This document shows, in pieces, positions 1-64,000 of a DNA stretch of 64,000 nt. The stretch is taken from assembly GCA_021740745.1 (NCBI GenBank), contig JAIOZF010000002.1:19354-83353 (forward strand). Reading direction: 5' to 3'. How positions within the stretch are numbered: the first letter of the stretch is position 1; every line of letters begins with the position of its first letter. The notes under the pieces were generated by a model. That model was not told where the DNA came from. It did not search any database and saw only the letters and a program-made list of their open reading frames with translations. The translations under genes and the position numbers were made by a program. Source of the DNA: Crocinitomicaceae bacterium (GTDB lineage Bacteria; Bacteroidota; Bacteroidia; Flavobacteriales_D; Crocinitomicaceae).

Positions 1-147
1 TTTATTCAAAGAATATGCGTTTCTTTCCATTTCTGGTAATACTCGATGCAACATAAAAACAACTCCTTTTCCAGCAAAAAACGGAGCAGAAAAGACACCT
101 TTTGTTTTGACAAAAAAACCAAGAAATTTTCGTTCGAGCCAGTTCAT
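1..147 (-). CDS. Polysaccharide deacetylase-like protein, N-terminal fragment (continues off the left edge)
   Basis: Minus-strand translation from the ATG at 147 gives MNWLERKFLGFFVKTKGVFSAPFFAGKGVVFMLHRVLPEMERNAYSLNK; 'FMLHRVLPE' resembles the start of NodB-type deacetylases. Confidence 0.55.
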   Translation of the reverse strand, partial: MNWLERKFLGFFVKTKGVFSAPFFAGKGVVFMLHRVLPEMERNAYSLNK

Positions 148-150
148 ATA

Positions 151-1089
151 TTAAAAGGTATCATTATCAGCCCCAGTAAACTTTAATTTTTCCAATGGGA
201 TAGTATTTGTGAAATTAATTCCTCCAACGGGATAGTTAACTTCCATTGGAACGCCATATTTTTTAAATAGGCGTTCACCCCAAGTATTTGAACTTGCATG
301 GAATCTCAAATGGGGTAATCCCATTTTGAATGCAAGTTTCTTTAAGGCCTGAATCGTCTTTTTAAAGTCAGCTTTATTACAATTTTCAATGTCTCCAATA
401 AATAAAAAGGTATCGTCAAATTTCACCCATACGTTGACTCCATTTAATTGAATCAAATAATTTTCGCTGTATGTTTTATAATCAAAAAATGTAGATGAAT
501 GATTCACTACCGCATTTTCCTGCAATAAACAAGAACTTTTAAAGGATTTTCCTTTTGCTAGTTTTTTCAATTGAAATCTACACCACCTATTATGAATTGA
601 TTGCGGTAAGCGAAAAGTGTTTTTTAATCTTATCCAAGGAATGCATTTCACTCGAATTAAATAAGGAGTTATATCATCAAAATGTGTCCAACCTAATCTT
701 TTAATAAAACCTGGAAATGAATTTTCATTTGGAAAACCAAAAACTAAGTGGAACCCATTTTCTTGACAATAGTTATAGGTTTTCAAGGCCAACTGTGTGA
801 ATAATCCTTTTCCAGTGTGCTCACTATGCGTCATTGTGTCTCCAGATTGAGCGGCTAAAAATAATTTTCCTTGGTATTCAATTTGACAAGTATAAACACC
901 GTAAAATGCTGCTGGCGTATTGTTCTGATCGTATGCAATAAAACCAACATATTTATCACCGAATTCTTTTGTATTCTGTTTCTGTTTGAACTCTAAAATA
1001 TTCAGTTCTTTGTTAAATGCATCCTTGTAAATTAATAAAAGGTCAGTAACATTTCTTTCTGAAACTCTTTCAAACCTATATTCATTCAT
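151..1089 (-). CDS. GNAT-like acetyltransferase in a glycan operon
   Basis: 312 aa ORF; 'AAQSGDTMTHSEHTGKGLFTQLALKTYNYCQENGFHLVFGFPNENSFPGFIKRLGW' resembles the GNAT acyl-CoA binding region. Confidence 0.65.
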   Translation of the reverse strand: MNEYRFERVSERNVTDLLLIYKDAFNKELNILEFKQKQNTKEFGDKYVGFIAYDQNNTPAAFYGVYTCQIEYQGKLFLAAQSGDTMTHSEHTGKGLFTQLALKTYNYCQENGFHLVFGFPNENSFPGFIKRLGWTHFDDITPYLIRVKCIPWIRLKNTFRLPQSIHNRWCRFQLKKLAKGKSFKSSCLLQENAVVNHSSTFFDYKTYSENYLIQLNGVNVWVKFDDTFLFIGDIENCNKADFKKTIQALKKLAFKMGLPHLRFHASSNTWGERLFKKYGVPMEVNYPVGGINFTNTIPLEKLKFTGADNDTF

Positions 1090-1897
1090 TTCTAAAAAGT
1101 TTCTTTTTAATAAAGCGGTAAGGAGTCAAAAGGAATTTCCCAATCTTAAAGTCAGGAGTTTCCTTTAACATTTTATATTCGTAATATTTTTTTTCATATG
1201 CTCTAATTAAAGAATTACAATGTTTTTGATAAACGTAATCCTTAATTAAATTTAAGTTTTTATTCGCAACTTCAAAAGTACGAGAAGAGCCAACCACGCG
1301 TATGCGAAAATGTACGTGCTCAATTTTTGAAAATTTCCATGGTGATTGTCCAACGCGCAGCCAAAATTCCCAATCTTCTAAGCCTAATTTACTTAAATAT
1401 TCATCGTAATAACCGACAGAAGTAAATACCTCTTTTCGAATTAAACAGCATACCGCAATTTGATTCCAAAGTAGTTGTCGTTCAATCGAAAAAACTTGTT
1501 GTATTTTTTGTTCAGTTGACTCGCCAAAAAAGTGTAAATTTCCGTAAACGACGCCAATATCCTTATCCGAAGTTGCACGGTGTACACATTCAGAAATAGC
1601 TGTTGTACCAACCAAATCATCAGCATCGAGTGGAACGATAAATTCTGCTGAGCTGAGCTGAATAGCCTTGTTTCGCGCAACACTCGGCCCAGCATTTTCT
1701 TGATTAAGCAAGTGTATTTTCTCGTTGCCTTCAAATTGCTTCAGTTGATCAAGTGAAAATTGATCGGTACTTCCATCGTTAATCAACCAAATATCAAAAT
1801 GGGGATAGGATTGATTAAAGATAGAATCAATTGTTTCGTTTATGGTTGTGCCTGCATTAAAATACGGGATAATGAATGAAACTAAGGGTGAATTCAT
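1082..1897 (-). CDS. Family 2 glycosyltransferase
   Basis: VSFIIPYFNAGTTINETIDSIFNQSYPHFDIWLINDGSTD ... LDADD: GT-A fold motifs. Confidence 0.9.
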   Translation of the reverse strand: MNSPLVSFIIPYFNAGTTINETIDSIFNQSYPHFDIWLINDGSTDQFSLDQLKQFEGNEKIHLLNQENAGPSVARNKAIQLSSAEFIVPLDADDLVGTTAISECVHRATSDKDIGVVYGNLHFFGESTEQKIQQVFSIERQLLWNQIAVCCLIRKEVFTSVGYYDEYLSKLGLEDWEFWLRVGQSPWKFSKIEHVHFRIRVVGSSRTFEVANKNLNLIKDYVYQKHCNSLIRAYEKKYYEYKMLKETPDFKIGKFLLTPYRFIKKKLFRNE

Positions 1898-1903
1898 AAT
1901 TCC

Positions 1904-2887
1904 TTATTTATGAATGAATAAAGCGTTTGATTCTAAATCTAAGTCTTTGAAACCACTGTTGAAAGGGTAACCCGTAACTAAATTATAATGGGATGCGAGC
2001 AAGTCATTATTGGTATCAACTAATTTTTGACCCCAGTTTTTAGAAGTTAATATAGGATAAAAATGCTCATGTACAACTATGTTTAATAAGGTCATATCTT
2101 TGTGAAAATTACTGGAAACCATTAAAATTAGTCGTGCAATTTCGCTTGTTAAGAACAGCATTATTGTATAGCTGCCGCCGCTTACTCCAGCATTATAGAC
2201 CCATTGATACTCAAAGGTTTTTGCTAATTTATAATTACTTTCTTCTAAAAACTTCGCACATTCATCTTTCAACCAACCTGAATCTTTGATGCGATTGGCA
2301 TTGTCGCGCCCAACATAAAGGGCTGTTTCGTTGATAATGAAAGGAAATGGATTTCGGGTAATGTAAACATCATTACTGTCTGTGAAAAATATCTTTTCTA
2401 TCAGTGGTAATTGTTGTAAAAATAGATGATACAAAATCCACCGTTCTTCAAAAATTGAATAATTTCCCATTTCACAATAACGAAATTGAATTTGGGTAGT
2501 TTGGTACTGATCAATAAAGGTTTGTTCTAGTCCATCATGTAAAATAATACCATGACACCCTAAATTTAAGAGTGAATCATACCAAGGCTGAATGTACTTG
2601 AAATCGGCAGTATTACGCGATTTACCAGTTTGTGGATCAGGTTTTAAGGTGAAATAACAGGTGACAATTACTTCTTTGAGCGTTAAATCATTCTCTGTTT
2701 TTTCTACAGTTCTTTTTTTATGGGAATTGAAGTGCACGTGCTGCTCTGAAGTTGTTGCATTTGCCATTTTTGAAAGCAACTTTTTCTTTTGTTTTCTTCG
2801 CTCGAATTTATTGTACATAAAAATTCTAAAGTCTATTATTGAGGACTTTAAAATACGATCTAGTTTATGTTTAATTCGATTAACCAC
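1904..2887 (-). CDS. Uncharacterised protein, possible glycosyltransferase
   Basis: 327 aa; DxD-like 'FFTDSNDVYITRNPF' and position within the glycan operon. Confidence 0.5.
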   Translation of the reverse strand: MVNRIKHKLDRILKSSIIDFRIFMYNKFERRKQKKKLLSKMANATTSEQHVHFNSHKKRTVEKTENDLTLKEVIVTCYFTLKPDPQTGKSRNTADFKYIQPWYDSLLNLGCHGIILHDGLEQTFIDQYQTTQIQFRYCEMGNYSIFEERWILYHLFLQQLPLIEKIFFTDSNDVYITRNPFPFIINETALYVGRDNANRIKDSGWLKDECAKFLEESNYKLAKTFEYQWVYNAGVSGGSYTIMLFLTSEIARLILMVSSNFHKDMTLLNIVVHEHFYPILTSKNWGQKLVDTNNDLLASHYNLVTGYPFNSGFKDLDLESNALFIHK

Positions 2888-2893
2888 CTACCT

Positions 2894-3712
2894 TTAAATT
2901 TTCCAAAATCTCACTTCTAGAGACATTCTTGTTGCATTTTCATTAAAATTATAGCCTCCTCCATGCACTAGGTACGGAGAGAAAAGCATTACTTGATTTT
3001 CTTCCGGGTTGGGTCTAAGTAATTTAGGCATTTCATTTTTTATGGAAATTACGCACGGAACAGTATAACTTGTTCCATTTAATATTGCTCCATCAACAGT
3101 TCGCTCAATTTCTGATTCTTTTAATAAATGACTGCCAGGAACTAATCCCAAAGAACTGTGACTATTGCTGCCACAAATAGGTGCATAAATATTGACGGCG
3201 TCTCTTAATCTATCGAGCCATACATCGCGGTGCGGAGGATTGTTGTCTTGAAAGTTTTGAGGTCGAACAATCCGAAGAAAGAAATTATTCATATCAACGT
3301 GTTTCGCTTTGGTTGTAACATCAATGCCAATAATAGCTGAAATGCGTTTGTTTATCCGTTCAATTTCAATCGGAAATTGACTTACATTCCAACCTGATTG
3401 AATTAATTTTGCAACTGTTAAATGGATTGTATTGTCGACATACAAATGATAGTTTTCGAGTGTGAAATTTTTGTCAATTTCACCACCAGCCTCAATGATT
3501 TTTTCACTAACTAACTTTGTTAAACCTTCTTTGATTAAACTGAAATCTTCATCACTAACAAATTTCTCAATGCTAAATCCTTCATTGTTCCAAGCTGTTT
3601 TTTCAATTAAATTTTCATCTTGCAGCAATAAAACCTCATCGTTACCAACAAGTGTATCACCAATTAATTCCAATTCAATTTCTTTATCGCCCAATTTATA
3701 GTTTACTATCAT
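2894..3712 (-). CDS. Phytanoyl-CoA dioxygenase-like Fe(II)/2-oxoglutarate oxygenase
   Basis: H-x-D ('PPHRDVW') and distal 'LVHGGGYNFNENATRMSLEVRFW' (H...R) motifs. Confidence 0.6.
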   Translation of the reverse strand: MIVNYKLGDKEIELELIGDTLVGNDEVLLLQDENLIEKTAWNNEGFSIEKFVSDEDFSLIKEGLTKLVSEKIIEAGGEIDKNFTLENYHLYVDNTIHLTVAKLIQSGWNVSQFPIEIERINKRISAIIGIDVTTKAKHVDMNNFFLRIVRPQNFQDNNPPHRDVWLDRLRDAVNIYAPICGSNSHSSLGLVPGSHLLKESEIERTVDGAILNGTSYTVPCVISIKNEMPKLLRPNPEENQVMLFSPYLVHGGGYNFNENATRMSLEVRFWKI

Positions 3713-4917
3713 TTCCCCGAATTTAATCTGTTAGCAAGTTGAAGGTATAGCTGTTCCATTACATGAATGTTTTTGGAAATGTTATAATTTTCATTTGTAT
3801 AGTTGAATTGTTCGTCAGCGAGCATTTTTGCTTCGGTTGGATTCGATAAAAGTGAAATACTTTTTTTTACTAATTCACTGACCGAATTAAACATTGGGAA
3901 AAATGAATAAAATTTTCCGGTGTTATTCCCGAAATTCCAAAACAATTGGGGAAGTTTGGCGGTACTAACATCAAAACCGACCCAGCCACCAGGAAGACCA
4001 TGATAACCGTGTAACCAAACTAAGTCCAGTTCCTCTTCAATAGCGGTTTTTAAAATATTTTCTTGATGTCCGCGAAAATGAATTGCTTGTTCCAGCTTTA
4101 ATTGCTGAACATAGCGATAAACACCTTCTTTGATAGGATCTCCACTTCCGAAAATATGAAATTCGGCATCTGGGATTTGTTCTTTTAGTGCGTGAAATGA
4201 ATAAATGAACGGATCCAATGGTTTAGCCGGTGTCAACCTCGTAAAAATACCAATCTTAGGTTTGACGGAAGATTGATAAGATGTTTTGACAAATTCATTT
4301 TCAAATCTTAAATTGAGGTTGTAGTAGGTATGTTTGAAGTTCGAAAATTCAGACAATTCAAAACTAATTTGATCTTCGTGAAAGCCAGAAACGAATTGAA
4401 ATTCTTCATTTTTAGGGAAGGCCTCATACGTATTCTTTACTTGGTATTTTGAGTTTTGAATGTGAATTAGAAGTTTGTGTTTGTTTTCAGAGCTTATGTA
4501 CTTGTAAATCTCCTTGAAATTGTATTCGCCCATGATAGAAATACAATCAAAATTATCGAAAAAACGCTTTATTTTAGTACGTTCATCCTCGTATGGGATA
4601 TTGGCTATTCGTTTGTTTATTTTTTGACGTAAAGTGGGCTCTGTTAGTTGGTTCACATCTTGTAAGAAGTGAATTTTAGTGCCCAATTCCTTGTGTTTTT
4701 CAAAATAATAATCAATAAAACGGTCACTATTATTTAAGGGTAAAACACACAGTATCTCAACCTCAAATTTGCTTTTATCCAATGCACGATCAAGTTCAAA
4801 GGTGAAACGCTGTGTTCCAGCTTGGTAAAATTCAGAAACGACAAAAAGAATTTTAACTTTATTTTTCATCGAAATACTGGCTGATAGCGTTACAAATAAA
4901 TTCAATTTCCTCATCAC
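3709..4917 (-). CDS. Glycosyltransferase (GT4-like)
   Basis: ILFVVSEFYQAGTQRFTFELDRAL...KPKIGIFTRLTPAKPLDPFIYSFHALKEQIPDAEFHIFGSGDP; the likely start is the internal MKNKVKIL. Confidence 0.8.
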   Translation of the reverse strand: MMRKLNLFVTLSASISMKNKVKILFVVSEFYQAGTQRFTFELDRALDKSKFEVEILCVLPLNNSDRFIDYYFEKHKELGTKIHFLQDVNQLTEPTLRQKINKRIANIPYEDERTKIKRFFDNFDCISIMGEYNFKEIYKYISSENKHKLLIHIQNSKYQVKNTYEAFPKNEEFQFVSGFHEDQISFELSEFSNFKHTYYNLNLRFENEFVKTSYQSSVKPKIGIFTRLTPAKPLDPFIYSFHALKEQIPDAEFHIFGSGDPIKEGVYRYVQQLKLEQAIHFRGHQENILKTAIEEELDLVWLHGYHGLPGGWVGFDVSTAKLPQLFWNFGNNTGKFYSFFPMFNSVSELVKKSISLLSNPTEAKMLADEQFNYTNENYNISKNIHVMEQLYLQLANRLNSGK

Positions 4918-5992
4918 TTAACTCATAGAAAAAAGGTAAACGAATGAGTGTGTCTGAAAAGCGGTCACAGTTTTCAAGAATACGTCCGTCATGTTTTGAC
5001 GAATAGAACGGACTTTTATGAAGGCTCAAGTAATGAAAGACAGCCAAAATCCCATTGCTTTTAAGAAAGTCTAAAAGTGCAGTTCTTTCCTCCAAATCAT
5101 CCATGATTAAAGCGAAAAGATGGCCGTTATTTGTTTTTTCTTCACTACACTGAAGAATTTCGAAGTAGTTTTTGTCCGCAAGTGGTTTTAGTTTCTCGTA
5201 AAATTTGTTCCATTGAGAAATGCGTTTCGCTTGAATACTTCCAATGTTTTCTAGTTGCGCAAATAAAAATGCAGCGATAATATCGGATGGTAAAAAAGAT
5301 GAACCGATGTCCATCCAACCATATTTATCAACTTCTCCGCGGTAAAATTGGCTTCTATTTGTTCCTTTTTCACGGATAATTTCTGCCCGTTGGGCGAATT
5401 GCTCATCATTGATCACCAACATACCACCTTCACCAGAAATAATATTTTTTGTTTCATGAAAGGAAAAAGCGGCTAAATGACCAATTCCACCAAGTGGCTT
5501 TCCTTTATAGAAAGAGTCAATTGCCTGTGCTGCGTCCTCAATCACAAAGAGCGAATAATTGTGTGCTAAAGCCATAAGTTCATCCATATCGCAAGCAACA
5601 CCACCGTAATGAACAGGCACAATTGCTTTTGTTTTGGAAGTGATTAACGCTTCAATTTTTGAAACATCGATATTCGGATGGTCCGGTAATGAGTCCGCAA
5701 AAACAATTTTAGCACCTCTTAAAACGAAGGCATTTGCGGTAGAAACAAAGGTATATGAAGGCATGATCACTTCATCTCCTGGCTGAATATCAATAAGTAT
5801 CGCAGCCATTTCCAGCGCGTCTGTGCATGATGTGGTTAGTAAGCACTTATGAAAACCATAGTTCTCTTCAAAAAATTGATGACATTTTTTCGTAAAAAGT
5901 CCATCACCAGAAATTTTCATCGATTGAACTGCTTCTTCAATGTACTTGGTCTCCTTACCAGTTAAAAATGGTTTGTTAAATGGAATTTTCAT
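4859..5992 (-). CDS. wecE: dTDP-4-amino-4,6-dideoxygalactose transaminase (WecE/RffA-like, DegT/DnrJ family)
   Basis: Strong motif match to WecE: LLTTSCTDALEMAAILIDIQPGDEVIMPSYTFVSTANAFVLRGAKIVFAD, FSFHETKNIISGEGG, REKGTNRSQFYRGEVDKYGWMDIGSS. Confidence 0.88.
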   Translation of the reverse strand: MKIPFNKPFLTGKETKYIEEAVQSMKISGDGLFTKKCHQFFEENYGFHKCLLTTSCTDALEMAAILIDIQPGDEVIMPSYTFVSTANAFVLRGAKIVFADSLPDHPNIDVSKIEALITSKTKAIVPVHYGGVACDMDELMALAHNYSLFVIEDAAQAIDSFYKGKPLGGIGHLAAFSFHETKNIISGEGGMLVINDEQFAQRAEIIREKGTNRSQFYRGEVDKYGWMDIGSSFLPSDIIAAFLFAQLENIGSIQAKRISQWNKFYEKLKPLADKNYFEILQCSEEKTNNGHLFALIMDDLEERTALLDFLKSNGILAVFHYLSLHKSPFYSSKHDGRILENCDRFSDTLIRLPFFYELSDEEIEFICNAISQYFDEK

Positions 5993-6624
5993 GATTTTAT
6001 TTTTTTAGCTGGTACACCAGCGTATAAACCACTTTCAGTAAGGTGCTTTATGATGACCGTACCTGCTCCAGTCTTTACATTTTCACAGATGTGAATGTTA
6101 TCCGATACAACAGTTCCAATTCCTAAAACAACATGCTGATTGATTTGGCAAAACCCTGCAATTTGAACTCCTGGGGATAAGATTGTATTAGAAGAAATAT
6201 GTGAGTCATGGGCAATGATAGTACCATTATAAATTAGACAATTATCTCCAATGTGAGTGTGCATATCAATGTTACATCCAGGGTAAATGATTGTACCTTT
6301 TCCAATTCTTGCCGATTTATCGATAAAACAGCTCGAGTGAATTATCGTAGCGAAAGGTATGGTTTTTTCAAATTGAAGAAACAATTCTTGTCTGAAATTT
6401 ATATGGTTATAACCAATTCCAATAATTAGTTCATCAAACATTCCTTGATGAAAGCAATTATTGATTGAATCAATTTTACCTAAAATCTGCAAATTTCCTG
6501 AAAATTGTTCGCTTGATTTAAAGTCGTCAAAACATCCGATAATCTTATATTGGTTATCACTAATCGCATGATGTGCAATTTGTTGAGCCAAATCTCCTGA
6601 GCCAATAATTGCAAGACGTATCAT
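5989..6624 (-). CDS. Sugar O/N-acyltransferase, NeuD/PglD-like (left-handed beta-helix)
   Basis: N-terminal 'LAIIGSGDLAQQIAHHAI' plus hexapeptide repeats and the ending 'GLYAGVPAKKIK'. Confidence 0.85.
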   Translation of the reverse strand: MIRLAIIGSGDLAQQIAHHAISDNQYKIIGCFDDFKSSEQFSGNLQILGKIDSINNCFHQGMFDELIIGIGYNHINFRQELFLQFEKTIPFATIIHSSCFIDKSARIGKGTIIYPGCNIDMHTHIGDNCLIYNGTIIAHDSHISSNTILSPGVQIAGFCQINQHVVLGIGTVVSDNIHICENVKTGAGTVIIKHLTESGLYAGVPAKKIKS

Positions 6625-7316
6625 GTGTTAAGAAATTTTTTTGAATCTGGACCAACATTAAAAAGTAAGTCAAGGATAGTGACATTATGCTTGAATGGAG
6701 AAAACATTTGAGGATATTCCGGATAGTTCGAATAATCCATCCATTCAACATGAATATCTTCTTTTTCGAATGCTTCAGTATTCAGATAGCTTTTTGCTGC
6801 AGGTCCAGAAATGTAGTGAGTTCCATTTAATTTTTTGATAGCTTCAATCAATCGTTCGTTTTTATCACCAATTAATTGAAGGGATTGAGAATCAATTATT
6901 TCTGTGTTTATTTCTAATAAAAAGTTTATTTTTTTTATAAATAACAGATTTATTTCAGATAAATTATCTGTTTCAATTTCAAAGAATAGGTCTCTAAATT
7001 CTTCCGAATAACGTTTAAAAAAGGGTGCTTTTGAATAATTGCCTGCAAGTGTATTCCAATGCTTTTTATTCCAATTATGCTGTGAAACAAAAGTTTCATT
7101 TATTTTTTGGTCTAAATTATTTTGTTTAACAGGGATGGTAAGCCATTCAAGTCCATTCGGTGTTTTTATAAGGTTGCGATTTCTCCAATCATTTTTGGTA
7201 TATTGAACTTCATCATAAATCACAAAAACATCCGACTTTTGAATGATGTCAAAGTAACCTTTCCATGGAATATAATTGGATTGAAGAATAGCGATTTTTT
7301 TCATTCTGAAATCCAC
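6621..7316 (-). CDS. WbqC-like family protein
   Basis: KKIAILQSNYIPWKGYFDIIQKSDVFVIYDEVQYTKNDWRNRNLIKTPNG; the likely start is the internal MKKIAIL. Confidence 0.9.
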   Translation of the reverse strand: MDFRMKKIAILQSNYIPWKGYFDIIQKSDVFVIYDEVQYTKNDWRNRNLIKTPNGLEWLTIPVKQNNLDQKINETFVSQHNWNKKHWNTLAGNYSKAPFFKRYSEEFRDLFFEIETDNLSEINLLFIKKINFLLEINTEIIDSQSLQLIGDKNERLIEAIKKLNGTHYISGPAAKSYLNTEAFEKEDIHVEWMDYSNYPEYPQMFSPFKHNVTILDLLFNVGPDSKKFLNT

Positions 7317-8539
7317 TTTAATGTTGGGCGTACGGCTCCATTTATTTTTCCAAAATAAGCATAATTTCGCTCTTTGTCGGCTACTTCAAAACTGATTGCA
7401 TTCATTGTATTAAAAAGTGGTCGCATTTCAGCAGAATTGAAATAAAGGTTAATGGTGTATACCCCATCATTCAATAAATCCTTTGGAATGATACAACTAC
7501 CTTGACATAAATTAGCTTGATTTTTTTCAAACTTAAACCCAGAACCAAAAACAACTTCTTCGTGTAAATCGATTAAATCAAATGCTAGAAAAACAGATGG
7601 ATCTTCAGAAAAATTCCAAAAGGAAAAATGGATTGAAATTTCATCGGTAATGAATGGATTTGTTGGTTGAACAGAAACAGTTTTTATTTTGATTAATTCA
7701 TTTCCTGGAGCATCAGTTGGGTTTTCAAAAGAAATACTTGGATTTAATTGTTCTGCATTTACTTTCATGTAATGTTCAACAGTTTCATCTGCTGAACCCA
7801 TAAAGGTAATTCCCCCTCGTTCCATTAAAATACCTCTCTTACACAATGATTTTACAGCAACTAAATTGTGACTTACAAAAATTACTGTTCTACCTTGGTT
7901 ACTAACATCTTTCATTTTTCCAAGGCACTTTTTTTGAAATTCAGCATCGCCAACAGCGAGCACTTCGTCCACAATTAAAATTTCTGGTTCCAAGTGCGCT
8001 GCTACAGCAAAAGCCAAACGCACGTACATCCCAGATGAATACCTTTTCACGGGTGTGTCAATGTATTTTTCAACACCAGAAAACGCCACAATTTCATCAA
8101 ATTTTGAGCGGATTTCTGATTTGGTCATACCCAAAATAGCGCCATTTAAGAAAATATTTTCACGACCTGTCAATTCCGGATGAAAACCAGTCCCAACTTC
8201 AAGTAAAGAAGCTATTCTTCCGCGAATTTTGATTGTGCCCTTCGATGGTGCAGTAACTTTCGATAGAATTTTTAAAAGTGTACTTTTTCCAGCACCATTT
8301 CTACCAATAATTCCAAGAACTTCTCCTTGTTTCACATCAAAGTTGATATCCTTTAATGCCCAAACATAATTAGAATTGCCTTTTTCTTCCCGCGCATTTT
8401 CACCAGTAATTTTTTCATACGGATCTTCTTTTCCTCGGATTTTATGCATCCAACGATTTAAATCGTGCGAAATAGTACCAGTGCTCACTTGTCCTAATTG
8501 ATACTGCTTGAAAAGATTTTCTACTTTGATGACTTGCAT
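7301..8539 (-). CDS. ABC transporter ATP-binding protein for polysaccharide/O-antigen export, with C-terminal Wzt-like domain
   Basis: Walker A 'GIIGRNGAGKSTLLK', signature 'YSSGMYVRLAFAVAA', Walker B 'EILIVDEVLAVGD', then a beta-rich C-terminal extension. Confidence 0.93.
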   Translation of the reverse strand: MQVIKVENLFKQYQLGQVSTGTISHDLNRWMHKIRGKEDPYEKITGENAREEKGNSNYVWALKDINFDVKQGEVLGIIGRNGAGKSTLLKILSKVTAPSKGTIKIRGRIASLLEVGTGFHPELTGRENIFLNGAILGMTKSEIRSKFDEIVAFSGVEKYIDTPVKRYSSGMYVRLAFAVAAHLEPEILIVDEVLAVGDAEFQKKCLGKMKDVSNQGRTVIFVSHNLVAVKSLCKRGILMERGGITFMGSADETVEHYMKVNAEQLNPSISFENPTDAPGNELIKIKTVSVQPTNPFITDEISIHFSFWNFSEDPSVFLAFDLIDLHEEVVFGSGFKFEKNQANLCQGSCIIPKDLLNDGVYTINLYFNSAEMRPLFNTMNAISFEVADKERNYAYFGKINGAVRPTLKWISE

Positions 8540-8575
8540 CTATTTGTATAATATAATTTCTACCTAACTAAAACA

Positions 8576-9430
8576 CTAAACAGTGTCCATAAACTTATTT
8601 TCAACCCTATTGAAAAACAAAATACCAATAAAAAGAATGCTAATGCTAAAGATTGTTGAATAAATTAAACCACCTACGTCAAAAGTTCCTATTCCAAAAA
8701 AGGAATAGCGAAAGTTTTCAATAATGGGAGTAATGGGATTATAAGAGAGAAGTTGATGGAGTTTACCACTGGTAAAACTTAAGGGGTAAATGATGGGTGT
8801 TGCGTACATCAACAGTTGAATACCAAAAGTCAATAAAAAACTTAAATCTCGGTATTTTGTGGTAAGGGCAGAGAAAAGAATTCCCATCCCTAATCCCATT
8901 ATTGCCATTAGTAGAATTAATAGCGGGAGTAGAAAAATCGTACTATTTATTTGTATATCAGCATCATTCACTACTACTTGGTAAATTGCTATTAAGACAA
9001 ACAACAGTACTTGAATGCCCAATTTGATTAAGTTAGAAATGACAATTGAAATAGGCGTTGTTAGTCTAGGGAAATAAACTTTTCCGAAGATGGATGCATT
9101 TGCTACAAAGGTATTGGAAGTTTTGCTGAAACAATCAGAAAAATAATTCCAAAGCGTTATTCCGGATAAGTAAAATAAAATTGGGTCAACACCATCAGTT
9201 GAAATCCTAGCAATCTGATTAAAAACAAAATAAAAGATGAAGGTGGTAAATAAAGGTTGAATAAATAACCAAAGTGGTCCAAGAATCGTTTGTTTATAAA
9301 CAGATACAAAGTCTCGTCTAACAAAAAGTAAAATCAAGTCACGATAGCGCCAAATTTCTTTTAAGTTAACATCAAACCATCCACGCTTTGGTTTGATTAT
9401 TTCGGTCCAAGAATCGTTTACATCAACCAT
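8576..9430 (-). CDS. ABC-2 type polysaccharide export permease (Wzm-like)
   Basis: 'LILLFVRRDFVSVYKQTILGPLWLFIQPLFTTFIFYFVFNQIARI', six TM pattern. Confidence 0.92.
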   Translation of the reverse strand: MVDVNDSWTEIIKPKRGWFDVNLKEIWRYRDLILLFVRRDFVSVYKQTILGPLWLFIQPLFTTFIFYFVFNQIARISTDGVDPILFYLSGITLWNYFSDCFSKTSNTFVANASIFGKVYFPRLTTPISIVISNLIKLGIQVLLFVLIAIYQVVVNDADIQINSTIFLLPLLILLMAIMGLGMGILFSALTTKYRDLSFLLTFGIQLLMYATPIIYPLSFTSGKLHQLLSYNPITPIIENFRYSFFGIGTFDVGGLIYSTIFSISILFIGILFFNRVENKFMDTV

Positions 9431-9604
9431 AAATTATTAAATAACTAACGCCGAATTTTAATCTAATCGTTCAAATTTAACATTTTTCTTTTTCTTCTTT
9501 AAAATTTTATTTCCAACAGAAACATATTGAAATGTCTTTTTAAATCATGTTTAGGTTAATGATTTTAAAGAATTGTTAGAACATACAGAAAAATATTTCT
9601 TTTT

Positions 9605-12600
9605 TTGATTCAAAATGAATTATTTTTATCTTTTGAATTAATACTGTTAGTTATGATCGGTTTACGATTAGCAATAAATATACAATCATTTAGGCTAGGC
9701 TTATTAGTAGCGATGTCATTATTTTTTGCTCATTTTTTAAGTGCCCAGTTTGTTCCCGATTTATTATATCCTCACTCGAATGAGGTGACTAAAGAGAGCA
9801 GTATAACATTCAAATGGGATAAGGATGTTTATCAAAATTTAAATTTTCAGTTTCAACTTTCTTTGAACACAAGTTTCTCCACTACACTTCAGGATCAAAC
9901 GACAACAAACAATACACTGCAAGTGAATGGCCTTTCGAATTATGGGCAAATGCACTATTGGAGAGTGAGAAGTTCTCAAGGTCCAGTGACTTCCAATTGG
10001 TCAGCAGTAGATTCCTTCTATTTGTTTGTGCCAACTTCGATTAATGGTTTAACAGTATGGCTCGACCCTAATTCTGGTGTTGTATTGAATGGTGCCAATG
10101 TTCAAACTATGAATGACAACACGTCCAATTTGAATAATGCTAGTCAGGCTTCGAATACTCAACGTCCTTTATTTGTTGGTTCGGATAGTTTGATAAATAA
10201 CAAATCAATTTTGCGTTTTGATGGATTAGATGATTTTTTAGAAATTGCGGATAATCCAACAATTGACTATACAGACGCATTTTCATCTTTTGTTTTGGTA
10301 AAACCAACCGTTATAGCAGTTAATAAAACTATCATGGCCAAATGGGATTATCAAACCCAAGGTTCTTGGGCCTGGCAAACCGAATTTGCAACTGCTAATC
10401 AACTAATGTTTGCTCCATGTTTTAATATCACAGACCCTGGAAATCAAAAAGTTTTTACGACAAATGCAAACATGCAACTTTTGCAACCTGCGTTGTTAAC
10501 TTTGGTTTTTAATGGAAATCAAGTAAATAAAGCCAGATTCTTTAAAAATTCGGGTTCTTTAAACACGTCAACATTTAATTCAATTCCTACAGTTTTACCA
10601 AACTCAACGGCAACTTTAAAAATTGGTAAATATGGTGGAATTGCGACTCGTTATTACCAAGGTGATATCGGAGAGATTCTCATTTACAACAATGATCTTT
10701 CCGTGAATGATCGCTCATTGGTAGACAACTACTTACGCTATAAATATGCGCCTCCGGTTAATTTAGGTGCAGATACCATAATAAGTACGAATTCTTTTTG
10801 TGGATCAATTCAACTTAAAGCGCAATATAAATTTCAATCTTATGTATGGTCAAATGGATCAACAGCATCATCCATTTATGCAACTGTGCCAGGCACATAT
10901 TGGGTTCAAGCAACTGATTTTTTAGGAAATGTTTCGATTGATACGATTGTTGTTCATCCCCCTTTTAGTGTCAATGAACCTGCAACGGTTGGATTATTGT
11001 GTTTAGATGACACAATCACTTGGCAGACAAGTTATCCTAGTGCGAATTTTCTTTTCTTATGGCAAGATGGTTCAGCTAATAATTTTATGGACATAACGCA
11101 GGCTGGCGATTACCATGTTAAAATAACTGATTTATTTGGCTGTATTTTTTATTCGGATACAGTGAATTTTACCATCGATACGTATGCGCAAACCGCTTAT
11201 TTAGGAAACGACACGAGTTTATGTGTGGGCAATTTAATTGCTTTACAAGTAGGCGCGGCAGAAACTGTTAACTATGAATGGAACGGCACTTCGACTGTCG
11301 GACAGCCGTCGTTCTGGGTTGTTGATACGACTGGGAATTACTTTGTTGAAACCATAAATGTCAATGGTTGTGTTGCCCGAGACACCATTTTAATTACCAT
11401 TGCAGGACAAGCACCTGTTGCGAATTTTTCTTTCCAAGATAGATGCAATGGTATAGCCAATAATTTTGTCGATTTGAGTGTTCCACTGCCTTCAGATGCT
11501 ATTGCTAGTTGGTCATGGGATCTAGGCGACGGAACAAATTCATCGGCTCAAAATCCGAATCACACGTATGCATTGCCAGGAACATATGACATCGAATTGT
11601 ATGTGGAATCTGCTGGCGGTTGCGGTGCTTTTCAAACGGCGCAAGTGACAATTCACACCTTACCAACGGCCGTAATAGGAAGCGCAGGTAATTGCAGCGG
11701 ACAAGAAGTTCAATTTTCGAATAGTTCAACTGCTGGGTCTAGTGCAATTAGCGGTTATTTCTGGGATTTTGACATGCCATGGACAGGGACATATAACAAT
11801 TCAACAGTAACCGTTCCGAATCGCATATTCGATACCGCTGGATCATATGATGTGATGATGGTAGTAACGGATGCCAATTCGTGCACCGATACTGTTTACC
11901 AAACAGTAGTGGTCAATCAAACTCCGGACGCGGCTTTTACAGCTCCAGATGTTTGTGTTGGTGAAAATATCAATTTCACCAACACCACAAGCAATGGAGG
12001 CGCAGCTCCAACTTATTTATGGGATTTTGGGGATGTTACCTTTTCTGTTTTAGCTGTTCCTGTAAAAAGTTATGCTACATACGGCGCAAGAAATATAAAA
12101 TTAAGTGTAACAGCTGAAAATACTTGTACAGATACTGCAATTCGCCAAGTGTATGTAAATCCGAATCCAATCATCGATTTCACTTTTGGTCCGTATTGTT
12201 TTGGAAGTTATATGGAAATGAACAGTGCTTCATCTCTTCCTGAAGGCAGTATTGTTTCCAACATGTGGATTATGAACAATGCCGATACAGTGTATGGTGA
12301 TCCTGCATATTTCCAAATTGATTTAATGGGTCAGAATGAAATTGAGTTAACAAGCACTTCTGCAGTGGGATGTGCGACAACTGATTTGCAATATTTTGAT
12401 GTAGTTGATACCTTGATTGCCTCATTTAACGTGGGAACAGGCGTAGTCGCAGTTGGTGATCCAATTCAATTCAATAACACAAGTATTGGTGCAGGAATCA
12501 TGTTGTGGAATTTTGATGATGGAACGTTTGCAACTGATCAAGAACCGATACATACGTATACAGGTTTCTTTACTGATTCAATAGTGAATCCTTATTTAAT

Positions 12601-13261
12601 TGCCATCAATGCAGCAGGATGCAAGGACACTGCATACCAAACGCTTCAATTGGCAGTGCCACGAATAGATCTAGAATTACAGACAATATATACGCAGGAA
12701 AATGCGAACTCTTTCACTGTTGGCATTAAATTATACAATGCTGGAACTGTTAACATTACCGATGCAGATCTAGAAATGTGGACAGAAAGAGGTTTGTTGT
12801 TCACAGAAACATGGAGTGGTTTATTGTTGCCGGGTGAGTCCTTCATCTATGTATTTAATGGTAAACCCAATGTTGCTATGAATGCAGAAGACGTTGGAGA
12901 TGCATTTATTTGTATTGAGGGATTAGGATTCAATGCGAACGGACTTGCAGAAAGTTACTTAGACAATAATAAGACGTGCAAGAACGTGGAGGGAGAAAAT
13001 GTTATTTTAATGCCGATTTTCCCGAATCCAGTTATTGAAACAATGACGCTTCAAGTGATCGTCGGTGCGGAATCAGAATTTACTATCAATCTTTACGATT
13101 CGCGTGGTCGAGAGATTCAAACCATCGTTCCAACGCAAACCCTTCCAGTTGGTTTGTATTCATTTGTTGTTGACGTTCAAAACATTTCCAACGGAACGTA
13201 TTTTGTCCGCATGATCAATGGCGACAACGAACGCATAGAGAAGATTGTTATTTCGAAGTAG
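9605..13261 (+). CDS. Large secreted multidomain protein (LamG-like, PKD domains, T9SS type A sorting domain)
   Basis: Signal-like 'LGLLVAMSLFFAHFLSAQ', PKD 'WSWDLGDGTNSSAQNPNHTYALPGTYDIELYV', C-terminal 'IFPNPVIETMTLQV...NGTYFVRMINGDNERIEKIVISK'. Annotated start is TTG; an internal ATG is more likely. Confidence 0.85.
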   Translation: MIQNELFLSFELILLVMIGLRLAINIQSFRLGLLVAMSLFFAHFLSAQFVPDLLYPHSNEVTKESSITFKWDKDVYQNLNFQFQLSLNTSFSTTLQDQTTTNNTLQVNGLSNYGQMHYWRVRSSQGPVTSNWSAVDSFYLFVPTSINGLTVWLDPNSGVVLNGANVQTMNDNTSNLNNASQASNTQRPLFVGSDSLINNKSILRFDGLDDFLEIADNPTIDYTDAFSSFVLVKPTVIAVNKTIMAKWDYQTQGSWAWQTEFATANQLMFAPCFNITDPGNQKVFTTNANMQLLQPALLTLVFNGNQVNKARFFKNSGSLNTSTFNSIPTVLPNSTATLKIGKYGGIATRYYQGDIGEILIYNNDLSVNDRSLVDNYLRYKYAPPVNLGADTIISTNSFCGSIQLKAQYKFQSYVWSNGSTASSIYATVPGTYWVQATDFLGNVSIDTIVVHPPFSVNEPATVGLLCLDDTITWQTSYPSANFLFLWQDGSANNFMDITQAGDYHVKITDLFGCIFYSDTVNFTIDTYAQTAYLGNDTSLCVGNLIALQVGAAETVNYEWNGTSTVGQPSFWVVDTTGNYFVETINVNGCVARDTILITIAGQAPVANFSFQDRCNGIANNFVDLSVPLPSDAIASWSWDLGDGTNSSAQNPNHTYALPGTYDIELYVESAGGCGAFQTAQVTIHTLPTAVIGSAGNCSGQEVQFSNSSTAGSSAISGYFWDFDMPWTGTYNNSTVTVPNRIFDTAGSYDVMMVVTDANSCTDTVYQTVVVNQTPDAAFTAPDVCVGENINFTNTTSNGGAAPTYLWDFGDVTFSVLAVPVKSYATYGARNIKLSVTAENTCTDTAIRQVYVNPNPIIDFTFGPYCFGSYMEMNSASSLPEGSIVSNMWIMNNADTVYGDPAYFQIDLMGQNEIELTSTSAVGCATTDLQYFDVVDTLIASFNVGTGVVAVGDPIQFNNTSIGAGIMLWNFDDGTFATDQEPIHTYTGFFTDSIVNPYLIAINAAGCKDTAYQTLQLAVPRIDLELQTIYTQENANSFTVGIKLYNAGTVNITDADLEMWTERGLLFTETWSGLLLPGESFIYVFNGKPNVAMNAEDVGDAFICIEGLGFNANGLAESYLDNNKTCKNVEGENVILMPIFPNPVIETMTLQVIVGAESEFTINLYDSRGREIQTIVPTQTLPVGLYSFVVDVQNISNGTYFVRMINGDNERIEKIVISK

Positions 13262-13412
13262 AATTTAGAGCTAGAATTTAGAAGTTAGAATTTAGAGCTA
13301 GAAGTTAGATTATCCTCTATCGTCTATCTCTATCCTCTATCTCTGACTTCTCGCCTCTATCTCTAGCGTCTATCTCTAGCGTCTATCTCTAGCCTCTATA
13401 TCTATCTTCTAG
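13262..13412. repeat. Word-repeat locus A1: AG-rich TTAGAGCTAGAAG words followed by CT-rich reverse-complement words
   Basis: gaatttagagctagaatttagaagttagaatttagagctagaagttaga followed by tctagcgtctatctctagcgtctatctctagcctctat. Confidence 0.85.
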
Positions 13413-13429
13413 ATTCCACCACAATCTGG

Positions 13430-13445
13430 TACGTATTTTTACGTA
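13430..13445. promoter_or_regulatory. TACGTA-TTTT-TACGTA inverted/direct repeat, possible regulator site
   Basis: Perfect 6-bp arms with 4-nt spacer read directly from the sequence. Confidence 0.35.
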
Positions 13446-13577
13446 ATTCCAATTCACAAAGTAACAAAATGATTATGTGGCCGCTTTGAATAACGGATAT
13501 TTGTACTGTTATCAATCGAAAGAAAGATAATTCATAGTAGAGTAGTGATTAGGTAGAGTTTTTAGGTTTAGGTTCAG

Positions 13578-13615
13578 AAAAAGTCGTTCGTCAGACCAAC
13601 GGCTTTTTCTTTTTT
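13578..13615 (+). terminator. Rho-independent-like terminator (plus strand)
   Basis: AAAAAGTCGTT-cgtcagacc-AACGGCTTTTT followed by cttttttt-like U tract. Confidence 0.7.
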
Positions 13616-13676
13616 ATCTCCAGCCTCCATCTCTAACTTCTATCTCTAGCCTCTATCTCTATCCTCTAACTTCTAA
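13615..13676. repeat. Word-repeat locus A2 (CT-rich orientation)
   Basis: atctccagcctccatctctaacttctatctctagcctctatctctatcctctaacttcta. Confidence 0.8.
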
Positions 13677-14317
13677 ACATATCCTTTTTCAATTGCCCAA
13701 CGACTTAATTGTGCAGCGTTTGGAATCTCTAATTTTTTCAGAATATTATGGCGGTGTGTATCAACTGTTCGAGAAGAGATGAATAATTTATCACCAATTT
13801 CTTTAGAGGTCATTCCTGTTGAAATGAGTTTGATAATTTCAATTTCTTTAGTGGTTAGTTCTTTTTTCGCTTCTGCATTCTCAGATTGCACTTGCATCAT
13901 AGAACTAAAATATCGATCTTTTATTTCAGCTGCTATATAAATTTCACCTGCAAAAACCTTATGAATTGCTTCTATCATTTCCGAACGATCACAATTTTTA
14001 CTTAAGTATCCTTTCGCACCAACGGAAATCAAACGTTTCACAATTGAGATATCACTGTGAAGTGATAAACCAATGATTTTTGTTTTAGGCAAACTATTGG
14101 TTATGGTTGCAGTTGCATCTATACCATTACTCTCCTTCAGATTAATATCCATTAAAACGATATCTGGTCGATAACCGATACAAAGTTCATAGGCATCTTT
14201 CGCATTGTCTGCTTCAGCGATGACTTTAAAGTTCTCTTGACTTTCTAAAATCATTTTCCAAGCTTGAGTTATAAGCTTATGATCCTCTACAATAAGTATT
14301 TTAATTACTTCTGACAT
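13673..14317 (-). CDS. NarL/FixJ (LuxR-type HTH) response regulator
   Basis: Receiver 'IKILIVEDHKLITQAWKMIL...DIVLMDINLKESNGIDAT' and HTH 'LTTKEIEIIKLISTGMTSKEIGDKLFISSRTVDTHRHNILKKL'. Confidence 0.95.
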   Translation of the reverse strand: MSEVIKILIVEDHKLITQAWKMILESQENFKVIAEADNAKDAYELCIGYRPDIVLMDINLKESNGIDATATITNSLPKTKIIGLSLHSDISIVKRLISVGAKGYLSKNCDRSEMIEAIHKVFAGEIYIAAEIKDRYFSSMMQVQSENAEAKKELTTKEIEIIKLISTGMTSKEIGDKLFISSRTVDTHRHNILKKLEIPNAAQLSRWAIEKGYV

Positions 14318-14618
14318 GTTTCGCGGTTGTAGTTGTATTGCAATTGAAGTACCTAAAGATAGGTAAAAATGTTTGAAAATCGAACTATATTTTTTACATA
14401 AATCATTTTGTCTGCCTAAAACACATAAATGAGGGAGGAGGTCAACCTTCTGATACCCTTGCTAACACTAGTACTACGCATATATACTTAGTGTATAACG
14501 TGTTTTTTTGTAGTCTACCTAGAGGGATTGCTGTATTTCCACTTTGTTAACCCCTTCATTTTAAAAAAAGCGACCACAATCGCCATTCCTTTGCTTCATA
14601 CAACTAAAACAATATGTT

Positions 14619-16829
14619 ATGAATGCAACTAAATTAAAATTATCGATCTTCAGTTTTGCAACATTATTTTTTGCAACAACAGGTTTAAGTCAAACTGGAA
14701 AAGTTTGGACAACCATCTCTTCAATCTCATCTCTTGAGTTGAACAATCAAAATGGAACGTTAACAAGTAAGAACAGTGAATTGAATTCACTTTTCACTCA
14801 GTTAAATGTGAATTCAATTACAAAAGCTTTCCCTGCTGCAAAAAGCGAAGCTTTAGTAAACGTTTATGAGATTTCTTGTACTTGCGACGAGAATGATCTA
14901 TTACAAGGTATCGCACGTAAATCAACCTTATTTTTAAATCCAACTTTAGCACCTACGTATGAGTCATTAGAGGTGCCAAATGATTATTCAACGGTTTTCT
15001 CAAATGATTATGCCTTGAATTTAATTAACGCGCAAGGTGCGTGGGATATTACAACAGGTGACACTTCAGTTGTGATTGCTATTTCTGATGCGAACTATCA
15101 TTTAGGTCACGAAGAATTAGTTGGTAAGTACAACTATGTTACTCCAAATTCTAACACAGACTATTCACACGGTACAGCAGTGGCAACAACGGCTGCCGGA
15201 AATACAAATAATTATTTAGGTAAGAGTTCAATTGGTTACAACAGTAGATTACAGTTAAGAGCTATGAACTACAATGAATTACTTGAAGCAACTTATTCAG
15301 GTGCACGTGTAGTGAATGTAAGCTGGACATCTGGATGTTATACTAATTCTTATGCGCAAGCAATCGTTGATGAGGTATTTGCAAATGGAACTGTTATAGT
15401 TGCTTCAGCAGGAAATGGAAGTACATGCGGTGGATCAAGTAACTTAGTTTATCCAGCTGCATTGAATAATGTAATTTCTGTTTCAAGTGTTGGACCAAAT
15501 GATAACCACGAACGTTACATCGGAAACCCTGCATCAACACACCAACACAATACAACTGTTGACATTTGTGCTCCAGGTTATGATGTTGCTTTAACGATTG
15601 CGCCAGGTAACTACTTAACAGGAAATGGAACTTCATTCGCTGCGCCTTACGTATCAGGTACAATTGCTTTAATGTTGGCTGCGAATTCTTGCTTAACACC
15701 GGATGACATAGAATTTATTTTGAAAGAAACTGCTGTTAACCTTGATGATTTGAATCCTGCTTACGCTGGTCGATTAGGAGCTGGACGTATGGATGCTGGA
15801 GCTGCAGTATTAATGGCTTCTACATTCAATAAATTGAACATCACAAGTTCGAAAGCAGTTGATTGTGTTGATTACAGTCAATCAGTTAGCTTAACTGTTG
15901 ATGGAGGTGTTGCACCATATACGACTGTTTGGAGCAACGAACAAGTAGGAATGACATTAAATAACGCAACAGCAGGTATAGTTTACACTGCAATAGTAAA
16001 AGATAGCACTGGTTGTGTTGGAAGTTTTTCTACTCAATTTGATGTTTTATTACCTATGACATATACCTCAGATATCGAATCTGTAAAATGCTACGGAACA
16101 AATACAGGTGCGATTGACTTAGAAGTGAATGGTGGTTCTACAAACTATACATACGTATGGAACAATGGTGAAACAAGTCAAGATATTTCTTCTATCGCTA
16201 CTGGGACATACAATGTAACAGTAACTGACGGAAACGGATGTGTGTTGACTGAAACATTCAATATTACTTCTCCTTCAGCATTGGTAAGCTCGGTGAATCA
16301 CGTAAATGGAGCATTCAATCAAACAACATCGATTGATGTAACTGTAAACGGTGGTGCTTTTCCATATTCATATTCTTGGAATAATGGAGCAACAACAGAA
16401 GATTTAGTGAATATTCCAGCAGGATTTTACGAAGTGGAGATTGTAGATGCAAATGGTTGTGTAAGTTCTGAAAATGCAACAATTACAGGTACATCATTAG
16501 TTGGAATTAACAATTTACAAGATAAAGAAGTTAATATCAATGCTTCTTCAGCTATTTCAACAACAACTGCAGGAATCGAAGAAATGAATCAAGAGTCAGT
16601 AAATGTATATCCAAATCCAGCAGCGAATGGTCGCACAACGATTACTTGGGAAAACATGGATGTAACAACAATTGTTGTATATGATGTAACCGGTAAAATG
16701 TATAAATCAATGGATCAAGTTCAAAATGCACAACAAGTTGAATTAAATGAAATGGCGAGTGGTCACTACTTCATTCACTTGATGACAGCAAACGGAGATA
16801 AATTAGTTAAGAAAGTAAGCTTTATATAA
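14619..16829 (+). CDS. Subtilisin-like S8 serine protease with SprB repeats and T9SS sorting domain
   Basis: 'YSHGTAVATTAAG', 'NGTSFAAPYVSGTIALML', SprB-type 'VKCYGTNTGAIDLEVNGGSTNYTYVWNNGETSQDISSIATGTYNVTVTDGNGC', C-terminal 'VYPNPAANGRTTITWE...KLVKKVSFI'. Confidence 0.92.
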   Translation: MNATKLKLSIFSFATLFFATTGLSQTGKVWTTISSISSLELNNQNGTLTSKNSELNSLFTQLNVNSITKAFPAAKSEALVNVYEISCTCDENDLLQGIARKSTLFLNPTLAPTYESLEVPNDYSTVFSNDYALNLINAQGAWDITTGDTSVVIAISDANYHLGHEELVGKYNYVTPNSNTDYSHGTAVATTAAGNTNNYLGKSSIGYNSRLQLRAMNYNELLEATYSGARVVNVSWTSGCYTNSYAQAIVDEVFANGTVIVASAGNGSTCGGSSNLVYPAALNNVISVSSVGPNDNHERYIGNPASTHQHNTTVDICAPGYDVALTIAPGNYLTGNGTSFAAPYVSGTIALMLAANSCLTPDDIEFILKETAVNLDDLNPAYAGRLGAGRMDAGAAVLMASTFNKLNITSSKAVDCVDYSQSVSLTVDGGVAPYTTVWSNEQVGMTLNNATAGIVYTAIVKDSTGCVGSFSTQFDVLLPMTYTSDIESVKCYGTNTGAIDLEVNGGSTNYTYVWNNGETSQDISSIATGTYNVTVTDGNGCVLTETFNITSPSALVSSVNHVNGAFNQTTSIDVTVNGGAFPYSYSWNNGATTEDLVNIPAGFYEVEIVDANGCVSSENATITGTSLVGINNLQDKEVNINASSAISTTTAGIEEMNQESVNVYPNPAANGRTTITWENMDVTTIVVYDVTGKMYKSMDQVQNAQQVELNEMASGHYFIHLMTANGDKLVKKVSFI

Positions 16830-16904
16830 TTCAAGACCCGCTAAACAACCAATGTTTTAGTTGTATAAAATAGAATTGGTTGCTTCAACTGTTTTAGCGT
16901 GTAC

Positions 16905-16942
16905 AAATCCAGGATTCCTTAGTTGGGACCTGGATTTTTTCT
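16905..16942 (+). terminator. Rho-independent terminator downstream of the S8 protease
   Basis: AAATCCAGG (16905-16913) / CCTGGATTT (16929-16937) followed by TTTC... Confidence 0.75.
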
Positions 16943-16965
16943 TTTGAATAACTATACTTAAATTA

Positions 16966-17028
16966 GAAATTAGAGCTAGAAGATAGAGGTTAGAGCTGGA
17001 GGTTAGATGCTGGAAGTTAGTGTCATGT
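16966..17028. repeat. Word-repeat locus A3 (AG-rich orientation)
   Basis: gaaattagagctagaagatagaggttagagctggaggttagatgctggaagttag. Confidence 0.8.
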
Positions 17029-17310
17029 TCTAATAAAAGTAGACACATTCTTAAACGAACTTCGATCATTAAGCGGCAAGAAATATGTTTTCTTCCATTC
17101 GAATTATGAATCTTCAGCTTCCCAATCTTGAAGACCATTTCCAACCATTTCAGGCACCAATCAATTGATTAACTTTTTCGATAACCGCTTCATTTCAGCA
17201 AGTAAAAACACATAGTTAACCCTACGGTTAACTAGCAGTTGTTAATAGGTAAATGCTGTTATTTTGTCTTAATGGGGCATCTAAAATGAGGGTGCCAAGA
17301 AGTCACTAAA

Positions 17311-17318
17311 TACCTTTG
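17311..17318 (+). promoter_or_regulatory. Candidate Bacteroidota -7 element TACCTTTG
   Basis: Matches TAnnTTTG 32 nt upstream of the ATG at 17350. Confidence 0.45.
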
Positions 17319-17349
17319 TAGTGTTCAAGAATTATAATAAAATGAAGTT

Positions 17350-17940
17350 ATGAAAACAAGTAGAAAATTAAAAATCACTTTAGTGCTTTTTTGTCTTTTG
17401 GGGATAAGTTCTATAACAATTGCCCAATCACCACTGAAGATCAATGTTAAAACATATGATGATGATTGCAATGGAAGTTCCAAAGGAACCATTCGTTCTC
17501 AGGTAAGCGGTGGAGTTGCTCCTTATTATTTGCTTTGGAGTAATGGTTCTACCAAGCCAACTTTAGAAGGTTTAAAAAGCGGAAAATACATTCTACGGGT
17601 TTCTGATTCAAAAGGAAATGTTGCGGAAAAAGAGGTTACGATCAATAAACCTGAGCCTATAAGTATAAAAAGCAGCCCTAATCACTATGTTTTGTATCAA
17701 CCATTAGGTGTGCTCGTTGATATTGACGTGAAGGGAGGAACTACTTTTGCTAATTCAGAGGAGCTTTACAAGATAAAAATAGATGATCAATCCTCATTTA
17801 GTTCACCGCTCTCAAATGGTCTCCATAAAATCACGGTTGAAGATGCCAAGGGTTGTAAATTAGAAAAGGAAATGATTTTGAGCTTCTATAAAGAGGAAAA
17901 TATTGACGCTGATAATACCGCTCAAAATTTAAATAAGTAA
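17350..17940 (+). CDS. Small secreted SprB-repeat protein
   Basis: Signal peptide 'ITLVLFCLLGISSITIAQ' and 'DDDCNGSSKGTIRSQVSGGVAPYYLLWSNGSTKPTLEGLKSGKYILRVSDSKG'; no recognisable T9SS sorting domain. Confidence 0.75.
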   Translation: MKTSRKLKITLVLFCLLGISSITIAQSPLKINVKTYDDDCNGSSKGTIRSQVSGGVAPYYLLWSNGSTKPTLEGLKSGKYILRVSDSKGNVAEKEVTINKPEPISIKSSPNHYVLYQPLGVLVDIDVKGGTTFANSEELYKIKIDDQSSFSSPLSNGLHKITVEDAKGCKLEKEMILSFYKEENIDADNTAQNLNK

Positions 17941-18034
17941 GATCAACCTTGCAGTGAGTCGCACTGCTAGCGATTGTGCAGTATTTTGAATTGAGTTTAC
18001 ATCAATTTTTTAAGGAGATGGATAGTTAAAGAAA

Positions 18035-18064
18035 GCCGGCGCTTCGACAAGCTCAGCGACCGGT
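18035..18064. repeat. REP-like palindromic element containing TTCGACAAGCTCAG
   Basis: gccggcgcttcgacaagctcagcgaccggt. Confidence 0.6.
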
Positions 18065-18212
18065 ATCTATTTTCTAGGTCAGCGAGGGGTATCTTTTTTG
18101 GCTCAATAGCCTGAAACGTTTTGTGATTTTAAATTGGTTGATTTGTTTGGTTCGTAAAAAACAAATCTCAGCTCTAACAGCACAGCGGTCTCAGTTCTCG
18201 GCTCTCGGCTCT

Positions 18213-19235
18213 TCAATCCTGAAATACCTTCGCCCCTTCAGAACAATTCTGGCAGATATCAATCTGATTGCGACCTGTTAAAATCGCTTGACGGAAATTT
18301 CTATAGGTTTTATTTTTCCAAATCTGTTGAAAATCCGTAGTATCAATGGATCCCAAAACATGCTGAGCATCTTTGTCGAAACAGCATGGAACAACTTTTC
18401 CGTCCCAGGTTAAAACACTTCCCGACCACATGCGCCAGCAATGATTACCTGTTGCATATTTTAGTTTGTACGTTCCATCTGATTGACGCGCATAACGCGA
18501 ATATTTCTCATTTTCAGGCAACAAGGGATTACCATTTTTATAATCGTACACTTGCGCTGTTTTGATACGCACCTCGTCAATACCTAATTCATTTCCCAAC
18601 GTGAAAACTGCTGGAATTTCATGTTCATTGGGTTTAACTGCTAAAAATTGAAAGATAAGATGCGGCGTTGCAGATTTCTTTTCTTTTTTGGCTGCAATAA
18701 GTAACTTACTTGCTTCAATTACTTTGGCAAGATTCCCATGAACACGATAGTTTTCATACGTTTCTTGTGTCAACCCATCAATAGAAATTATCAAGCGATC
18801 TAATCCAGAATCGATTATTTCTTCCGCCTTTTGCTGGTCGATGAAATGTGCATTAGTAGAAGTTGCTGTGTAAATCTTATGTTTTTTGGCTTGTCGAATC
18901 AACTCCAAAAACTGAGGATGCAAAAAAGGTTCTCCCTGGAAATAATAGTTTATGTAAAAAACAGACTTACTGACTTGATTCAGCATCTTTTCATGTAAAA
19001 CGAGATCGAGTTTACCTGTTGGTCGCGTAAATTGTTTTAAGCCACTTGGACATTCAGGGCAACCTAAATTACAAGCTGTTGTCGGTTCAATAGACAACGA
19101 AAACGGTTTTCCCCAAGTAAGAGCTTTTTTAGTCAGCCGTGAGAAATAGTAGGATTTTTTCAATAAGATAAGGTTCCAAACACGATAAATCGTGAGGTGC
19201 TTCAGCAGTTGAAAGGAATCACTCGTTTTAGACAT
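18213..19235 (-). CDS. Radical SAM/SPASM domain protein
   Basis: CxxxCxxC 'TACNLGCPECPSG' and C-terminal Cys cluster 'CCFDKDAQ...ICQNCSEG'. Confidence 0.92.
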   Translation of the reverse strand: MSKTSDSFQLLKHLTIYRVWNLILLKKSYYFSRLTKKALTWGKPFSLSIEPTTACNLGCPECPSGLKQFTRPTGKLDLVLHEKMLNQVSKSVFYINYYFQGEPFLHPQFLELIRQAKKHKIYTATSTNAHFIDQQKAEEIIDSGLDRLIISIDGLTQETYENYRVHGNLAKVIEASKLLIAAKKEKKSATPHLIFQFLAVKPNEHEIPAVFTLGNELGIDEVRIKTAQVYDYKNGNPLLPENEKYSRYARQSDGTYKLKYATGNHCWRMWSGSVLTWDGKVVPCCFDKDAQHVLGSIDTTDFQQIWKNKTYRNFRQAILTGRNQIDICQNCSEGAKVFQD

Positions 19236-19239
19236 TCTT

Positions 19240-19247
19240 CAAAGATA
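19240..19247 (-). promoter_or_regulatory. Candidate -7 element TATCTTTG very close to the start codon
   Basis: Minus strand TATCTTTGAAGAATG; TAnnTTTG match. Confidence 0.45.
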
Positions 19248-19250
19248 GGG

Positions 19251-19383
19251 ATTGGAAACTAGAAACTAGAAGTTAGAGCTAGAAATTGGAAGTTAGAGCT
19301 AGAAGCTGGAAGTTAGAGCTAGAAACTGAGAATTCGTCAAACCTCTAACTCTAACCTCTAGCTCTAACCTCTAGCTCTATCCA
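19251..19383. repeat. Word-repeat locus A4 with three 20-bp units GAAGTTAGAGCTAGAARYTG, then CT-rich inverse
   Basis: gaagttagagctagaaattg gaagttagagctagaagctg gaagttagagctagaaactg ... cctctaactctaacctctagctctaacctctagctctat. Confidence 0.85.
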
Positions 19384-19404
19384 CTAATTAACTATATTTA
19401 CCTC

Positions 19405-21807
19405 ATGAAACAGTTGCTATTTTTCATTTTCTTTTTTTCGCTTTTAAACCTTTTTGGTCAAAAGAACTATTTCCTAAAAGATAGTTTTACGCAAGAAAGC
19501 ATTCCTTTTGCGAAGGTTAAACCAGCTGGTGCAACACCCTTTTTGGCAGATATTGATGGCGTTTTTAGCGTAGGGAATGATATTCTAAATGTTGAGATTA
19601 AAACAAGTGGTTACAGAGATACACTGGTTTATTTAGCGAATTGTGCTAACAACATAATTTTTCTTCAACCGACGATACAAAATGTAAAAGAAGTAATGGT
19701 CACAGCAGGAGAAAATCCCGCACATCGAATTATTGATAAAGCCATTGCGAATAGAAAGTTGAACAATCCGATGGAAAATGATGCTTTTCAATATGAAAGT
19801 TATAGCAAATTCATTTTCGACATCAATCGAGAGGAAATTGACCGCGTTGTGGCCCAGAAAGGAGATACAACACTTTCGAAAATTCAGGAATTTTTAGATC
19901 AACAGTATTTGTTCATGCTGGAAAGCGCCTCAACACGAACGTTTATTCCACCAGCGCGTGATAAAGAAGAAATTACGGCATACAAGGTATCAGGTTTTTC
20001 CGACCCTATGTTGTCCACTTTTGCCAATGAAATGCAGTCCTTTTCTTTTTATGAAAATCAAGTTCAATTGCTTGGAAAGAACTACATCAATCCAATCGCA
20101 TTTGGTGGTACCAATCGCTATTTATTTATTCTACAAGACACAACTGTCGTCGGAAAAGATACCACGTTCACCCTATTTTACCGACCTAGAAAAGGAAAGA
20201 ACTTTGAAGGAATGACGGGACAATTATACATTAATACCAATGGATATGCGATTGAAAAAGTGATTGCGTCGCCCTACTCTGATACCTTGACGAACAAAGT
20301 AAAAATTGTACAAGAATATGCTTTTTCGAATGGTAAAAAATGGTTTCCGAGTAAATTGAGTACTGAAATTATTATGAGTAGTTTAAACTTTTCCCCTCAA
20401 CTAAAACAAACTTTTTTGGAAGGAAAGGGTAGTACTTACATCAAAAATGTTTCCTTTGATTTAGACCCAGAAAGTAAGAAGGGATTTGACAATGTCTCAG
20501 TGACCACGAGCGATGAAGCAGGTGAGGTAAAGGATGAAATTTGGGATTCTTTGCGCATCTATTCTATTACGGAAAAGGAAAGTCGCACATATAAAGTGAT
20601 TGACAGTATTTCGAAAGCAAATCATCTCGACCGTCGCTTGGCAGCGCTCAAAATACTCACGGAAGGAAAGATTCCATTGGGTTACTTCAATATAGATATT
20701 TCACGCTTAATCAATTTCAATTTATACGAGGGTTATCGTTTTGGTGGTGGATTGGAAACATCTAAAAAGTTAATGAAACCAGTCGTTATTGGTGGATATG
20801 TAGCTTGGGCCAATCGCGATAAAGTATGGAAATATGGAGCTTATTCAACTATTCATTTATATCGTAAGAAAGGAATAAAATTGGATTTACGTTACCAAGA
20901 TGATGTGATGGAACGAGGTGGAGTAGGTTTTCAAAAAGATTTGTTTTCATTGACTGGAACAGCGATGTACCGCAATTTATTTATGAAGTACATGGATCAT
21001 CAACGCTTAGCCGAAGCAGTGTTTTCTGCCAATATCAAATCGAACATCAAGGTAAATGTTGGAGGAAATTTTCAACGAATTTGGTTTAACAGCGGATACC
21101 AATTCAAGCAATTAGATGATAACAATCAGAGTTTTAGTATTTCTCAAACTGATGTTGCTGAAGCGAGTTTAGAGTTTATTTGGAACATCCGTGAAAGGGT
21201 AATGCAATTAGGTGATCAACGAATTTCTAAAGGAACCGTTTATCCGAAAATCCGATTTAAAGTGGCAAAGAGTCTTCCTGGATTTTATTCTGCCCAATTC
21301 GATTACACACGCTTAAACATAGACATTCAACAAGATATTCCCATTCTTGCTTTGGGAAAATTTGCATGGTGCTTGTCAGGTGGACAAACAATTGGAGATG
21401 TACCACTTTTCTTGCAACAAGTTGGAAATGGAACAGGTCGACAGTGGAATTTATCGGTAAAAAACACCTTTGAAACGATGGCGCCAGGAGAATTTTACCA
21501 TACACGTCAAGCTGGACTTTTCACACGTATGGAATTCACGAAATTCAAAACCAACGCAAAATGGAACGAACCACAAATTGTTCTACATCACGCAATCGGT
21601 TATGGTGAAATGAACCTAAAATCATCTCATAATCTGACCTTTCAATCAATGGATAAAGGATTCTTCGAAGGTGGTTTGATATTAAATAATGTAATCGTTT
21701 CTGGTTTCAGTGGAATCGGAATTGGCGCTTTCTATCGTTATGGTTCCTATTCTTCAACGGATGCAATAAAGAATTTATACTTGAAGTTGAGTGTAAGTTT
21801 TAACTAG
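19405..21807 (+). CDS. DUF5686 / carboxypeptidase-regulatory-like outer membrane protein
   Basis: Signal peptide, 'FAKVKPAGATPFLADIDGVFSV', 'VMVTAGENPAHRIIDKAIANRKLNNP', beta-barrel-like C-terminus. Confidence 0.75.
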   Translation: MKQLLFFIFFFSLLNLFGQKNYFLKDSFTQESIPFAKVKPAGATPFLADIDGVFSVGNDILNVEIKTSGYRDTLVYLANCANNIIFLQPTIQNVKEVMVTAGENPAHRIIDKAIANRKLNNPMENDAFQYESYSKFIFDINREEIDRVVAQKGDTTLSKIQEFLDQQYLFMLESASTRTFIPPARDKEEITAYKVSGFSDPMLSTFANEMQSFSFYENQVQLLGKNYINPIAFGGTNRYLFILQDTTVVGKDTTFTLFYRPRKGKNFEGMTGQLYINTNGYAIEKVIASPYSDTLTNKVKIVQEYAFSNGKKWFPSKLSTEIIMSSLNFSPQLKQTFLEGKGSTYIKNVSFDLDPESKKGFDNVSVTTSDEAGEVKDEIWDSLRIYSITEKESRTYKVIDSISKANHLDRRLAALKILTEGKIPLGYFNIDISRLINFNLYEGYRFGGGLETSKKLMKPVVIGGYVAWANRDKVWKYGAYSTIHLYRKKGIKLDLRYQDDVMERGGVGFQKDLFSLTGTAMYRNLFMKYMDHQRLAEAVFSANIKSNIKVNVGGNFQRIWFNSGYQFKQLDDNNQSFSISQTDVAEASLEFIWNIRERVMQLGDQRISKGTVYPKIRFKVAKSLPGFYSAQFDYTRLNIDIQQDIPILALGKFAWCLSGGQTIGDVPLFLQQVGNGTGRQWNLSVKNTFETMAPGEFYHTRQAGLFTRMEFTKFKTNAKWNEPQIVLHHAIGYGEMNLKSSHNLTFQSMDKGFFEGGLILNNVIVSGFSGIGIGAFYRYGSYSSTDAIKNLYLKLSVSFN

Positions 21808-21889
21808 AAGTTAGAAGTTAGAATTTAGAATTTAGAATTTAGAAGTTAGCTCTAGCCTCTAACTTCTATCTCCAGCCTCTAATCCCTAA
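21807..21889. repeat. Word-repeat locus A5 (AG-rich half then CT-rich half) between convergent genes
   Basis: gaagttagaagttagaatttagaatttagaatttagaagttagctctagcctctaacttctatctccagcctctaatc. Confidence 0.85.
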
Positions 21890-24800
21890 AAGAAAGCTCT
21901 CAACTCCATTCCACCCGAATGAATCGTTCGATTGTTCTCTGATTTGCGACCGTTGTACTGCAAGGAAAGTTGCAGGTTTCTTGAAACTGAACGCTGGTAG
22001 CTAAAATTCCAAGTGTAGTTGGTTCCGGTGCGCAATCCTTCTAACATTTCGAAGCCGAGGGCCGAATTTTCATTTCCATTGTAATCAATTTGCACTAGTT
22101 TAATTCCTCCCTGTAAACTGCCTTTATCTGCTTGATTGTACTTAAATGTTGAACCGATTTCTGCAACCAATGCTTTTTCACCACCAAATTCAGCTGCATT
22201 CTGTTTGTCGGCATATTTGCCATCTAAGGTGACTCTAAAACTTGTGTTTGGTTGAAAAATGAAACTTGGTTGGATGAAATAATAGGATAGCAAGTAATTT
22301 CTTCCAGCTGTATAATCGGCATTCGATTCTTTTGTCCCGATTTGGCCTTTAGACTCAATTGAAAATACGCGTTTAATGTTCCATCGAAAGGACAATTCAT
22401 GGTAGGTATTGGCACGCGAATCAAAGCCTGTTGCTAAAAGTGTTTTATTTCGCACGTCTTGATAGGTGTATTCTCCACCAAAAATAGATGAGGTACGATT
22501 GAAGAAAAGGGTATTCCTCAAGTTCGTATTCGCAGCAATCAAATTCGTGTCTCTAATCTGAGTTGAAAATGGGTTAAATGCATCAGCTCCAGTGAACAGG
22601 TTTGTTTTGCGATTGATTCGCACCCTCGCTTGGTCGGAAAAACGTGAAAGCAATTTTAAAAAGCCTTTTTTGGAAGACCAAATACGTTCCGGTCGCCAAT
22701 AAACGGATTGATTCAATTCATTCGAATAGGTTTTAATGTATTGATTACTTGGCGTAAAAACCCGCACATAATTCGCTTGATCGACAAATTGAGCAATTTC
22801 AAACTCATTCAAATCTTTAATTCCATCCGCATTGTAATCAATCCATGTGTAAATTCCTTGTCCCGCGTTGACTTGTATATAAAGAAATTCCCTTTTCTGT
22901 TCTAAACCAGATCCTACTTCATAAAAATTATTCATGGTTAATGCCCCCTTAAATAAACGAACTTCATAATCGATTCTTCCCAACAGACTATTTTCAGGCG
23001 TTTGCTGAATCAATTGTGGATCAATAATTTTCAACTCGCGATAGCTGGTAACAACGTTGAGTGTTTGGTTTTTGAGTTGAACTATTTTTACTTCTCCTCC
23101 AGCGGTTTTAGCTTTTGCGGCTGATCGTAAATTTGTACTATCAGAAAGTCGGTCGAAGCGTTCACGATAGAACAGTTTGTACTGATTCTTTATGGAATCC
23201 CCATTCGCGATGTAAAATTGATAATCAAAAAACTGATAACTGGAGGTTTCTAATGGAACATCACCACCCGTAAAACGATTCATTTCGTGGTCATCAATGT
23301 AGCCAATTCTGATCCACTTGAAGTTTTGAGAAAATTCAGATCGGTGGCGAATAAATTCATTCTTTCGTTCAGCATCAGATGATAAATAACTCCCGTCCCA
23401 TTTCGCTCTAAATCCTTTCTTGTTCCATGCGCCATTTGTCGCTGTGCGAATTCCTTGATAGGCATCACCGATAATGTAATGTTGTCCTTCTAGGTTTATA
23501 TTTCCGTACGAACGATTTTTAAAATTTGTCCCTAAAATGGTTGATAATTGTGGACCCGTAAATCCTTTGTTACGCGTATTCCAATCACGATCAAATTCTA
23601 CAGCTCGGTATTGCTCTATTGGAACGAAATTTTTGTTGAGCGCTTCTACTTCAAGCTTTGTTTCGAGTGCCCAAGCAGGTAAACTATCGCGACTCAAAGG
23701 AATTGTCCCAATTAAGCGACTCCGATTGGAATAACCGTCATCATCCGAACTACTTAATTTAGAAAAGGTATTGAGGTCATTTTTGGTATAGGCAAATTCA
23801 CTTTCAACCCTGAGTTGCTTATTAATTTGATAACTAAATCCAGAAGAAACCATTTGTCGTTGCTTCGGAGTAATGATGAGTCGTGAAGCCGCATAATCTC
23901 CTTGCGAAACACCTGCAACAGGCGAAACCCATTTATACACTTTTCCGAGTGCATTTAAATTCGAGAACACATAATCGCCCTTGCCAGGACCTACAAAGGT
24001 GAATACTGCGCGATATAGCGCCGAATCTGGATTAACAGAATACACCAAAACAGAATCGTAACCGAGAGAATCAACCAACTTGTATAAAACTTGATTCTCG
24101 AAATAACCTACAGAATCGATACTGTTGACACGTGCCAATTCTAAACTATCTCCAATAGAACTTAACAACTGTTTTTGTGCTGGTGAAAGCTCTTGCTGCA
24201 AGGTTTGATTTTTAGCATCTTGTTCTGAATAGGCATTCAACCAAAAGTTGAATCTTTCAGATGAATAGGTGGTTGAAGTTTGAACAAGTGAGCGGGCATA
24301 GTTCAAATCGGAATATTGAAATTCAATCACAATACGCGAATCTTTGGTGATCAAGTAGCGCGAAGTGAAAACTATTTCCGCTGAATTGTAATTGATGACA
24401 TAATCGAATTCTTGTCCACGTTCCAGTTGTTTCCCATCGATAAAGACGCGCTCGGTTCCACCTAAAACGGTTATAAATGTTTCATTTTCACTTCCGCGTA
24501 AACGGTAAGGACCTTGATTTCCTTCCACACCTTGAATAATTTGGCGATTGAATTTACCTTTTGAAAGTGCTCCACTGACCTGCGTTTTCCATACAGAACT
24601 AGTGTCTTGGGTCCAGTTATATTCGACAGTTAATCCTTGTGCACGTTTCCGGTAATTCATAAAATATCCTTTCGGTTTGTACAACCAGAAATCACCTGCT
24701 ACCGTTTTAAATCGGTCATTATACAACTGAATGAATACCTGATCAAACTCTTGTAATTTGTTGGTGTTTCCATCGGGTTGAATTGGCAAATTGTCATCGG

Positions 24801-25428
24801 AAAGCGAGGCAATGAGCTTTAGGTTTGGACCGATATCACCTGAAAGTTCCAAATTCAAAGTAGAATTTACTCCCAGATCTTGGTTATTTCCAAATGAAAT
24901 TCCTCTAGAGATACTTCCTGATTTGGAGAGAGATGCGCCTCCAAAAATATCATTCACTTCATAGCTATTACTAATCAAAAACTTTTCGCGATCACCCTTT
25001 TGTTCGTTGTAAATTAATGATGTGTCGCGGGCGCCATAAACTTTTGAAAGATTCATGGGCAAAACGCGGTATTCAGCTGTTAATTGGCCCTCACATTGTT
25101 TCAAGATCCGCAAACTTGATTTTGAATGATTCAACTCATAAGAATCTATACCCAACAACACATCGTTGCAAAAAAGTTTAAAAGAGTTGGGATAAATGCT
25201 CAATGAATCGAGTTGAATTGCTTCCGCACTTGAAGAAATTGACTTTTTACGCAAAGTTGATGTCTGCCCAAAAGCCTGCACTGTTCCCAGTAACACAAAT
25301 ATAAATAGCAATATGTGACGAAAAAATGACATCTCTACGAAAGTACAACGTTCTTTGGAGAAAAATCGTGCATGAGTGAAAATTGAACAAAGAACAAAGA
25401 ACAAAGAACAAGGAGCAAAGCGATGCAC
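21886..25428 (-). CDS. Large outer-membrane beta-barrel-like protein (SprA-like motifs, uncertain)
   Basis: 'SGSISRGISFGNNQDLGVNSTLNLELSGDIGPNLKLIASLSDDNLPIQPDGNTNKLQEFDQVFIQLYND'. The likely start is the internal MSFFRHILLFIFVLLGTVQAFG; upstream codons are repeat-derived. Confidence 0.65.
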   Translation of the reverse strand: MHRFAPCSLFFVLCSIFTHARFFSKERCTFVEMSFFRHILLFIFVLLGTVQAFGQTSTLRKKSISSSAEAIQLDSLSIYPNSFKLFCNDVLLGIDSYELNHSKSSLRILKQCEGQLTAEYRVLPMNLSKVYGARDTSLIYNEQKGDREKFLISNSYEVNDIFGGASLSKSGSISRGISFGNNQDLGVNSTLNLELSGDIGPNLKLIASLSDDNLPIQPDGNTNKLQEFDQVFIQLYNDRFKTVAGDFWLYKPKGYFMNYRKRAQGLTVEYNWTQDTSSVWKTQVSGALSKGKFNRQIIQGVEGNQGPYRLRGSENETFITVLGGTERVFIDGKQLERGQEFDYVINYNSAEIVFTSRYLITKDSRIVIEFQYSDLNYARSLVQTSTTYSSERFNFWLNAYSEQDAKNQTLQQELSPAQKQLLSSIGDSLELARVNSIDSVGYFENQVLYKLVDSLGYDSVLVYSVNPDSALYRAVFTFVGPGKGDYVFSNLNALGKVYKWVSPVAGVSQGDYAASRLIITPKQRQMVSSGFSYQINKQLRVESEFAYTKNDLNTFSKLSSSDDDGYSNRSRLIGTIPLSRDSLPAWALETKLEVEALNKNFVPIEQYRAVEFDRDWNTRNKGFTGPQLSTILGTNFKNRSYGNINLEGQHYIIGDAYQGIRTATNGAWNKKGFRAKWDGSYLSSDAERKNEFIRHRSEFSQNFKWIRIGYIDDHEMNRFTGGDVPLETSSYQFFDYQFYIANGDSIKNQYKLFYRERFDRLSDSTNLRSAAKAKTAGGEVKIVQLKNQTLNVVTSYRELKIIDPQLIQQTPENSLLGRIDYEVRLFKGALTMNNFYEVGSGLEQKREFLYIQVNAGQGIYTWIDYNADGIKDLNEFEIAQFVDQANYVRVFTPSNQYIKTYSNELNQSVYWRPERIWSSKKGFLKLLSRFSDQARVRINRKTNLFTGADAFNPFSTQIRDTNLIAANTNLRNTLFFNRTSSIFGGEYTYQDVRNKTLLATGFDSRANTYHELSFRWNIKRVFSIESKGQIGTKESNADYTAGRNYLLSYYFIQPSFIFQPNTSFRVTLDGKYADKQNAAEFGGEKALVAEIGSTFKYNQADKGSLQGGIKLVQIDYNGNENSALGFEMLEGLRTGTNYTWNFSYQRSVSRNLQLSLQYNGRKSENNRTIHSGGMELRAFF
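25384..25412. repeat. (AAAGAAC)n word repeat
   Basis: gaacaaagaacaaagaacaaagaacaagg. Confidence 0.8.
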
Positions 25429-25452
25429 TGAGCTTGACTCCCCTTAGCCCGA

Positions 25453-25476
25453 GGTCCCTGAGCCCGCCGAAGGGCC
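25453..25476. repeat. REP-like palindromic element GGTCCCTGAGCCCGCCGAAGGGCC
   Basis: Same CTGAGC...CGAAG core as 18035-18064, read on the other strand. Confidence 0.55.
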
Positions 25477-25743
25477 GATATGATTTGAAAATTAGATGCC
25501 TACGGCATTTGAGGATTTGATTTTTTCAAATTGTCGAATTTTCAAATCTGCAATAGTTCTGTTATGCTGTTTCAATTTTCTTTTTCCCATCGATTTAGTT
25601 AGAATAAAAGCAGCATTGTTTAAATTGTGTGACGAATTTAAGTTTAACTTGAGCCCTCGTTTTGGTTCATTTGCGCTGTTAAAAAAAGTTAAGCCCAACA
25701 GAAACAAGAACAAGTCAAGTTACATTCGTTAAAACTTTTTTGT

Positions 25744-27351
25744 GTGTTTAAAATCAGAGTGAGTCTTATTTGGGTTTTGGTAGTGCTGGCAACCTTGGCA
25801 TTATTGGTGATTCAGGCGTTTCAAACAGCTCAGCTGTACGATAGGAAATCAACCCAACTTCGAAATAATCTTGCGACATCTTTGGAGCGAATTGCTATTC
25901 GTCATGAAAAAGCAGAGGATATCCGTCGTTATATGCACATCGTAAATCGCGATTTTAGCGGACAATACAAGGATATTCTCAAACAAGAATTCAAGCAATT
26001 ATTGGCTTCACAAGAGTCAATTTCCATTCAAGATACCGCGGTATTAGAAAATGGAGAGATTCATAATTACCTCGTTATTAAAGGAAAATCGTATGATTCT
26101 ATTTCAGGATTAAGTACAGAGCAAAAGGTACTCGCAAGAGATGTACGTCAGTTGCGTGATTTATTTGACAAGCAAAATAAAACAATACCAACAAGCGACT
26201 CGGTTAAACTAGCCATTCAGTTAGATCATCGCGTCATGCAGCAGATTTTTAAAAAGGCGAAATTCGTCAACGACATGATGCGAGAAGCTTTCCGAGACAA
26301 TGTCTATGAAAGTCCTGCAAAACGAATAGATGTTGCTTTTCTTGATTCTGTGATCAGCACCGAAATTGCCGATGATGATTTGCCTTCTAATTACAAATAT
26401 ATGGTGGCAGATGAGTTTGGTATACCCATCAAGTTCAACAATGCACCGCTAAATTATTCTACATCATTGGATACGCTCAAAACTGGGAAAACGGTCATGT
26501 TCCCGAGCAATATTCTGGATGACAATTTATATCTCCATATTTATTTTCCAGCAAGAAAGACCTTTATCTTAAAGGAAATGTGGGGTTCGTTGGCGATAAG
26601 TTTGACCTTAATGGCCATTATCATTTCTGCGATGATCTTTATGTTTAGAACCATTTTGACGCAAAAGAAATTGTCAGAAATGAAGAATGATTTCATTTCA
26701 AATATGACCCATGAATTTAAAACCCCCATTTCGACCATATCTCTGGCCTGTGAAGCCATGAGTGATTCGGATATGATGGAGCAAAGTGCCGAAGTTCAGC
26801 CTTATGTCAAAATGATTCAGGATGAGAATAAGCGCTTAAGTTTATTAGTTGAACGCATTCTTCAAAGTGCAGTAATTGAACGAGGTGAGGAAAAGCTACG
26901 AGAAGAAAAAATTATTTTGAACGAAGTGATTCATGAAGTAGCACACCACGCTCAATTTCGCATTCAAAACAGCAATGGGAACATTGTGTTAAAACTGCCT
27001 ACTGAACAATTTGAGATTATTGGTGATCCAATGCATGTGACGAATATTATCACCAACCTAGTTGACAACGCCATTAAGTACAGCGAAAAGGCACCAGATA
27101 TTGAAATAAGTTTGTTTAGAGAAAATAAGAAGATACACTTGACCGTTAAAGACCATGGTGTTGGAATTCGAAAGGAGCATTTGTCGAAAATTTTCGATAA
27201 ATTGTATCGTGTTCCAACTGGTAATGTACACAATGTCAAAGGTTTTGGCCTTGGATTGAGTTATGTGAAGGCTGTTGCAGAACTGCACGGTTGGAACATT
27301 ATTGTTAAAAGTAAATATGGAGAGGGATCTGAATTTACCCTCGTAATATAA
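25744..27351 (+). CDS. Sensor histidine kinase
   Basis: 'KNDFISNMTHEFKTPISTISLACEAM' (H-box), 'NLVDNAIKYSEKAPDIEI', 'DHGVGIRKEHLSKIFDKLYRVPTGNVHNVKGFGLGLSYV'; GTG start. Confidence 0.95.
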   Translation: MFKIRVSLIWVLVVLATLALLVIQAFQTAQLYDRKSTQLRNNLATSLERIAIRHEKAEDIRRYMHIVNRDFSGQYKDILKQEFKQLLASQESISIQDTAVLENGEIHNYLVIKGKSYDSISGLSTEQKVLARDVRQLRDLFDKQNKTIPTSDSVKLAIQLDHRVMQQIFKKAKFVNDMMREAFRDNVYESPAKRIDVAFLDSVISTEIADDDLPSNYKYMVADEFGIPIKFNNAPLNYSTSLDTLKTGKTVMFPSNILDDNLYLHIYFPARKTFILKEMWGSLAISLTLMAIIISAMIFMFRTILTQKKLSEMKNDFISNMTHEFKTPISTISLACEAMSDSDMMEQSAEVQPYVKMIQDENKRLSLLVERILQSAVIERGEEKLREEKIILNEVIHEVAHHAQFRIQNSNGNIVLKLPTEQFEIIGDPMHVTNIITNLVDNAIKYSEKAPDIEISLFRENKKIHLTVKDHGVGIRKEHLSKIFDKLYRVPTGNVHNVKGFGLGLSYVKAVAELHGWNIIVKSKYGEGSEFTLVI

Positions 27352-27358
27352 AAGAACT

Positions 27359-28051
27359 ATGAGCAAAGCACTGAACATTTTATTAGCAGAAGACGACGAA
27401 AACTTAGGTAAGTTATTACACACCTATTTGAAAACAAAGGGTTTCGAAGTGGATTTGGCGCGCAATGGCAAAATTGCCTTCGAACGTTTTAATTCTTCGA
27501 CTTACAATTTTTGCATTTTCGATGTCATGATGCCAGAAATGGACGGCTTTACACTTGCGAAAGAAATTCGAGAAATTGATAAAAAAGTGCCTATCTTATT
27601 TTTGACGGCGAAGTCAATGAAGGATGATAAATTGCAAGGGTTTTCTGTCGGTGCAGATGATTACTTGACGAAACCTTTTTCGATGGAAGAATTATTGGCG
27701 CGTATCACTGCAATTTTACGTCGCTCTGAGTCAAATAACGAAAAGACTGTCAATGAAGAATTGTTTATTGGCAAAATTAAATACGAACCAGAATTGCGCT
27801 TGTTGCATTTAGAGGAAGGCGTTAAAAAGTTGACAACGAAAGAAAATCAATTGCTGCAGTTGTTGGTGAAAAATGAAAATGAAATCTTAGATCGTCAAGC
27901 GACGCTTCGTGCTATTTGGGGTGATGACAATTATTTCAACGGCCGAAGCATGGATGTTTACATTGCCAAATTGCGTAAACTTTTGCGTGAAGATGAAGCA
28001 ATTGAAATCATGAATGTCCACGGAAAAGGATTTAAGTTTCTAATAAAGTAA
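27359..28051 (+). CDS. OmpR/PhoB-family response regulator
   Basis: 'ILLAEDDENLGKLLHTYL...FCIFDVMMPEMDGFTLAKEIR...GADDYLTKPF' and winged-helix C-terminus. Confidence 0.95.
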   Translation: MSKALNILLAEDDENLGKLLHTYLKTKGFEVDLARNGKIAFERFNSSTYNFCIFDVMMPEMDGFTLAKEIREIDKKVPILFLTAKSMKDDKLQGFSVGADDYLTKPFSMEELLARITAILRRSESNNEKTVNEELFIGKIKYEPELRLLHLEEGVKKLTTKENQLLQLLVKNENEILDRQATLRAIWGDDNYFNGRSMDVYIAKLRKLLREDEAIEIMNVHGKGFKFLIK

Positions 28052-28173
28052 AAAGCTAATTCTTACACCTGACGTGGGTCTAAGTAGGTCTTTGTCAAAT
28101 TAATTCGCACTTAAGAACCCAAGGTTCACGTTTACTCGCCAACTTTTTCTATTTTTGCGGCGTTTAAGAGGAA

Positions 28174-28902
28174 GTGAAGAATAGCATTAAATACATATTA
28201 CAGAAATTGTTGGGTTTTCGAACGTACCTGTATGTATTTGCGCGATTTAAAATCAAAACACTTCGTTCTGACGCAAAAGAAAAGGATTTCTTCCACTTCT
28301 TATCTATGTTAGAAGATGGAAAAGGAGATGTGTTAGACATTGGAGCCAACCTAGGAATTATGACAGTTCACTTGGCTCAGAAGCTTCCCAATACAACTGT
28401 TCATGCCATTGAACCAATTCCAGATAATATTTCTGTTTTAAAGCGAATCATTCAGCACTTTGGATTGAAGAAAATCAAAGTACACGAAGTCGCAGTAGGT
28501 GAAACGGAGGGCAAAGTGGATATGATTCTGCCGCACCAAGGGAAAACTAAAATGCAAGGTTTGAGTCACGTAAAGCATGATTCAATCACCGAATGGAACG
28601 AAGGAGAGGAATTTCAGGTTCCAGTGAATACCTTGGATAATTTATTAAATGGTAAGCCTATTCAAGGAATCAAGATTGATGTGGAGAATTTTGAGTTCTA
28701 TGCATTGAAAGGCGGGAAACGTATTTTGGAAAACAATCACCCCATCATCTACGCTGAATTATGGGACAATGAAAATCGCCAGAATTGCCTTGAATACTTG
28801 AAAGGAATGAACTACAATCCACACGTTGTCATGAATGACAAATTGGTTCCTTTTGATAAAAATGTGCATTGTAGTCAGAATTTTATCTTTATTTCAAATT
28901 AA
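28174..28902 (+). CDS. FkbM family methyltransferase
   Basis: 'DVLDIGANLGIMTVHLAQKLPNTTVHAIEPIPDNISVLKR', 'IQGIKIDVENFEFYALKGGKRIL'. Confidence 0.88.
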   Translation: MKNSIKYILQKLLGFRTYLYVFARFKIKTLRSDAKEKDFFHFLSMLEDGKGDVLDIGANLGIMTVHLAQKLPNTTVHAIEPIPDNISVLKRIIQHFGLKKIKVHEVAVGETEGKVDMILPHQGKTKMQGLSHVKHDSITEWNEGEEFQVPVNTLDNLLNGKPIQGIKIDVENFEFYALKGGKRILENNHPIIYAELWDNENRQNCLEYLKGMNYNPHVVMNDKLVPFDKNVHCSQNFIFISN

Positions 28903-28929
28903 TCAGTTCGATTTGCGTTAATTTCACGC

Positions 28930-30372
28930 ATGCAAAAGAAGTTTTTGTCAAGTTTACTATTGATCATTGTGCTTAATTTATTGATTAAGCCCCTGGCCAT
29001 TTTTGGAATTGATGCAAGCGTTCAGAATAGAGTAGGAGCCAGTGCCTACGGATTGTATTTCTCACTTTTGAATCTTTCTTTTCTCTTTAACATCTTACTT
29101 GACGTTGGAATAAACAATTACACCACCAAAAACATTGCGCAATATCCTCATTTAGTCGGACGCTATTGGGGGAAAATAATGAGTTTTCGACTCATACTTT
29201 TCCTTTTGTACGCGGCATTAACGCTGATTATGGCGCTCGTTTTTGGCTACGATTCGAATCAATTAATGCTCTTAGGAGTATTGGTGTTTAACCAGCTTTT
29301 GGTGACCCTAATCGCTTTTGTTCGCAGTCATTTCGGCGGATTGCATTTATTTAAAACGGATGCCATTATTTCAGTACTCGATCGCCTGTTGTTAATTCTC
29401 ATTTGTGGTGCTGTCTTGTTTACGAATGTGACAAACGGCGAATTTCAAATTGAATGGTTTATATGGATGCAAACAGTTGCCTACGCCTTAACAGCAATTA
29501 CTGCTTTTGCCTTGTTAATTCATAAAACTGGACTTCCTAAATTTCGTTTGAACAAGGCATTTTCCTTCGCAATCTTACGCAAAAGTTATCCCTATGCCTT
29601 ACTGATTCTTTTAATGATGATTTATACACGAACAGATTCAGTGATGTTGGAACGGATTCATCCAAATGGCGCGTATGAAGCAGGAGTCTATGCACAAGGG
29701 TTTCGTTTGCTAGATGCACTCTTTATGTTCGGAATGATCTTCGCTAATTTGCTACTACCCATTTTTGCTCGGATGCTAAAACAGAAAAGCACAGACCTAG
29801 AAGCTTTGTTGAACCAATCAAGAAATTTATTAGTGGGAGGAGCAATTTTAATTGGATTCATTTGTCACGCGAATGCATCTGAAATTCTTTCCTTGATTTA
29901 TGAAAACAATGTGGCCGAATCAGTTCCTTCTTTTCAATTGCTAATGTGGTGTTTCATCGCAATGTCAATCAGTTTAATTTACGGAACACTCCTCACCGCT
30001 GGTGGGAATCTTAAATTTTTGAATCGAATTTCATTGGTTGGTGTTATTGCGAATATTGGAGTGAACTTTTATTTGATTCCCATTTATGGTGCAACCGGTG
30101 CGGCATTAGCAACCATTATTACGCAATCATTGACCGCTTTGGCACAATTGATTTATGCACATCAGTTTTTAAAATTGAATTTCCCAATGAAAACTATCTT
30201 GCATACCTTGGCATTGGTACTTTGGATGTTGTTAATGATTCGGTTTGTTCCTAGTGGAAATTATTTGCTATTCACGCAGATTATCGCAGGAACCGTCTTG
30301 CTTTTCTTACACCGATTTATTGATTTCCCTTCTCTCATTTCACTTGTAAAAAAAAGCGAATTGAAAAATTAG
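28930..30372 (+). CDS. Polysaccharide flippase (Wzx/MATE-like)
   Basis: 480 aa polytopic protein; 'GASAYGLYFSLLNLSFLFNILLDVGINNYTTKNIAQ'. Confidence 0.88.
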   Translation: MQKKFLSSLLLIIVLNLLIKPLAIFGIDASVQNRVGASAYGLYFSLLNLSFLFNILLDVGINNYTTKNIAQYPHLVGRYWGKIMSFRLILFLLYAALTLIMALVFGYDSNQLMLLGVLVFNQLLVTLIAFVRSHFGGLHLFKTDAIISVLDRLLLILICGAVLFTNVTNGEFQIEWFIWMQTVAYALTAITAFALLIHKTGLPKFRLNKAFSFAILRKSYPYALLILLMMIYTRTDSVMLERIHPNGAYEAGVYAQGFRLLDALFMFGMIFANLLLPIFARMLKQKSTDLEALLNQSRNLLVGGAILIGFICHANASEILSLIYENNVAESVPSFQLLMWCFIAMSISLIYGTLLTAGGNLKFLNRISLVGVIANIGVNFYLIPIYGATGAALATIITQSLTALAQLIYAHQFLKLNFPMKTILHTLALVLWMLLMIRFVPSGNYLLFTQIIAGTVLLFLHRFIDFPSLISLVKKSELKN

Positions 30373-31223
30373 CGAAGTGTAAATCCTAAATGAATTTCGT
30401 GTGAACCAGTACTGATTGAGCTTAGTTTGTTAATTGTTAAATCATACGAATACGAAAGATTGAATTTTTTTAATAGAGTATATCCAGCTGTGAAACAGAT
30501 GGCGTCTGAAGTTCTCCAAGTCAATCCTAACCAGTATTTGTTTTGATAACTCATTAATGCATTGATATCAGCACTCAACTTTACAAGATCTGTCCTAAGT
30601 AATACTTGCGGTAGGATTTGAAATTTCTCTTCATTTCCAAAAGAATAGTTAGCGAATAAATAGTAATGTCTGGCTTCAGTATAGTTTGAAGTACTGCGTG
30701 AATCAACTAGTTGCGTGACGCTAAATCCAGTTTTTAGTCGTTTAAATTTGTATGCAATTCCCAGATCTGGAGTAAAACCAAAACTTGTTTCATTTTGCGG
30801 AAGCATAGGATCATTCGAAGTTGTTGGTGGTATCCAATACGCTTCTATTTTCAATAGGTTGAAACCACCAGAAACTCCAAAGGATAACGAATGATTTTCA
30901 TTAAAAATTAAGTTATAGCTATAGTTTGCTTTTACTTGATTTAATTCAATAAATCCAATCTTTTCATGTAGATAAGTTAAACCAACTCCGCTATTCCATT
31001 TATTGATTTTTGCAGCGTAAGTAAGGAGTTGATTATCAGGTGCAGCATTCACTCCGTTCCATTGCCAACGGCCTATTGCGTGGGCCTCATGTCTTAATTC
31101 TAAACCAGTAAATGCTGGATTAAATTGTTGCTTGGTATTCCAAAATTGTGTAAAAATTGATTCTTGCTGTGAAAGTGTTTGACCGACAAACAATAGGAAG
31201 CCTAAAGACAAAATGTTTTTCAT
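30369..31223 (-). CDS. PorP/SprF family type IX secretion membrane protein
   Basis: 'QQESIFTQFWNTKQQFNPAFTGLELRHEAHAIGRWQWNG'. Confidence 0.9.
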   Translation of the reverse strand: MKNILSLGFLLFVGQTLSQQESIFTQFWNTKQQFNPAFTGLELRHEAHAIGRWQWNGVNAAPDNQLLTYAAKINKWNSGVGLTYLHEKIGFIELNQVKANYSYNLIFNENHSLSFGVSGGFNLLKIEAYWIPPTTSNDPMLPQNETSFGFTPDLGIAYKFKRLKTGFSVTQLVDSRSTSNYTEARHYYLFANYSFGNEEKFQILPQVLLRTDLVKLSADINALMSYQNKYWLGLTWRTSDAICFTAGYTLLKKFNLSYSYDLTINKLSSISTGSHEIHLGFTLR

Positions 31224-31364
31224 AGAAAGTTAAACAAGTCAAAGCGCTTAAAAGTTACATGACAGTAAAAAAGGCAAACTTGATAAAATAAATTTAAGCC
31301 TTCACAGTTATAAGTCATGGGATTGTGCAGAAAACTGTAAATTCGCACTGAAAATTTGGATTGA

Positions 31365-32360
31365 ATGACTGAACAAACAACTATACTTGACACAGAAAGA
31401 CAGAATTTATTGGTTTTTGTCTGGAGAAAAAGAAAAATCATTATTATTGTCACAGCAGCAGCAGCAGTAGTATCTATCATCGCATCATTTTTAATGACAC
31501 CTTTGTTTCGATCTACAGCGATTGTATTCCCTGCAGCAACAAGTACCGTATCCTTCTCAGAGCAACGAAATGCGAAAGCAGCTGCGATGGATTTTGGTGA
31601 AGAAGAACAAGCAGAACAGTTAGTTCAGATCTTGCAATCTTCCCGTATTCGCGATAAAATTGTGGAAGAATTTGATTTGTTTAAGCATTATGACATCGAT
31701 GATACTGATCCAAATAAGCATTACAAATTAGTAAAGCAATATGAACAACATGTGTTGTTTGTTAGAACGCGTTATGGATCAATTCAAATTGATGTGTTAG
31801 ATCGCAATCCTCAACAAGCGGCTGATATGGCTAATAAAATTGTTGATTTGATAGATAGTGTGAAGAATGACATGGTAGCTGAGCGAACGCTTCCAGCATT
31901 TGAAATCAACAAGCGTAAGAAGCAACAAATGGAAACAGAACGAGAAACTGTTTTGCATAAATTAGATAGTTTGAGTGAGTTAGGTGTTGTTTCCTTAGAA
32001 GGGCGTACAAACTTGTTCCAAGCTTATGTGGATTCCAAAAGCGCAACTGAAAAGGCAGAAATCAAAAAAATGATTGATGTCAACTTGAAGCATGGGTCTG
32101 CCTTTGATGGATTGGAGTTTATCCGTAACGAGAAAATTACCAAATTGGAGGAGTTCCTGGAATCATACGAACAAGCAGAATCAGATGCAAACACCTTGTT
32201 CAACCATAAATTCGTAGTAGAAAAAGCAGTTGTTGCAGACAAGAAAGACAAGCCGAAGCGTATGATTATTGTGTTGCTTTCTACAATAGGCGCTTTTCTG
32301 TTCATGGTATTCGCACTGTTGATCAGTGATCGATTGAAGGAATTGAAGAAAATTGCTTAA
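31365..32360 (+). CDS. Wzz-like chain length determinant protein
   Basis: N-terminal TM, 'TPLFRSTAIVFPA', 'AADMANKIVDLID', C-terminal TM. Confidence 0.85.
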   Translation: MTEQTTILDTERQNLLVFVWRKRKIIIIVTAAAAVVSIIASFLMTPLFRSTAIVFPAATSTVSFSEQRNAKAAAMDFGEEEQAEQLVQILQSSRIRDKIVEEFDLFKHYDIDDTDPNKHYKLVKQYEQHVLFVRTRYGSIQIDVLDRNPQQAADMANKIVDLIDSVKNDMVAERTLPAFEINKRKKQQMETERETVLHKLDSLSELGVVSLEGRTNLFQAYVDSKSATEKAEIKKMIDVNLKHGSAFDGLEFIRNEKITKLEEFLESYEQAESDANTLFNHKFVVEKAVVADKKDKPKRMIIVLLSTIGAFLFMVFALLISDRLKELKKIA

Positions 32361-32363
32361 TCC

Positions 32364-33812
32364 TTGCAACTCGACAAGCGAAATAGTCTTTTTCTCTTAG
32401 CAGGAATCGCATATATTTTACTTTCTGTGTATTTCACATGGAGAGACCAAGCGTATTTGTCTCTTTTTCCAATTGGTTTATTGGCGGTTTACTTCGCGAT
32501 ATTTTATTCGGAATGGACTTTTTTGAGTATCGCTTTTCTCACTCCAATTTCTATCAATATTGAAGAATACACGAATAGTTTTGGACTCTTTATCCCAACT
32601 GAGCCGATGCTTTTTGGGTTCATGTTGCTTTTCATGCTGCTTCAATTTAGAAAACCAATTTTAAATCCAGATATTTGGAAAAACCCCATTATTTGGGCGG
32701 TTGGTTTTTATCTTTTTTGGGTTTTTATCACTTCCATCACAAGTATAAATCCAACAGCATCCTTTAAGTTTTTGCTTGCTCGTTTATGGTTTATTGTTCC
32801 TGTTTTGTTGTTTGGGACCTACATTTTCCGTGATTCAATTAACATTAAACGCTTTCTTTGGCTCTTCATTCTAGGGATGATGATTGCCATTATGTATACC
32901 TTGGTAGTACATGCCAGTTATCGATTTGGTGAGAAAGAAGGACATTGGGTAATGTGGCCATTCTTCAAAGATCATACGATTTATGGTGCCATTGTAGCGT
33001 TAATTGTTCCGCTCGTTTTTGGTTTGTATTTTTCGAAGAAACATAGCCCACTTATTCAAGCCATCATTATTTCGATGATTGGAATTACCTTACTTGGTTT
33101 GTATTTTTCTTACACACGTGCCGCTTGGCTGAGCATTTTTGCCGCCTTAGGCGTTTGGGCCTTGATTCATTTCAAAATTAAATTCAGTTTAGTTGCGGGT
33201 ATAACATTGTTTTTAGGGACAACCCTCTTCTTTTCTTGGGACGCCATCCAAATGGAATTGGCGCGCAACAAATCTGAACACACCACTGAAGAATTTGGCG
33301 AAAAGTTGCAATCTGCAACCAACGTAACAACGGATGCATCCAATCTTGAACGAATCAATCGTTGGTCGTGTGCAATATCCATGTTTGAAGAACGACCTAT
33401 GTTTGGATTTGGTCCAGGAACGTATGCCTTTGAATATGCGCGTTTTCAAGATCCTGAAAATTTGACAATCATTTCAACCAACTTTGGAGATGCGGGAAAT
33501 GCGCATAGCGAATATTTGGGTCCACTCGCCGAAATGGGTGCAATTGGTTTTATAGCCATGCTATTGATTGTAAGCGCGATTTTTTACAAAGGCATCACCT
33601 TGTATAATCAATGGCCAAAAGAGGACAGAGAGATGCGAATTATCATCTTATCGATGATTTTATCGTTGACAACTTACTTTGTTCACGGAATATTAAACAA
33701 TTTCATGGATACCGATAAAGCTGCTGTTCCAATTTGGGCAATGTGTGCCGCTTTTATCGCCTTGGAGATTTCTTTGAAAAGAAAAGCAGAGATAAGTAAG
33801 AAATTATCTTAG
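32364..33812 (+). CDS. O-antigen ligase-like polytopic membrane protein
   Basis: Multi-TM; 'SCAISMFEERPMFGFGPGTYAFEYARF...NAHSEYLGPLAEMGAIGF'; TTG start. Confidence 0.88.
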   Translation: MQLDKRNSLFLLAGIAYILLSVYFTWRDQAYLSLFPIGLLAVYFAIFYSEWTFLSIAFLTPISINIEEYTNSFGLFIPTEPMLFGFMLLFMLLQFRKPILNPDIWKNPIIWAVGFYLFWVFITSITSINPTASFKFLLARLWFIVPVLLFGTYIFRDSINIKRFLWLFILGMMIAIMYTLVVHASYRFGEKEGHWVMWPFFKDHTIYGAIVALIVPLVFGLYFSKKHSPLIQAIIISMIGITLLGLYFSYTRAAWLSIFAALGVWALIHFKIKFSLVAGITLFLGTTLFFSWDAIQMELARNKSEHTTEEFGEKLQSATNVTTDASNLERINRWSCAISMFEERPMFGFGPGTYAFEYARFQDPENLTIISTNFGDAGNAHSEYLGPLAEMGAIGFIAMLLIVSAIFYKGITLYNQWPKEDREMRIIILSMILSLTTYFVHGILNNFMDTDKAAVPIWAMCAAFIALEISLKRKAEISKKLS

Positions 33813-33858
33813 CCAGAAAATTCTAAAAATCCTTAACATCAATTAATTAACTTTTTTT

Positions 33859-33885
33859 GTTTACACTAAACTGTTTAGTGTAAAC
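33859..33885. promoter_or_regulatory. 27-bp perfect palindrome, left copy: candidate operator
   Basis: GTTTACACTAAAC-T-GTTTAGTGTAAAC. Confidence 0.8.
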
Positions 33886-33892
33886 TATTTTA

Positions 33893-33900
33893 TATTTTTG
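33893..33900 (+). promoter_or_regulatory. Candidate -7 element TATTTTTG
   Basis: TAnnTTTG match 13 nt before the ATG at 33914, immediately after the palindrome. Confidence 0.5.
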
Positions 33901-33913
33901 TCTAAATGATTTT

Positions 33914-34891
33914 ATGAAATCTGAAGATAAAATACTTTCATTTCTATCAACAAAGGAAATGAGTACTGTTGAAGAGTTAACAATTAACTTGGGTTTTTCA
34001 CGTCAATATATCCATAAACTTTTGGATAGACTCATTAGCAAAGAGATGGTAGAAAAAAACGGTAGAATCCCACATGTCTATTATCGCATTTCTGACAATA
34101 GTAAACAACAAGAAATACCAAAAATCAAATTAGAAAACGAGCGTTTTTTGAATGATCATTTTTTACTTGTACAAGCCATGGGTACTATGCTACAAGGAAT
34201 TGAAGCAATGCAATATTGGTGTGTAATTCAGGATTTAGATTTTAATAAAACTGCAGATGAATACATTGCAACGAGAAAAAAATACCTCAATTATCTTAAC
34301 AATGATGGTTTTATAAATGGTTTACAAAAAATGCAAAGTACCAAAGGGATCAAAGAAATCGGTGTAGACCATCTTTTTTACTTGGATTTTTATGCAATTG
34401 AACGGTTTGGAAAAACCAGACTTGGAACATTAATGCATTACGCTAAACAAGGTCAAAATAAATCTTTGATGAAAATTATTGTGTCCGAAATAAAATATCG
34501 AATAGCAAATTTCATAGATGAACATCAAATTGAAGCCATTGTTTATGTTCCACCAACAATCAAACGGACAGTTCAAATTATGGATTATTTCGAAAAATAT
34601 CTTGGGATTACTTTACCTCAGATTAAGGTAAAAAAAATTAGAAACAGTATTGTAATACCTCAAAAAGCACTTTCAAAACTCGTCGAACGAATTGAAAATG
34701 CGAAAAAAACTTTCTATGTTGGAGAAAATATTTCTTACCAAAAAGTATTAATCCTGGATGACGCTGTTGGCAGTGGAGCAACAATAAATGAAATTGCATT
34801 AAAAATTAAAAATGCAGGTCTGGCAAAAGAAGTTTATGGTTTGGCTGTTACAGGTAGTTTTAAAGGTTTTGACATAATTTCAGAAATTTAG
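33914..34891 (+). CDS. Winged HTH regulator with C-terminal phosphoribosyltransferase-like domain
   Basis: N-terminal HTH 'MSTVEELTINLGFSRQYIHKLLDRLISKEMVEKNGRIPHVYYRI'; PRPP-loop-like 'VLILDDAVGSGATINEIALKIK'. Confidence 0.85.
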   Translation: MKSEDKILSFLSTKEMSTVEELTINLGFSRQYIHKLLDRLISKEMVEKNGRIPHVYYRISDNSKQQEIPKIKLENERFLNDHFLLVQAMGTMLQGIEAMQYWCVIQDLDFNKTADEYIATRKKYLNYLNNDGFINGLQKMQSTKGIKEIGVDHLFYLDFYAIERFGKTRLGTLMHYAKQGQNKSLMKIIVSEIKYRIANFIDEHQIEAIVYVPPTIKRTVQIMDYFEKYLGITLPQIKVKKIRNSIVIPQKALSKLVERIENAKKTFYVGENISYQKVLILDDAVGSGATINEIALKIKNAGLAKEVYGLAVTGSFKGFDIISEI

Positions 34892-34917
34892 TTTACACTA
34901 AACTGTTTAGTGTAAAC
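34891..34917. promoter_or_regulatory. 27-bp perfect palindrome, right copy, overlapping the stop codon
   Basis: Identical GTTTACACTAAACTGTTTAGTGTAAAC; its first G is the last base of the TAG stop. Confidence 0.8.
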
Positions 34918-35007
34918 ATATTTTCCTCCGCACAAAAAATTCTTTTCATTGCTATTTTATACAAAGGAATTTCGCTCTGTATTCTATCACCAAAAGAGCA
35001 TATCGCT

Positions 35008-36567
35008 TTAAGTTTGGAATAACCAATAAACCATCCCAAGATTTAAGAGTAACAATAACAATCCGAGGCCAAAAGCGATAATTAATTGCTTGGACAAGGA
35101 TTGCCTTGAGGGAAGAATTGCTAAAAATCTTTTTAGTGTAGGTTCAGAATCTTTTCTAGTTAAGAAAGTTACTGTTAACCAAATTAGTGTTGTTATAATA
35201 GTTACAACAATCATTTGAAAAGCAAATGGATTCAGATAGGTGAAATTAAAACTCTGCGGAAATTGGTATTTATAATATTCACAAATTAAGGTCACAATAC
35301 AACTGCTCAACATAGCTGATAATTGCGACCATGCATTAATTCTCATCCAAAACCATCTTAAGATATAAACAGGAGCTACTCCAGCAGAAATAGAGAAAAC
35401 GACAAGAATTAAAAATTGGAGGCTTGAACTACTTTGTGCAATTAATACTGCCGTTGCGGAAAGGAGTATCATGCTAATAAATGAAATATAGGCGTAATGT
35501 TTCTCCGTCCTATTTTTAAAAAGATATGTTTTATAAAAGTCAATTGTTAAAAATGAGCCTCCCCAATTCATAAGGGATTCTGAGGTTGAAATAAACATCG
35601 CAAAAAATCCTAATAAGCAAAGAGACGATAACCAATCTGGTACAACATTAAAAATCATTTCAATAAATCCCGCTTCTGACGCGGCAGTTTTTTGCAGTGA
35701 AATTGCCATCACAGCCATGCTTAAAATAACAAGAGAAAGGATGGAATATAAAATTATTGGTAAAATTGCTGCTTTAACAACATTCCACGTTCCTTTTGTT
35801 GCGGTATAACGTGCCATTTCCGGTCCACCACCATCAAAAAGCTGAGCACTCCACCATTGAATTCCCAGAAAGACAAAAAACAAACCCCATTCTTGGTGTT
35901 CATTTTTTGGCGGAAATAGCGCTGTTTTTGCCATGTCACCATCCTGAAATTGAACCACCGAATTGCTTAAACCGCCTGAATTATGGTATAAATAATAAAA
36001 GGCAATACTTAGGCTAATAAAATACAACAAGGCATGAAAACCATCTAGTTTGATTTTTAGTTGAAAACTATTTTTTAATGCAAAAAGCACTAAAATCGCT
36101 CCGATAATCCAAACAGAATTTGTTTGAGAAAGGATATAATTCGTTTCTATTACTCTACTAAACGCCAAAATATGGAAACTCAAAAGAAAGGCTACAACAA
36201 TTCCGCCGACATAAACGGATCTAAATTGGTGTAAAATTCTCGCGGACTTACCAGAAAAGCGAAACAAAAGAAATTGATTATCGGTAATGAAGTCGAGTTT
36301 CGACCATAGCGGTGCAAGTACGATTGGTACAACCAAAGCTCCAAGAAAGCTCGGCCAAAAAATCCATAAACCCCAAATGCCTTTTTCTTCAATTATTCCT
36401 GTTAATACTTGTCCTTGTTCAACCGAAACGTAATACATCAACAAGGATATTCCAGAAACAAACCACGAAACTTTTTTCGTAGTCTTAAAAATACCTTCAC
36501 CAATATTTTTCCGCTGGAAATAGGTAATGGTGATGATTATAATGGCATATAAAAGGAAAATGAGCAT
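35008..36567 (-). CDS. Sodium:solute symporter (SSS family)
   Basis: Polytopic 519 aa; 'KKVSWFVSGISLLMYYVSVEQGQVLTGIIEEKGIWGLWIFWPSFLGALVV', 'GLFFVFLGIQWWSAQLFDGGGPEMARYTATKG'. Confidence 0.88.
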   Translation of the reverse strand: MLIFLLYAIIIITITYFQRKNIGEGIFKTTKKVSWFVSGISLLMYYVSVEQGQVLTGIIEEKGIWGLWIFWPSFLGALVVPIVLAPLWSKLDFITDNQFLLFRFSGKSARILHQFRSVYVGGIVVAFLLSFHILAFSRVIETNYILSQTNSVWIIGAILVLFALKNSFQLKIKLDGFHALLYFISLSIAFYYLYHNSGGLSNSVVQFQDGDMAKTALFPPKNEHQEWGLFFVFLGIQWWSAQLFDGGGPEMARYTATKGTWNVVKAAILPIILYSILSLVILSMAVMAISLQKTAASEAGFIEMIFNVVPDWLSSLCLLGFFAMFISTSESLMNWGGSFLTIDFYKTYLFKNRTEKHYAYISFISMILLSATAVLIAQSSSSLQFLILVVFSISAGVAPVYILRWFWMRINAWSQLSAMLSSCIVTLICEYYKYQFPQSFNFTYLNPFAFQMIVVTIITTLIWLTVTFLTRKDSEPTLKRFLAILPSRQSLSKQLIIAFGLGLLLLLLNLGMVYWLFQT

Positions 36568-36655
36568 TTAAACTAATCCGATTTTTAATCAACTTACTTT
36601 AAATATTGTTTTGTAAACTGAAATCACTCCCTGAAAGTACTATTTTAAAATAAAA

Positions 36656-36676
36656 AATCTCCTTTTTGAGGAGATT
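36656..36676 (-). terminator. Hairpin with U-tract on the minus strand
   Basis: AATCTCCT ttttg AGGAGATT; minus strand continues TTTTTTATTTT. Confidence 0.65.
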
Positions 36677-36736
36677 CTTAGGCGTTAGGTTGGTTAGGAA
36701 GTTATAAAATATAGGTTTATTTTTTAATCAACTTTG

Positions 36737-36802
36737 GAACAAAACATGCATTCCTTTGCAAAACAAACAGGCCAAACGTGGGTATTTGAGCTGTTGGAGT
36801 GA
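36737..36802 (+). pseudogene. C-terminal remnant of a paralog of the 40991-42235 gene
   Basis: EQNMHSFAKQTGQTWVFELLE* vs intact KKNIHSFAKQTGQTWVFDLLE*; preceded by an in-frame stop. Confidence 0.85.
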
Positions 36803-36834
36803 GGTTAAAGTTTCAACTGAACCTAATTCATTCC

Positions 36835-36936
36835 TTACGTCATGTGATCTTGCACATACGCTGCACTTCCTCCTTCCTTTGGATCAATGAACCAAAAATC
36901 TCTTTTTGGATTACCAAAGCCTAGTGTCTTTGCTTC
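36835..36936 (-). pseudogene. C-terminal remnant of an unidentified minus-strand gene
   Basis: Minus translation ...IEAKTLGFGNPKRDFWFIDPKEGGSAAYVQDHMT*. Confidence 0.5.
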
Positions 36937-36983
36937 AATTTTTATATATATTATCCTCTTACAATTTAATAAAAAATAAATTT

Positions 36984-39900
36984 CTATTCTTTTACAATCC
37001 TAACAAGAGATTTGACATGCTCGCTGGAAATAAAAAGAATATAAATTCCTGCACTTTCATTTAAGTTCATTTGAAATAATTGGGTTTGTGTAAACTCCTT
37101 TTGTAGTACAATCCTTCCTTGAAGATCTAATACTGTAACATCTACCTTATCTATAACTTGTCCAATATCAACGATAAAATTTCCTGAATTGGGATTTGGA
37201 TATACATGGATATTATATATAAAAGGATTTTCTACTAAGCCCACTGAAGAAATTGAGACACACAATGAAGTATCAATACAGCCATTTTCTGTCAATTGAA
37301 CTGAATAACTTCCATTAACAGAAGGAGTGAAGTTCTGACTTGTTTCACCTGATAGAATTGAAAAATTATTACCACAGTCTAACCAAACATAACTAGCTAG
37401 TGTGTTATTGGAGCTTATCGTAATACCTGTCAAACTAGTCGTTATATCAGATACAGAATTGATAAATACATTAACTGCCAATAGAGAAGCACTTTCACAT
37501 CCAGAAATAGTTTGCGAAGCATAATAAGTATTACTATTCAAAAGATTAGTTGTAGGAGCCAGTGGCGAACCTCCACTTTGAGAATCATACCATTGAATAG
37601 TTGACCCTGAAGCAACTAAATCATCTACTGTTGCACTATTACAAAATGTTTGGGTTGTTGAACCTAAAGGCGCTGCCGGAGCATTTATAGATACACTAAC
37701 GGCTAGGCGTGAAGTACTTTCGCATCCAGTAATCGTTTGCGAAGCATAATAAGTATTGCTATTTACAAGATTAGTTGTAGGAGACAGTGGCGAACCTCCA
37801 CTTTGAGAATCATACCATTGAATAGTTGACCCTGAAGCAACTAAATCACCTACTGTTGCACTATTACAGAATGTTTGAGTTGTTGAACCTAAAGGCGCTG
37901 CCGGAGTATTTATAGATACACTAACGGCTAGGCGTGAAGCACTTTCGCATCCCGCAATAGTTTGCGAAGCATAATAAGTATTACTATTTAAAAGATTAGT
38001 TGTAGGATCCAAAGGTGACCCTCCACTTTGAGAATCATACCATTGAATAGTTGACCCTGAAGCAACTAAATCATTTACTGTTGCACTATTGCAAAATGTT
38101 TGAGTTGATGCACCCAAAGGCGCGGGGGAATTAATTGTAACATTAACCGCCAAACGAGAAATGCTTTCACAGTTTGAAACATTTTGAGAAGCATAATAAG
38201 TTGAACCATTTACGAGACTTATCGAGCTTGCTAAAGGAAGACCACCTGTGGCATTTGCATACCACTGAATAGAGGTACCTGAAGCAACAAGATCATTTAC
38301 GGTTGCACTGTTACAGAATGTTTGTTGAGCAGAACCTGTGGGAATTGCGGCGTTATTAATTATTAAATTCAAGGAAACTGTTGAATCACAACCTGTTGAA
38401 TTTTGCAAGACAAAGGTAGCTGAATTATTACTGGAGGTATAGTTAACACCATTAATCCATGTATAACTGTCACATGCTGTAACATTTTGTGTCCCAAAAG
38501 AATTAACACAAGAACCATTTAGCCTGGCAATTCCATTTCGACAGATTCCATTGAAAGTTGTAAATGCTCCGGCAACTAATATTTTGCCACTCGGTTCGAC
38601 CAAAACTTTGTAAGCAATATTATCAAAGCCTGTACCTTGATTAAATCCTGCATCGATTGTGCCATTTGAATTGAGGCTTGCTATTCTGTTTTTTGAGATT
38701 CCATTGAAAGTTGTGAATTCTCCTACGACAACTAATTTGTTATTTATTTGCGACTGAATATCAATAGAATTGACTCTTTGATTAAAACCCGTTCCTGGAT
38801 TAAAGGTTGCATCCAAAGTTCCGTTACTCATTAATCTTACAATTCTATTCCTACTTTGCCCGCTGCATTGTGTAAAATCACCGCCAACAAGTATTTTTCC
38901 ATCGGTTTGAAGTTTTACGCATCTTATGCTTGTAGCTGAACTTGAACCTGTCCAGGTCAAATTTGAAAAAGATATATCCAAAGTCCCGTCACTATTCAAT
39001 CGTGTTATACAATTTCTGTTTACACCATTGTAAAAACTAAAACCTCCTCCAATAATTATTTTTCCATCTGATTGAATTGCAGTTGAGAGTACAAGATTAT
39101 TGCATCCACTCCCGGTATTAAAAGTAGGATCTATTGAACCATCGCTATTCAAACGAACAATTCTAATTGCGCTATTTCCATTGAAGGAAGTAAATGCCCC
39201 TCCAACAACTATTTTACCGTCGGTTTGTATTGAAATTGAATGCACAATACCGTCAAAACCCAGACCTGGATCAAAAGTTGCATCAACTGAACCATCAGAA
39301 TTCAACCTAATAATTCTATTTCTTGTAATACCTTGATATGATGTGAAATTTCCGCCGACAACTATTTTACCATCAGATTGGACAACGCAAGAATATACAG
39401 TTGCAACTAAATTGAAACCTGTGCCTGTAGAAAATGTTGAATCAATTTCACCATCAGGGGTTAATCGAACTATTCTATTTGAAGGGAAGTCATTAAAAGT
39501 AGTAAATTCACCTACAGCAATGGTTTTTCCATCACTTTGCTTTGCGGTACTGTGAACGTTGCCATTAAACCCTTTAATTGGATTAAACGTTGCATCTCTG
39601 AAGCCATCTGAATTGGTTCTTGAAATTCTAACTCTTGAAGTGCCATCATGGTTCAGAAAATCTCCCCCAATCATTATTTTTCCGTCTGATTGAATTGCGA
39701 TAGTTTTTACATTATTATCAAAACCGTTGCCTGGGTCATAAGAGATGTCTAAGGACCCATCCACGTTCATTCTGCATAGGTCATTTACTTGGATGGTATT
39801 AAACAATGAAAAAGCCCCTCCAGCAATTATTTTTCCATCTGTTTGAATTGCAGTTGAATAAACTAAATTGCTAAATCCACTTCCAGTATTAAATGAGGAA

Positions 39901-40709
39901 TCAAAAGTTCCATCTGGATTGATTCGAGCAATATAATTTCTGGAAATACCATTGTATGTTGTAAAGGCACCACCAACGACTATTTTACCGTCCGATTGAA
40001 TTGAAATTGAGTTAACTGTTGAATTGAAACCCGTTCCCGGAATAAATGTTGCATCAAGTGTACCATCACTATTTAGGCGAGCGATTTTGTTTCTGCTAAC
40101 ACCATTATATTGAGAAAAATCGCCTCCAACAACAATCTTGCCATCTGATTGAATATCAATACTTTTTACAGGATTACTAAAACCAAGGTTGGTAAATGAT
40201 CCATCCAACGTTCCATTACTGTTCAATCTAACCATTTGATAAGATGAGGTTCCATTCCAAGATGTGAAAGCACCATATACTAGTATTTTTCCATCTGCCT
40301 GAATTTTCGTTAACAAAACAGGAAAATTGGGACCTGTTCCAACATTGAAACTTGGATCAATGGAGCCATTTGTGTTCAATCTGATAGTACCACTAACGAT
40401 AATCTTTCCATCGGTTTGTAAAGAGAGGACTTCGCCCCCACTAGCAGCGTTAAAAGAAGGGTCTAAAGTACCATCCGGATTTAATCTGGCGATTCCATTT
40501 GCTGTTGAGCCTTTATAGGTTGTAAATATGCCGCCAACAAGTATTTTACCATCAGCCTGAACAATAATTGTTCTAACAGAATTATTGAACCCCCCTAAAA
40601 TTTGACAGGAATTAAAAGTATTGAAGCTAGCATCATTTGTTCCTGATTGAGAGAAAGAAACACAGATTGACAACAAAAATAGAATTGAAACAATTTTAGC
40701 TTTTAGCAT
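36984..40709 (-). CDS. Delta-60 repeat protein with Ig-like repeats and T9SS sorting domain
   Basis: Many 'IQSDGKIVVGGAFTTYNGISRNYIARINPDGTFDSSFNTGSGF' units, 4 'TFCNSATVNDLVASGSTIQWYDSQSGGSPL' units, C-terminal 'VYPNPNSGNFIVDIG...GIYILFISSEHVKSLVRIVKE'. Confidence 0.93.
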   Translation of the reverse strand: MLKAKIVSILFLLSICVSFSQSGTNDASFNTFNSCQILGGFNNSVRTIIVQADGKILVGGIFTTYKGSTANGIARLNPDGTLDPSFNAASGGEVLSLQTDGKIIVSGTIRLNTNGSIDPSFNVGTGPNFPVLLTKIQADGKILVYGAFTSWNGTSSYQMVRLNSNGTLDGSFTNLGFSNPVKSIDIQSDGKIVVGGDFSQYNGVSRNKIARLNSDGTLDATFIPGTGFNSTVNSISIQSDGKIVVGGAFTTYNGISRNYIARINPDGTFDSSFNTGSGFSNLVYSTAIQTDGKIIAGGAFSLFNTIQVNDLCRMNVDGSLDISYDPGNGFDNNVKTIAIQSDGKIMIGGDFLNHDGTSRVRISRTNSDGFRDATFNPIKGFNGNVHSTAKQSDGKTIAVGEFTTFNDFPSNRIVRLTPDGEIDSTFSTGTGFNLVATVYSCVVQSDGKIVVGGNFTSYQGITRNRIIRLNSDGSVDATFDPGLGFDGIVHSISIQTDGKIVVGGAFTSFNGNSAIRIVRLNSDGSIDPTFNTGSGCNNLVLSTAIQSDGKIIIGGGFSFYNGVNRNCITRLNSDGTLDISFSNLTWTGSSSATSIRCVKLQTDGKILVGGDFTQCSGQSRNRIVRLMSNGTLDATFNPGTGFNQRVNSIDIQSQINNKLVVVGEFTTFNGISKNRIASLNSNGTIDAGFNQGTGFDNIAYKVLVEPSGKILVAGAFTTFNGICRNGIARLNGSCVNSFGTQNVTACDSYTWINGVNYTSSNNSATFVLQNSTGCDSTVSLNLIINNAAIPTGSAQQTFCNSATVNDLVASGTSIQWYANATGGLPLASSISLVNGSTYYASQNVSNCESISRLAVNVTINSPAPLGASTQTFCNSATVNDLVASGSTIQWYDSQSGGSPLDPTTNLLNSNTYYASQTIAGCESASRLAVSVSINTPAAPLGSTTQTFCNSATVGDLVASGSTIQWYDSQSGGSPLSPTTNLVNSNTYYASQTITGCESTSRLAVSVSINAPAAPLGSTTQTFCNSATVDDLVASGSTIQWYDSQSGGSPLAPTTNLLNSNTYYASQTISGCESASLLAVNVFINSVSDITTSLTGITISSNNTLASYVWLDCGNNFSILSGETSQNFTPSVNGSYSVQLTENGCIDTSLCVSISSVGLVENPFIYNIHVYPNPNSGNFIVDIGQVIDKVDVTVLDLQGRIVLQKEFTQTQLFQMNLNESAGIYILFISSEHVKSLVRIVKE
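37490..38335 (-). repeat. Tandem ~225-bp intragenic repeats (about 4 units)
   Basis: 'gaagcataataag' anchors at 37516, 37741, 37966 and 38188: periods 225, 225, 222. Confidence 0.85.
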
Positions 40710-40990
40710 AACAATATAGATTAATAGACAATTTTAAAAATAATATCCCACCTAATTTGGTGTAAAAATATTTATTGCACAGTTAAAATACTCACCAAAC
40801 ATAATCAGACCAAAATAATTTTTACTAGGGTGCTCAATAGTATTGCACTTCTTTTTGATTAAAGAGAATGTTTGAATAGTATTTTATCAAATGTAAAAAA
40901 ACAAATAAAAATTACCTAAATCAATTACAATCAACTGCAACTCACTGCAACTTTTGATTGATTGTTTAAATAAATTAGAATTTTGTTTCT

Positions 40991-42235
40991 TTGAAAATGT
41001 TTAAACAGCAGCAGGAAAAATTTTACCAAAGTATTTTTTATCGCACTTTATGTGATAAAATCATCGAAACATCAGGATTATCCGTTTCTAATTTCAAGGA
41101 ATGTGAAAATTTAGCCTTAGAAATGGAGAAAAAGGGATATACCATCTCTTCGCATACGCTTGCGCGCTTTTTTGGTATTCTACCCTTTCGAAAAACCTAT
41201 CCTGCCACTTTGGACATTCTTGTCAACTATGTAGGTTATTCTTCATTTTCCCATTATATCGAGCAGGAAACAGAATTTATTGAGCGCGGATTAAATGCTC
41301 CTGCAAAACTTTTTGATTTTGGTGCTTATTCAATGATTTCACTTGAACTTGCCATTGAGACCAACGACACAAAATCAATTCAGGAACTTTTATCATCTAT
41401 TGATATGAATCATCCGGGGAAAACGGATGTAACGCAACTCCTCGGTAAAATGGTTCGTGAATCAAAAAACAAGAGTGAATTACTAAAAACACTCATTTCT
41501 TCTGAAAATGGAAGACGTTTATTTTATGAAAGTTATGTAGATGAAGATGATGCAAATGGGTATTTTTCAGCTGCACTAGAGTCTTTTTACCTGCAACATG
41601 TTAGAACCATTAACAACAAACTTTTTGGTCAATGTTTTCTGATTACGAAAGGAATCTATGCCAATAAATCAGTCAATCACCTCTTGGTTGAATTTGAGCA
41701 ATTCTCTCTAAAAAATAATTCTGAACAACTTCATTTTCATGAATTATCACGGCTAATTGAAACTCAAATTTTAATTGATGGAATCGCGAAAAAAATTAAC
41801 AAAACGTATTCTTTCTATTTGGACAAACTGTTAAGTTTCGAGCAAAAATTGGATAATCATTCATTCGCGTGGCTTCTCGCTCGACCATTAAAAGCATTTG
41901 CGTTCACTGGAACACTTAAATCTGTACTTCAGTCGAAGCCATTCTCTGATGCAATTATACGTTGTTATCGAAATTCTAGGGTAGAGACAACAGCGGAGTT
42001 AATTCTACAGTATGTTGTGCATGCAAATTATAAAAATTCCGGTGAATTATATTATCATCCTCCTCTTAAATTACAATCGGTAACACATCAAAATGAAAAT
42101 AATGCGCGTGTGATTTTGGAGTCTTCAACTTCCTACATTTTTGCTGATGAAAAAGAAAAAATGATCCTAAAGAAAAACATCCACTCCTTTGCAAAACAAA
42201 CTGGCCAAACATGGGTATTTGACTTGTTGGAGTGA
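40991..42235 (+). CDS. HTH-like N-terminal regulator family (Bacteroidota), function unknown
   Basis: 'GYTISSHTLARFFGILPFRKTYPATLDILVNYVGYSSFSHYIEQE'; the likely start is ATG 40997. Confidence 0.6.
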   Translation: MKMFKQQQEKFYQSIFYRTLCDKIIETSGLSVSNFKECENLALEMEKKGYTISSHTLARFFGILPFRKTYPATLDILVNYVGYSSFSHYIEQETEFIERGLNAPAKLFDFGAYSMISLELAIETNDTKSIQELLSSIDMNHPGKTDVTQLLGKMVRESKNKSELLKTLISSENGRRLFYESYVDEDDANGYFSAALESFYLQHVRTINNKLFGQCFLITKGIYANKSVNHLLVEFEQFSLKNNSEQLHFHELSRLIETQILIDGIAKKINKTYSFYLDKLLSFEQKLDNHSFAWLLARPLKAFAFTGTLKSVLQSKPFSDAIIRCYRNSRVETTAELILQYVVHANYKNSGELYYHPPLKLQSVTHQNENNARVILESSTSYIFADEKEKMILKKNIHSFAKQTGQTWVFDLLE

Positions 42236-42255
42236 GGTTCATACTCCTTGATTAC

Positions 42256-43212
42256 CTACAAATCCGTGTCTTTTCCCGTGACCAATTGAAACGTCACCGG
42301 TACATGATCAGAAAATTGCGTTCTGAAATCATCGTGAATATAAGGATCTACTGTGAACTGGCCTTTCTTGGAATTGTCTAAGATGGCTTTTCTTAAATCA
42401 ATAACTTCAAACGATCCTTTCAGGATATCTTCTTTCGAGGAAGAATGATAAAAAACATGATCATAAGGATTGCCTTTTGTTGGATCGCCATACATTAAAC
42501 TGTTCGTGCTGATGCAGGCTTCATTCAGACTTGTAATATTTTGCGATTTAAAATGGGTAAACTCGTTCGCATTGTAAATGTTACAGTCGCCTAGAACATA
42601 AAAATCTTTGTTCGATTCATTTACAGATGATGTCCACTTGAATAATTCAACCAATTCTTTTTGACGAATTTGTTTTTCAAGCGCACTGTCGCCTGGTTTT
42701 AAATGAACTGAAATCAAGGTGAAATTGGATTTTCCTTTGACTGATTTGAATGGAAAAGCATAAGGAACGCGTTCATAAACTTCATTGTTCACAAGCGGCG
42801 CGGAAACAAATCCATAACAACGTGAAGTATCTGGTAATACGGCCTTTTTCTTATAGAAAACAATCCACCATTCGCTAGCTGTTGTTGGGGTATGGTTTTT
42901 TGTCGGACCGGAATCCTCAGTCGATAACCAGTAATCAAATCCTCTTTTGGTCATTTCATCCACGAAAGCGGCACTTTCGATATCTTTTTTAAACGGCGTT
43001 CCATCTGGATAATTTCCATCAAGCGGTGCAGCGACTAATTCTTGAACAAGAACAATGTCATGATTTTTAACTACCTCCGCCAAAATAGCATTTTCACGGC
43101 TTTTGAAATGTCCTAAAAATTGAATATTAAAGGAACAAATACTCAAGGTATCCTGCGCAGTAACAGCGATAAATTGAATCAAGAAAACGGTTAAAAATAT
43201 ATACTTGAGCAT
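42256..43212 (-). CDS. Endonuclease/exonuclease/phosphatase family protein
   Basis: 'LSICSFNIQFLGHFKSRENAILAEVVKNHDIVLVQEL', 'FYVLGDCNIYN', 'FSDHVPVTFQL'. Confidence 0.92.
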   Translation of the reverse strand: MLKYIFLTVFLIQFIAVTAQDTLSICSFNIQFLGHFKSRENAILAEVVKNHDIVLVQELVAAPLDGNYPDGTPFKKDIESAAFVDEMTKRGFDYWLSTEDSGPTKNHTPTTASEWWIVFYKKKAVLPDTSRCYGFVSAPLVNNEVYERVPYAFPFKSVKGKSNFTLISVHLKPGDSALEKQIRQKELVELFKWTSSVNESNKDFYVLGDCNIYNANEFTHFKSQNITSLNEACISTNSLMYGDPTKGNPYDHVFYHSSSKEDILKGSFEVIDLRKAILDNSKKGQFTVDPYIHDDFRTQFSDHVPVTFQLVTGKDTDL

Positions 43213-43220
43213 GAACAGAT

Positions 43221-44528
43221 TTAGTTAGCTACCCAAAGGGATGGATTAAGACAATTAACTACCGTTCCAACTACTTGGTGAATTTCAAAATGCGCCAATG
43301 AAACAGAACTATTTTCTTTGTTCAATAAGGAACCAATAGCTTGCTTTGTACTCACTTTTGAACCAGCTGAAACGTACGTGTCTTGTAAATTGCTGTAAAC
43401 TGTGCGATAGTTTCCGTGTTTAATGATGACCACTTTTCCGGCTCCTGGAATGTTCAATACACTGGTTACTTCGCCTTCAAAAACAGCTCGTACTTGCGCA
43501 TTTTTTGGAGCACTGATATCGATACCATTATTGTTGGTAACAACATTTGGCAAGGTCGGGTGATTGTTTCTTCCAAATCCTTCGGTAATCGTTCCCTTCT
43601 CAACAGGCCAAGGCAATTTGCCCTTATTTCCTTCAAAACTTTTATTTAAAGCGGCGCTTTCTTTTGTCTCTGTGAAAGTCGTTGTTTCTTTCTTTTCAGC
43701 TGTGGTAGTTGTTGCAGGAGCTGTTCCACCTGCTGTCGTTGCTGCGGTTGTGCTTTTCTTTCGAGCAGCTTCTTCTGCTTTTTTGCGTTTTGCTTCAGCT
43801 GCGGCAATTTCTTTTTGGATGGCAGCACTAATTTTCTGGTTCAATTCGACTTTTTTGCGTTCGTCCTCTTTTAACTGAGCGTATAATTTGCCTTCTTCCG
43901 ACTTGAATTTTTTATAAACAACTTCTTGCTTTACTTTGTCTTTAGCAATTTGATCTCGCTCAATTTTCTTTTCATCCAAAATCTGAACTTTGTATTCTTT
44001 CTCTTTTTGAATGGTTTGAATTTCATTTTTAATCAAACCTTGATGCTGAAGAATGATTAGAAATTGTTTGTGTTGCATTTCTGAAACACGTTTCAGATAA
44101 TTGTTGCGTTTGATTGCTTCAAAATAACTCCCAGAAGAAAAAATATACATTAATTGACCGTACTTGTTTCGGTGCTTGTAGGCGTATATTAGTAACTTTT
44201 TATATTGCTTTTTTAATCGCCCAAGTTTGTCAGTTAATTTAACAATCTCTTTATCCTTTTCACTGATTTTCGATTCTGCACCGCGAATTTGGTTGTCAAA
44301 ATTGCGCACTAAGTCTTCACGGAATTGAATTTGTTTGTCAATAATTTTCAATTCATTCAATGACGCTTCTGTATTCGTCTTAACCTTATCCAGCAGACTT
44401 TTCGTGTTCGAAATTTTCTTCGCTAAACGATCTTGCTCAGTCTTTAGTTTTTCACTTGATTGCGCACCTGCATGGTTGCTAACAACAAGTAGAACAAATA
44501 GAAATAAAAGTTTACTTACATTCTTCAT
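43221..44528 (-). CDS. Murein hydrolase activator EnvC-like (coiled coil + M23 LytM domain)
   Basis: Coiled coil; 'ITEGFGRNNHPTLPNVVTNNNGIDISAPKNAQVRAVFEGEVTSVLNIPGAGKVVIIKHGNYRTVYSNL'. Confidence 0.93.
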   Translation of the reverse strand: MKNVSKLLFLFVLLVVSNHAGAQSSEKLKTEQDRLAKKISNTKSLLDKVKTNTEASLNELKIIDKQIQFREDLVRNFDNQIRGAESKISEKDKEIVKLTDKLGRLKKQYKKLLIYAYKHRNKYGQLMYIFSSGSYFEAIKRNNYLKRVSEMQHKQFLIILQHQGLIKNEIQTIQKEKEYKVQILDEKKIERDQIAKDKVKQEVVYKKFKSEEGKLYAQLKEDERKKVELNQKISAAIQKEIAAAEAKRKKAEEAARKKSTTAATTAGGTAPATTTTAEKKETTTFTETKESAALNKSFEGNKGKLPWPVEKGTITEGFGRNNHPTLPNVVTNNNGIDISAPKNAQVRAVFEGEVTSVLNIPGAGKVVIIKHGNYRTVYSNLQDTYVSAGSKVSTKQAIGSLLNKENSSVSLAHFEIHQVVGTVVNCLNPSLWVAN

Positions 44529-45342
44529 AATTCTCAGGTATTATAAGTATCAACTCTCTACGCTCATTCACTTCCGTTTTTTCATAATCCATGAAAATCC
44601 GCATATTGTTTCGCGGAGATATAATTTGGATAAAAACTTCTTTTGGCAAATCAAATCCGCCTACAATTTCTCGAGTAATGTAATCCACTTTGATACTTGC
44701 CGAGTCGGACGGACTTTCAATGTACATTCCTTTCAACGCTTTTGCATCATCAGTAAGTACATATTGAATGATTAAATCTTCTTTTGCTAAACGTTCGTTT
44801 CGGCGCATTTCTCTTTTCTTGTGCGATGAAATAATGTAATTGTAAGGATCATGTACCATAAAATATTTTTGTGCGCTGTCAAAATCAACCGGTAAGCCTA
44901 AAATCAACTCTTCAATATTTGTAAAACTGAAATCCACCGCAAAATTTTCTTTTATATAATCCAAACTTTGACGAATGTAACACTTGTCTTTTTTGTTAAC
45001 GATTACAACACTATCTTTAGTTATCACCGAATTAACAATGGGTAAACTAGCATAGGTAATCATCGCATTAATAGCGCTATCTTGTACCATTCGAATCGAG
45101 GTTTTGAATGAAATCTCACGATTCGTATCACTGAATTTTGTGCTAATCTTCGTATAAAACAAATTCGGTTTGAAATCAGAAATACTATCCAATGTAAAAA
45201 CTAAATCTTGTAATTTTCTTCGCGGTAGTTTTTCCTGATCTGTTTCGGTAATGTGTTTATTACACGCAGCTAGAAAGAAAATACCCAACACGTAAAGTGC
45301 TAGTCGTTTAAAAAGATGGGTCATAGTATTCTTTCTTTTCAA
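44512..45342 (-). CDS. DUF4292-like lipoprotein
   Basis: Lipobox-like 'YVLGIFFLAACNKHITET'; position between EnvC-like and TPR genes typical of Bacteroidota. Confidence 0.65.
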   Translation of the reverse strand: MKRKNTMTHLFKRLALYVLGIFFLAACNKHITETDQEKLPRRKLQDLVFTLDSISDFKPNLFYTKISTKFSDTNREISFKTSIRMVQDSAINAMITYASLPIVNSVITKDSVVIVNKKDKCYIRQSLDYIKENFAVDFSFTNIEELILGLPVDFDSAQKYFMVHDPYNYIISSHKKREMRRNERLAKEDLIIQYVLTDDAKALKGMYIESPSDSASIKVDYITREIVGGFDLPKEVFIQIISPRNNMRIFMDYEKTEVNERRELILIIPENYEECK

Positions 45343-47011
45343 TTTTTTTATCGAGATTTTTATTTTTGGAGCCTAATTCTTTCGCTTTTTTCCAAAATTC
45401 AACCCCCTTAACTTTATCTCCTAATTTAAAATATACATCACCCAAATGTTCAACTGTTAGTTTGTCATTCGGATTGAGTTGGTCTGCTTTTTCGTAAAAT
45501 GTTTTGGCATCTGTATATTTTTCTGATTGAAACAATACAAAACCTTTCGTGTCATTAAACACGGCTGTTTGTTCCGATTCTTTCAAAACCTCATTGATTA
45601 AATTCAATGCTTTTGTTAATTCTGATTTAGTGAATGCTAAACGATAAGCATAGTTACTTTTTAACAGTAAACTTTGTGGATCTGTTTTTAAGGCTTTTTC
45701 ATAATTTTCTTTTGCCAGTTCGTTTTGTTGAAGACCAAAATGAGCTTCACCCATTTGACCGTAAAACTCGGCTACTGTGCTTTTGTCATTTACTACTAAT
45801 TCAATTCCAGATTCTAAAGTTGAAAGTGCTTCTTCGTACTTTTTCAATTGAACGGCTGCGACACCATTTAACAAATAAACAGTCGGCATCGTTGAAAAAT
45901 ATGCTAGACATTCTTTACTGCTGACGTATAAATCTTCAAAATTGTTTTGTTGGTATTCCATGATCATTACTTGATTCCAAATCGGAAACAATTTCTTGTC
46001 ATATTTTAATGCTTCCTTGTAAGATTTCAGTGCTTCATCATCTTTTTCAAGACGCAACATGTAATCACCACGAATGGAATGCGCTTTTGCTTCGGTAGGA
46101 TGCATTTGTACAACCATGTCAACCAATTCAAGAACTTCAGGATCTATTTTAGTACTGGTTTCATGAATATTAATCAGGATTTGCATCTTGTTATCAATCG
46201 TAACATCTTCGCATGCAAAGGCTTTTTTCAACTCAAGGTATGCTTTTGTTTGTTCTCCTTTTTTGCGGTAGACATCTGCAAGTGCCAGATGTGCTCGACC
46301 ATTTTGCGGATCAGCTATCACCAATTCTTCTAACATGTTAATTGCCTTTTCTTGCTGACCTTTTTGGAAATAATAATCAACTAAAGCAGCAATTAATTGT
46401 CCATCTTGTGGGAATTCTTTTCGCGCAATATTAATTTCGTTAATAGCTTTATCATCCTGTTTAAGTTGCAGATAAAGATTGAATTTTTGAATCGCTAATT
46501 CTGGATGTTTACCGATTTGCTCTTCCATTTTATCATACGCTTTGATGGCATCGGAGATTTTTCCTGCTTTCACCAAACTTTCAGCATAGCCATAAATCCA
46601 TTCTACATTTCGTGGTTCGTGTTTAACCAATTTTTCGAATTGTTTGATTGCTTCTGTGAAATTGCCAGATTCATACAACATATAGGCAATCTCTTGTGTG
46701 TACCAAATATTTTCTGGATCTATCTTTCCTGCTTGTTGAATGTTCTCCGCAGATTTAGCCCGATCATTTTTTTCCAAATATAATTGTGACAATGCATAAT
46801 AAACAGCATCATCATCTTGACGAATTGTCAAGCATTTTTCAAATCCTGTTATTGCCTCGTTGACTTGACCCCTAACTTTCATTCGCACTGCTTCGTGAAA
46901 AGCTTCGATATAAGCGGGATCATATTTAGACGCAGCTGTATCCATTTTTTTACGGGCACCGCAAGCATTTAAAGTAAGTAAAACGAGTATTAAATAAAGG
47001 AATTTTTTCAT
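45308..47011 (-). CDS. Tetratricopeptide repeat lipoprotein
   Basis: 'LILVLLTLNACGARKK' plus many TPR units. Confidence 0.93.
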   Translation of the reverse strand: MKKFLYLILVLLTLNACGARKKMDTAASKYDPAYIEAFHEAVRMKVRGQVNEAITGFEKCLTIRQDDDAVYYALSQLYLEKNDRAKSAENIQQAGKIDPENIWYTQEIAYMLYESGNFTEAIKQFEKLVKHEPRNVEWIYGYAESLVKAGKISDAIKAYDKMEEQIGKHPELAIQKFNLYLQLKQDDKAINEINIARKEFPQDGQLIAALVDYYFQKGQQEKAINMLEELVIADPQNGRAHLALADVYRKKGEQTKAYLELKKAFACEDVTIDNKMQILINIHETSTKIDPEVLELVDMVVQMHPTEAKAHSIRGDYMLRLEKDDEALKSYKEALKYDKKLFPIWNQVMIMEYQQNNFEDLYVSSKECLAYFSTMPTVYLLNGVAAVQLKKYEEALSTLESGIELVVNDKSTVAEFYGQMGEAHFGLQQNELAKENYEKALKTDPQSLLLKSNYAYRLAFTKSELTKALNLINEVLKESEQTAVFNDTKGFVLFQSEKYTDAKTFYEKADQLNPNDKLTVEHLGDVYFKLGDKVKGVEFWKKAKELGSKNKNLDKKIEKKEYYDPSF

Positions 47012-48018
47012 TCACTTAAATTTGAGTAATCGCCCAAGCTCAAATCCCGAGCCAAAGCTGAATATGTCACATGCGAACCAACCATTGAATTGGCAATTGT
47101 TACACCATTCAACAAGGAGTTGCGTTGAATATTACTGTTTGTAATATTACTGTTTACGATTTTCGTTCCTTCTCCAATTGATACGTGCGGACCAATAATC
47201 GAACGTTCAATCACTGCATTTTCTCCAATAAAGCAAGGCGGAATAATTACTGAATCAACAATTTTTGCTGATGTAGCGACCATTTGCTTGTTCTTTTCAG
47301 CGTCATACTCCAACACACGTTGATTGGTGTGAACTGTCACTTCTTTATTTCCACAGTCTAACCATTCGATTACCTCTCCTGGCTTAAATTTATAACCTGC
47401 TTCTGTCAATCGACGCAAACCATCTGGTAATTGATATTCACCACCTTTGATGATATTGTTATCGATCAAATATTCTAATTCCGTTCGCAAACGAGCACCA
47501 TCCTTGAAATAGTAAATTCCAATCATCGCTAAATCAGAAACGAACTCTTTTGGTTTTTCCACGAAGTCGATGATTTCCCCTTTTTCATTCATTTTGATCA
47601 CACCGAAAGCACTTGGATCTTCAATTTGTTTTACCCATAAAATGCCATCATCATTCGGGTCAATTTTGAAATTCGCCTTGAATAAAGTATCTGCAAACGC
47701 AACAACCACAGGTCCTTCTAATTTTTCTTTTGCGCACAATACAGCATGTGCTGTTCCAAGTGGCTGTTCTTGATAGTGAATTGAACCTTTAGCCCCTAAA
47801 CTAGCTGCCACTTCTAACAGTTCTTTTTCTACTTCGGCACCAAAATCACCAATTACAAAAGCAATTTCATCAATTTTTTCAGTACAAACTGCAGCAATAT
47901 CCTCTACCAAACGGTGAACAATTGGTTTACCACCAACTGGAACCAAAGGTTTAGGAGTAACTAATGTATGTGGGCGAAGGCGACTTCCGCGTCCCGCCAT
48001 TGGAACAATAACTTTCAT
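47008..48018 (-). CDS. NDP-sugar pyrophosphorylase / nucleotidyltransferase
   Basis: 'MKVIVPMAGRGSRLRPHTLVTPKPLVPVGGKPIVHRLVEDI'. Confidence 0.93.
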   Translation of the reverse strand: MKVIVPMAGRGSRLRPHTLVTPKPLVPVGGKPIVHRLVEDIAAVCTEKIDEIAFVIGDFGAEVEKELLEVAASLGAKGSIHYQEQPLGTAHAVLCAKEKLEGPVVVAFADTLFKANFKIDPNDDGILWVKQIEDPSAFGVIKMNEKGEIIDFVEKPKEFVSDLAMIGIYYFKDGARLRTELEYLIDNNIIKGGEYQLPDGLRRLTEAGYKFKPGEVIEWLDCGNKEVTVHTNQRVLEYDAEKNKQMVATSAKIVDSVIIPPCFIGENAVIERSIIGPHVSIGEGTKIVNSNITNSNIQRNSLLNGVTIANSMVGSHVTYSALARDLSLGDYSNLSE

Positions 48019-48084
48019 ATTCGTGATTCGTGATTTGGAATTCTGAATTTATGACTAAAGAAATTCATAACTCATCATTCATAA

Positions 48085-48519
48085 TTATTTTATACCAGTA
48101 CTTCCAAATCCACCAGCACCTCGTTCGGTTGCTGATAATTCAGTTGTTACTTCCCACTTTGCTTGCTCAACAGAAGCAAAAACCAATTGGGCAATTCGTT
48201 CACCATCTTCGATGACAAATGTCTCATCCGATAGATTAATCAATATCACACCAACTTCACCGCGATAATCGGCATCAATTGTCCCAGGTGAATTGAGAAC
48301 AGTAATTCCTCTTTTTAATGCCAATCCACTTCTTGGGCGGACTTGACACTCATACCCAACTGGAATTTCTAAAAACAAACCTGTTGGAACCAATGCGCGT
48401 TGAAGCGGTTTTAATTCTATCGGAGCATCGATATGCGCTCGCGCATCCATTCCTGCAGAACCCACTGTTTCGTAGATCGGCAGGTGGTGTTTTGATTGAT
48501 TGTTGATTTTAACGTGCAT
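48085..48519 (-). CDS. dut: dUTP diphosphatase
   Basis: '[19 protein letters not shown]...[38 protein letters not shown]...ERIAQLVFA...[10 protein letters not shown]'. Confidence 0.97.
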
Positions 48520-48609
48520 GTGTGCTAATATAGGTTCAAAATTAACAAAAGTCAGGAGAAGAATAGCTGTAACTATCTTGCATTAATCAACAAAAGAATG
48601 AGCATAAAG

Positions 48610-50064
48610 TTATTTGAACTTCAAATTGGATTTTTCCATTGAATAAACAAGTCCAATATAGATCGCAATAAGCAAGTTGTGGAATACTAATCGCGCAATA
48701 ATATTTTCTAAACCAATCAATTTCGCAAACAAAAACAGAAAAATTGCAAGTCCTAAATACAGCATGAATTTGCGCAAGTTATACTTGATAGGATAGTATT
48801 TTTGTCCCAACAAATAGGATGCGACCATTTGGAAAGCGTAAACAATTAATGTTGCCCAGGCACTTGCTTCGAAACCGTAGGTTGGAATGAAGAGTACATT
48901 AATAAGAATGGTTAAAAATGCACCGCCAATTGCAATGTATGCCCCGAATTTCGTTTGTCCACTCAATTTATACCAAATGCTTTGATTGTAATAAATACCC
49001 AAGAAAACATTGGCTAACAATAAAATTGGAACGACATACAATCCTTCATGGTAAGCTTCATTTCGAATGAATTCTTTGAAAATATCGATATTGAGGGAAA
49101 CCACTAAAAAGACCAAACAAACGGCAGCAATGAAAATGTTCATCACTTTCGCGTAAATTTTATTCTTGTCTTCATTTTTAAATTGAGCAAAGAAAAATGG
49201 TTCTGCCGCATAACGATAAGCCTGCAATAAAATGGTGACAAGCATCGCCAATTTGTAACATGCGCTGTAAATTCCAACTTGACCTTCAGCATAGGTTAAT
49301 GAAGCGGCGTTGATTCCATCATACAACATGTGCTTCAATAAAATTCGGTCAATTGTTTCATTGACAATCCCCGCGAAACCAGCGATTACTAGTGGAAGCG
49401 CATAAATAAGCATTGTTTTCGCCAACTGCATATCAAAATTGAAGCGAAGGTTGAAAAAATGTTTGTACAACAAAAGTGGTTTAACCAATGATGCAATGAG
49501 GTTAGCAAAAAGGATAAAAAGCACACCTTCTTCTGGTCTAGTAGGATCAAAGACCACCAACATTAAAATCAAATTAAGTATGATATTGACTCCAATTGAA
49601 GCGAATTGAATTCCCGCAAATTGAATGGCTTTTTCTTCTGCCCGCAATTTGGCGAGTGGCAAGGCAGTGATTGCATCGATGCAAACGATAGCTCCAAGCA
49701 AAATAATATATTCGTTGTGATTCGAATAGAGCATCAAATCTGCGATGTCTTGATTAAAGAAAATTAATGCAAAAAAGAAGAGGACGTTTACGCCAATTAC
49801 AGTGATGAAACTGTTTCTGAATACTTTTTCCTTGTCTTCTTGATCTTGTATAAATCGAAAGAAAGTGGTCTCCATTCCAAAAGTTAGAAATACCACCAAA
49901 AACGCCACCCACGCATAAAGTTCCGAGACAACTCCGTAATCAGAAGGATCTGCAAAAACCGAAGTATAAAGTGGGACTAATAAATAATTTAAAAGTCTGC
50001 CAATAATACTTGACAGACCGTAAACAGCCGTTTGACCCAATAATTTCTTTATCGGGTTGGACAT
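48610..50064 (-). CDS. Polysaccharide flippase / lipid carrier transporter
   Basis: Polytopic; 'LLGQTAVYGLSSIIGRLLNYLLVPLYTSVFADPSDYGVVSELYAWVAFLVVFLTFGMETTFFRF'. Confidence 0.9.
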   Translation of the reverse strand: MSNPIKKLLGQTAVYGLSSIIGRLLNYLLVPLYTSVFADPSDYGVVSELYAWVAFLVVFLTFGMETTFFRFIQDQEDKEKVFRNSFITVIGVNVLFFFALIFFNQDIADLMLYSNHNEYIILLGAIVCIDAITALPLAKLRAEEKAIQFAGIQFASIGVNIILNLILMLVVFDPTRPEEGVLFILFANLIASLVKPLLLYKHFFNLRFNFDMQLAKTMLIYALPLVIAGFAGIVNETIDRILLKHMLYDGINAASLTYAEGQVGIYSACYKLAMLVTILLQAYRYAAEPFFFAQFKNEDKNKIYAKVMNIFIAAVCLVFLVVSLNIDIFKEFIRNEAYHEGLYVVPILLLANVFLGIYYNQSIWYKLSGQTKFGAYIAIGGAFLTILINVLFIPTYGFEASAWATLIVYAFQMVASYLLGQKYYPIKYNLRKFMLYLGLAIFLFLFAKLIGLENIIARLVFHNLLIAIYIGLVYSMEKSNLKFK

Positions 50065-50885
50065 TAAGCTCTGAAATTGGGTTTACGCTTTTCTAAAAAT
50101 GCACTTGTACCTTCCTTGAAGTCCTCCGTGCCAAAACATTTTCCGAATTCTTCGATTTCTGTTTCGTAACCATTAACACCATCTTCGAAATTCGCATTGA
50201 TGGCGCGTATCGCTGAAGCAATAGCAGTGGGTGAATTATTTAATATTTTGGCAGCGATTTCTTCTGCCTTATTCATCAATTCTTCTAGTTCAACCACATA
50301 GTTTACTAAACCCCAAGATAGTGCTTCCTCCGCTTTAATCATTCCAGCAGTAAAGACCATTTCGTTCGCCTTTCCTTTACCCACCAATTGTGATAATCGC
50401 TGTGTTCCGCCATACCCAGGAATTACTCCAAGTGAAACTTCAGGTAAGCCCATGCGTGCATTTGATGAGGCCAAACGAATGTGTGAAGCCATTGCTAATT
50501 CTAATCCCCCACCTAAGGCAAATCCATTGACAGCGGCAATAACTGGCGTTGATAAATTTTCTAAAAAAGTAAACAAGTTTTTTTGTCCATTCATGGCCAA
50601 TTCTCCGCCTTGAGCAATCGAGAAATCGGCGAATTCTTTGATATCTGCACCAGCAACGAATGACTTTTCACCAGCACCTGTCAGTATGATAACACCTGTA
50701 CTTGAATCTTCGTCACCAGCAGCTAAAGCACGATGCAATTCTTCAATTGTTTCTTTGTTTAAAGCGTTTAATTGCGCAGGACGATTAATTGTAATGATTA
50801 AAATGTGTCCTTTTTGCTCAGTAATCAGATTGTTGTACATGACTATTTCGTTTTGATTGGTAAATATAGTAGGGTTGAATTGCAA
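50064..50885 (-). CDS. Enoyl-CoA hydratase/crotonase family
   Basis: 'ILIITINRPAQLNALNKETIEEL', 'AGEKSFVAGADIKEF', 'AAVNGFALGGGLELAMASHIRLAS'; the likely start is MYNNLI at 50840, because the upstream codons lie in a palindrome. Confidence 0.95.
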   Translation of the reverse strand: MQFNPTIFTNQNEIVMYNNLITEQKGHILIITINRPAQLNALNKETIEELHRALAAGDEDSSTGVIILTGAGEKSFVAGADIKEFADFSIAQGGELAMNGQKNLFTFLENLSTPVIAAVNGFALGGGLELAMASHIRLASSNARMGLPEVSLGVIPGYGGTQRLSQLVGKGKANEMVFTAGMIKAEEALSWGLVNYVVELEELMNKAEEIAAKILNNSPTAIASAIRAINANFEDGVNGYETEIEEFGKCFGTEDFKEGTSAFLEKRKPNFRA

Positions 50886-50904
50886 TTCAACCCTACTATA
50901 TTTA
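50861..50904. repeat. 44-bp perfect palindrome between hemJ and the crotonase gene
   Basis: TAAATATAGTAGGGTTGAATTG|CAATTCAACCCTACTATATTTA. Confidence 0.95.
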
Positions 50905-51441
50905 TTTTTTTATTTTTTTATATATTTTAATTCCAATCATTAATCCAATTGCAACAGCAAAGAAGCCTACCGTTCCTTTGATCCAATTCATCGTTCCTTG
51001 CATTTCGACTAGAAAGACAATCGCTACAAGGGCTAATGTTGCTACTTCGTTCCAAATTCTTAGCGCATTCGATTTCCAATTGAAAGTTCCTTTCTTCATG
51101 TCAAGCATTATTTTCTGACAAACGAAATGGTAAATTAAGAGTAAAACAACAAAGGAAAGTTTGATATGCATCCAAGGCATTTTTAGTAAAAGTGGATTGG
51201 CAATGAGCATCCATGTTCCGAAAAGAACAGTTAAAATCATAGCAGGAGTTGTAATGATCCACCACAATTTTTTTTCCATTTCAATGAATTGTCGGGACAA
51301 GATATTTCGTTCTTGCTCCTCTTTTTGCTGCGCTTCAGTGTGGTAAATAAACAATCGAACAATATAAAATAAGCCTGCAAACCAACTTACCATAAAGATA
51401 ATGTGGAGTGACTTCAGTGTTTGGTATGATTCGAATTCCAT
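50902..51441 (-). CDS. hemJ: HemJ/CopD-like protoporphyrinogen oxidase family
   Basis: 'LKSLHIIFMVSWFAGLFYIVRLFIYHTEA', 'WWIITTPAMILTVLFGTWM', 'PWMHIKLSFVVLLLIYH'. Confidence 0.85.
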   Translation of the reverse strand: MEFESYQTLKSLHIIFMVSWFAGLFYIVRLFIYHTEAQQKEEQERNILSRQFIEMEKKLWWIITTPAMILTVLFGTWMLIANPLLLKMPWMHIKLSFVVLLLIYHFVCQKIMLDMKKGTFNWKSNALRIWNEVATLALVAIVFLVEMQGTMNWIKGTVGFFAVAIGLMIGIKIYKKIKK

Positions 51442-51445
51442 GTCT

Positions 51446-51453
51446 CAAAGATA
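51446..51453 (-). promoter_or_regulatory. Candidate -7 element TATCTTTG for hemJ
   Basis: Minus strand TATCTTTGAGACATG. Confidence 0.45.
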
Positions 51454-51476
51454 GAACAAAGCGCAAAGAACAAGGA
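51454..51476. repeat. AAAGAAC-type word repeat over the hemJ promoter
   Basis: gaacaaagcgcaaagaacaagga; similar to 25384-25412. Confidence 0.6.
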
Positions 51477-51570
51477 ATAAGGATTGGTTTTTTTTGAAAT
51501 TGAAATGTGATACGAGTTTATTCAAAGCGTGTAATTCTTAATTAGGAATTCATATTTCATAATTCTCCCG

Positions 51571-51578
51571 TATCTTTG
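51571..51578 (+). promoter_or_regulatory. Candidate -7 element TATCTTTG for lysS
   Basis: TAnnTTTG match, 19 nt before the ATG; TTC at -33 position (19-nt spacing). Confidence 0.5.
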
Positions 51579-51597
51579 AGGCCTTAAATTAAATGTA

Positions 51598-53304
51598 ATG
51601 AGTGTTTTTGAACTTTCTGAACAAGAAATTCAGCGAAGAGAATCGTTGAATAAATTGCGCGAAATGGGAATTAATCCCTACCCCGCAGATTTATATCCAG
51701 TAACTGATTATGCTACGGAGATAAAGGAGAAGTTCGAAGACGGTAAAAAGGTTTGTTTGGCGGGTCGTATGATGAGTCAACGCGACATGGGTAAAGCATC
51801 ATTTGCTGAATTACAAGATTCCTCAGGACGCATTCAGTTGTATTTTAACCGGGATGAAATTTGTCCGGGAGAAGACAAAACCTTGTACAATCAAGTATTT
51901 AAGAAGTTATTGGATTTAGGTGATTTTATTGGCGTAAAAGGATACATGTTTACTACGAAGGTTGGTGAGACATCTGTATATGTAGAAGAATTCACCTTAT
52001 TGAGTAAATCATTAAAGCCACTTCCCTTGCCTAAAACGGATGCTGAAGGAAGAGTGCATGATGCATTTACAGATCCTGAAATGCGTTACCGTCAGCGTTA
52101 TGCTGATTTGGTGGTGAACCAACATGTAAAAGATATTTTTATAAAGCGTACGAAGTTGTATTCTGCTATGCGTCAATTTTTCAATGATGCAGGTTATATG
52201 GAGGTAGAAACGCCTGTTTTGCAATCGATACCAGGCGGAGCAGCTGCTCGACCTTTTGTGACGCATCACAATGCATTGGACATTCCTTTGTACATGCGTA
52301 TTGCCAATGAATTGTATTTAAAAAGATTGATTGTTGGTGGATTTGACGGTGTGTATGAATTCTCTAAGAACTTCAGAAATGAAGGAATGGACAGAACCCA
52401 CAATCCTGAGTTTACGGCAATGGAAATCTACGTTTCATACAAGGATTACAATTGGATGATGGATTTTACAGAACGTTTATTAGAGCATTGTGCAATTGCA
52501 GTAAATGGTTCGTCAGAAACAGTTTTTGGAGAGCATAAAATCAACTTCAAAGCGCCATATAAGCGTGTAACGATGCGACAATCGATCATTGATTTCACAG
52601 GATTTGATATTGCTGGAAAGACCGAACAAGAATTGTTTGAAGCGGCAAAGGGAATGGGTATTGCGGTTGATAACACGATGGGCAAAGGAAAATTGATAGA
52701 TGAAATTTTTGGTGAGAAATGCGAAGGAAATTACATTCAACCAACCTTCATCACTGATTATCCGAAAGAAATGTCACCATTGTGTAAAGAGCACCGAGAT
52801 AACCCAGAATTGACGGAACGTTTTGAATTAATGGTTTGTGGAAAGGAAGTTGCGAATGCTTATTCGGAATTAAATGACCCAATTGATCAACGTGAGCGTT
52901 TTGAAGAACAAGTTCGTTTGGCTGAGAAAGGTGACGATGAAGCAGGTCAATTTATTGATTATGATTTCTTGCGTTCTTTGGAATACGGTATGCCACCAAC
53001 ATCTGGTTTAGGTATTGGGATGGACCGATTGATCATGTATTTGACCAACAATCCGTCTATTCAAGAAGTATTGTTTTTCCCTCAAATGCGACCGGAAGTT
53101 CACCAACAAAAGGTGGAATTGAGTGAAAATGAAAAAATGATTTTCGATATCGTAGAGAACATTGGCACAATTGACTTGAACACCTTGAAAGCGAAAGCTG
53201 GTTTAAGCGGAAAACAATGGGATGTGAGCATCAAAAGTTTAACAAAACAAGGCTTACTCAAAGTTACTAAAATTGGTGATGAGTTAAACGTTGAAAAGAT
53301 ATAA
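51598..53304 (+). CDS. lysS: Lysine--tRNA ligase (class II)
   Basis: OB-fold N-terminus 'VCLAGRMMSQRDMGKASFAELQDSSGRIQLYF', 'FEFSKNFRNEGMDRTHNPEFTAMEIY', 'GLGIGMDRLIMYLTNNPSIQEVLFFPQMRPE'. Confidence 0.98.
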   Translation: MSVFELSEQEIQRRESLNKLREMGINPYPADLYPVTDYATEIKEKFEDGKKVCLAGRMMSQRDMGKASFAELQDSSGRIQLYFNRDEICPGEDKTLYNQVFKKLLDLGDFIGVKGYMFTTKVGETSVYVEEFTLLSKSLKPLPLPKTDAEGRVHDAFTDPEMRYRQRYADLVVNQHVKDIFIKRTKLYSAMRQFFNDAGYMEVETPVLQSIPGGAAARPFVTHHNALDIPLYMRIANELYLKRLIVGGFDGVYEFSKNFRNEGMDRTHNPEFTAMEIYVSYKDYNWMMDFTERLLEHCAIAVNGSSETVFGEHKINFKAPYKRVTMRQSIIDFTGFDIAGKTEQELFEAAKGMGIAVDNTMGKGKLIDEIFGEKCEGNYIQPTFITDYPKEMSPLCKEHRDNPELTERFELMVCGKEVANAYSELNDPIDQRERFEEQVRLAEKGDDEAGQFIDYDFLRSLEYGMPPTSGLGIGMDRLIMYLTNNPSIQEVLFFPQMRPEVHQQKVELSENEKMIFDIVENIGTIDLNTLKAKAGLSGKQWDVSIKSLTKQGLLKVTKIGDELNVEKI

Positions 53305-53572
53305 AATTCAAAGGGACGTCTAGTTTATACTGGATGGGTTTTTTAGTTAAGATTTCCACATTTGTGGCGTTGATTATTTTGCTAGTGTTTCTTGTTCAAT
53401 TTCAAAATTAAGGTATAAAAACCATCAAAGATGTGTAAAGAAGAAACAGAGGATTCAATTCACCAATGGTAAACTATAAAAAGTTCTAATTTATATTTTA
53501 GTTTAGTAATTTTCAATCAATACGGATTTAGTTTCGATAGAATCCATTAAATATTCATTTTAAACGCGCTAT

Positions 53573-56500
53573 TTGAAAAAAATGCTTTTTTTCAAGGTTG
53601 TTTTTTATTTATTTATCTCCGTCTTCATGAAAAAATGCAATTGCTTCAAAAAGAACTTTAGCACTTTAATTCTTCTTCTTCTTGTTCTTCTTTCTTTTCA
53701 AAGTTCTCTTTTTGCTCAACATAAGGCCGCAACAGGAATGAGGAGTGAAGAAGCCAATTTCTCCTCATTTTCAGATCGTCCTATTCAGAATATTGACAGT
53801 TGGAAGCGCATTAATCAGGAGGCTTATTTTTCGCACCCTGAATTTGGAGTGTTGCCAAGTGATGCGCCATGTACAGATTGTATAGAAGATTTATCCAAGC
53901 GAACTGAGGATGAGCGTTATTTCGTTGACAAAACAGATCAGCACCAATATTATCAGCAAAAAGCCATGGGCCAATTACATGAGCTAATTGATGGGCAATG
54001 GTTGACAATTGATCACCGCTTAAAGAATAGTTCAAATGGAATTTATTTATCTGGATTCCGATTGGATAGAGCAGGTTTTAATGTCTATGAAAATCAGGGA
54101 TTCCTGGAAACCAATCTGGGGAAATTGAGTTTCAATCAGTGGAAATTAATTGTAAAGAAAGAAGGTCAGTTGCAATCACCGGTTGATGCTAATTGGTCGA
54201 ATGTTACTGTTGGAGATGATGGGATAAAAATATCTTCGATTTTCCCCGGAATTGATGCTGAAATGCGTGTACTGAGAGGGGCGATAAAAACAAATTTCAT
54301 TATCAAGACAAATGAATTCGGAATCTTTGATGAGTTGATTTTTACCGATGAGTTTGACATAGCAGGTGGTGTAAGTCTTGCCTTCACTGATGGTCAGACT
54401 GAAGAAGGAGTAGGGGATGTTTTTGTTAAAAATGACCAAGGCGAATTGGCTTTTATACAAAAAGGGGTTTTATATGCTAAAAATGGACCTAAAGACCTTT
54501 TTTTAGAGCCCGTTTACAAAATTTCCGGAAGTAATTTAGGTGTGATTGTGCCATTTAATTGGATCAATGAAAATATTGATGAATATGAATTGGTTGTTGA
54601 CCCACTTGTTACTGGGACAAATACGCTCGCTCAAGCAGCTATTGCAGGTTCACAATACAATGCGAGTTGTAACTTTACTAATTTTTGTCCTGCAAATTTA
54701 TCAGTTCCAAGACCAGCTAACGCTACGATAACAGATGTGACATGGTCGTTTAATTACAATGCAACAGGGATTTGTTGGCTAGAAGATGGAGGTGTTCGTT
54801 TTTCAACTGGTACATGTCTTAGTCCAGCAGCAGCAGGATTTTATTGGTTTTGTAATTTAACTGGTAATGGAACGTGCACTGGAACAAATGTTTCGATCTT
54901 TAATGATGTTGCATCATGCATACCTCCTCCAAGTTGTGTGCAGGTAAATGTGCCGTTTACCATGCAATTTTTCAGAGGCTGTTGGGGTACAACTGGATGT
55001 AATAACACCTGTATTGGTGCAGGGTCACCATGGACCATGACTATTTCTGGAAGAACATTGGAATATACGAATGCCGCGTCGAATATGACAGTTTCAGCGA
55101 CTACCGTTTGCCAGGGAGGAACAATAACAGCGAGCACAACAACAAGCTATGGAGTGCCAGCATATACTTATAATTGGAGCTTCAGTTCAACGGGATTGCC
55201 AAGTATAGGAGCAGGAGCGAATGCAACTATAACCTTTCCTACTTCTGGAACAGTCACATTGTATTCTTTTGTAACAGATGCTTGTGGGAATGTAGTTACA
55301 ACATCACGTGTAATAACCGTTACTTCTTCTCCTGCTATTACCGCAACTCCCAATGCACCGATTATTTGTACCGGACAACCGACAGGTATCGCGTTGAGCT
55401 CATCTGCTGTAAACACAACTTATACTTGGACAGTTGTTCAAAATGGTGTGAGCGGAGCCTCGAATGGAAATCAAACAGGAAATGCTGTTTCTATCAACCA
55501 AACACTTACAGCAACCGGAAATATTGCTGGGACTGCAACTTATACAATCACCCCCTCAGTTGGCGGATGCTCAGGTGCTCCAATTACTGTTGTTGTGACG
55601 GTAAATCCAAATTTAACCGCAAGCGTTTCTGTTGCTGCAAGCGCCACTACAATTTGTGATGGAACTCCCATAACCTTCACCGCATCGCCAACCAATGGTG
55701 GAACTGCTCCAAGCTATCAATGGTTTGTGGATGGAAATCCAGTTGCTGGTCAAACGAATTCAACATTTACGTCAACGACATTGGCGAATGGCGCATCCGT
55801 TACTGTTCAAATGACATCTAATGCAACGCCTTGTTTATCCGTGCCAACTGCAACCTCTTCAGCTATTGTTGAAACTATCAATCCATCTATTACGGCATCT
55901 GTATCCATAACAGCATCAACGAACACAATTTGTGCGGGTAGTTCTGTAACCTTCACTGCAACACCAACAAATGGTGGAACTGCTCCAAGCTATCAATGGT
56001 ATGTGAATGGAAATCCTGTTGCTGGCGAAACCAGTTCAACCTTTACTTCGACAACTTTGGCAAATGGCGCATCCGTTACTGTTCAAATGACTTCTAATGC
56101 AACGCCTTGTTTAGTGGGTTCTCCTGCCACGTCAAATGCAGTTTCTATAACAGTAAATCCTGTATTGATTCCTTCTGTTGCTGTTATAGCAAATACAACT
56201 AGTGCTTGCACGGGTGCTTCTATCACATTTACAGCAACGCCAACGAATGGCGGAACTACTCCTACTTATCAATGGTTTGTGGATGGGAATCCAGTTGCTG
56301 GTCAAACGAATTCAACATTTACATCGACGACTTTGGCGAATGGTGCATCCGTTACTGTTCAAATGACTTCTAATGCAACACCTTGTTTATCAGTCCCAAC
56401 TGTAACATCTTTAGCGATTGTTGTTACGATAAATCCATTAATTACTGCGTCTGTCTCCATTACGGCATCAACGAATACAATTTGTGCGGGTAGTTCTGTA

Positions 56501-57955
56501 ACCTTCACTGCAACGCCAACAAATGGTGGAACTGCTCCAAGCTATCAATGGTATATCAATGGAAATCCTGTTGCTGGTCAAACCAATCCAACATTTACGT
56601 CAACAACTTTAGCAAATGGTTCGTCTGTAACAGTTCAAATGACATCAAATGCAACGCCTTGTTTGATCGGTTCTCCTGCTACATCGAATGCAGAAACAAT
56701 TGTTGTGAATCCGACTCCAGTTGTCACTTTGACAAACAATGGTCCGCTGTGCGTAACACAGCAATTGGATTTGAGCGCAACAACAATTGCAGGTGCTACC
56801 TATTCTTGGACTGGTCCCCAATCATTCTCCTCTCTCTCACAAAATCCGAGTATAACTAACGTTACTTTGGCGAATGCTGGAAATTATACTGTTACGGTGA
56901 GTTTGAATGGTTGTACCTCAACTGCGACGACGCTAGTATCAGTTGTTACAGGATTTCCAGCTACAATCAATCCATCAGGACCATTTTGTTTAAATTCTGG
57001 AATCGTTACACTGGTTGCCTCCGCTGGAGGAGGAATCTGGTCTGGTCAAGGGATCACGAATACAAATAGTGGTTCATTTAATCCATCCTTGGCTACAGTT
57101 GGAATTAATACTATTTCTTATACTACACCTGGTGCATGCGGAGGAACATCTACTATTGATATTGTAATTTTACCGATTCCTTCAATTTCCATTAGCGCTA
57201 ATGTTACTTCTGGATGCTCTCCGTTGGCAGTGACATTCACGGATAATACGACCCCAACTTCAACCTCAGTTTTATGGAATTTTGGGAATGGTGAAACATC
57301 AACGACCTCTAGTTCAACAAGCTATACGAACTCAGGATGTTACGACGTTACGCTTACTTCAACCAATGCAGGGGGCTGTTCAGCCTCTCAAACATTTAAT
57401 GATATTGTGTGTGTGTTAGAAGATCCAATTGCTGATTTCTCAACAAATGAATATGCAACGTCGATTTATGATCCTTCATTTCAATTCATCAATCAGTCAG
57501 AATTTGCAAATAGTTATTTGTGGCAATTTGAAAATGGAATCGTTTCAACGTTGGTAAATCCATTGATCACATATCCACAAGAGCCAGGTTCATATGCTGT
57601 TCAATTGGTCGCGTATAATGCTGCTGGATGTTCAGATACAATTACAAAGATTGTAACCGTTTTGGATGAATTAGTGTTCTATGTGCCAAATAGTTTTACG
57701 CCAAATGGTGACGAGTTCAACAATTCGTTTTCACCTGTTTTCACATCAGGTTTTGATCCGTATGAATTCAGTATGCTTATTTTTAATCGCTGGGGTGAGA
57801 CAATTTTTGAAACAAAAGACCCGAAAATTGGATGGGATGGTTCATATAACGGTAAACTTGCACCAGATGGAGTTTATACATGGACTATTCGTATGAAAGA
57901 CAATGAAAACGATAAAAAATATACGTTTAATGGACATTTAAATGTGTTGAAATAG
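53573..57955 (+). CDS. Giant secreted Ig-like/PKD protein with CHU_C-type gliding-motility C-terminal domain
   Basis: Internal signal peptide 'FSTLILLLLVLLSFQSSLFAQ', repeats, C-terminal 'FYVPNSFTPNGDEFNNSFSPVF...FSMLIFNRWGETIFETKDPKIGWDGSYNGKLAPDGVYTWTIRMKD'. TTG start annotated; an internal ATG is likely. Confidence 0.93.
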   Translation: MKKMLFFKVVFYLFISVFMKKCNCFKKNFSTLILLLLVLLSFQSSLFAQHKAATGMRSEEANFSSFSDRPIQNIDSWKRINQEAYFSHPEFGVLPSDAPCTDCIEDLSKRTEDERYFVDKTDQHQYYQQKAMGQLHELIDGQWLTIDHRLKNSSNGIYLSGFRLDRAGFNVYENQGFLETNLGKLSFNQWKLIVKKEGQLQSPVDANWSNVTVGDDGIKISSIFPGIDAEMRVLRGAIKTNFIIKTNEFGIFDELIFTDEFDIAGGVSLAFTDGQTEEGVGDVFVKNDQGELAFIQKGVLYAKNGPKDLFLEPVYKISGSNLGVIVPFNWINENIDEYELVVDPLVTGTNTLAQAAIAGSQYNASCNFTNFCPANLSVPRPANATITDVTWSFNYNATGICWLEDGGVRFSTGTCLSPAAAGFYWFCNLTGNGTCTGTNVSIFNDVASCIPPPSCVQVNVPFTMQFFRGCWGTTGCNNTCIGAGSPWTMTISGRTLEYTNAASNMTVSATTVCQGGTITASTTTSYGVPAYTYNWSFSSTGLPSIGAGANATITFPTSGTVTLYSFVTDACGNVVTTSRVITVTSSPAITATPNAPIICTGQPTGIALSSSAVNTTYTWTVVQNGVSGASNGNQTGNAVSINQTLTATGNIAGTATYTITPSVGGCSGAPITVVVTVNPNLTASVSVAASATTICDGTPITFTASPTNGGTAPSYQWFVDGNPVAGQTNSTFTSTTLANGASVTVQMTSNATPCLSVPTATSSAIVETINPSITASVSITASTNTICAGSSVTFTATPTNGGTAPSYQWYVNGNPVAGETSSTFTSTTLANGASVTVQMTSNATPCLVGSPATSNAVSITVNPVLIPSVAVIANTTSACTGASITFTATPTNGGTTPTYQWFVDGNPVAGQTNSTFTSTTLANGASVTVQMTSNATPCLSVPTVTSLAIVVTINPLITASVSITASTNTICAGSSVTFTATPTNGGTAPSYQWYINGNPVAGQTNPTFTSTTLANGSSVTVQMTSNATPCLIGSPATSNAETIVVNPTPVVTLTNNGPLCVTQQLDLSATTIAGATYSWTGPQSFSSLSQNPSITNVTLANAGNYTVTVSLNGCTSTATTLVSVVTGFPATINPSGPFCLNSGIVTLVASAGGGIWSGQGITNTNSGSFNPSLATVGINTISYTTPGACGGTSTIDIVILPIPSISISANVTSGCSPLAVTFTDNTTPTSTSVLWNFGNGETSTTSSSTSYTNSGCYDVTLTSTNAGGCSASQTFNDIVCVLEDPIADFSTNEYATSIYDPSFQFINQSEFANSYLWQFENGIVSTLVNPLITYPQEPGSYAVQLVAYNAAGCSDTITKIVTVLDELVFYVPNSFTPNGDEFNNSFSPVFTSGFDPYEFSMLIFNRWGETIFETKDPKIGWDGSYNGKLAPDGVYTWTIRMKDNENDKKYTFNGHLNVLK
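55640..56720 (+). repeat. Four 276-bp intragenic repeats in ABAB order
   Basis: 'caatggt' anchors at 55718, 55994, 56270 and 56546: exactly 276 bp apart; units encode NPVAGQTNSTFTSTTLANGASVTVQMTSNATPCL. Confidence 0.9.
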
Positions 57956-58366
57956 TTTTGATTAAAAGATGCGTAAATGCTTGGCCAATTTTTTTTCAAT
58001 TTCATAAATCGTTAAGAACGTATCTACTCGAAATCTTCATAAACGCATCTTGACTATTTAATACTAAGAACATCTCCAACAGCATTTCCAATAGAATCGC
58101 TTCCTTTAATTTTGCGTTTTATGATTTCAGCTTTTTAGTCGATTTTCATTGAATACTACTTAGTTTCAGTCCAGAACAGAATGTTAGAACGTACATGAAA
58201 ATTAAATCTGATTTCTCGTTCAAAAGAAGAAAACTTTTTGAATAGTAATCAAGAACCTTTTGACTCGTTTGAGTTATGCGAAATGAAACGTGAAATAAAG
58301 CATCAGGAGAAGAAAAACACTTGCTTATACTGCCCAATTTTTTGTAATACAAATCAAATCAAGGTA

Positions 58367-58396
58367 TTGACAATTTCAAAAAACAAATTAACTTTG
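58367..58396 (+). promoter_or_regulatory. Bacteroidota primary sigma promoter (TTG-N19-TAnnTTTG)
   Basis: TTG at 58367-58369, 19-nt spacer, TAACTTTG at 58389-58396, ATG at 58428. Confidence 0.65.
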
Positions 58397-58427
58397 TGCC
58401 ATAATTTTACAACTAACCACTACAACT

Positions 58428-61400
58428 ATGCGCAATTTCATTTCGAATATTCTTTCTATTTTCTTGTTATGCTTATTTTTCCCATTTATTGGAAACAGCC
58501 AAACTGTGCTATGGCAAAACGGCTTTGAAACACCTAGCCAATGGACTCAAACTTATGGAGTAAATCACACCGCTGGTGATTGGCAGTTTCTAACTTCGCT
58601 ACCAAACAACATTCTTTCACAACAAGGCGCTTATCAATGGCCTGCAACTTTTAGTGCGGCTACGGGGAATTTTGTTTTGATTAATTCTGATGATGCAGGA
58701 TCTAACACATCGCAAGATGCTTATCTAGAATACAATAGTAACATTAATCTCACATCATTGGGTACATCACCTTTTGAATTAACCTTCAACGACTATTATA
58801 GAACCTTTATAGAGACAACGGCTGTAGAGATTTCGAATGATGGTGGATTAAATTGGTTCACTTATGAAGTGAACTCTGAGGTTCCAACTAGTACAAACTG
58901 CATAGATGGGGAGATAGAATCAATTTTGATTAGTCCTTTTGCTGGTGCTTGGAGTAACCAAGTCCGTATTCGTTTTCATTATTTAGGAAATTGGGATTGG
59001 TTTTGGGGAGTTGACAATGTAAAAATTAAAACATTACCCAATTATAACTTAGTTTTAAACGAACTTTCTTGGGGGTCAACTGGTGCTTCGGGAATTAGAA
59101 TTCCATATTACAAAGTTCCTGTTTCTCAAATTGCTCCAATAGAATTTGCTGGTTCAGTTAGTAATTGGGGAATACAAAATCAAAACAATGTCGTATTAAA
59201 TGTTAATACAACAAATTTCTCAGGAAATTCAATTGGAACAACAATAAATAGCGGAGTAACTGATACATTAATTTGCCAAACATTTACTCCGCCTGGAATT
59301 GGGACATATTCTATAAATACCATTGTAAATTCTCCAAATCCAGATGCAATACCTGCTAACAATGCAATAAATAATATAGCGACTATAGAAGTAACTGATC
59401 TTGTTTATTCAGTAGATAATGGTTTAATAAACCCGAACTTCTCAGGATATAGTGACAATGGATATACAGAAGCTGGAAATGTTTTTGATATTTTTTCAAA
59501 CGAAGTATTAAATTCAATTGATTTGGTTCCTATTTCCGGGGTGAGCGAGGAAATTTATGTAAAATTATATTATTATGACCCTAATTCAGGTTTATGGATA
59601 CTTTTAAACGAGTCGATTCCTTATACCATAAACCCTAATGACATAGGCTCAATAATTTCACTTCCGATGATAACTCCACAAAATATAAATGCTGGTGAAA
59701 CTTATTTAGCTGTTGCTGCTTTTTTATCTCAATTTGTGGATGTAGCATATGCGACGAATCCAGCTGAACCTTTTATAAGTTGGACAAGTAACGATTTTGG
59801 GAATTCATGGGTCACTTTGCCCTCCACACCAATGGTGAGAATGAGATTTTGTAATGAGTACAATGCGAGTAGTTCTATTAATGTAACTCAATGTGATTCC
59901 TATGTTTCCCCAGCTGGAAATACTTATACATCATCAGGAATTTATACAGATATTATTCCCGTAGCAAATGGTTGTGGAGATAGCACTATTACTATCAATT
60001 TAACAATCAATAACTCCGTGCAAACAAGTTTCTCAGAAACAATTTGTGACGGAGATATTTACACATGGAATAATCAAGATTACACCTATTCTGGTGCTTT
60101 TACGCAAACCTTTCCAGCGGCAAATGGATGTGACAGTATTGTTACGCTTGACTTAACGGTAAATTATAATGATGCTATCCAAATTCAAGCCAACCCTGCA
60201 TTTGGAAATTCACCGTTGAATGTTGCTTTTAATAATCAAACAAGTAATCTCTCTGATTACAATTTCACCTGGTATTTTGGTGATGGAACTTCACAACAAT
60301 CTAATTCGCCTTTCTTGAGTCATATCTATACACAAGATGCTTATTCAGATGTTACGGTTGTTGCCGAAAATATAACAACCGGTTGTGTTACATCAAATAT
60401 TTACAATGATTTGATTTTTGTCATTGGAGGTGTTACATGCACGCATACTGCAACACTCAATCAAACAGGTCCTTTGAGTACGTGTGTTGGTGATTCAATT
60501 CTGTTGAGCTGCAACACAGATCCTTCATTTAGTTATCAATGGAATAGAAATGGTGTGCCCGTATCAGGTGCAACAAGCAGTTCAATTTATGCGCAATTAG
60601 GCGGCAGTTATACCGTTACGATTTATCAAAACAACTGTCCGGTAACATCCAATGGAATTTCTGTAACAATCAATCCATTACCAAGTATTCCAACGATAAC
60701 TTCAACAGGAACAATTACTTCTTGTTCTGGTGGTTCGTTAACATTGTCCGCGCCTGCAGGTTCATCCTCTTATTCTTGGAATACCGGTGCTACAACTGCG
60801 AGTATTTCAGTAACGCAATCAGGAAATTATGCGGTGACAGTTACAAACTCAAACGGATGTGCGATAACTTCAGCTCCGTATGTTGTAAATGCTTCTTTCA
60901 TGTCATCACCAAACGTGTGTGTTGTTGGAATGGATTCATTGACAAATGAAAATCGCATTGTGTGGGAAAAACCGTTGACGTTAGGTATCGATTCGTTTTA
61001 CGTATACAAAGAAACAAACGTATCAGATGTTTACACCAAAATTGGTGCGACAGCCTATAACGACTTAGCGGTTTTCTTGGATCAAAATTCGAATCCTGCG
61101 GTGCAAGCATACCGTTACAAATTAACAGTTCTCGATACCTGTGGAACAGAAACACTTTTAAGTGATTTCCACAAAACCATTCACCTTACAATCAATGCAG
61201 GAGTTGGTGGTGCGTGGAATTTAATCTGGAGTCATTATGAAGGCTTAACTTTTGGCAGTTATAACATTTACCGTGGAACAGATCCAACGAATATTAGTTT
61301 ACTTACCACAATTCAAAGTAACTTAAATTCATACACGGATTTAGCTCCGCCAGTTGGACCAGTTTATTACCAAATTGAAATCGTGAATCCAAACAGTTGC

Positions 61401-61715
61401 GACCCGACGAAAGTTGTTAATTATAGTGTTTCAAAATCGAATATTGTGAACAATGGTGTAAATGGAATCAATGCGCTTGCAAACAGCACTGTTCACGTTT
61501 ATCCAAACCCAACTTCGAAAGATGTGACACTAGAAATTACTGATGAACTGTTAGGAAAAGACTACTACTTAACAGATAATACAGGTAGAATTATTCTTAG
61601 CGGACAATTTAGAGCATTGAAAGAAACAATCAATTTAGAGCAAATTTCAACAGGTGTATATTTTATCAAAATTGATAATAATGCGAATTTGATTTATAAA
61701 ATCGTGAAGAATTAA
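58428..61715 (+). CDS. Secreted PKD/Ig-like protein with T9SS type A sorting domain (copy 1 of tandem pair)
   Basis: Signal peptide; PKD 'FTWYFGDGTSQQSNSPFLSHIYTQDAYSDVTVVAEN'; C-terminal 'VYPNPTSKDVTLEI...GVYFIKIDNNANLIYKIVKN'. Confidence 0.92.
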   Translation: MRNFISNILSIFLLCLFFPFIGNSQTVLWQNGFETPSQWTQTYGVNHTAGDWQFLTSLPNNILSQQGAYQWPATFSAATGNFVLINSDDAGSNTSQDAYLEYNSNINLTSLGTSPFELTFNDYYRTFIETTAVEISNDGGLNWFTYEVNSEVPTSTNCIDGEIESILISPFAGAWSNQVRIRFHYLGNWDWFWGVDNVKIKTLPNYNLVLNELSWGSTGASGIRIPYYKVPVSQIAPIEFAGSVSNWGIQNQNNVVLNVNTTNFSGNSIGTTINSGVTDTLICQTFTPPGIGTYSINTIVNSPNPDAIPANNAINNIATIEVTDLVYSVDNGLINPNFSGYSDNGYTEAGNVFDIFSNEVLNSIDLVPISGVSEEIYVKLYYYDPNSGLWILLNESIPYTINPNDIGSIISLPMITPQNINAGETYLAVAAFLSQFVDVAYATNPAEPFISWTSNDFGNSWVTLPSTPMVRMRFCNEYNASSSINVTQCDSYVSPAGNTYTSSGIYTDIIPVANGCGDSTITINLTINNSVQTSFSETICDGDIYTWNNQDYTYSGAFTQTFPAANGCDSIVTLDLTVNYNDAIQIQANPAFGNSPLNVAFNNQTSNLSDYNFTWYFGDGTSQQSNSPFLSHIYTQDAYSDVTVVAENITTGCVTSNIYNDLIFVIGGVTCTHTATLNQTGPLSTCVGDSILLSCNTDPSFSYQWNRNGVPVSGATSSSIYAQLGGSYTVTIYQNNCPVTSNGISVTINPLPSIPTITSTGTITSCSGGSLTLSAPAGSSSYSWNTGATTASISVTQSGNYAVTVTNSNGCAITSAPYVVNASFMSSPNVCVVGMDSLTNENRIVWEKPLTLGIDSFYVYKETNVSDVYTKIGATAYNDLAVFLDQNSNPAVQAYRYKLTVLDTCGTETLLSDFHKTIHLTINAGVGGAWNLIWSHYEGLTFGSYNIYRGTDPTNISLLTTIQSNLNSYTDLAPPVGPVYYQIEIVNPNSCDPTKVVNYSVSKSNIVNNGVNGINALANSTVHVYPNPTSKDVTLEITDELLGKDYYLTDNTGRIILSGQFRALKETINLEQISTGVYFIKIDNNANLIYKIVKN

Positions 61716-61754
61716 ATACTTATTCAATAAAAGTTAAAAACGAAAATTACCATT

Positions 61755-64000
61755 ATGCAAAAATTCATTAAACACATCTGTTTTATTTTATTGTTATCTA
61801 CTCCATTAGCGAGTGTGTTTGGACAAGCTTGTACTCCAAACCCTGTTTACGATGACTCAATTCAAGGTATTTGGCCTGATACAATTCAAAATGTACCTTT
61901 TGCAGTAACTAATTCATTTTATCAAACAACAATTAATTTTAAATTTCCGACCACTGTTACATCAGAATTAGATCCTGGTGGTTCGTTTGTTGGTTCTCCA
62001 ATTCAATCATATTCATTAACAAGTATCAATGGTTTACCAGCTGGTTTTAATTATACATGTGGAAATGGCAATTGCTCCTATTTAGGAGGGGAATTAGGAT
62101 GCGTTTTGATTGAGGGGAATTATAATGGGGGTTTTTATCCATTCTCTTTAAGTTTTGATGTTGTAGTATTAATTTACCTTTTTCCAGGAATCCCTACACC
62201 AATAAACTCAACATATACAATCAGCGGATATAAATTAACAAATTGTCCTAATGCAATTAATGTAATTAATGAAACCATTTCAAATAATTCAAATTGTTCA
62301 TATACATCACAAAGTGGAATTACATATACACAATCTGGGACATACTTTGAAACGATTCCGAATGTTTATGGTTGTGATAGTGTTAATTTAACTTTAGATC
62401 TAAATATTTTATCTTCAAGCTCATCTTCTTCCTTTTCAACTGATATTTGTGAAGGAGACACTTACAATTGGAATGGTCAGCAGTACAATTCCGCAGGTCA
62501 ATATGAACAAACCTTTGTTGCGGCAAATGGATGTGATAGTATTGTAACATTAAATCTTTCGGTTCTAGCGAACAACTTCAATCCAACCTTTTCTAGTACG
62601 CAACAATTATTCACGTCGCCACCCTTTGTGGTTCAATTCTCCAATTCAACTACCAATGCATCAAACTATTCTTTTGTTTGGTACTGGGGAGATGGAACAT
62701 CTTCATCGTCAAACAATGCGTCTGTTTTTCATGAATATTTAAATAATGGACAATATACTGTTTCTTTAGTTGCGACGAATAATACGACAGGTTGCTCGGA
62801 TACCACCACCATAACTGATTACATTTATTGCACAGGTGGAGCAAGTTGCACGCATACTGCAACAATCAATCAACAAGGTCCAATTGAAGAATGTACGGGA
62901 ACAGATGTTTGGTTAACTTCTAATAATGATCCATCATTTACCTATCAGTGGAGAAGAAATGGAATAAATGTGCCTGGCAACAACAATGATAGTTTATTGG
63001 TAACACAAACGGGTAATTATACAGTTACTATCTTTGTTAACAACTGTCCGGTAACTTCCAATGGAATTTCTGTAACTATCAATCCATTGCCTGCGATTCC
63101 AACAATTACTTCAACTGGAACAATCACATCTTGTTTTGGTGGTTCGTTAACATTGTCTGCACCTGCTGGTTTATCCTCTTATTCTTGGAATACAGGTGCT
63201 ACAAGTTCGAGTATTGTTGTAACGCAATCAGGAAATTATGCGGTGACAGTTACAAACTCAAACGGATGTGCGATAACTTCAGCTCCGTATGTTGTTAATG
63301 CTTCTTTCATGTCATCACCAAACGTGTGTGTCGTTGGAATGGATTCATTGACAAATGAAAATCGCATTGTTTGGGAAAAACCGTTGACGTTAGGTATCGA
63401 TTCGTTTTACGTGTATAAAGAAACGAACGTATCAGATGTTTACACCAAAATTGGTGCGACAGCCTATAACGACTTAGCGGTTTTCTTGGATCAAAATTCA
63501 AATCCTGCGGTGCAAGCTTACCGTTACAAATTAACAGTTCTCGATACCTGTGGAACAGAAACACTTTTAAGTGATTTCCACAAAACCATTCACCTTACAA
63601 TCAATGCAGGAGTTGGTGGTGCGTGGAATTTAATTTGGAGCCATTATGAAGGATTGACCTTTGGAAGTTATAACATTTACCGTGGAACAGATCCAACGAA
63701 CATAAGTTTACTTACAACAATTCAAAGCAACTTGAATTCATACACGGATTTAGCTCCGCCAGTTGGACCAGTTTATTACCAAATTGAAATCGTGAATCCA
63801 AACAGTTGCGACCCGACGAAAGTTGTTAATTATAGTGTTTCAAAATCAAATATTGTGAACAATGGTGTAAATGGAATCAATGCGCTTGCAAACAGCACTG
63901 TTCTCGTTTATCCAAACCCAACTTCGAAAGATGTGACACTAGAAATTACTGATGAACTGATCGGAAAAGACTACTACTTAACAGATAATACAGGTAGAAT
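61755..64000 (+). CDS. Paralog of the preceding gene (copy 2), truncated by the window edge and missing from the ORF track
   Basis: Open frame from ATG 61755: MQKFIKHICFILLLSTPLASVFGQACTPNPVYDDSIQG... through STVLVYPNPTSKDVTLEITDELIGKDYYLTDNTGRI at the edge. Confidence 0.92.
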   Translation, partial: MQKFIKHICFILLLSTPLASVFGQACTPNPVYDDSIQGIWPDTIQNVPFAVTNSFYQTTINFKFPTTVTSELDPGGSFVGSPIQSYSLTSINGLPAGFNYTCGNGNCSYLGGELGCVLIEGNYNGGFYPFSLSFDVVVLIYLFPGIPTPINSTYTISGYKLTNCPNAINVINETISNNSNCSYTSQSGITYTQSGTYFETIPNVYGCDSVNLTLDLNILSSSSSSSFSTDICEGDTYNWNGQQYNSAGQYEQTFVAANGCDSIVTLNLSVLANNFNPTFSSTQQLFTSPPFVVQFSNSTTNASNYSFVWYWGDGTSSSSNNASVFHEYLNNGQYTVSLVATNNTTGCSDTTTITDYIYCTGGASCTHTATINQQGPIEECTGTDVWLTSNNDPSFTYQWRRNGINVPGNNNDSLLVTQTGNYTVTIFVNNCPVTSNGISVTINPLPAIPTITSTGTITSCFGGSLTLSAPAGLSSYSWNTGATSSSIVVTQSGNYAVTVTNSNGCAITSAPYVVNASFMSSPNVCVVGMDSLTNENRIVWEKPLTLGIDSFYVYKETNVSDVYTKIGATAYNDLAVFLDQNSNPAVQAYRYKLTVLDTCGTETLLSDFHKTIHLTINAGVGGAWNLIWSHYEGLTFGSYNIYRGTDPTNISLLTTIQSNLNSYTDLAPPVGPVYYQIEIVNPNSCDPTKVVNYSVSKSNIVNNGVNGINALANSTVLVYPNPTSKDVTLEITDELIGKDYYLTDNTGR
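63040..64000 (+). repeat. Near-identical duplication of ~60632-61590 (offset ~2409 bp)
   Basis: Long shared tracts, e.g. gtaacgcaatcaggaaattatgcggtgacagttacaaactcaaacggatgtgcgataacttcagctccgtatgttgt. Confidence 0.93.

What the first reader, a model, noticed from the sequence alone, without database searches (positions are those of the whole stretch)
33859..34917. HTH-phosphoribosyltransferase gene bracketed by two identical 27-bp perfect palindromes
GTTTACACTAAAC-T-GTTTAGTGTAAAC occurs at 33859-33885, just upstream of the ATG, and again base-for-base at 34891-34917, starting on the last base of the stop codon. I saw it nowhere else in the window. The protein has an N-terminal winged HTH, a long middle segment and a C-terminal PRPP-loop-like motif (LILDDAVGSGATI). 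PRTase-like domains used as ligand sensors are known from PurR-type regulators in Firmicutes. An HTH-PRTase with one operator on each side of its own gene suggests either a looped autoregulatory circuit or a compact mobile/selfish cassette bounded by its own recognition sites. I do not recognise a described system with this layout.
Basis: partly seen in the sequence, partly recalled or inferred. Interest (0 to 1): 0.75.

Follow-up and report, generated by a model that had tools for sequence, protein, structure and literature searches.

The report
Self-regulated stand-alone HTH-PRTase gene
A lone bacterial gene, related to half of a known DNA-damaging defence toxin, carries its own matched palindromic switch at its promoter in every close relative examined; the second, downstream copy of the palindrome that caught the eye is mainly a feature of one small branch.

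Summary
The upstream palindrome is the conserved part: all close full-length homologs tested (nearest 80%, the rest 52-57% identical) carry the same double dyad, GTTTACA(G/C)TAAAC-N-GTTTA(C/G)TGTAAAC, 3-8 bp before a Bacteroidota -7 box and just before the start codon. A sister branch with a different recognition helix has a different palindrome over its promoter. This is a self-operator. The protein matches the C-terminal half (winged HTH + PRTase) of the toxin PsyrT/RqlH end to end (E 8.6e-20), without the helicase and without an adjacent DprA-like antitoxin. Neighbours are rarely conserved, distribution is patchy (8 of 399 genomes in the order), and up to 5 of 11 palindrome-bearing genomes in the family have lost the gene; one retains a single palindrome at the exact junction. 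Best reading: a stand-alone, autorepressed PRTase effector. Mobility through the palindromes is possible but unproven; no recombinase is present.

The parts
33859..33885 (.). Upstream palindrome (Pal1), 27-bp double dyad, proposed self-operator
   Evidence: present at the same place in every full-length close homolog
33893..33900 (+). Putative Bacteroidota -7 promoter element TATTTTTG (TAnnTTTG), 13 nt before the ATG
   Evidence: read from sequence; the same element follows the palindrome in the homologs at 3-8 bp
33914..34891 (+). HTH-PRTase gene, 325 aa
   Evidence: PADLOC PsyrT E 8.6e-20 over aa 5-313; purifying selection
33914..34093 (+). Winged HTH domain (aa 1-60), recognition helix SRQYIHK
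   Evidence: Pfam TrmB/MarR-like, weak; AF2 model H3-13, H19-26, H30-42 and two-stranded wing
34094..34408 (+). Middle segment (aa 61-165), conserved in the family, no named domain
   Evidence: alignments A1 and A2; within the PsyrT match
34409..34888 (+). ComF-like PRTase domain (aa 166-325)
   Evidence: TIGR00201 comF E 1e-7 over aa 170-305; Foldseek HpComF and ShosT
34748..34786 (+). PRPP-loop motif LILDDAVGSGATI (aa 279-291)
   Evidence: D282, D283, A284, G286, S287, G288, T290 invariant in 13 sequences
34891..34917 (.). Downstream palindrome (Pal2), identical to Pal1, overlaps the last base of the stop codon
   Evidence: same position in G132 and G079, and an independent one 49 bp after the gene in L020
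32364..33812 (+). Upstream neighbour, O-antigen-ligase-like membrane protein (not part of the unit; left host flank)
   Evidence: the same gene lies upstream in G132 and beside the solo palindrome of G038
34951..34998 (+). Decayed remnant of the 3' end of the upstream ligase gene
   Evidence: 73% over 48 bp; clear in G132 (91% over 209 bp) and G038 (85% over 227 bp)

Best explanation
The unit is a stand-alone, autorepressed effector gene. The winged HTH binds, as two side-by-side dimers, the 27-bp double dyad that lies over its own promoter and keeps expression low. The C-terminal ComF/ShosT/PsyrT-type PRTase domain does the actual work, most likely on PRPP or nucleotides, under a condition that lifts repression (DNA damage, foreign DNA or nucleotide imbalance, by analogy with ShosT and RqlH). 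It is costly, so it is lost often and regained by horizontal transfer. In the window's branch a second copy of the operator lies right after the stop codon; it could strengthen repression by bridging the two sites, and recombination between the two copies explains the gene-less single palindrome in strain G038. Shown: operator conservation, promoter overlap, HTH-operator co-change, a one-gene regulon by sequence, domain homology, purifying selection, deletion relics. Inferred: repression, enzymatic activity, toxicity or defence role, trigger, and any function of the second palindrome.
For: Palindrome upstream of every full-length close homolog, always just before a TAnnTTTG box, with 4 nt from that box to the start codon outside the window branch. 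The pattern is found in only 11 of 246 family genomes, one or two sites each, against 0 for the reversed control pattern, so no other target gene is seen. Subfamily with recognition helix SKQM instead of SRQY has a different palindrome (TTTGACTATTGAYAGTCAATAGTCAAA) over its promoter. PsyrT match E 8.6e-20 over aa 5-313 against profile 368-682, the whole non-helicase half. Fold hits HpComF and ShosT. [quoted passage not shown] ShosT disturbs the nucleotide pool (PMC12593503). dN 0.02 against dS 0.26 in one pair and strong constraint in the window branch. Deletion relics in G192 and G233, a probable one in G017, palindrome-only sites in G038 and G022.
Against: No binding or expression data. No antitoxin-like neighbour; the only DprA in the genome lies on another contig. 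Neighbours are mostly housekeeping genes, not defence islands. The position of RqlH D663, needed for its toxicity, is an invariant glycine here (G286), so activity may differ or be absent. The ShosT profile also matches ordinary ComF proteins, so that hit alone means little.
Confidence: 0.55

Rival explanations
1. Ligand-sensing transcription factor: the PRTase domain is a catalytically dead sensor of PRPP or a nucleotide, as in Firmicute PurR, and the protein is mainly a regulator.
For: HTH plus PRTase layout; operator at its own promoter; invariant G286 where RqlH has the aspartate D663 needed for toxicity.
Against: No further operator in G000 with up to 3 mismatches, and only one or two sites in any family genome, all but at most one beside the gene, its relics or its old flanks, so there is nothing else to regulate. 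Other active PRTases lack that aspartate too (general knowledge). Nearest sequence and fold relatives are PsyrT, ComF and ShosT.
Confidence: 0.25
2. Palindrome-bounded mobile cassette: the two palindromes are the ends at which a single-gene element excises and inserts, with or without help from its own protein.
For: Window and G079 carry the unit at different loci, and similarity stops at the palindromes. G038 has left flank, one palindrome and right flank with no gene. Fragments of the flanking host gene behind the unit in the ligase locus and in G079, and a duplicated gene start beside the G431 relic. Patchy distribution.
Against: Most homologs have no 3' palindrome. No recombinase-like domain. 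Loss by ordinary recombination between 27-bp repeats explains G038. About 8% of other ORFs also have flanking direct repeats, and about 3 of 12 loci is only slightly more. No multicopy genome was found.
Confidence: 0.12
3. The 3' palindrome is only a leftover of a tandem duplication or of a second, deleted copy of the promoter, with no function of its own (compatible with the best explanation for the gene itself).
For: Restricted to one branch plus L020; no promoter box behind it in the window, G079 or L020; degenerate in G079. Relics show that promoter palindromes survive gene deletion.
Against: Kept intact in G000 and G132, at the same stop-codon overlap in three genomes of two genera.
Confidence: 0.4

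Closest known systems
PsyrT / RqlH (RecQ-helicase-PRTase toxin of PsyrTA / RqlHI)
   Same: Whole length of our protein aligns to the C-terminal half of PsyrT (profile 368-682), winged HTH region included; PRTase domain is the genotoxic part of RqlH (PMC4670107)
   Different: No RecQ helicase; no adjacent RqlI/PsyrA (DprA-like) antitoxin; glycine instead of D663; own operator at the promoter
ShosT (toxin of ShosTA; PDB 8zvb, 8zvc, 8zvd)
   Same: Foldseek match over most of the model (E 1.2e-3, 351 columns); PRTase class
   Different: Sequence match (PADLOC ShosT, E 5e-5) no better than that of ordinary ComF proteins; no ShosA partner; low TM-scores (0.35/0.28)
ComF / ComFC competence PRTase
   Same: Best named PRTase domain match (TIGR00201 E 1e-7) and best fold hit (7p0h, E 5e-4)
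   Different: Winged HTH and middle segment where ComF has an N-terminal zinc finger; 325 rather than about 235 aa; autoregulatory operator
Type III-A retron PRTase + winged-helix effectors
   Same: Same pairing of winged helix and PRTase; weak PADLOC hits (E 0.004-0.005)
   Different: No reverse transcriptase noticed in the neighbourhoods inspected; one protein rather than separate genes
PurR of Firmicutes
   Same: DNA-binding winged helix fused to a PRTase fold
   Different: No sequence match found; no regulon beyond itself; ComF-like rather than PurR-like PRTase
REP/RAYT and other palindrome-flanked single-gene elements
   Same: Gene flanked by palindromes; solo palindromes exist
   Different: No transposase; one or two sites per genome; palindrome is tied to the promoter

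Membership tests
PsyrT/RqlH toxin | C-terminal winged HTH + PRTase homologous to PsyrT | tested here: met
   E 8.6e-20, aa 5-313 to profile 368-682
PsyrT/RqlH toxin | N-terminal RecQ helicase | tested here: not met
   325-aa protein starts at the HTH
PsyrT/RqlH toxin | Adjacent DprA-like antitoxin (PsyrA/RqlI) | tested here: not met
   Only one DprA in the genome, on contig C105; none recognised in the ORF lists of homolog neighbourhoods
PsyrT/RqlH toxin | PRPP-pocket aspartate D663 needed for toxicity | tested here: not met
   Equivalent position is invariant G286 by motif comparison DDAVGSG against D-I-V-D663; no full RqlH sequence was aligned
PsyrT/RqlH toxin | Toxicity of the PRTase domain | not testable with these tools
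   needs expression
ShosT toxin | ShosT-specific sequence similarity | tested here: inconclusive
   E 5e-5, but the profile also finds ordinary ComF-sized proteins at 1e-13 to 1e-17
ComF | Over the NCBIfam comF cut-off | tested here: not met
   32.1 bits against 233.6
Autorepressor with self-operator | Conserved operator over the promoter, co-changing with the HTH | tested here: met
Autorepressor with self-operator | Binding and repression | not testable with these tools
   needs EMSA and reporter
Palindrome-bounded mobile element | Both ends marked by the palindrome in all copies | tested here: not met
   3' palindrome absent in most homologs
Palindrome-bounded mobile element | Empty site with precise junction | tested here: inconclusive
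   G038 keeps one palindrome between the two flanks; direction of change not known
Palindrome-bounded mobile element | Recombinase or relaxase domain | tested here: not met
   no such domain over a cut-off
Type III-A retron effector | Retron reverse transcriptase and ncRNA next to it | tested here: inconclusive
   No RT-like gene noticed in the ORF lists inspected; no dedicated RT or ncRNA search was made

The most novel reading that the evidence does not exclude
The unit is a one-gene selfish or mobile element in which the palindromes are both operator and element ends, and the PRTase (whose relatives disturb nucleotide pools and, for ShosT, are reported to cause DNA duplications) promotes its own capture with adjacent host duplications, for example during natural transformation.
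Probability: 0.08. Interest if true: 0.85.

Novelty: new variant of a known kind. Interest (0 to 1): 0.42.

Why it matters
PsyrT/RqlH and ShosT PRTase toxins are known from antitoxin-paired, mostly anti-phage systems, and the 2015 RqlH study left open how bacteria with the toxin but no antitoxin cope. A family reduced to winged HTH plus PRTase, without helicase or adjacent antitoxin and under its own operator, offers a concrete answer to test: control by self-repression instead of a protein antitoxin. The 27-bp operator and its variant in the sister subfamily make HTH-operator specificity directly testable, and the strains with only a palindrome left are natural knock-outs.

Tried and rejected
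Terminator role for the palindromes: rejected by inspection, the T-run lies on the wrong side at Pal1 and is weak behind Pal2. Pal2 as promoter operator of a downstream gene: rejected, the next gene is convergent (35008-36567, minus strand) and no TAnnTTTG box follows Pal2 in the window. Common genome-wide repeat: rejected. Phage or plasmid cargo: no full-length homolog among 50,697 phage and 72,556 plasmid records; IMG/VR could not be searched, the server failed three times. Insertion with target duplication as proof of transposition: host-gene duplications are real, but a control on 147 ORFs (146 besides the target) found flanking direct repeats around 11 other ORFs, and a tree places each ligase fragment with its own genome, so one old event with gene conversion and separate events cannot be told apart. 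Empty-site comparison at the aminotransferase locus of genus g23: no close gene-less strain with the same gene order other than the deletion relics. ShosT profile as proof of membership: rejected, it also hits ordinary ComF.

Full report
Observation. The two 27-bp palindromes GTTTACACTAAAC-T-GTTTAGTGTAAAC are at 33859-33885 and 34891-34917, identical, the second beginning on the last base of the TAG stop. With up to 3 mismatches they are the only two in the window and in the whole 3.03-Mb, 137-contig genome. Each 13-bp half is itself an imperfect dyad, so the 27-mer reads as two operators side by side.

The protein. ORF 33914-34891 encodes 325 aa. Pfam sees only weak TrmB/MarR (N-terminal) and Pribosyltran (C-terminal) matches; NCBIfam's best is ComF, E 1e-7 over aa 170-305, far under its cut-off. 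The informative match is PADLOC PsyrT: E 8.6e-20, aa 5-313 against profile positions 368-682 of 689, meaning everything but the RecQ helicase. A search of the own genome with that profile finds this gene as the only match over that whole half; the others are helicases or short PRTase or C-terminal fragments. The AlphaFold2 model (pLDDT 81.6) has H. pylori ComF (7p0h) as best PDB hit and ShosT (8zvc) second, over 351 alignment columns but with low TM-scores. The PRPP loop is intact and invariant in 13 sequences (D282, D283, A284, G286, S287, G288, T290). The position of RqlH D663, whose mutation abolishes most toxicity (PMC4670107), is a glycine in all of them, so activity cannot be assumed.

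The operator. Every full-length close homolog has GTTTACA(G/C)TAAAC-N-GTTTA(C/G)TGTAAAC or a near copy directly upstream. In all of them a Bacteroidota -7 box TAnnTTTG (or a one-base variant) follows 3-8 bp later and the start codon 4 nt after that; in the window branch the last gap is 11-13 nt. The palindrome therefore covers the promoter, and the message may be nearly leaderless (inferred). In 246 genomes of the family only 11 carry the motif, one or two sites each, against none for the reversed control pattern. A sister subfamily (L072, L079; 46-48% identical) has the recognition helix SKQM instead of SRQY and a different palindrome, TTTGACTATTGA(C/T)AGTCAATAGTCAAA, over its promoter. A much more distant homolog on a contig that reads TGA as glycine (L080) also has imperfect dyads before its gene.

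The downstream copy. A 3' palindrome is present in G000 and G132 (genus g1), in G079 (genus g7, partly degenerate), always overlapping the stop codon, and independently 49 bp after the gene in L020; the other close homologs have none. In the window, G079 and L020 it is not followed by a promoter box, and in the window the next gene is convergent. It is either an auxiliary operator about 1 kb away, a by-product of duplication, or an element end.

Mobility and loss. Neighbours differ at nearly every locus and are mostly housekeeping genes. The family occurs in 8 of 399 genomes of the order and 3 of 398 of the phylum sample. Of the 11 palindrome-bearing family genomes, 6 have the gene (split over two contigs in G132) and 5 do not. 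G233 keeps the palindrome and about 10 codons joined to the stop, across a short AGAAT repeat; G192 keeps about the first 15 and the last 16 codons; G017 keeps the palindrome and perhaps the last few codons; G022 keeps a 3-mismatch palindrome only; G038 keeps exactly one palindrome between the left flank of Pal1 and the right flank of Pal2. Where intact, the gene is under strong purifying selection (dN/dS about 0.09 for L012/L013). Frequent destruction together with constraint on survivors fits a costly but useful gene (inference).

Host duplications. Behind the unit lies a fragment of the 3' end of the upstream gene: 91% over 209 bp in G132, 85% over 227 bp in G038, decayed in the window; 600 bp at 97% in G079, at another gene. 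Beside the truncated gene in G431 the start of a TIR-domain gene (identified by eye) is duplicated. This is suggestive, the more so as a review reports DNA duplications caused by ShosT (PMC12593503). A control, however, found flanking direct repeats around 11 of 146 unrelated ORFs, so about 3 of 12 independent loci is weak evidence. A tree of the ligase 3' ends groups each fragment with its own genome, compatible with gene conversion after one event or with separate events.

Interpretation. Most likely this is a stand-alone, autorepressed PRTase effector: the half of PsyrT/RqlH that carries the toxicity in RqlH (PMC4670107), without helicase or adjacent antitoxin, restrained by its own HTH. 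The authors of that study note that many bacteria have rqlH without rqlI and do not know how it is kept in check; self-repression is one testable answer. DprA-PRTase pairs defend against phage (PMC9122126), and type III retrons pair PRTase with a winged helix (PMC12548924). The only DprA of this genome lies elsewhere and could act in trans (speculation). A PurR-like sensor with no enzymatic activity is the main rival, weakened by the absence of any other target site. The mobile-cassette reading stays open at low probability.

Limits. All evidence is from sequence, mostly metagenome-assembled genomes; assembly error could affect single relics. The IMG/VR search failed three times. No RqlH or ShosT sequence was aligned residue by residue.

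Noticed in passing
L080 (G721:C176, about 230-1168): A distant HTH-PRTase homolog in a Bacteroidota-assigned genome has 10 in-frame TGA codons that fit glycine (LIIDDAVGSGAT with TGA = G), so the contig probably comes from a TGA-glycine bacterium (Gracilibacteria/Absconditabacteria type) mis-binned there; the family then reaches that group.
   Followed up: partly
G038:C4:23144-23422 (L053, L067): Solo palindrome and ligase 3'-end duplicate without the HTH-PRTase gene: a natural gene-less variant of the window locus.
   Followed up: yes
L064 (G079), 600-bp direct repeat around the HTH-PRTase gene: 3' end of a secreted repeat-protein gene with its terminator duplicated at 97% identity, with about 255 bp of unidentified sequence between the 3' palindrome and the repeat.
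   Followed up: partly
G079 stretches L135, L137, L138, L142, L145, L148, L151, L154: Ten other ORFs in 400 kb of G079 are flanked by direct repeats of 31 bp or more; this genome seems rich in short segmental duplications, cause not examined.
   Followed up: no
window minus-strand ORF at reverse-strand offsets 44765-45788 (about + strand 18213-19235): ORF of 340 aa flanked by a 61-bp direct repeat (77% identity) in the control test; not examined.
   Followed up: no
L073 (G431:C1, near 2164032): Truncated HTH-PRTase relic with a compressed palindrome (GTTTACAGTATACTGTAAACTGTAAAC), next to a gene that looks by eye like a TIR-domain gene with its start duplicated on the other side of the relic.
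   Followed up: partly
36984-40709 (-): 1241-aa protein with many repeats and a C-terminal sorting-type domain, with near-identical tandem 'FCNSATVNDLVASGSTIQWYDSQSGGSPL' modules.
   Followed up: no
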